IMG/VR virus record: IMGVR_UViG_3300043409_000909
Location: 1-20,951 of that record
Strand: one strand, 5' to 3'
DNA length: 20,951 bases
Origin: a virus
In this document: positions 1-20,951 of the stretch, piece after piece
Layout of the letters: every line of letters starts with the position of its first letter
How positions within the stretch are numbered: position 1 is the first letter of the stretch
The notes under the pieces: model-generated
What the model saw: the letters and a program-made list of their open reading frames with translations, nothing else
Database searches by the model: none
What the model was told of the DNA's origin: nothing
Position numbers and translations under genes: made by a program

Positions 1-2311
1 TTATTTCACATTTTTCACATGTGCTATAAGATGCAGTAACATTTATTATCTCATTTTCAGAACTAACATCTGTTTCACTGACTGTCCAACAGATATCTGG
101 ACAGTACTCTAATGTTATCACCAAACCGACAAATAATGAAAGGTCTGTTGATGTTATGATATTTGGCTCTGGACTTTCTGTATTACAGTCTTCTAATAAA
201 TAGAATTGTTTTGTGCATTCTTCACAAATAGAAAATTGAATTACTCCAGTTATATCTACAGGAGAAACCGCAAGAGCCGATGGTTCTACTGTCCAGCAGT
301 CATCTGGATATTCAGCTACTGATATTACTAGACCTAGAGAGGCTGATAAATCTGTTTCTGTGTATACTACTACTAATGGATCAATACAGTTTATTAACTT
401 GTAATATGCTTTAAGAGTATCGCCACATGCGGTGCAACTTTGAAATGTTAGTGTAATAACAACAGTAACAGGTTCTGCACAAGGTATTTCAAGTTCTTCA
501 ATAAACCAACATATATTAGGATATGCTGAGATTTGTACAGATTGATTTGCGCTAAACTCTGAACTTAAATCATTTGATACGCATAAAGTTTGAAGCGGGT
601 CTACACAATTTACTATCTGATAATACTTAGGACACTCATATACTGTTGTAGCTAAATTAAGACTGCAGTCTCCTTTTTGTTCATAAAGGAATATATCCGT
701 TGATGGGTTAAAACTAGAAGAACAAATATAATCTGTCCATGATCCATCAAGCGGTACATTAATAATACCTAGTACCGGAGTTATATAACCTTCACTATCT
801 GTTACTAATCCGCATTCCCAATAGCTTAAAGGAACAAAATCTGGACTTCCTGGAACAATTGATGCAGGCTTTACTTTTACCCTAATACATTGACATGTAT
901 CACAATATGCACGGCATGGGTTAAAAGTAGGGTCATTACATAATACACCTGGTCCATATTCTTGAAGATAGGTAAACTGTGGAATACCAGCTCCCTGTCC
1001 AGCATAATCAGCTACTGTATAACAACCTGCAGGAACTGTACTATCTAATGGATTTATTAAAAGTATATTAGTCATTCCAAGCGGAAGATCTAGCAAACTC
1101 GCATAATAAATATCATTAGGATTACAACATGAAGTAAGTTGATAAGCACAAGGTATAGTAGGTATAGTTGTAATTTTAGTACACTGAGGAATCCCATTAC
1201 AGTAATCAAGTGTATATCCTTCTGGACATGTCCAAACTCCTGGATCAGTCGGATCAGGAATACTTTGACCAATGTAATCATTTGTAGAAAAAATTACATA
1301 AGGATCAATATCAGCAGGAACGTTACCGCAATTAGGTGATCCTGATGCTGGTGTTGTTAATGTAGATGTAAAAGTTGTTAAATCAATATCATAAATTTGT
1401 GCACCAAAAGAAGCTTCACTTCCTAAATTAATACCTGATAATTTAATTATGTGGTTACCTGCGGTAAGAGTTACTGGAAAAACATGCCAATAATTAAAAG
1501 GTGTAGTTACAGCTTGCGCGCATGTACCACTACCATCTACATCTAAAAATACATGCAATACACTGTCAATCTCTATTTTAACTTTATTATCTCCAGCAAT
1601 ACCAATTAGATATTGTTTACTTACATCAATGTTGACACAAAACTCAAATGATAATTCAGTATTAATAGGGTAGCCAGGACTCCATATCCCTGTTTCCATA
1701 AGCCTACTCCTATTCCCAATTGCTAGACCTGTTTGACAAGAAGGAATACTAGTATCGCAACCCCACAGCTTACTTTTGACACTTGCTAATAATGGAGTTA
1801 TTACAGCTCCTGCACCATTATTATCTTTAACTGAATACGGTATTGTAATAGCACATACAGGAAGAGATGCAAAACCATAACCATAAAGAGGCAATACAAG
1901 ACCTGAGATATCAGGATAAAGTCTTAACCCAAAGTTAGAATAACTAGGTGAAGCATCTCCAGCAGTAACAGGGATTAAACCACCAGTATAATTAGCAGGA
2001 ATATTTTCTATTAAAATACATTCTCCATTTACTAAAACATAACCCGGAGGACATTCACCACAATCTAGTTCTTCAGTGCAGCTATCACATTTATCATTCC
2101 AAAAGCTATAAACAACTGTAGACCATGTTACAGAAACTAATGGTGATGGAGGTAGTGCTAATGTAACTGGACTTACATGAAAACATTTTCCATATTGGAG
2201 CGGATCATCACCTGAATCAAATCTAATAAAAGCACCTGGATATGAAGGTGCAACATTAGAATAAAACAATGTTCCTGAGAAACAAGGTATGTATGCATAG
2301 TAATTCACCAT
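1..2311 (-). CDS. Large Cys-rich tail/adhesin protein with ~70-aa repeats (3' end outside window)
   Basis: The reading frame is open from an ATG at 2311 for 770 codons to the window edge, so the C-terminus is missing. The start lies 11 bp after the stop of the 59-aa gene. The N-terminal third has Cys clusters (CDSC near residue 74, then CPPGY and NGEC). Residues about 205-305 look like a beta-sandwich module (YLIGIAGDNKVKIEID, then NYWHVFPVTL and AGNHIIKLSG), of the sort seen in carbohydrate-binding jelly rolls. A second Cys-rich segment (CPEGYTLDYC) lies near residue 360. From about residue 555 the protein becomes tandem units of 69-70 residues sharing YYxLxxCxDP, a DLS motif, CWTVE and a CxxC or CxxxC pair. 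I infer a tail-tip or receptor-binding protein that contacts host glycans. This rests on architecture and position at the end of the tail genes; no family was identified. Cys pairs could bind metal or form disulfides. Confidence 0.8.
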   Translation of the reverse strand, partial: MVNYYAYIPCFSGTLFYSNVAPSYPGAFIRFDSGDDPLQYGKCFHVSPVTLALPPSPLVSVTWSTVVYSFWNDKCDSCTEELDCGECPPGYVLVNGECILIENIPANYTGGLIPVTAGDASPSYSNFGLRLYPDISGLVLPLYGYGFASLPVCAITIPYSVKDNNGAGAVITPLLASVKSKLWGCDTSIPSCQTGLAIGNRSRLMETGIWSPGYPINTELSFEFCVNIDVSKQYLIGIAGDNKVKIEIDSVLHVFLDVDGSGTCAQAVTTPFNYWHVFPVTLTAGNHIIKLSGINLGSEASFGAQIYDIDLTTFTSTLTTPASGSPNCGNVPADIDPYVIFSTNDYIGQSIPDPTDPGVWTCPEGYTLDYCNGIPQCTKITTIPTIPCAYQLTSCCNPNDIYYASLLDLPLGMTNILLINPLDSTVPAGCYTVADYAGQGAGIPQFTYLQEYGPGVLCNDPTFNPCRAYCDTCQCIRVKVKPASIVPGSPDFVPLSYWECGLVTDSEGYITPVLGIINVPLDGSWTDYICSSSFNPSTDIFLYEQKGDCSLNLATTVYECPKYYQIVNCVDPLQTLCVSNDLSSEFSANQSVQISAYPNICWFIEELEIPCAEPVTVVITLTFQSCTACGDTLKAYYKLINCIDPLVVVYTETDLSASLGLVISVAEYPDDCWTVEPSALAVSPVDITGVIQFSICEECTKQFYLLEDCNTESPEPNIITSTDLSLFVGLVITLEYCPDICWTVSETDVSSENEIINVTASYSTCEKCEI
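18..641 (-). repeat. Tandem ~70-aa protein-coding repeats (three units, a fourth starting at the edge)
   Basis: These are protein-level repeats within the large tail protein. Equivalent Cys codons lie at 632-634, 425-427, 224-226 and 17-19 (the first Cys of the pair is used for the last two; the first Cys of the second unit is at 434-436). Spacing is 207-210 nt, or 69-70 aa. Each unit has YYxLxxCxDP near the start, a DLS motif about 15 residues later, and C-W-[TF]-[VI] about 20 residues after that. DNA identity between units is modest, so the repeats are old rather than a recent slippage event. The array probably continues beyond the window edge. Confidence 0.7.
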
Positions 2312-2322
2312 TCTTACATTAA

Positions 2323-2502
2323 TTAGAAGCTAAATTTATTACTTGGTGCAGGTGGTTGTGAAGGAATAGGTTGATTTACTTTTTTTCCTAAACTAGCTTC
2401 ATAAGCAGTAATACAATTGTTGCATACTGATTTTTTGTCTGAGGCTACTTTTCTTTGACACCCGCATGAAAGATTTTTTTTACAATTTGAACACTGTGAC
2501 AT
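2323..2502 (-). CDS. Small Cys-rich (double CxxC) protein, 59 aa
   Basis: The protein is MSQCSNCKKN... ending in SNKFSF. It has Cys at 4, 7, 13, 15, 27 and 30: two CxxC pairs with a CxC between them, a typical zinc-knuckle-like arrangement. The last 20 residues are Pro-rich (QPIPSQPPAP). The ATG at 2502 is preceded two bases upstream by the leader AAACCAACAAA that also precedes several other starts here, which strongly supports the start and the reality of this short gene. It sits between a 181-aa structural gene and the giant tail protein, so a role in tail assembly or as a small virion component is possible. I do not recognise a named family. Confidence 0.75.
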   Translation of the reverse strand: MSQCSNCKKNLSCGCQRKVASDKKSVCNNCITAYEASLGKKVNQPIPSQPPAPSNKFSF

Positions 2503-2503
2503 A

Positions 2504-2514
2504 TTTGTTGGTTT
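2504..2514 (-). promoter_or_regulatory. Leader box AAACCAACAAA before the 59-aa gene
   Basis: The minus-strand sequence AAACCAACAAA ends one base before the ATG at 2502. The same box sits at the same offset before the starts at 8648 and 19436, and a 10-nt form before 11628. It probably acts as a translation-initiation element in the absence of a Shine-Dalgarno sequence. Confidence 0.55.
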
Positions 2515-2518
2515 ATGA

Positions 2519-3064
2519 TTAACAATTTTTGCAGTCTATCTTATTCAAAAGTTTTACCGCATAGTCATAAATTCTCATTCCTTTTTGCGGTTCATGACAT
2601 ACCTCAACTTTTGCTTTAGCTGCATCTAAATAAGTTCTAATCATTCTAAGTTGATCTAACTTATCTTTAACTCTTGTTGGCGGGTCACAATCAGCAACGT
2701 CAAGATCACAAAGCAATGCCTGATACTGGTTTAATGCTCTAGTAATTCTTAAATGATTGTATTCCACATATACATACTCATTAGGAGATACGCTATATCT
2801 TATAATATAAATTCCATCAGGAAGGTTGGCGTACTCAGATAAATCACATCCAGTAGACTGTAATCCTAGATCACATGCTGTTAGTGTTTCATTAAAGTTT
2901 TCTTGTACAGAGATCTCAGATGAATAATTAAACCCCGGGACTGTAATTGCCAAGATTGGGCATACCACAGGCATACCTGTAGCATAGACACTTGTATCAA
3001 ATAGTTTCATGATACACGGATTCATTACATCTGGAACTTCTAAACTTAAAACGTGATTTGCCAT
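2519..3064 (-). CDS. Virion structural protein, 181 aa (function unknown)
   Basis: The N-terminal half (residues 1-110) is beta-rich with a Cys-bearing core (LTACDLGLQSTGCDLSEY) and PDGIYIIRYSVSPNEYVYVEYNHLR. The C-terminal half (about 110-181) is helical and ends in paired cysteines (KIDCKNC). The motif YLDAAKAKVEVCHEPQKGM lies near residues 144-163. The start ATG at 3064 lies only 18 bp after the attenuator-like terminator that follows the 563-aa gene, with no room for a separate promoter, so it is probably transcribed by read-through. Between two tail-type genes it is most likely a tail or tail-completion protein. No named family was assigned. Confidence 0.75.
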   Translation of the reverse strand: MANHVLSLEVPDVMNPCIMKLFDTSVYATGMPVVCPILAITVPGFNYSSEISVQENFNETLTACDLGLQSTGCDLSEYANLPDGIYIIRYSVSPNEYVYVEYNHLRITRALNQYQALLCDLDVADCDPPTRVKDKLDQLRMIRTYLDAAKAKVEVCHEPQKGMRIYDYAVKLLNKIDCKNC

Positions 3065-3073
3065 ATGCTAAGA

Positions 3074-3120
3074 TATAAAAAGAAAGGGAGAGGAGAAATA
3101 AACTCTCACTCTCCCTTTTC
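3074..3120 (-). terminator. Intrinsic terminator/attenuator after the 563-aa structural gene
   Basis: The inverted repeat AAAGGGAGAG (3083-3092) and CTCTCCCTTT (3109-3118) forms a 10-bp stem on the minus strand. An inner GAGA/TCTC helix (3093-3096 with 3104-3107) extends it across a one-base bulge. The transcript then runs into CTTTTTATAT. It lies 25 bp after the stop of the 563-aa gene and 18 bp before the next start. Confidence 0.8.
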
Positions 3121-3145
3121 TATTTTGATTAATTATTGTATTCTA

Positions 3146-4837
3146 TTATCCTAATGGTGGACGAAGTGGTGCAGGAGCAATAGGAATTGGAGGGAATGTA
3201 ATAGAAGAACATTCAGTTAAACACAAGAATTCTTCAAATGCACATGCTACATTACATCCTTCTAACCATCTATTAACATCAGTTTCAAAACTTGAAATGC
3301 TATCAGTAGTTACAATTTCCAACAAATAACGGTCATTGTCAAATGTACCAGAAGGGTTATTGAAACGTGGAACACTGTGCAACAAGTAATATTTGTCATA
3401 CAAACCGTTACGGTTAATTGCAGTAATCATTTGGTTTCCTTGAGTAATCTCACGAATACGGATATCATTATGCAAGAAGTTTTGACGGTAAGATTCAGAA
3501 AGAATCAACTCACGCAAAACTGTTTCTCCAAGACCTTGAGCTTGAGTACCAGCACATTCAATAACTGCACAAAGTCCTGTAAATTCACATGGATCACCTG
3601 TGTAATCAACCTCAGATGGGTAGATTTTAACTGGTTGTTTCTCATAGAAATCAGAGATTTGGAATGAACAGTCACCAAACTTAGTATCAACATAAGCTCC
3701 ATTAAAGATCATACCTGCGCATGTTCCATCAACATGTCCTGTAGATACGTAGTTATCCCAAGTATTTCCACCTAATAAAGCAAGATCAGCAGCAGAAGTT
3801 CCTGGTTGATACCAAAGAATACCAGTTTCATCTTGAATTACAATTTGGATGAATGGTCTTGTAAGCTCATAACGCAACAAAGCATTAGCCCAAAGAATCA
3901 TTACTTCAGTTGAATCAACTGCAGAAGGAGCAATAGGGTCTGTACAACATCCTGTGTAAGCTTCAGCAGTGTAGTATGCATTGTGATTCAAGAAACGAAG
4001 TGCTGGAGAACCTTTAATATCTACACGTAGGTAGTAAGTCTCACCACAAATGAACTCTTTGCAACAATTACCTGGAGCAACAACGTAATTAGTTCCTGCA
4101 GCATTTACTGTAGATATTGTAATAACTGCAAGAGTACCTGGTGCACCACCATTCCAATCAACAATTGTTACAGTATCACCTACTTCATAACCTTTACCAA
4201 GGCTAGCAATACCAGTAATTGTAGGTACGCCTAGAGCAACAGTGATAAACAAAGTAAGTCCAGTACCTGTTCCAGATGTAGTTGTAGTTGTAGTAAGTTC
4301 TGGAATAATTGTATTAGTATACCCTACTCCTGGAGTTGTAATTGGTACTCCGCTAACACCACCACCAGCAGTCCAGAAAGTTGAACCAACGTGAACTACT
4401 TCATTTTGTGGTAAACACTGAGAAACATGGTAAAATTGTTGTACATAACGTGGGTTGATCATCTTAGACTTGTTAGTCTCAGTATAACCTCCTGCAAATG
4501 GACCAATTTTGTCATTTGAGTAGATTGCAGATCCAGCTACATAAAGATTGCAGCACTCTTCTGGTCTATTCAAAGACAAGTTAGTTTTAGCATCAAACAA
4601 TCCAAAGTATCCACTATTCCAAGTAGATAATGAAGAAGGTCCTGAGTAAGGATAAGTTTCTTGATACTGAGACATTACATTCAACATGTATGTAGGTACA
4701 GCTGATGTACGCAAATAACCGTCCGAGGTATTAATTGTGTAAGTTGCACCAGTTACAGGATCTGTAAATACCTGATCATCATAAGTATTTCCTGTTCCCA
4801 GGAAAGTCTTTTTAAACGCGTGATTAAAATAAGCCAT
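3146..4837 (-). CDS. Major virion structural protein with inserted beta domain, 563 aa (tail tube/sheath candidate)
   Basis: This is the second long structural protein after the capsid gene. The N-terminal part (1-160) carries NRPEECCNLYVAGSAIY, and the C-terminal part (about 255-540) carries the motif RELILSESYRQN and ends in a Pro-rich tail (PPIPIAPAPLRPPLG). Residues about 163-254 look like an insertion: a Gly/Thr-rich beta module with the paired motifs GVGYTN and GKGYEVGDTVTI, a pattern common in phage structural proteins as an accessory repeat. CC pairs flank this insert (95-96 and 258-259). It has its own candidate promoter upstream and a strong terminator downstream, suggesting very high expression. 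Position after the connector suggests tail tube, sheath or another major tail component; sequence alone does not decide. The ATG at 4837 follows an A-rich leader. Confidence 0.8.
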   Translation of the reverse strand: MAYFNHAFKKTFLGTGNTYDDQVFTDPVTGATYTINTSDGYLRTSAVPTYMLNVMSQYQETYPYSGPSSLSTWNSGYFGLFDAKTNLSLNRPEECCNLYVAGSAIYSNDKIGPFAGGYTETNKSKMINPRYVQQFYHVSQCLPQNEVVHVGSTFWTAGGGVSGVPITTPGVGYTNTIIPELTTTTTTSGTGTGLTLFITVALGVPTITGIASLGKGYEVGDTVTIVDWNGGAPGTLAVITISTVNAAGTNYVVAPGNCCKEFICGETYYLRVDIKGSPALRFLNHNAYYTAEAYTGCCTDPIAPSAVDSTEVMILWANALLRYELTRPFIQIVIQDETGILWYQPGTSAADLALLGGNTWDNYVSTGHVDGTCAGMIFNGAYVDTKFGDCSFQISDFYEKQPVKIYPSEVDYTGDPCEFTGLCAVIECAGTQAQGLGETVLRELILSESYRQNFLHNDIRIREITQGNQMITAINRNGLYDKYYLLHSVPRFNNPSGTFDNDRYLLEIVTTDSISSFETDVNRWLEGCNVACAFEEFLCLTECSSITFPPIPIAPAPLRPPLG

Positions 4838-4869
4838 TGTGTTTTTTTTTAATTAATAAACATATACAT

Positions 4870-4901
4870 ATAATATAGGAAATTGAATCCTAATATCCAA
4901 A
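4870..4901 (-). promoter_or_regulatory. Candidate Bacteroidota-type promoter for the 563-aa gene
   Basis: On the minus strand TTTG (4898-4901) is followed after 20 nt by TATATTAT (4870-4877). This approximates the Bacteroidota pattern of a -33 TTTG and -7 TAnnTTTG; the last two bases of the -7 box do not match. It lies in the 64-bp AT-rich gap directly after the stop of the 172-aa gene. Confidence 0.4.
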
Positions 4902-5420
4902 TTATTTTAAGAAAAGTAATTTATATTTTGTTGAATTGATTGAATCTTTCACTAAATCAAGATTATTAACAATCTCAGAGTAAGGCATCATACCTTGTAA
5001 TTTGTTAATTGAGTTATATATATCTCTAAGATATGCAACACCATCTGCCACAGTATCCAATGTTCTAATAGGCATATCAGTATAAGTTAATATTTTCTCA
5101 GCAGTACCTTGGTATCCCTCTACTAGTGTATCCGCATGATCATGAAGACCATCATAAAATGCATTAAGTGCCGTGTGTGCTGCGTATGAGCCATCTCCTG
5201 TAATTTTTAAATGGAGCTTATGAAAACTGATAGCAGCATTCATCATCTCTGTTGCACATGCTGCTGTCATAGTATCTAATGAGCTACCACCAACTCCTGT
5301 ATTAGGAGTAGGTTGTGCCTTAGCTGGCTCACTCTTAGGTTGAGTTACTATAGGTTGAGGTCTACTAACTGTTTTAGGTAGATCCACATCTCTTTTTAAC
5401 ATTCTTGAAGGTTGTTGCAT
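4902..5420 (-). CDS. Dps/ferritin-like protein, 172 aa (DUF5856-like)
   Basis: Residues 1-48 are a Pro/Gln/Lys-rich linker-like leader. From 49 the protein is all-helical. Residues H70, H82, D97 and E101 fall in HKLHLK, AAHTALN and DHADTLVE. Their spacing (12, 15 and 4) is exactly that of the Dps ferroxidase ligands (E. coli Dps H51, H63, D78, E82 as I recall them). The further Dps Asp at +4 is Asn86 here. The pattern FHKLHLK...AAH...YDGLHDHADTLVEGYQG also resembles the phage family DUF5856, recalled from memory. Unlike cellular Dps it is encoded among virion genes, 5 bp after the connector candidate. It may bind iron, or may keep only the four-helix fold as a structural part. The N-terminal tail could anchor it to a partner or to DNA. 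Confidence 0.7.
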   Translation of the reverse strand: MQQPSRMLKRDVDLPKTVSRPQPIVTQPKSEPAKAQPTPNTGVGGSSLDTMTAACATEMMNAAISFHKLHLKITGDGSYAAHTALNAFYDGLHDHADTLVEGYQGTAEKILTYTDMPIRTLDTVADGVAYLRDIYNSINKLQGMMPYSEIVNNLDLVKDSINSTKYKLLFLK

Positions 5421-5425
5421 TGTTT

Positions 5426-6127
5426 CTAATTATTTAATTCTACTGAGTTTTCTGCAATTTGCATTTGGTTTACTGATTCTATGTCTCCAGCTAGTATTTT
5501 GACAGTTTCATCTACAATAAGTTCTACTATATCATCTTTGAATTCTGATTCTACTTCAACAGTAGATACTAGATTTGTATAAGGATCTACAACACCAATG
5601 ATCTGGATTCTTCTAGGTTGTTTGTAATAAGAGAATCTAACATTTTCTACAGTAAATATATTGTTAGTATAGATTCTTATATTCCCTCCTTTAAGAGTAG
5701 AGAAAGTTTCACCCCACTCAAAGTTAGGTTGTTTGTTTTTATCTCTTAGTAATTCATCTACATTAGCTTCTTCAGCTAGATATATGACCAAGCGTATTTT
5801 GTTATTACAGCAATCATTTACAGCGTTAGCTGCAATTCTTTTCCACTCCATATAGTCTTCTGGTAGAGGTGCTGTAAAGTAAAGATCTTTTTCAGTAAAT
5901 GTGACCGGGATTTCTCTTAGTAAAATATTGAGATCATCCATTCTTCTTTTAGATTGTTCATCCCCTGTTTGTTTTTGATTGGTACCATGCAACTGTCTGC
6001 GCGTCCAATCAACGGCACCTTTATTAAAGGCTTCAACAATTTGCCAGGCTTCTATGTTGTCATAGTCGTTACTGTCAAGCTTGTTAAGTCTCTCCTTTAC
6101 TTTAAGTTGTATAGTAATATTGTTCAT
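5426..6127 (-). CDS. Head-tail connector/adaptor candidate, 233 aa
   Basis: The protein begins with helical segments (residues 1-70, including EAWQIVEAFNKGAVDWTRRQ). A beta-rich middle follows (about 75-185, with LPEDYMEWKRIAANA and FTVENVRFSYYKQPRRIQI). It ends in a helix with the motif FKDDIVELIVDETVKILAGD. Helix, beta barrel, then a terminal helix, located after capsid genes and before tail genes, fits a head-completion or ring/adaptor protein. This is inference from architecture and position; no signature residue was recognised. The start lies 2 bp after the stop of the preceding 70-aa gene and the gene is followed 5 bp later by the Dps-like gene, so all three are co-transcribed. Confidence 0.65.
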   Translation of the reverse strand: MNNITIQLKVKERLNKLDSNDYDNIEAWQIVEAFNKGAVDWTRRQLHGTNQKQTGDEQSKRRMDDLNILLREIPVTFTEKDLYFTAPLPEDYMEWKRIAANAVNDCCNNKIRLVIYLAEEANVDELLRDKNKQPNFEWGETFSTLKGGNIRIYTNNIFTVENVRFSYYKQPRRIQIIGVVDPYTNLVSTVEVESEFKDDIVELIVDETVKILAGDIESVNQMQIAENSVELNN

Positions 6128-6129
6128 CT

Positions 6130-6342
6130 TTATTTAGCTTTACCTTTTACTTTCTTTAAGTTTGGATTTGCTTTTTTAGCAGCAGAAGACGCTTTACGGC
6201 TTGATGAAGCTAAGATAGCTCCAGCAGCTTCCATACTTACTCCGGATTTTTTAGCAATGCTGCTTTGTGCAGCTTTAAATCCCATTCCTTTTGTGGCTCC
6301 TCCGGCTTTATACATTCCGCCACACTTCATACATCTAGCCAT
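6130..6342 (-). CDS. Small basic Ala/Ser/Lys-rich protein, 70 aa
   Basis: The protein starts MARCMKCGGMYKAGG, with one CxxC pair near the N-terminus and a Gly-rich stretch. A helical Ala/Ser middle follows (MEAAGAILASSSRKASSAAKKA), and it ends in a Lys-rich tail (KKVKGKAK). It is the last of seven consecutive tiny genes between the 337-aa gene and the connector. The composition recalls histone-H1-like or DNA-condensing tails, but no fold or family can be assigned. A packaged virion protein is one possibility. Confidence 0.7.
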   Translation of the reverse strand: MARCMKCGGMYKAGGATKGMGFKAAQSSIAKKSGVSMEAAGAILASSSRKASSAAKKANPNLKKVKGKAK

Positions 6343-6357
6343 AGTATAATATTTAAA

Positions 6358-6630
6358 TTAACAATTCCATTTTCTTAATGCAAGAGTTTTTCTTGTAGGT
6401 TCTCCATTTGGTTTTTTAGCAGGTCCAGGCATCCCAGACATTCTAGCACAAAAACTTTTTCTTCTCTTTGCATCTTTACTATCTGGGTCTAGCTTAGACG
6501 GCTTTGTTGTTACAGCTGTCTGCAATTTAGATCCCGGATTTTCTCTTCTATAGGAAGCAACACCTTTTGCGTTAAGACCACCTTTAGGATTCTTTCCTTC
6601 TTTTCTAGTCCAAGCTGCCGTCTTTGCCAT
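6358..6630 (-). CDS. Small basic protein, 90 aa (DUF6321-like)
   Basis: The protein has a distinctive conserved pattern: AAWTRKEGKNPKGGLNAKG (residues 4-22), RKSFCARMSGMPGP (about 58-71) and a C-terminal TRKTLALRKWNC. I recall this combination as the phage-associated domain of unknown function DUF6321; this should be confirmed by a profile search. Two Cys and several Trp/Arg suggest a compact nucleic-acid- or protein-binding fold. Its ATG overlaps the stop of the preceding 40-aa gene by one base (TAATG), showing translational coupling within the tiny-gene array. Confidence 0.8.
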   Translation of the reverse strand: MAKTAAWTRKEGKNPKGGLNAKGVASYRRENPGSKLQTAVTTKPSKLDPDSKDAKRRKSFCARMSGMPGPAKKPNGEPTRKTLALRKWNC

Positions 6631-6752
6631 TACTTTTTCTTTTTAGAATTAGGCTTCTTCATGTTACGTCCTATATTCATACCTGCTTGAAAAGATTTTT
6701 TAACCTTTTCTCCACACTCTGACTTCTTTGTGTTTTTACTAGATGTTGCCAT
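6630..6752 (-). CDS. Tiny Lys-rich protein, 40 aa
   Basis: Translation gives MATSSKNTKKSECGEK... ending in NSKKKK, with 13 lysines in 40 residues, a single Cys and the segment FQAGMNIGRNMKKP. The reading frame is exactly fitted between its neighbours: the ATG lies 2 bp after the stop of the 50-aa gene and its TAA overlaps the next ATG by one base. That tight fit is the main support for a gene this short. The function is unknown; the strongly basic character matches its neighbours. Confidence 0.65.
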   Translation of the reverse strand: MATSSKNTKKSECGEKVKKSFQAGMNIGRNMKKPNSKKKK

Positions 6753-6754
6753 GA

Positions 6755-6907
6755 CTATTTCTTTTTAGTAGTAGCTTTAATTTTCTTCTCTTGTTTAAGC
6801 ATTTCCTTAGTAGGTTTCTTACCAGAACCTTTTGCAGCACGGATGTTATCCCAAAGACCTCTTTGAGATGTACTACCGTCTTTTCGCTTTAACATTTCCT
6901 TTGCCAT
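6755..6907 (-). CDS. Tiny basic protein, 50 aa
   Basis: I use the ATG at 6907 (MAKEMLKRKDGSTSQRG...) rather than an upstream ATG at 6979, because the extended N-terminus would be hydrophobic, unlike its neighbours, and would lie deep inside the preceding gene. The protein contains the segment SQRGLWDNIRAAKGSGKKPT and ends in a Lys-rich tail (KKIKATTKKK). I recall similar short phage proteins with the GLWDNIRA core, but no named function. Its 5' end overlaps the 93-aa gene by 35 bp in another frame. Confidence 0.7.
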   Translation of the reverse strand: MAKEMLKRKDGSTSQRGLWDNIRAAKGSGKKPTKEMLKQEKKIKATTKKK

Positions 6908-7154
6908 TGCCTTTACCTTTATATTTATACTCAGGATTGTCTTTATGCCACTTTTTAGTAGCAGCAACACCTTGAGCAACTGTTTTAGCTCTACCTTTAG
7001 CAGTAAGATCTATTGTATCCCACTGACCTTTATCTTTGGTAGGATGGTTGACCATTACGTGGCCAACCTTTCCTTCACCATTTTTTGTGGTCTTTTTATA
7101 GACTACATGCTTTTCGCCACCAGCAGTAACTTTTACTTTAGCTGACTTTGCCAT
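6873..7154 (-). CDS. Small basic protein, 93 aa
   Basis: The protein starts MAKSAKVKVTAGG, has a probable beta segment (EKHVVYKKTT), then VMVNHPTKDKGQWDTIDLTAK and a helical AKTVAQGVAATKKWHKDNP. It ends in a Gly/Lys-rich, probably disordered tail (KYKGKGNGKGNVKAKRR). The start follows the stop of the 73-aa gene directly (overlap of one base at 7154), so the two are translationally coupled. No family was recognised. The compact core plus basic tail would suit binding to packaged DNA or to an acidic capsid surface. Confidence 0.75.
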   Translation of the reverse strand: MAKSAKVKVTAGGEKHVVYKKTTKNGEGKVGHVMVNHPTKDKGQWDTIDLTAKGRAKTVAQGVAATKKWHKDNPEYKYKGKGNGKGNVKAKRR

Positions 7155-7375
7155 TATTTCTTAGTAAATGTGCTAAGCACATTCATTTGATCCTGCGCTA
7201 GTTTTTTAACATCATTCATCATCTTAGTATCTTTGCGGATTTCATCTGCTCTTTTCAAAGTACTTAATGCTGATTCAATTTCCCATTTTCTCATGTCTCC
7301 TTTAGGAGCAGAAGAAATAGTTACTCCAATAGTTTTTTTGGCTGGAGCTTTACTTGCTGTTTTCTTAATTGCCAT
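7154..7375 (-). CDS. Small protein with basic N-terminus and helical C-terminus, 73 aa
   Basis: The N-terminal 20 residues (MAIKKTASKAPAKKTIGVTI) are Lys/Ala/Pro-rich, like histone H1 or bacterial DNA-condensing tails. Residues about 30-70 form an amphipathic helical region (WEIESALSTLKRADEIRKDT and a second helix). It lies just after the hairpin at 7403-7430 and starts the overlapping part of the tiny-gene array. The ATG at 7375 follows an A-rich leader. The function is unknown. Confidence 0.75.
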   Translation of the reverse strand: MAIKKTASKAPAKKTIGVTISSAPKGDMRKWEIESALSTLKRADEIRKDTKMMNDVKKLAQDQMNVLSTFTKK

Positions 7376-7402
7376 TTTAATGAGTTTTTGTTAAATGAAG
7401 TA

Positions 7403-7430
7403 CACGGGATGTAAATAAACAGAGCCCGTG
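7403..7430 (-). other. RNA hairpin between two tiny genes
   Basis: CACGGG (7403-7408) and CCCGTG (7425-7430) form a perfect 6-bp GC-rich stem with a 16-nt AT-rich loop. A short AAG/CTT helix could extend it across a two-base bulge. It sits 9 bp after the stop of the 53-aa gene. The sequence after the stem on the minus strand is only moderately T-rich (TACTTCATTT), so it may be a weak terminator, an RNA-processing site or an mRNA 3' stabiliser. Confidence 0.45.
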
Positions 7431-7439
7431 CTTTTCATT

Positions 7440-7601
7440 TTATCGTTTTTTTCTTCCTAGTGCTCTCTCAGGAATGTTAGTTCCTTGGTTAATACTTTTG
7501 TTAGGAGTAGCCGATTTAGCAGCATATACTGGAGCGTTGGTTCCACCAACTCTTCCTGTAGGTTTTTTGCATGCTGTTACATTTTCATTTTTTGATGTCA
7601 T
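7440..7601 (-). CDS. Tiny basic protein, 53 aa
   Basis: Translation from the ATG at 7601 gives MTSKNENVTACKKPTGRVGG... ending in ERALGRKKR. It is Lys/Arg/Asn-rich with one Cys and a Gly-Pro-rich, probably extended middle. It is followed by the GC-rich hairpin at 7403-7430 and preceded by the 337-aa gene after 33 bp. The short motif GG-x(4)-PVY-x(2)-K/T-[SA] is loosely echoed in the 50-aa gene at 19554-19706, which may be chance. It is the first gene of the tiny-gene array. The function is unknown. Confidence 0.6.
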   Translation of the reverse strand: MTSKNENVTACKKPTGRVGGTNAPVYAAKSATPNKSINQGTNIPERALGRKKR

Positions 7602-7634
7602 GACATAAATATTTAGTACTTACTATAATATACA

Positions 7635-8648
7635 TTATTCATTCCAATAAGTCTCTACAGAATTCAACATTTCTACTAGAATTGTTTCATTCAATGGATT
7701 CCTTAAGTATTCAACAACCTCTGATGCATTACGTCCTAACATTGTAGAAGTGACCATATGATAAATCATACCATCTGCTTTTGGAGCAATGAACTTAAAG
7801 AAACTTGCATCTTTTACTAATGACTTAAGTTTCAATGTTTCCATGTCCATTTCTACAGTTTTTAAGAATGATTCTGCAGCGCGCAATTCATTCTTCTCAA
7901 TTCCTCTACCGTTGATGTACTCATCCATGTTCTCATATAGAACATCATTAGGAGTAGATTTCTTGTACTGTGTACTATAAGCATCCACAACTTTACATAC
8001 ATAAAGAAGCTTGCTAACATTTTTATTATAAAGAAGATCCAGTTGAGACAATGCTTTATTTCTAAGTTTCTTAGCTTGAGTTCTTGTCGCTACTGTTTCA
8101 ACTGTTTTATCAAGATAAAACTTTGCTGGTCTTGCCATGTTTACAGCATCCTCCCAGCTCTTTGCTACTAGAGAAAATCCTCCAGCTTCAATGGCTTTAA
8201 CTTTAATTAAGTCAAAAGGATCTTGTTTTGGATTTAAGAATAATGGTTCATTACCACAACGGAGAGAAATCTTTTCCCAGAATTCATCATTAGTCGGTGT
8301 AATCAATTTAACCTGTTTCCAAAAATCCTCATCTGCCGGATCAATTATATTTGAAGCAAGCTCTCTTTCAAGTTCCGCCACTGTTTCACGGATATCTTTA
8401 ATTACAGCTGCTTTGTGTTCAGGATCTTTAATGTTTTTTACTTCTGGAGCAAATTCATTAAGACCTGTGATATATCTTTTAATCCCGTTTTTTTCCAAAC
8501 ATGCAAGTTGTTCTTCATGAAATGCCCCTGGAAAAAGTGCAAGATTATAATTTTGAAGACCCATGTTGTCATTTTCAACACTGACCATTGGTCTTACTGT
8601 AATGGGACCTGATAAAGAGGGCCCATTGGATACAATTGTTAAGCTCAT
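7635..8648 (-). CDS. Unknown protein following the capsid gene, 337 aa
   Basis: I choose the ATG at 8648 (MSLTIVSNGPSLSG...). An upstream in-frame ATG at 8690 would place the start inside the terminator stem, and the chosen start carries the AAACCAACAAA leader. After a short extended N-terminus the protein is predominantly helical, with a charged stretch (VAELERELASNIIDPADEDFW, about residues 90-110) and regions rich in Lys and Leu up to the C-terminus (LNSVETYWNE). No enzyme motif is visible. Position directly after the major capsid gene, but behind an attenuator, suggests a head-associated or minor virion protein needed in lower amount. Confidence 0.75.
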   Translation of the reverse strand: MSLTIVSNGPSLSGPITVRPMVSVENDNMGLQNYNLALFPGAFHEEQLACLEKNGIKRYITGLNEFAPEVKNIKDPEHKAAVIKDIRETVAELERELASNIIDPADEDFWKQVKLITPTNDEFWEKISLRCGNEPLFLNPKQDPFDLIKVKAIEAGGFSLVAKSWEDAVNMARPAKFYLDKTVETVATRTQAKKLRNKALSQLDLLYNKNVSKLLYVCKVVDAYSTQYKKSTPNDVLYENMDEYINGRGIEKNELRAAESFLKTVEMDMETLKLKSLVKDASFFKFIAPKADGMIYHMVTSTMLGRNASEVVEYLRNPLNETILVEMLNSVETYWNE

Positions 8649-8649
8649 T

Positions 8650-8660
8650 TTTGTTGGTTT
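8650..8660 (-). promoter_or_regulatory. Leader box AAACCAACAAA before the 337-aa gene
   Basis: The exact 11-nt box ends one base before the ATG at 8648, the same offset as at 2502 and 19436. It decides the start codon of this gene. Confidence 0.55.
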
Positions 8661-8669
8661 TTTGTTATT

Positions 8670-8704
8670 AAATAAAAAGGGAGAGAGCACTAACTCTCTC
8701 CCTT
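8670..8704 (-). terminator. Intrinsic terminator/attenuator after the major capsid gene
   Basis: AAGGGAGAGAG (8677-8687) and CTCTCTCCCTT (8694-8704) form a perfect 11-bp stem with a 6-nt loop. On the minus strand the stem is followed by TTTATTT. It lies 12 bp after the capsid stop codon and 28 bp before the next start, leaving no space for a promoter. This suggests partial termination that lowers expression of downstream genes. Confidence 0.88.
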
Positions 8705-8716
8705 ATGTTTTATAAA

Positions 8717-10336
8717 TTAGAATGATCCACCAGTAATTGGGTTTCTCATAACAATTTTCAAGACTTTAGTTGGATCTTTAACCCAAATAGCCGGCATTGT
8801 TTGTGACATGAATACACGGTATCCATTGAACTGTCCTGAAGACTGGAAGCCTTGAGTACGTCCCATGTAATCCATTGTACCATTTTGATACCACCATTTC
8901 AACTGATTATCCCAAGACAATTTCAACAAGAAGATGTTGTCATTTGTGTTATCTGTGATATCAAAGATAATGAATGAATAAGAAGACAATGGGTTACCAT
9001 CAATGATTGGGTTTTCAATATCATTAGTGTGGATGTTGTCAAACGCTGGGTTCAATACAAACTTCACGTTAGCCAAGAAAGGAATCACATAACTAGTGTA
9101 TGCAAATCCAAATCCTAGATCCATACCTTTGTTAGTGATTGCTCCGATGTCCGCAGCAAGGATATTCAAACCTGATGCAACTGCCTCACGTCTGATAGCC
9201 TCATTTACTAGACGCATACCACCCATTCCTGTTTGTACAATCAATTGACGTTTAGGATCTGGACCTTGGAACTCCACACGACCAGCGTAGAAGTTGTAAA
9301 GCTCAGAACGGAACAATTCAAGATTGAAACTTGATTTGTTATAAACTCTTTTGAATGAACTATCTAATTGTTTCCAAAGACCTACTGACAAACGGATATC
9401 ATCTGGACCATCTTGCTTAACACGACCACCATGACCCCACATAAGGTAAGTCTCAATATCCGTTGCAATTTTAGTCAAGTGAGCTGCTTCCAATGAAGTC
9501 AAGAATGTACGGCTCAAATCACCATTGGCAACTGCGCGCTTAACATAATCTTTACCCATTGTTGCAACCATATCCTCAATTTTAGAAATTGATGGATCCA
9601 TTTGCTTGTCAAAGTTTCTCCAGATCTCAGTTACAGGAACTGTACCATCTGCATTCATTCCACCTTTAATTTGCATGTCTGCACGAGAAGAGATAGAATA
9701 GTGTACGTGAGCTTCAGCTCCACCTACGAAGTTGTAGAACTCACGGAATCCAGACTTAGTTTGGATATCAGAGAAACGCTCACCGTATTCTCCACGTGCA
9801 GATGACTTACGGAATACCTTAGTACCATTAGCCAAATAACGGTTATCCAAGAAACGGTAGTTGTCATTGTTTACCAATGAAACAGTATAGATGAAACCAT
9901 CTCCGATAGGAAGAATGTCATCTTCTGCAGAAACAATCATCTCCGCACCGTTGTACTTGTCATAAGTAATGATATCACCATGTCCGAACTCACGTTTGTT
10001 CAACTTGAGTTTGAAGCTAGTTCCATCAATTCCCTTAACTACATTTGAAGGCTCAATGTCTTCAATGATGTAAGGTAAATCCTGTGAAATAGGAGTTTGC
10101 CATTTGTACTCACCGCGAACATTGTCCACCATGATTACGTTTTTACCACCAAAGGATGACATTTGGTAAAGGGGCATTTCAACTTTTTGAGTCATAGCCC
10201 AAATGTCTACAGGACCCATATCCATAGGTTCTGCATCCTTCAGCATGTTTGCTAAGTGGTATGAATCCACGTGAGAAGACGCATTGTATTGCGTATCACG
10301 GAGGAATATACCATTGTTTAAAACTGGAGTTGCCAT
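8717..10336 (-). CDS. Major capsid protein, 539 aa
   Basis: Assigned by position and size: it directly follows terminase, portal and a scaffold-like protein, is of capsid length, and ends in a strong terminator. The protein is mixed alpha/beta. Its opening residues (FLRDTQYNASSHVDSYHLANML) would form an N-terminal arm. A long helix-rich middle follows (about 240-330), and the end is beta-rich (DPTKVLKIVMRNPITGG). An HK97-type fold is the expectation for tailed phages but has no short signature to point to. Codons look more GC-ending (for example AAC, TTC, GTA/GTT mixtures) than in neighbours, as is common in highly expressed genes. The leader before the ATG is repeated ACAA units. Confidence 0.8.
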   Translation of the reverse strand: MATPVLNNGIFLRDTQYNASSHVDSYHLANMLKDAEPMDMGPVDIWAMTQKVEMPLYQMSSFGGKNVIMVDNVRGEYKWQTPISQDLPYIIEDIEPSNVVKGIDGTSFKLKLNKREFGHGDIITYDKYNGAEMIVSAEDDILPIGDGFIYTVSLVNNDNYRFLDNRYLANGTKVFRKSSARGEYGERFSDIQTKSGFREFYNFVGGAEAHVHYSISSRADMQIKGGMNADGTVPVTEIWRNFDKQMDPSISKIEDMVATMGKDYVKRAVANGDLSRTFLTSLEAAHLTKIATDIETYLMWGHGGRVKQDGPDDIRLSVGLWKQLDSSFKRVYNKSSFNLELFRSELYNFYAGRVEFQGPDPKRQLIVQTGMGGMRLVNEAIRREAVASGLNILAADIGAITNKGMDLGFGFAYTSYVIPFLANVKFVLNPAFDNIHTNDIENPIIDGNPLSSYSFIIFDITDNTNDNIFLLKLSWDNQLKWWYQNGTMDYMGRTQGFQSSGQFNGYRVFMSQTMPAIWVKDPTKVLKIVMRNPITGGSF

Positions 10337-10371
10337 TTGTTGTTTGTTTGTTTGATTAAATTATAAGTAAA

Positions 10372-11628
10372 TTATCTTTTGAATATGTTTCTTGATTGTC
10401 TATTGATTTTTCTTCCTTGAGTTAAGTCTCTTGACGGCTCACGTTCTTCTTGCACAGTTGATGGCATTCTATTTGCCTGCTCTGTCTTTAACATTCTTAC
10501 TGTTTTTTCTACAGCTTCATTAGAAGCTTTAGATCTAACCTGTGCTTCAAAGCCTTCTTCATCAGCAAGTAGCCAAAGGGCTTTAGCTATCTTAGCATGA
10601 TTAGGTTCTACCCATTGGTATTTTTCAAGTAAATGGCCCAACATTGTTGTTGGTTTTCCAGATATTGAAGGATAGTTTGGTTGAACTAATCCTGAGAATA
10701 ACATATTCTGTGTTCTTCCATCAAGTTTAAGTCCATTCAACTCGCCAGGAGCCAATGTTTGATAAACACTTTCCTGGTACATGCGGCTTTGTTCTTCTTG
10801 TTTTTGTTTAGCCGTTGCTTGAGTTGCTATTTTCTGTTGAAGAATTTTATCTTGCATATCATCCAACCTTGGCTTGAATCTATCTGCTTTGGTTCTTAAT
10901 TCATCTCTATCCCGTAGGGATTCAATTTCCTCCTCAATTTCTTCTTGTGTGCCATACTGAGTTGTTTGGAGGTAGGCTCTTACAATCTGCTCTTGTCCAT
11001 CTTCTGTATTAACATCAAGTTCAAATACTTCTTGGCTAGAGGCCAAGGCTTTGAACATATTTTTGATATCTGTACCACCATTAGCTACATACTCATAAGC
11101 TCTTTGTAGCTCATAAGGTAAGCTATTATAAAACTGTTTAGGTATTTCTTCCTTTACAGTTTCTTCGCGCTCCCGCATGTTAGCCTCAAGGAGTTCTTCC
11201 CAATCAGCTTGAGAATAATCATCTAGTTTCTTACCATCATCAAACGGAAACAACAAACCTTTATCTATAAGTTTGTTAGCTGTTTCAATCATGACATCTT
11301 TAGTCAATGACGGTCTTCCACCTAGGTTTTTATTACCATCGCTTCCAGCTTGATCAAGTAGTTCACTTAAATCTTCAAGTGTTACTTCTTCTCTTTCAGC
11401 AGAGGCTGCCGATGTACTAGCAGGTTTTGATTCTTGTTTGCCTACGTCAGGCTTGTCAAGGAACGTGGTGTCAGTTCTTATGTCTGAAAAAACATTTGGT
11501 TTTTTCTCTGTGGAAGTATCGGCTCCCGTTGGAACCATTATACTTTCACTTCCTACTCCTAATAATTCATCCAGGTTGTCAAATTCAACTTCCTGTACGG
11601 ATGTGTTTTCTTGTGTTGTATCACTCAT
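10372..11628 (-). CDS. Capsid scaffold/assembly protein candidate, 418 aa
   Basis: The ATG at 11628 (MSDTTQENTS...) is preferred over one at 11670 because it carries the leader box. Residues 1-110 are acidic and low in complexity, probably disordered. A motif NLGGRPSLTKDVM follows near residue 105, then a Glu/Gln-rich helical region with predicted coiled coil (YGTQEEIEEEIESLRDRDEL; later QQKIATQATAKQKQEEQS). The C-terminus is strongly basic (QGRKINRQSRNIFKR). An acidic disordered N-terminus, helical centre and basic capsid-binding tail between portal and capsid genes is the classic scaffold layout. No protease is visible in the window. A minor capsid or head-core protein is the alternative. 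Confidence 0.7.
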   Translation of the reverse strand: MSDTTQENTSVQEVEFDNLDELLGVGSESIMVPTGADTSTEKKPNVFSDIRTDTTFLDKPDVGKQESKPASTSAASAEREEVTLEDLSELLDQAGSDGNKNLGGRPSLTKDVMIETANKLIDKGLLFPFDDGKKLDDYSQADWEELLEANMREREETVKEEIPKQFYNSLPYELQRAYEYVANGGTDIKNMFKALASSQEVFELDVNTEDGQEQIVRAYLQTTQYGTQEEIEEEIESLRDRDELRTKADRFKPRLDDMQDKILQQKIATQATAKQKQEEQSRMYQESVYQTLAPGELNGLKLDGRTQNMLFSGLVQPNYPSISGKPTTMLGHLLEKYQWVEPNHAKIAKALWLLADEEGFEAQVRSKASNEAVEKTVRMLKTEQANRMPSTVQEEREPSRDLTQGRKINRQSRNIFKR

Positions 11629-11629
11629 C

Positions 11630-11639
11630 TTGTTGGTTT
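11630..11639 (-). promoter_or_regulatory. Leader box AAACCAACAA before the scaffold gene
   Basis: AAACCAACAA lies one base upstream of the ATG at 11628 (AAACCAACAAG ATG). It supports this start over the longer reading frame. Confidence 0.5.
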
Positions 11640-11667
11640 TTTTGTGATTATCTAATAATAATATAGT

Positions 11668-11675
11668 CAAAAATA
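11668..11675 (-). promoter_or_regulatory. Candidate -7 promoter element before the scaffold-capsid genes
   Basis: In the 118-bp AT-rich gap between portal and scaffold the minus strand holds TATTTTTG, a match to the Bacteroidota -7 consensus TAnnTTTG. No clear -33 TTTG lies at the expected distance. The gap is the longest inside the head-gene block, so a capsid promoter here is plausible. Confidence 0.35.
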
Positions 11676-11746
11676 CGCTATTTAAACATTTTAAATTTGC
11701 TTTATTGACTAACCTGTTCTAAAATTTTGCCAATATATGGCTATAC

Positions 11747-14509
11747 TTATTTTTTCTTTTGGTTTTTAGGTTTTTCAATCTTAATATCAAACTTGTTTTT
11801 GTTTTCTTGAGCTATTTGAAGTTGTTTATCAGCTATATCTTTTTGAGCTTGGATTTTTTCTCTTTCAATAGAAGCTTTTTGTTGGAACTGGGTAGTTCTA
11901 TTTATTTCTTTTTCTCTTTGAAGACTCATAGTATCTCGGTATTGCTCAGTTTTTTGAATTGAATCAAGAGCATCTAAGTAATCTGATTGAGAATTTTGAT
12001 TCATATCCTGCATGGCTCCATACCCTGCAGATTTAATTTCAGCAACAAGCATGTCTTTTCTGCGATCTTTTTCAGCTTCTTGAGCCTTGAAGTCTCTATC
12101 CATTTGTTTTTCTTGTTGTATAGCTTCAAGATCCATTTGTTTCATCTTCTCTTCATGCTGCATTTGAGCTTGACCTTCTTGTTTTTGTTTAACCTCAATT
12201 GACTTAAGAACATTATTCAATGTACCCATTGAATCTGATTGGATTATGTTACCAAGATCATAGATTGATGCTCCAGCTGTATTATTACTTACAGCAAGTT
12301 GTTTCATCTGTTCTATGATTGATCTATGATTAGCTTTGGTATTACAATATACATGCACGTCTCTCATAAGAAGATCAGTACCATTAATTTCAAAGTTTAC
12401 GCGTTCTTCTGGTGTAGTAGAAACTTGCATGCGGATTGAAGGTTTTGTAGAAGCATAATACTGAGCTAAGTCAGTACGCATTTGGTGTACCCGTGGCATT
12501 AAGTGATCAGAGTGTTGTACAAAATACATTTCCGTTTGTGCATATGATCCGGCTACTGCTTGTTCTATTCCAGTAGCTGTATCTGTTTGTCCAATTTGCA
12601 TACCCATTCTTTGTGGGTTCACACCAATTACTTCATATGCTTGTTGCTTAAAGAAGTTAGCCAACTGTATACGTGAAAGCATACGCTGTGTTTGCTCAAG
12701 GTTTAATACTTGGAAATGGTTAAAATTCAGTGCGTTTTCCGTATTAGCTATTGAAGTATCTAAAGGAAGCATCCCAAAATTCTTCATAGCCACGTATGCT
12801 TTAGCCAAGTTTCCTTTACCCCAGTCTTCTCCTAATGAGTGTTGTGGTAGAGTATTTTGATCTAGCATAATCACAGTACCAATCTCATCTACTAGGATAT
12901 CCGCAATCTGATTATTCACAAGATTATATGCTACCTGAAATGGTTTCATTAAATCTACTAGAGATACAGAACGTGTGTTACGATCAGTAAATACTCTTCC
13001 TTCTACTGGAAGCTTACACCCGTACATTGTATTATCACCTTTGAATTGGAACTTCATTGGTTTAATGTGGTTCTGCATTATTCCCATATAGATTGGATTA
13101 ATACCACCCGGGTTATTCATACCCCAGAATGAAGGCATGTTAGGTCCAATCTTAATTCCACCCCAAACTTGATTAATCCAAATCCATTCAATGTGTTCAC
13201 CAAAGACTAGATTATCTTTGGATTTATTTCTCATAAATGATGTATTATAAACAGGTTTGTCTGTTACAACATATGTTTCATCAATTATTTCATTAATTAC
13301 CTCACCGTCCTCACTGATTTTTGTAAGATGACCTAACTTGCGCTGAGATTTCCAGTAACATGTGGTTACACGCAATAAGTGTGCGCTACCCATATCAAAG
13401 TAGTCTTCTGATTCACCCAGGATCCAGTTAATGATATCTCCACCATTGTAAATAAAGTTAGTATACATTGATGTGAACTGACGGTATTCTAATGAAGGAC
13501 GGTTTGTATTCCAATCATGGGATTTAGTAGCATCATAGTATGAACCATCATTTTGGTATCCTTGTATAGGATAGCCGGCAGATCTTACAGGATAGATTGC
13601 TTCAAGGGATTCTAATTGGTCTTGACTCATTACCCAACCATACTTATCAATTACATCGGCAACTGACATCATCTCAATTTTACCAACCCAGTTACCCTGG
13701 GAAATATATCTTACATCTGGTGACTTATGATAAAAGGTAAGAACTGGATTCCATAATTCAATGTTATAATCATCTTCAAGCATTTGGAAATGCCAAAACT
13801 CACGGTCAGTGATAAGCATTTCTTTAAAGGCACGTTCTTCAAGCTCATCCATTTTGAATCTTTCCTCATCAATGATGTGCTGTTTAGAAGCCCATTGCTC
13901 ACATAATGTACTATAGCTTTTATTGTAAAAGTCTTGGATCTCTGGTAGAGATTTAACATTCTCAGGACTGATTTGTTGTTGAAATTCTTCACTATTTGGA
14001 TCAGCTCCCATTTCAAGCATATTTGAAATAAGTTTTTGCTCAGCTTGTTTTACAAGAACATCTTCAATATCTGCAAGTTTGTTTGTAAGAATTTCATTAT
14101 AGGTATACTCATCTACTGCGCGAAATGTAACTCTCTTATTTCTTTTAGCAAATTCTGATGTGAGTACTTTAACTACATTTGGAACAATAGGATAAAATTT
14201 AAGCTCTAATGCTGACGCATCTTCAGCTGCTAAAGTTTCTACTATATCTCTGTACTCATTATCAGCTTCAGCAACATAATCTGTTCTGTCAATTAAACCT
14301 TCAGCAAGCTTATAGTTTTTCATCAACCTGCGTGCATTTCTACGTATCTGTTTGAGTCCATTCCATTCTAGCCAGTCTAAGTTCCATGCTGCCCATTCAG
14401 TATTTTTTTCTTTTTCAGGTAAAAACTGAAGTGGTTGAGTGATACTAGCAAGACGGTTGTATTCCGCCTTTTTACCACTCTTAAGTTGCATTGCATTATA
14501 TACTTCCAT
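11747..14509 (-). CDS. Portal protein, 920 aa
   Basis: The gene overlaps the terminase stop by one base (TAATG at 14509-14511), the usual terminase-portal arrangement. The central part (about residues 80-680) is mixed alpha/beta, with an Asp/Asn-rich and aromatic surface (LEDDYNIELWNPVLTFYHKS) and later NHIKPMKFQFKGDN and LMKPFQVAYNLVNNQ. From about residue 740 to the end it is a long Gln/Glu/Lys-rich coiled coil (QHEEKMKQMDLEAIQQEKQM and similar), as expected for an extended barrel or internal helical domain. At 920 aa it is longer than most portals, similar to the large portals of Bacteroidota podoviruses. The dodecameric portal forms the vertex for DNA entry and contacts the terminase. The assignment is by position and architecture. 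Confidence 0.8.
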   Translation of the reverse strand: MEVYNAMQLKSGKKAEYNRLASITQPLQFLPEKEKNTEWAAWNLDWLEWNGLKQIRRNARRLMKNYKLAEGLIDRTDYVAEADNEYRDIVETLAAEDASALELKFYPIVPNVVKVLTSEFAKRNKRVTFRAVDEYTYNEILTNKLADIEDVLVKQAEQKLISNMLEMGADPNSEEFQQQISPENVKSLPEIQDFYNKSYSTLCEQWASKQHIIDEERFKMDELEERAFKEMLITDREFWHFQMLEDDYNIELWNPVLTFYHKSPDVRYISQGNWVGKIEMMSVADVIDKYGWVMSQDQLESLEAIYPVRSAGYPIQGYQNDGSYYDATKSHDWNTNRPSLEYRQFTSMYTNFIYNGGDIINWILGESEDYFDMGSAHLLRVTTCYWKSQRKLGHLTKISEDGEVINEIIDETYVVTDKPVYNTSFMRNKSKDNLVFGEHIEWIWINQVWGGIKIGPNMPSFWGMNNPGGINPIYMGIMQNHIKPMKFQFKGDNTMYGCKLPVEGRVFTDRNTRSVSLVDLMKPFQVAYNLVNNQIADILVDEIGTVIMLDQNTLPQHSLGEDWGKGNLAKAYVAMKNFGMLPLDTSIANTENALNFNHFQVLNLEQTQRMLSRIQLANFFKQQAYEVIGVNPQRMGMQIGQTDTATGIEQAVAGSYAQTEMYFVQHSDHLMPRVHQMRTDLAQYYASTKPSIRMQVSTTPEERVNFEINGTDLLMRDVHVYCNTKANHRSIIEQMKQLAVSNNTAGASIYDLGNIIQSDSMGTLNNVLKSIEVKQKQEGQAQMQHEEKMKQMDLEAIQQEKQMDRDFKAQEAEKDRRKDMLVAEIKSAGYGAMQDMNQNSQSDYLDALDSIQKTEQYRDTMSLQREKEINRTTQFQQKASIEREKIQAQKDIADKQLQIAQENKNKFDIKIEKPKNQKKK

Positions 14510-16722
14510 TATCTTATATTTCTAAATGGGTTTTTAGTAAACCTTTTTTGATCTTTATGGGACTTATTATTTCCTATATGTCTAAAAGGGCTGTTCTTTA
14601 ATTTATACAAATTTTCTGACTTTTCCAAGTTATTGGAAGCTTTATCTACTCGTTTAGAATATCCAACATTGGCTTGCTGCACCTTTACAAATCCAATTAA
14701 AGCAGCAAGAGCTACCAATCTATCCACGTTGACACCAGCTTGATAGTTTTGCATTTCTATCAAAGCCATGTAATCAGGTAGTCTTTCAATACCAAACTTT
14801 TTATTTATTATTGTGCCATCCTCTTCAGTACCATGATCAATAACTTCTTTTAACCACTCAATTAAATAACTTAGTAAGTGATTTTTAAATAGTGTTCCTG
14901 TATTCTTCCAACCATAATCTGAGTACACAGTTTTATTAGATCCTGCCTCTTTAAGGAATACAATTTGATTCTTTGGTATTAGATACTTTTGTTTGTTCTT
15001 TTCAATCATGTGGCGGATAAATAGAGAGATGTTATTCTCTACCAATGTCCATGCATTGTAAAATTCAATGAGCATTTCTAATCTTTCATGCGTTTCATTG
15101 ATATCATCAAAACGCCCGCACCAGGAAGCTACTACACCTTCGCCTTCTAGATAGTTTTCTATTCTACCGTCTTCATGCACTTTAGTAACCTCTACTGCAT
15201 TTTTGTAAATGTAAATAGAACATAGAGATTCTGATGTTGTTGTCTTACCTTCACTGACTGGATCCACTGATCCAATATAAGTTGCCCAGCGTGCAGTAGG
15301 ATCAGGTCTTTCATAAATAACCACTACTCCAGACTTATCTAGTCTTTTCTTATCTACAGGGAATTCAGTTATAGGAATCTTTCTTGATCTTTCAGCAAAG
15401 ACTTTTCCATTTACATCTCTTTTTAGATCAACATATTCTATCGCATATTCTTTGTCTTCAATTCTTTTTTTCTGAGCTCCTACTAGTACAAGTGGGAATT
15501 TAGAATCTTCACGAAAATCAAATGCTTCTTTGATATTAATTGGATGCTGTGATATACGCAGCTTGTATTTTTCTGGAGTAAGATCTCTTTCCCATTCTGT
15601 ACGGATCTGATAAATCATCTCTAATGCTTTTTCTACTTCTGAATTACCATACTTATCTATACATGGAGGCATCATCCATTGTTCTGGTATAAAGAGTCCC
15701 GTTCTTCCAAAGGCCCAGTTCTCATCCATTAGGTTATGTTCTACAGCATAAATACCACTGGCATCTGGATGTAATGTAAAATCTTTAAGTGGATTACATT
15801 GTGATAAATCTCCTACTGATCCAGCTGCAATAAACATACCTGTAGTAATTTGACCTGATTGCATGGCCGGGCGAATGTACTCAAAAGTAATATCCATCTT
15901 GGGAGCAATGCCGGCCTCTTCATAGAAGAAGTAAGTACATGGACCCCCTACACCTTTTGTATCAGATTGCTCAAAAGACATACCTTGTAACATACCTTTA
16001 AGACCTCTTTCCATCTTACGACCATTGTCTACAACCTCAATCTTTTGCTGCCAAGTTAAAACTTTACCTGGATTCATTGGACGGTACCATGCTGTCTTAG
16101 AGTTTAAGAATGCTTTATACTCATCTAAGAATTTCCATGATCCTTCTAGGCCAATGTAATCTTTAAGTGATGCACCAAGCTTTAAGATGACTCCTGGTTC
16201 AAACCAAATTTGATTGATGAACTTACCCATGTGGTAATAAGAGGAAGCCATTTGACGTTTCTTAAGTAGACTAGAATGTTTATAATGTAATTCAGCTAGT
16301 ATCTCATATAGAGCCATATGATACTGCCCATCGCGCACATCCGGGAAATCAAATCTCTTTTTCTGCTTATCATAGATTGGAAGAAAATTCAACCACATGT
16401 AGTAATCCCGTGGTAAATACCATGTCTTACCGTTGTTTATAAAGATGCAACCTACTCTGCATTTATTCTTTTGATCATCCCAGTATTTTCTAAAGTCTTT
16501 GCTTTTAAATGGATGCATGCAATATACCTCTCCATTCTTTTTAAAGAGTCTTGCTTGCTCATTAAAAACAAAAGCAGTTTCATCAAACTCATACTGACCA
16601 GGTTCTTTGAACAAGGGTAATAAAAAGTCAATAAACTCTTCTCGGGTAGTAAATGATCTTTCCTCCCACACCCCTTCATTCCATACTGGAATAACTTCTA
16701 TATCATTTTCTTCTGTAAACAT
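14509..16722 (-). CDS. terL: Large terminase subunit, 737 aa
   Basis: The N-terminal ATPase has a Walker A-like segment KKRQMASS (residues 154-161), lacking the standard GKS/T and resembling the deviant form with Lys at the start of the loop. Walker B is TYFFYEEAG (263-271, Glu268-Glu269). A coupling motif follows at about 298-305 (IAAGSVGD). The C-terminal RNase H-fold nuclease shows the expected acids: Asp487 in YIGSVDPVSEG, Glu562 in WTLVENN, and Asp650 or Asp667 in DYMALIE/NVDRLVALA. The protein cuts and pumps phage DNA into the prohead at the portal. The start overlaps the upstream stop by one base (TAATG), and the gene overlaps portal in the same way. The C-terminal 50 residues are Lys/Asn-rich and likely flexible. 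Confidence 0.9.
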   Translation of the reverse strand: MFTEENDIEVIPVWNEGVWEERSFTTREEFIDFLLPLFKEPGQYEFDETAFVFNEQARLFKKNGEVYCMHPFKSKDFRKYWDDQKNKCRVGCIFINNGKTWYLPRDYYMWLNFLPIYDKQKKRFDFPDVRDGQYHMALYEILAELHYKHSSLLKKRQMASSYYHMGKFINQIWFEPGVILKLGASLKDYIGLEGSWKFLDEYKAFLNSKTAWYRPMNPGKVLTWQQKIEVVDNGRKMERGLKGMLQGMSFEQSDTKGVGGPCTYFFYEEAGIAPKMDITFEYIRPAMQSGQITTGMFIAAGSVGDLSQCNPLKDFTLHPDASGIYAVEHNLMDENWAFGRTGLFIPEQWMMPPCIDKYGNSEVEKALEMIYQIRTEWERDLTPEKYKLRISQHPINIKEAFDFREDSKFPLVLVGAQKKRIEDKEYAIEYVDLKRDVNGKVFAERSRKIPITEFPVDKKRLDKSGVVVIYERPDPTARWATYIGSVDPVSEGKTTTSESLCSIYIYKNAVEVTKVHEDGRIENYLEGEGVVASWCGRFDDINETHERLEMLIEFYNAWTLVENNISLFIRHMIEKNKQKYLIPKNQIVFLKEAGSNKTVYSDYGWKNTGTLFKNHLLSYLIEWLKEVIDHGTEEDGTIINKKFGIERLPDYMALIEMQNYQAGVNVDRLVALAALIGFVKVQQANVGYSKRVDKASNNLEKSENLYKLKNSPFRHIGNNKSHKDQKRFTKNPFRNIR

Positions 16723-17246
16723 TATTGATCATATGCTAAGTCTGTACCACCTCTTGCTCTACTTTTGGTTTGCTCTTCTTCAAGATCTTTTTGAACTCCT
16801 TTAAATGATTCACGTATTGCTTGAAAGTTTTTAGCTGCTTGCACTAAAGCTGATATGTTACCATCTCTACCATGTTCAATGGTTGTATTCCCCATATAGT
16901 CTGATAGATTATCTAACATCTTTGATATCCCTTTGTATGCTCTCAGCGTTGGCGTCTCATACATCTTCTCTGCATTCTTAATAGCTAATGTCACATGGGC
17001 GTTATCCATGCTGAAATCTACCTCTAAATCCAGTAAGATAAGCTCTTCTCTTTCATGGTCCGCGATGTTAAAGTAAGGATTCATTTCTGGATTAGGACAT
17101 GTCATATAAAAAATGTAGGCATAAACCTTAGAATAAATTTCCGGTTCGGGGAATTCACTCATTATGATTTTTAACCAACTTATGTTATAACAATGCTCAG
17201 ACGGTCTTACAACTCCATCTTCTACATCAAATAGTTTTATTGTCAT
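16722..17246 (-). CDS. Candidate small terminase subunit, 174 aa
   Basis: It lies directly upstream of the large terminase and overlaps it by one base. The first 110 residues are mixed (with EMNPYFNIADHEREELILLD). The C-terminal part is helical (TPTLRAYKGISKMLDNLSDYM, then DGNISALVQAAKNFQAIRES) and ends in a charged tail with SRARGGTDLAYDQ. Position, size and helical oligomer-like C-terminus fit a small terminase, but no helix-turn-helix DNA-recognition signature is clear. It overlaps the nuclease gene by 4 bp (ATGA), so nuclease, this gene, terminase and portal are translationally coupled. Confidence 0.55.
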   Translation of the reverse strand: MTIKLFDVEDGVVRPSEHCYNISWLKIIMSEFPEPEIYSKVYAYIFYMTCPNPEMNPYFNIADHEREELILLDLEVDFSMDNAHVTLAIKNAEKMYETPTLRAYKGISKMLDNLSDYMGNTTIEHGRDGNISALVQAAKNFQAIRESFKGVQKDLEEEQTKSRARGGTDLAYDQ

Positions 17247-18082
17247 TTCTTTATTTCATTTAAAATTTCAGGATTCTCTTGCGTATACTTAATCATGTTC
17301 TGAACTTCTTTTTTAAGATAAGGTAAGTTGTATTGAATCACTTCAAGCACAACAGGGTCTCCATTGGGATCAAACTTGTAAACAGGATTTCCAAATTCAT
17401 CTTGACCTTCTACATCAAACTTTACATGTTCAAGCACAATCTTACCTGGTTTTAGATTAGGATTATGCTTTAACATAATATACATATAAATTGAGAGTTG
17501 TAATACATAATGGTTATAATTGCAATCATCTAAATGAGAACATACATGTTTCATTTTACTGACAACTCCATTCCAGTTTCTAAACCCAGCAGTCTTTATT
17601 TCTTTATTAGTTTTATAGTCATAAAGATCAATTGTATCCGCAATTACTTCTACTCTATCTGCTTGTCCACATATACCCGCGGATCTTAAGAACATCATAT
17701 GCTCAGGATATATTCCTTCTGAAAGAGATTGGCTTGGGGCGAGTTTCTTATCACCATCTAGTATGGGAGCAATTATACTCAAGTCTCTACCAGATCTTTG
17801 AATAGTATCACAAATGATTAAATCTTCTTCACGTTGGTTATGATACCAACTTCCAAGATTTACTGCAACTTTATTTGCTTTATCCCACTTCTCTATGATT
17901 TCTTCTTTTGAAAGACCATACCATCTAGAGTTTTTATTTTTAGATGATTTAAGAGCTTGGGTTTCTTTATCAAATGGCAGCTTAAATAACCCAATTAAAG
18001 TGGTTACACTAATCCATTTTAATGTATCTGCGGTATCAATGCTTTTATAACTATGATCTTCCGCGCTAAAGATTATGCTCAT
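17243..18082 (-). CDS. PD-(D/E)XK nuclease (Cas4/RecB-like fold), 279 aa
   Basis: Active-site motifs appear in order: GSWYH (His81), Glu127 in YPEHMMF, GQADR (139-143, Asp142), DLYDYKTNK (152-160, with the DYK core Asp155-Lys157) and QLSIYMY (Gln195). This is the layout of Cas4/RecB-type nucleases. There are no Cys clusters for an iron-sulfur site like that in Cas4. The gene overlaps the downstream terminase-side gene by 4 bp and the zinc-ribbon gene by 4 bp. In phages such nucleases process replicated DNA or remove branches before packaging; sitting in the packaging operon favours that role. Host-DNA breakdown is an alternative. Confidence 0.85.
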   Translation of the reverse strand: MSIIFSAEDHSYKSIDTADTLKWISVTTLIGLFKLPFDKETQALKSSKNKNSRWYGLSKEEIIEKWDKANKVAVNLGSWYHNQREEDLIICDTIQRSGRDLSIIAPILDGDKKLAPSQSLSEGIYPEHMMFLRSAGICGQADRVEVIADTIDLYDYKTNKEIKTAGFRNWNGVVSKMKHVCSHLDDCNYNHYVLQLSIYMYIMLKHNPNLKPGKIVLEHVKFDVEGQDEFGNPVYKFDPNGDPVVLEVIQYNLPYLKKEVQNMIKYTQENPEILNEIKK

Positions 18083-18381
18083 AGTGTGTCAAGTTTATCT
18101 TCGTCCTCTTCTGATATCAATGCAAACCATCTACCATCTGGACACTCAGATGATAAAGCTCTTGTCTTAAATTTTAAGGAACAACCACACAAACTACAAC
18201 ACGGTTGTGTACCTGGAGCCATACACTTTTTACCTTTTACATCCTGATGTTCACAGGTGCTACATATTTCATATCTATGCGAGGCAACATCTTCTACAAA
18301 TTCATCTCTGATAACGGAATTCTTAATTCCCTCCAGGATCTCTTTCCGGTTTTTCCAGATTGTCATTAGTTTTGAACTCAT
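18079..18381 (-). CDS. Zinc-ribbon-like Cys-rich protein, 100 aa
   Basis: I prefer the ATG at 18381 (MSSKLMTIWKNRKE...), with an A-rich leader, over one 42 bp upstream that would increase overlap with the previous gene; the ATG at 18366 is also possible. After a helical N-terminus (about residues 5-35) there are eight Cys: 40, 43, 53, 61, 62, 65, 67 and 80. The order is CSTC, KKC, PCCSLCGC and ECPDGRW. This resembles phage zinc-binding proteins with a CGC core and a final CPxGxW. The last 15 residues are acidic. A zinc-stabilised protein that binds nucleic acid or a packaging partner is likely. It overlaps the nuclease gene by 4 bp (ATGA). Confidence 0.75.
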   Translation of the reverse strand: MSSKLMTIWKNRKEILEGIKNSVIRDEFVEDVASHRYEICSTCEHQDVKGKKCMAPGTQPCCSLCGCSLKFKTRALSSECPDGRWFALISEEDEDKLDTL

Positions 18382-18739
18382 GGTTTGATTTTTTGATTTG
18401 TGTTTTGCGTTTTGATTCTTCATTGATAATCTTGTACAGGTTCATCACTTTTTGATACTTTTCCTCTATATCTTTCTTGATTTTCATCTGAGAAAAAGTT
18501 TCTGGGTTTTCTAATATGCTAAGATGACTTTTGTACTTCTTGTAAAGCCTGTCTAATTCACTTTTCTTAGCTTTAAAAATGCCAAAGTTATGTACATGGA
18601 TATTCTTATGTTTCATTTCTATTAGACTTTTTCTTACCCGTGAGTAAAAAAAGTCTATGCAATCTTCTACAGCTGACTTATTTAGTTTAAGTTCATCAGC
18701 AGTATTTTGGAGATACTCCTTATAACTCTTGGGATTCAA
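18323..18739 (-). CDS. HU/IHF-like DNA-bending protein, 138 aa (TTG start)
   Basis: Residues about 4-70 match the HU/IHF plan: an N-terminal helix-turn-helix pair (YKEYLQNTADELKLNKSAVE), a second helix (DCIDFFYSRVRKSLIEM), and then beta residues around NIHVHNFGIFKAKKSEL, corresponding to the family's xxGFGxF segment. The C-terminal 65 residues are a Lys/Glu-rich tail beyond the usual ~95-aa HU length. The reading frame has TTG at 18739 as its only plausible start; the next ATG would remove the helical domain, and an in-frame stop closes the frame a few codons upstream. The start overlaps the preceding gene by 20 bp. A role in DNA bending during packaging or late transcription is inferred. Confidence 0.7.
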   Translation of the reverse strand: MNPKSYKEYLQNTADELKLNKSAVEDCIDFFYSRVRKSLIEMKHKNIHVHNFGIFKAKKSELDRLYKKYKSHLSILENPETFSQMKIKKDIEEKYQKVMNLYKIINEESKRKTQIKKSNHEFKTNDNLEKPERDPGGN

Positions 18740-19091
18740 TGTGGAATATTTTATAGTCCAATACTATGTTACCTCTTGTTTGAATTTTGAGACCACTATT
18801 AAGTTTTATCTTTTTTCTTGACTTACCTTCTTTCTCAATTAGACTTAACTTTTCTGCTTTAGTAAGAAAGTTTCTTACAGTTTGAGATACTTTAAAAATA
18901 TTCTCATCAACTGCAAGATTACAAAATTCAGCAAGATCGCATTGACCATATACTCCCAATAATGTGAGACAATCCAATTCCGCATCGCTGTGGGGAATAG
19001 AATTAATAAAGCAATGAGAGACTAGTTGATACTTAACTATGTCTCTCTTGCTCATACGAATTTTTTTCTCCACTACATTAGCTTTTGCCAT
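18720..19091 (-). CDS. Winged-helix-like DNA-binding protein, 123 aa
   Basis: A basic N-terminus (residues 1-25) is followed by a helical block with a probable helix-turn-helix: DAELDCLTLLGVYGQCDLAE (about 36-55), VSQTVRNFLTKAEKLSLIEK (about 68-87), then a beta-like wing (KIKLNSGLKIQTRG). The C-terminal end is beta-rich (NIVLDYKIFHI). This resembles a single winged-helix domain, so a late-gene regulator or DNA-recognition packaging factor is possible; a small-terminase role cannot be excluded. It precedes the IHF-like gene with 20-bp overlap, so both are made together. Confidence 0.65.
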   Translation of the reverse strand: MAKANVVEKKIRMSKRDIVKYQLVSHCFINSIPHSDAELDCLTLLGVYGQCDLAEFCNLAVDENIFKVSQTVRNFLTKAEKLSLIEKEGKSRKKIKLNSGLKIQTRGNIVLDYKIFHIESQEL

Positions 19092-19095
19092 TATA

Positions 19096-19103
19096 GTTGG
19101 TTT
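19096..19103 (-). promoter_or_regulatory. Short leader box AAACCAAC before the winged-helix-like gene
   Basis: AAACCAAC precedes the ATG at 19091, with the intervening TATA replacing the final ACAA seen elsewhere. It is a variant of the leader box found before the starts at 2502, 8648, 11628 and 19436. Confidence 0.4.
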
Positions 19104-19109
19104 TAGAGA

Positions 19110-19436
19110 TTAATCTTTCTTAAGTGTTCTTGGTTTGCTTTCTTCAGCTTCCGCACTTGCATTAGCTGTAGCTTCTCCACGCATTTGTTCTTCAAATGCA
19201 GCTTGCTTTACAATATCTTCTTCTGATGGAGCTGCCGTAAGTTGAGCTCTTCGTATAATTGCCGATACTTGTCTTAGCTGTGCTTCTGCAATTTTTGCAA
19301 GAAGTTCTTCATGATCTGATTGAAGAGTTAAAACACTAATTTTATCTTTATAAAATTTAACAGTGTCTTTGCGCATTGTTTCAATTTCCTGTGGTGTGTA
19401 ATCACGTTCTACAGCTTCTTGATTTTCTTGATTCAT
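19110..19436 (-). CDS. Charged coiled-coil protein, 108 aa
   Basis: The protein is helix-rich throughout (RDYTPQEIETMRKDTVKFYK and HEELLAKIAEAQLRQVSAII) and has a long Glu/Ala-rich, probably disordered C-terminal tail ending in KPRTLKKD. The central part fits a coiled coil. No family was recognised. The ATG at 19436 has the full leader box, and a candidate promoter lies about 28 bp upstream. It is therefore the first gene of the packaging operon; small helical proteins in this position often act in DNA handling or as chaperones, but that is only inference. Confidence 0.7.
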   Translation of the reverse strand: MNQENQEAVERDYTPQEIETMRKDTVKFYKDKISVLTLQSDHEELLAKIAEAQLRQVSAIIRRAQLTAAPSEEDIVKQAAFEEQMRGEATANASAEAEESKPRTLKKD

Positions 19437-19437
19437 A

Positions 19438-19448
19438 TTTGTTGGTTT
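19438..19448 (-). promoter_or_regulatory. Leader box AAACCAACAAA before the 108-aa gene
   Basis: An exact copy of the 11-nt box ends one base before the ATG at 19436. It is the first element downstream of the candidate promoter at 19464-19471. Confidence 0.55.
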
Positions 19449-19463
19449 TAATTAAACATATAA

Positions 19464-19471
19464 CAAATATA
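19464..19471 (-). promoter_or_regulatory. Candidate promoter (-7 element) of the packaging operon
   Basis: The minus strand reads TATATTTG, a full match to the Bacteroidota -7 consensus TAnnTTTG. It sits in the gap between the strong terminator at 19500-19526 and the first gene of the packaging operon. No good -33 TTTG is visible at the normal distance. Position right after a terminator makes a promoter here likely. Confidence 0.5.
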
Positions 19472-19499
19472 ATATAAAATGTTTAACTATAACATAGTT

Positions 19500-19526
19500 A
19501 AAAAAAATAGGCCCTATTCAGGCCTA
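19500..19526 (-). terminator. Intrinsic terminator closing the lysis operon
   Basis: TAGGCC (19508-19513) and GGCCTA (19521-19526) form a 6-bp GC-rich stem with a 7-nt loop. On the minus strand it is followed by eight T residues (19500-19507). It lies 27 bp after the stop of the 50-aa gene and 28 bp before the candidate promoter element, so it separates two operons. Confidence 0.88.
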
Positions 19527-19553
19527 CTCTCTTTGACATATGGAATTTAGGTA

Positions 19554-19706
19554 TTATTTACCTTTCTTAGTCCCAGTCTTCTTTCCAGAAGGAGGGTTAC
19601 CTAACATTGCAATTGAGGCTGTTTGATATACAGGAATCTGAGTAGCATCAATTTGACCACCCATCTCGTATAATCTTTTTCCTACTTTCTTAATTGGCTT
19701 TTTCAT
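19554..19706 (-). CDS. Tiny basic protein, 50 aa
   Basis: Translation from the ATG at 19706 gives MKKPIKKVGKRLYEMGGQ..., with a basic start and a basic end (SGKKTGTKKGK). Its hydrophobic middle, IPVYQTASIAMLG, is too short for a full membrane span. The ATG lies 1 bp after the stop of the preceding 52-aa gene (TAAGATG), and a strong terminator follows, which together support the gene. It resembles the tiny basic proteins at 6130-7601 in size and composition. The function is unknown; at the end of the lysis operon a lysis accessory role or a virion role are both open. Confidence 0.65.
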   Translation of the reverse strand: MKKPIKKVGKRLYEMGGQIDATQIPVYQTASIAMLGNPPSGKKTGTKKGK

Positions 19707-19707
19707 C

Positions 19708-19866
19708 TTATCTATTTTTGAGGCTTAAATTTAATATAGTTAGCATATAGAAATCTCTAGAGATATCTACTTCAATTGTAAATACATCAACAACGCCCAA
19801 TCTCAATCTTAATTGAAATTTGTCCCACTGTTTGTTTTTTACTTTCCAATTGTTTCTTAGTTTCAT
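19708..19866 (-). CDS. Small protein, 52 aa (unknown)
   Basis: The ATG at 19866 is preferred to one at 19995 because the longer form would run deep into the M15 peptidase gene in another frame; the short form begins 6 bp after that gene's stop. The protein, MKLRNNWKVKNKQWDKF..., continues with an alternating hydrophobic pattern (LRLRLGVVDVFTIEVDISRDFY) that predicts beta strands, and a final segment MLTILNLSLKNR. There is no signal peptide and no clear membrane segment. Its operon partners are lysis enzymes, but it need not be a lysis protein. Confidence 0.65.
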   Translation of the reverse strand: MKLRNNWKVKNKQWDKFQLRLRLGVVDVFTIEVDISRDFYMLTILNLSLKNR

Positions 19867-19873
19867 AGTCTTG

Positions 19874-20335
19874 TTATTTATAAGGTACATAAGATGTTCC
19901 TTTACCTGACTTAACAGCTTTAAGGATTTGCTTGCGCTGCTTACCTGTAGACTCATAAGATACATGTACCCAATCAGGATTACTATCTGTACCAAACTCC
20001 CAGATCATTTGATCAAAGCTTAGGTTGTCTTTAATAAAATCAAAGATTTGCTTATTAGTAACTGTAGTACCATCCATATCAATATCAATAGCTTCACCTG
20101 TACAGTGCTGTGAACTTAAAGCACCACCTACTGCTGTGTTTAGCTCTTTACTACGGTATCCTGATGAAAGGATAATAGGAACTCCAAAGTGTTCTCTAAT
20201 AGGCTGGAATACTTTCTCAGCTAATAGCTTAAAGTTCTCAATGTGTTCAGGTGTTGGCATATTGCTAATACCTTTTCTTTTAGCAGTTTCCGATCTCATC
20301 ACTTCTGCTAATGCTAAATTTTTACTTAGTTGCAT
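19874..20335 (-). CDS. M15-family peptidase (D-Ala-D-Ala carboxypeptidase/endolysin type), 153 aa
   Basis: The Peptidase M15A pattern is visible: SGYRSKELNTAVGG (residues 58-71), then His77 and Asp84 in SQHCTGEAIDID as zinc ligands, and the final ligand His124 in DWVHVSYE. At 153 aa it is a single-domain enzyme without an added cell-wall-binding domain or signal peptide. Members cleave peptide cross-links or stem peptides of peptidoglycan; the exact bond (L-Ala-D-Glu or D-Ala-D-Ala) cannot be read from sequence. It follows the lysozyme gene after 5 bp, so glycan-strand and peptide cleavage are produced together. An alternative role is a virion-associated peptidoglycan hydrolase. Confidence 0.88.
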   Translation of the reverse strand: MQLSKNLALAEVMRSETAKRKGISNMPTPEHIENFKLLAEKVFQPIREHFGVPIILSSGYRSKELNTAVGGALSSQHCTGEAIDIDMDGTTVTNKQIFDFIKDNLSFDQMIWEFGTDSNPDWVHVSYESTGKQRKQILKAVKSGKGTSYVPYK

Positions 20336-20340
20336 GTTGT

Positions 20341-20799
20341 TTATTTTTTAAAGTACAAGTCTGCTTCAGCTTCTCTGCGTCTAACAAGACCTTTTAATGT
20401 TTTACCTCCTGCTTTTACCCACTTCATGAATTCTAATCTGATAGATTCATCTTCAGGATTAGCATTTACTTTCTTAAGTAAAGTAGAAGATTTTAAATTT
20501 GCTGGACCTAGATTGTATGCAAATGATACCAATGCATCAAACTGGTTCTGTGTAATAGTGTCTACGCAGTAACTATCTACGTATTTCTCAAAACTCACAA
20601 GCATACTAGCTAATAGCTCTGTTGCTTGTTCTTCAGTTATAGTAGCATCAGACATTGCTACCTTCTTACCATTAGGATAGAAGGTTGCTCCGTATCCAAT
20701 TGTAGGAATAGCTGCAGGACATTTGTAAGGAGCTCCTCTGAACCCTTCAAATGATTTGATCATATCAATTCCTGCTTTCCCCGTCTTTGTTATCTTCAT
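20341..20799 (-). CDS. GH24 lysozyme (T4/P22-lysozyme-like endolysin), 152 aa
   Basis: The ATG at 20799 (MKITKTGKAG...) is chosen; an upstream ATG at 20859 would add a Lys/Gln-rich extension overlapping the previous gene. The catalytic pattern is E18 in SFEGFRG, Cys27 at +9 and Thr33 at +15, in PTIGYGAT: exactly the E-x8-D/C-x5-T spacing of GH24 enzymes, with Cys in place of Asp. The downstream NQFDALVSFAYNLG and GLVRRREAEADLY motifs are also typical. It cleaves the glycan strands of peptidoglycan. No signal-arrest N-terminus is seen, so it probably needs a holin; the partial membrane protein upstream is a candidate. Its start overlaps that gene by 35 bp. Confidence 0.92.
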   Translation of the reverse strand: MKITKTGKAGIDMIKSFEGFRGAPYKCPAAIPTIGYGATFYPNGKKVAMSDATITEEQATELLASMLVSFEKYVDSYCVDTITQNQFDALVSFAYNLGPANLKSSTLLKKVNANPEDESIRLEFMKWVKAGGKTLKGLVRRREAEADLYFKK

Positions 20800-20950
20800 C
20801 TTTGTTCTTTTTTTTAAGTGACAGAATTCTACCTGCTGTTGTAATACCAAATGCTCCAAGTGTAAGGATCATAAACCCATCAAAGATAAATTCTTTTATA
20901 ATAAGTTCATTACCTAAAATGCCTGTAATTACGTCTACTATTAAAATAAA
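20765..20950 (-). CDS. Holin-like membrane protein, C-terminal 61 aa (5' end outside window)
   Basis: An open frame enters from the window edge and ends at TGA 20765-20767. The visible part is hydrophobic (FILIVDVITGILG, then FDGFMILTLGAFGITTAG), with a Lys/Asp-rich cytoplasmic-type tail (SLKKKNKDEDNKDGES). Two hydrophobic segments with a short charged turn (NELIIKE), followed by a charged tail, resemble small phage holins. Overlapping the lysozyme start by 35 bp strengthens the holin reading. The N-terminus is not present, so total length and the number of membrane segments are unknown. Confidence 0.6.
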   Translation of the reverse strand, partial: FILIVDVITGILGNELIIKEFIFDGFMILTLGAFGITTAGRILSLKKKNKDEDNKDGESRN

Positions 20951-20951
20951 T

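Follow-up and report, generated by a model that had tools for sequence, protein, structure and literature searches.

A Dps-Like Gene in a Phage Structural Operon

Why should a gene whose product shows the ligand spacing of a Dps ferroxidase center lie among the connector and tail genes of a phage? The question is raised by an open reading frame (ORF) in IMG/VR record IMGVR_UViG_3300043409_000909, analyzed here over positions 1–20,951 (20,951 nucleotides, hereafter the window). A first-pass annotation had suggested that its product may form a ferritin-like shell or ring in the virion, protecting the packaged DNA, carrying iron (possibly as bait for siderophore receptors) or using the fold structurally. 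According to the Ferrojan-horse proposal, which is still a hypothesis, phage particles carry iron on purpose.

The ORF (4902–5420) is real: it lies on the minus strand, starts with ATG and encodes 172 amino acids. The window is part of the genome of a crAss-like phage, a member of Crassvirales or close kin: its capsid (Pfam), portal (PHROG) and tail-ring (fold) proteins are all of crAss type, and its terminase was identified by PHROG. The genes relevant here are:

3146..4837, minus strand: downstream flank gene, 563 aa, after the slot gene in 75/75 loci; weak PHROG structural matches
4902..5420, minus strand: Dps-like protein, DUF5856, 172 aa, slot gene; PF19174 1.4e-13, PHROG 858 2e-17, four helices by AF2
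5426..6127, minus strand: crAss-type tail-barrel ring protein, 233 aa, upstream flank of the slot; AF2 match, hhalign, PHROG 29507
8717..10336, minus strand: crAss-type major capsid protein; Pfam PF23898 1e-29
11747..14509, minus strand: portal protein; PHROG 6547 5.7e-80
14509..16722, minus strand: terminase large subunit; PHROG 6681 9.7e-58

The placement among connector and tail genes made in the first-pass annotation held, as the upstream neighbor of the ORF encodes a crAss-type tail ring. The AF2 model of this neighbor matches the phicrAss001 tail barrel rings 7qoj_D/E/F (E-values 2.9e-11 to 1.4e-9, TM about 0.7), best of all 7qoj_D (2.9e-11, TM 0.73). Its profile also matches crAss001 R3/R4-type proteins (hhalign E-value 4.4e-9), and PHROG 29507, to which it belongs, is described as virion structural protein. 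The ORF starts 5 bases downstream of the ring gene. In all 75 loci which show the three genes, the ring gene, the gene behind it (the slot gene) and the downstream flank gene, whose product is probably a virion protein, were found in this order on the same strand, with a median gap of 2 nt between the ring and slot genes (75/75 in order).

Family and Predicted Fold

Membership of the protein in DUF5856, as suggested in the first-pass annotation, was borne out by a PF19174 score of 52.1 bits against a cut-off of 34.6. The protein also belongs to PHROG 858, annotated as 'starvation-inducible transcriptional regulator' (2e-17). The Ferritin/Dps family PF00210 gave no match to it, DUF5856 being the only Pfam family found at E-values up to 1. 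A profile was needed to match Dps in PDB, because the single-sequence search gave a best E-value of only 0.028. With a profile of 57 relatives, solved Dps structures were matched, HP-NAP first (2.9e-4), followed by MrgA (7e-4) and the Listeria innocua protein (9e-3), and H70, H82, D97 and E101 were aligned to H25, H37, D52 and E56 of HP-NAP. The similarity of the window protein to bacterial Dps is, judged by these profiles, remote but significant.

A four-helix bundle had been set as a test of the Dps reading beforehand, and such a bundle was predicted by AF2, with helices at residues 47–72, 78–107, 124–144 and 148–169 and pLDDT >90 across most of residues 50–169. Both VIA-align and Foldseek placed the model with Dps. 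VIA-align gave Z scores of 16.6 to MsDps2 and 15.0 to Escherichia coli Dps (rmsd 2.2–2.4 over 127 residues; 2.2 over 127 residues for the MsDps2 superposition), and in Foldseek Dps proteins came out on top with modest E-values (6.5e-3). The window protein is thus predicted to be a Dps-like four-helix bundle.

Conserved Dps-Type Ligands

H70, H82, D97 and E101 are, as first noticed, 12, 15 and 4 residues apart, which is the Dps spacing, and residue 86 (four residues after H82) is Asn in place of the Asp expected in Dps. The corresponding codons are:

5211..5213, minus strand: His70, Dps ligand 1, helix A; invariant in all relatives aligned
5175..5177, minus strand: His82, Dps ligand 2, helix B; invariant
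5163..5165, minus strand: Asn86, site of the missing Dps ligand; Gly/Asn in 114/114 slot relatives
5130..5132, minus strand: Asp97, Dps ligand 4; invariant
5118..5120, minus strand: Glu101, Dps ligand 5; invariant

All four ligands are invariant in the 114 full-length slot relatives (114/114) and also in the aligned relatives from T4-type phages (RB49 rI.-1), Ackermannviridae, small podoviruses and a 634-kb phage, as well as in crAss001 gp7; His67 is nearly invariant in addition. The residue at H+4 is Gly in 65 and Asn in 49 members of the slot clade (n = 114), Glu in T4-type phages and Asp in crAss001 gp7. Since Gly or Asn occurs throughout the slot clade, Asn86 is no peculiarity of the window phage. 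The pattern H-x11-H-x14-D-x3-E was absent from the other ORFs of the fetched loci (0/3,693; 602,000 aa) and appeared in 37 of 200,000 shuffles of the window protein; a chance origin of the spacing was rejected on these counts.

The metal site of Dps sits between two subunits, leaving the ligands exposed in the monomer, so surface-facing ligands in a monomer model would not refute the Dps reading. Compared with Dps/HP-NAP mini-ferritins, the window protein shares the predicted subunit fold, the H-12-H-15-D-4-E spacing and the profile match to solved Dps, but one ligand and a PF00210 match are absent, and a basic DNA-binding tail does not appear to be conserved.

An Exchangeable Slot behind the Tail-Ring Gene

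To survey the slot, loci were gathered by similarity to the ring protein and not by the Dps-like protein. Among 80 ring-fetched loci, 45 have DUF5856 right behind the ring, whereas several others have a different protein there and several have none. Behind 174 distinct rings we found the Dps-like protein in 114 cases, a ferritin in 41 and neither in 19, proportions which reflect the way of collecting the loci and should not be read as population frequencies.

Sequence comparison indicates that the alternative occupant is a canonical FtnA-type bacterial ferritin. Slot ferritins match PF00210 at 2e-20 to 3e-25, their best solved-structure match is a ferritin (6e-22), and nine of nine FtnA metal ligands are kept in 39/39 proteins. 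FtnA-type non-haem ferritins, which occupy the same slot with the same tag (see below) in related phages and keep all metal ligands, differ from the Dps-like occupant in forming a separate branch of the superfamily and in being normally 24-mers; slot ferritins differ from FtnA in having 30–64 residues, tag included, before the first ligand.

On the ring tree, a quick tree with some long-branched rows, 34 changes of slot state are needed, and the well-supported branches alone force at least 15 changes for the Dps-like label and at least 16 for the ferritin label. The ring protein of the window is closest (96% identical) to that of a ferritin carrier (L199/L279). At the DNA level, the window and L279 are collinear at about 90% up to codon 10 of the slot gene, and homology resumes (78.6%) 25 bases past the stop codon. 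A single-gene swap was likewise seen between L068 and L295, the flanks of which are 95% identical before and 91% identical after the slot gene, and further swap pairs are L127 or L137 versus L291, L261 versus L316, and L267 versus L237. Collinear flanks around the slot gene in several pairs indicate that one gene has been exchanged, repeatedly. The median identity of the Dps-like protein (77%) and of the ring (56%) is biased by locus fetching and was not used as evidence.

The two families exclude each other in the genomes searched. Each of four near-complete genomes has one tagged slot protein, from only one of the two families. No DUF5856 match over the cut-off was found in six ferritin genomes, no PF00210 match in one Dps-like genome, and neither over the cut-off in seven empty-slot records; a second method gave the same picture for two of the six ferritin genomes and for a further two Dps-like genomes. 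PF00210 also had no match in crAss001, cr106_1, Lbo-JY46 and the other records searched first.

Some loci show other arrangements. In L318 (9543–10507), a distant crAss-like phage with a terminase 25% identical, the stretch between portal and capsid genes contains DUF5856 and ferritin genes in tandem and, after them, a gene that looks GroES-like by eye; the tandem is a further link of both families to a single task. Leader-bearing ferritins without L-K-R are encoded a few kb upstream of terL in L300 (9926–10549), L308 (7268–7834) and L309 (587–1162), which represent another crAss-like lineage (terminase about 24% identical). The slot of L230 (4733–5476) holds a 247-aa Ser/Thr/Asn-rich, basic, low-complexity protein that is not a ferritin. 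In the Leptolyngbya phage Lbo-JY46 (L189:14590–17176), the order of capsid, ring and 631-aa genes is kept with the slot empty, so that the module reaches a cyanobacterial phage.

A Common N-Terminal Tag

The proteins of both slot families share a short N-terminal tag with the consensus R-x-L-K-R, for example MQQPSRMLKRD (window) and METKSRLLKRN in Dps-like proteins, and MEKNRMLKRPE and MESKPRTLKRPE in ferritins. In the window, the tag and the linker behind it are encoded as follows:

5391..5405, minus strand: tag R-M-L-K-R, residues 6–10, of which L-K-R counts; DNA homology to the ferritin sister ends at 5391
5283..5390, minus strand: Pro/Gln/Lys-rich linker, residues 11–46; pLDDT <50 for most, length and charge variable

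Scored as strict L-K-R within the first 16 residues, the tag is present in 96 of 115 distinct slot Dps-like proteins and 26 of 39 slot ferritins. In the same search, it occurred in none of 19 ferritins off this slot, and it was found in 18 of 4,409 other ORFs (0.4%). Most slot proteins without strict L-K-R have near variants; 13 of the 39 ferritins are without the strict tag. Apart from two chance-like ORFs, no protein but the slot protein is clearly tagged in four near-complete genomes, which leaves a role of the tag as a general cargo signal unsupported. A tag confined to the slot occupants suggests that these share a partner, in the simplest case a virion protein encoded in the same operon.

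The tag could also be non-functional, merely a stretch of homology at which recombination exchanges cassettes, and in several pairs DNA homology does end inside or right after the tag codons. However, in L068 and L295 homology stops at the start codon, yet both have the tag, written in different codons. L, K and R are each encoded by several codons, and the tag persists across the deep tree. The tag as a mere recombination relic is disfavored by the varied codons and by the end of homology in L068/L295, and we consider this reading improbable.

The leader is Pro/Gln/Lys-rich as first described, but about 46 residues long rather than 48, and it is predicted to be disordered (AF2 pLDDT <50 over residues 1–37 and 39–44). 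Its net charge is +4 in the window protein, +3 at the median and –2 in L054. This range gives no clear support to a function as DNA-binding tail and, because the positive charge is not conserved, weakens the DNA-protecting Dps role that had been considered for the protein.

Relatives of the DUF5856 Family

Two distant relatives of the window protein, both confirmed here as DUF5856, have been detected in virions. LIMEstone1 ORF78 was found by mass spectrometry with 3 unique peptides and 28% coverage (PMC3296691), and Sajous1 gp217 was represented by 10 spectra from CsCl-purified virions and matched ferritin by Phyre2 (PMC10892097). A ferritin-like protein in a phage particle therefore has precedent. 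Together with T4-type rI.-1, these proteins belong to the same family by profile and have the same four invariant ligands, but are without the R-x-L-K-R tag, the Pro-rich linker and the crAss-type ring neighbor. The location of the gene varies: in ctEw122-type podoviruses DUF5856 follows the portal gene, and T4-type rI.-1 sits outside the structural region.

Within the same viral order, phicrAss001 gp7 (L197:4551–5000; NC_049977 4551–5000), annotated as putative DpsA, is DUF5856-like and has the full five-ligand Dps set. It differs from the slot proteins in having Asp at H+4, in being untagged, in scoring below the DUF5856 cut-off and in its location in a tRNA cluster upstream of terL, outside the structural operon. 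Its kinship with the slot family follows from the match of both to DUF5856; an hhalign comparison of the crAss-type profile with the single gp7 sequence gave a probability of 2.7% and was unusable. The protein is not named in the consulted passages of the two crAss001 virion papers.

Our literature search gave no match for DUF5856, nor for crAss001 together with DpsA. The folds are known, and it has been suggested before that a phage virion may contain a ferritin-like protein. An exchangeable, tagged ferritin slot in a phage structural operon was not found within the limited literature searched.

Possible Function of the Slot Protein

Most probably, the slot protein is an accessory metal protein of the ferritin type that carries a tag, is produced together with the virion and is possibly loaded into it. 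In environmental crAss-like phages, the position behind the tail-ring gene would be an accessory slot whose occupants can be exchanged, the window gene being one of them. The function selected at this slot would be ferritin-type binding and oxidation of metal, most likely iron, because either a Dps-like DUF5856 protein or a canonical FtnA-type ferritin, each of them a four-helix bundle, fills it; we regard a ferritin-type metal function as highly probable. That one ferritin branch can take the place of another while each keeps its catalytic residues suggests selection for ferritin chemistry and not for a particular surface, and the patchy occurrence of slot proteins among close relatives suggests an accessory rather than an assembly function.

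The Dps-like form would be expected to dimerize, with H70 and H82 of one subunit and D97 and E101 of the other holding the metal. A second iron site would probably be weak or lost, since the Dps ligand at H+4 is absent. Docking of the protein by its tag is a realistic possibility, just short of what we would favor; the R-x-L-K-R tag on its flexible linker would then most likely bind the ring, portal or capsid. The docked protein might be a virion cargo or decoration which oxidizes or holds iron, and the phage could benefit in that its genome, whether packaged or just entered into the cell, would be protected against Fenton damage. We slightly favor an association of the slot protein with the virion. 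We also lean, cautiously, toward the explanation as a whole (an exchangeable metal protein with an accessory role, produced along with the virion, docked by a tag and handling iron), because its core, which comprises all but the docking and the iron, does not depend on every detail. Points against it are the location of crAss001 gp7 and rI.-1 outside structural regions, the missing Dps ligand and the degenerate state of some tags.

A similar mechanism is known from encapsulin-ferritin systems (EncFtn, Flp, IMEF), in which a ferritin cargo is held on an HK97-fold shell via a short peptide. The phage tag differs in being N-terminal, the slot adjoins a tail-ring gene, and the phage docking is putative. 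It is possible, as a tentative proposal, that the ferritin is loaded into or onto the particle by an N-terminal docking peptide as a viral counterpart of encapsulin-ferritin, with different lineages plugging in different families.

Alternatively, the protein might be a late-expressed cytosolic ferritin, which stays in the infected cell and lowers free iron and peroxide damage during packaging, the tag then having a part in stability or in some other host-side function. Dps and FtnA proteins are mostly cytosolic, and crAss001 gp7 is encoded outside the structural operon. In addition, gut phages encode Dps and Mn-catalase, for which a gain in oxidative tolerance during infection has been proposed (PMC8008677). 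A cytosolic role fits poorly with the invariable position right behind the ring gene (75/75 loci in order, median gap 2 nt), with a tag common to two ferritin families at the slot and absent from ferritins elsewhere, and with the detection of DUF5856 relatives in virions (PMC3296691, PMC10892097); we consider it rather unlikely, although clearly worth attention.

Two readings place the protein in the particle for other purposes. As iron bait, an iron-loaded ferritin on the tail would exploit host iron-uptake receptors for entry, which suits a slot behind a tail-ring gene. Such siderophore-receptor bait, also raised in the first-pass annotation, had already been published as ferritin-mediated entry in a study of Vi01-like phages, which have a DUF5856 relative (PMC10892097). 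These phages, however, plated about equally on a tonB feoB mutant and on the wild type (PMC10892097), so that the idea found no support in the mutant hosts, and relatives of the window phage without any slot protein exist; this reading is very unlikely. The least likely reading of all is that the bundle serves as a connector or decoration subunit whose ligands hold a structural metal only. The gene does lie among connector genes, and invariant ligands could make a structural metal site, but an assembly part is unlikely to be dispensable (slot empty in 19/174) or to be replaced by a protein sharing mainly ferritin chemistry (different ferritin family in 41/174). Purely structural use of the fold, as initially considered, is thereby weakened, whereas the predicted Dps/ferritin-like fold and the conserved ferroxidase-type ligand set in a connector/tail operon are supported.

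For the preferred explanation, an accessory metal protein made with the virion, the slot suggests that environmental crAss-like phages handle iron in making, or in being, a particle. The swap of two tagged ferritin families separates selection for ferritin chemistry from reuse of the fold as a building block, and the slot provides closely matched natural sets with a Dps-like protein, a ferritin or neither. If the tag indeed docks the protein to the particle, it would also be an example of a small, natural signal for cargo loading in a virus of the HK97 type.

Other Genes of the Window

The only bacterial genome match was one Sphingomonadaceae MAG contig, which is probably a stray phage contig and settles no host. 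Between a 351-aa gene and the ring gene, the window encodes several small Lys-rich proteins (6130–7375), the number of which varies among relatives and which are possibly internal head proteins. A cysteine-rich protein of at least 770 aa with repeated Cys-containing modules, cut by the window end (2–2311), is probably a fiber or surface protein. Adjoining peptidase M15-like and lysozyme-like genes, identified by eye at 19874–20859, are likely a lysis pair.
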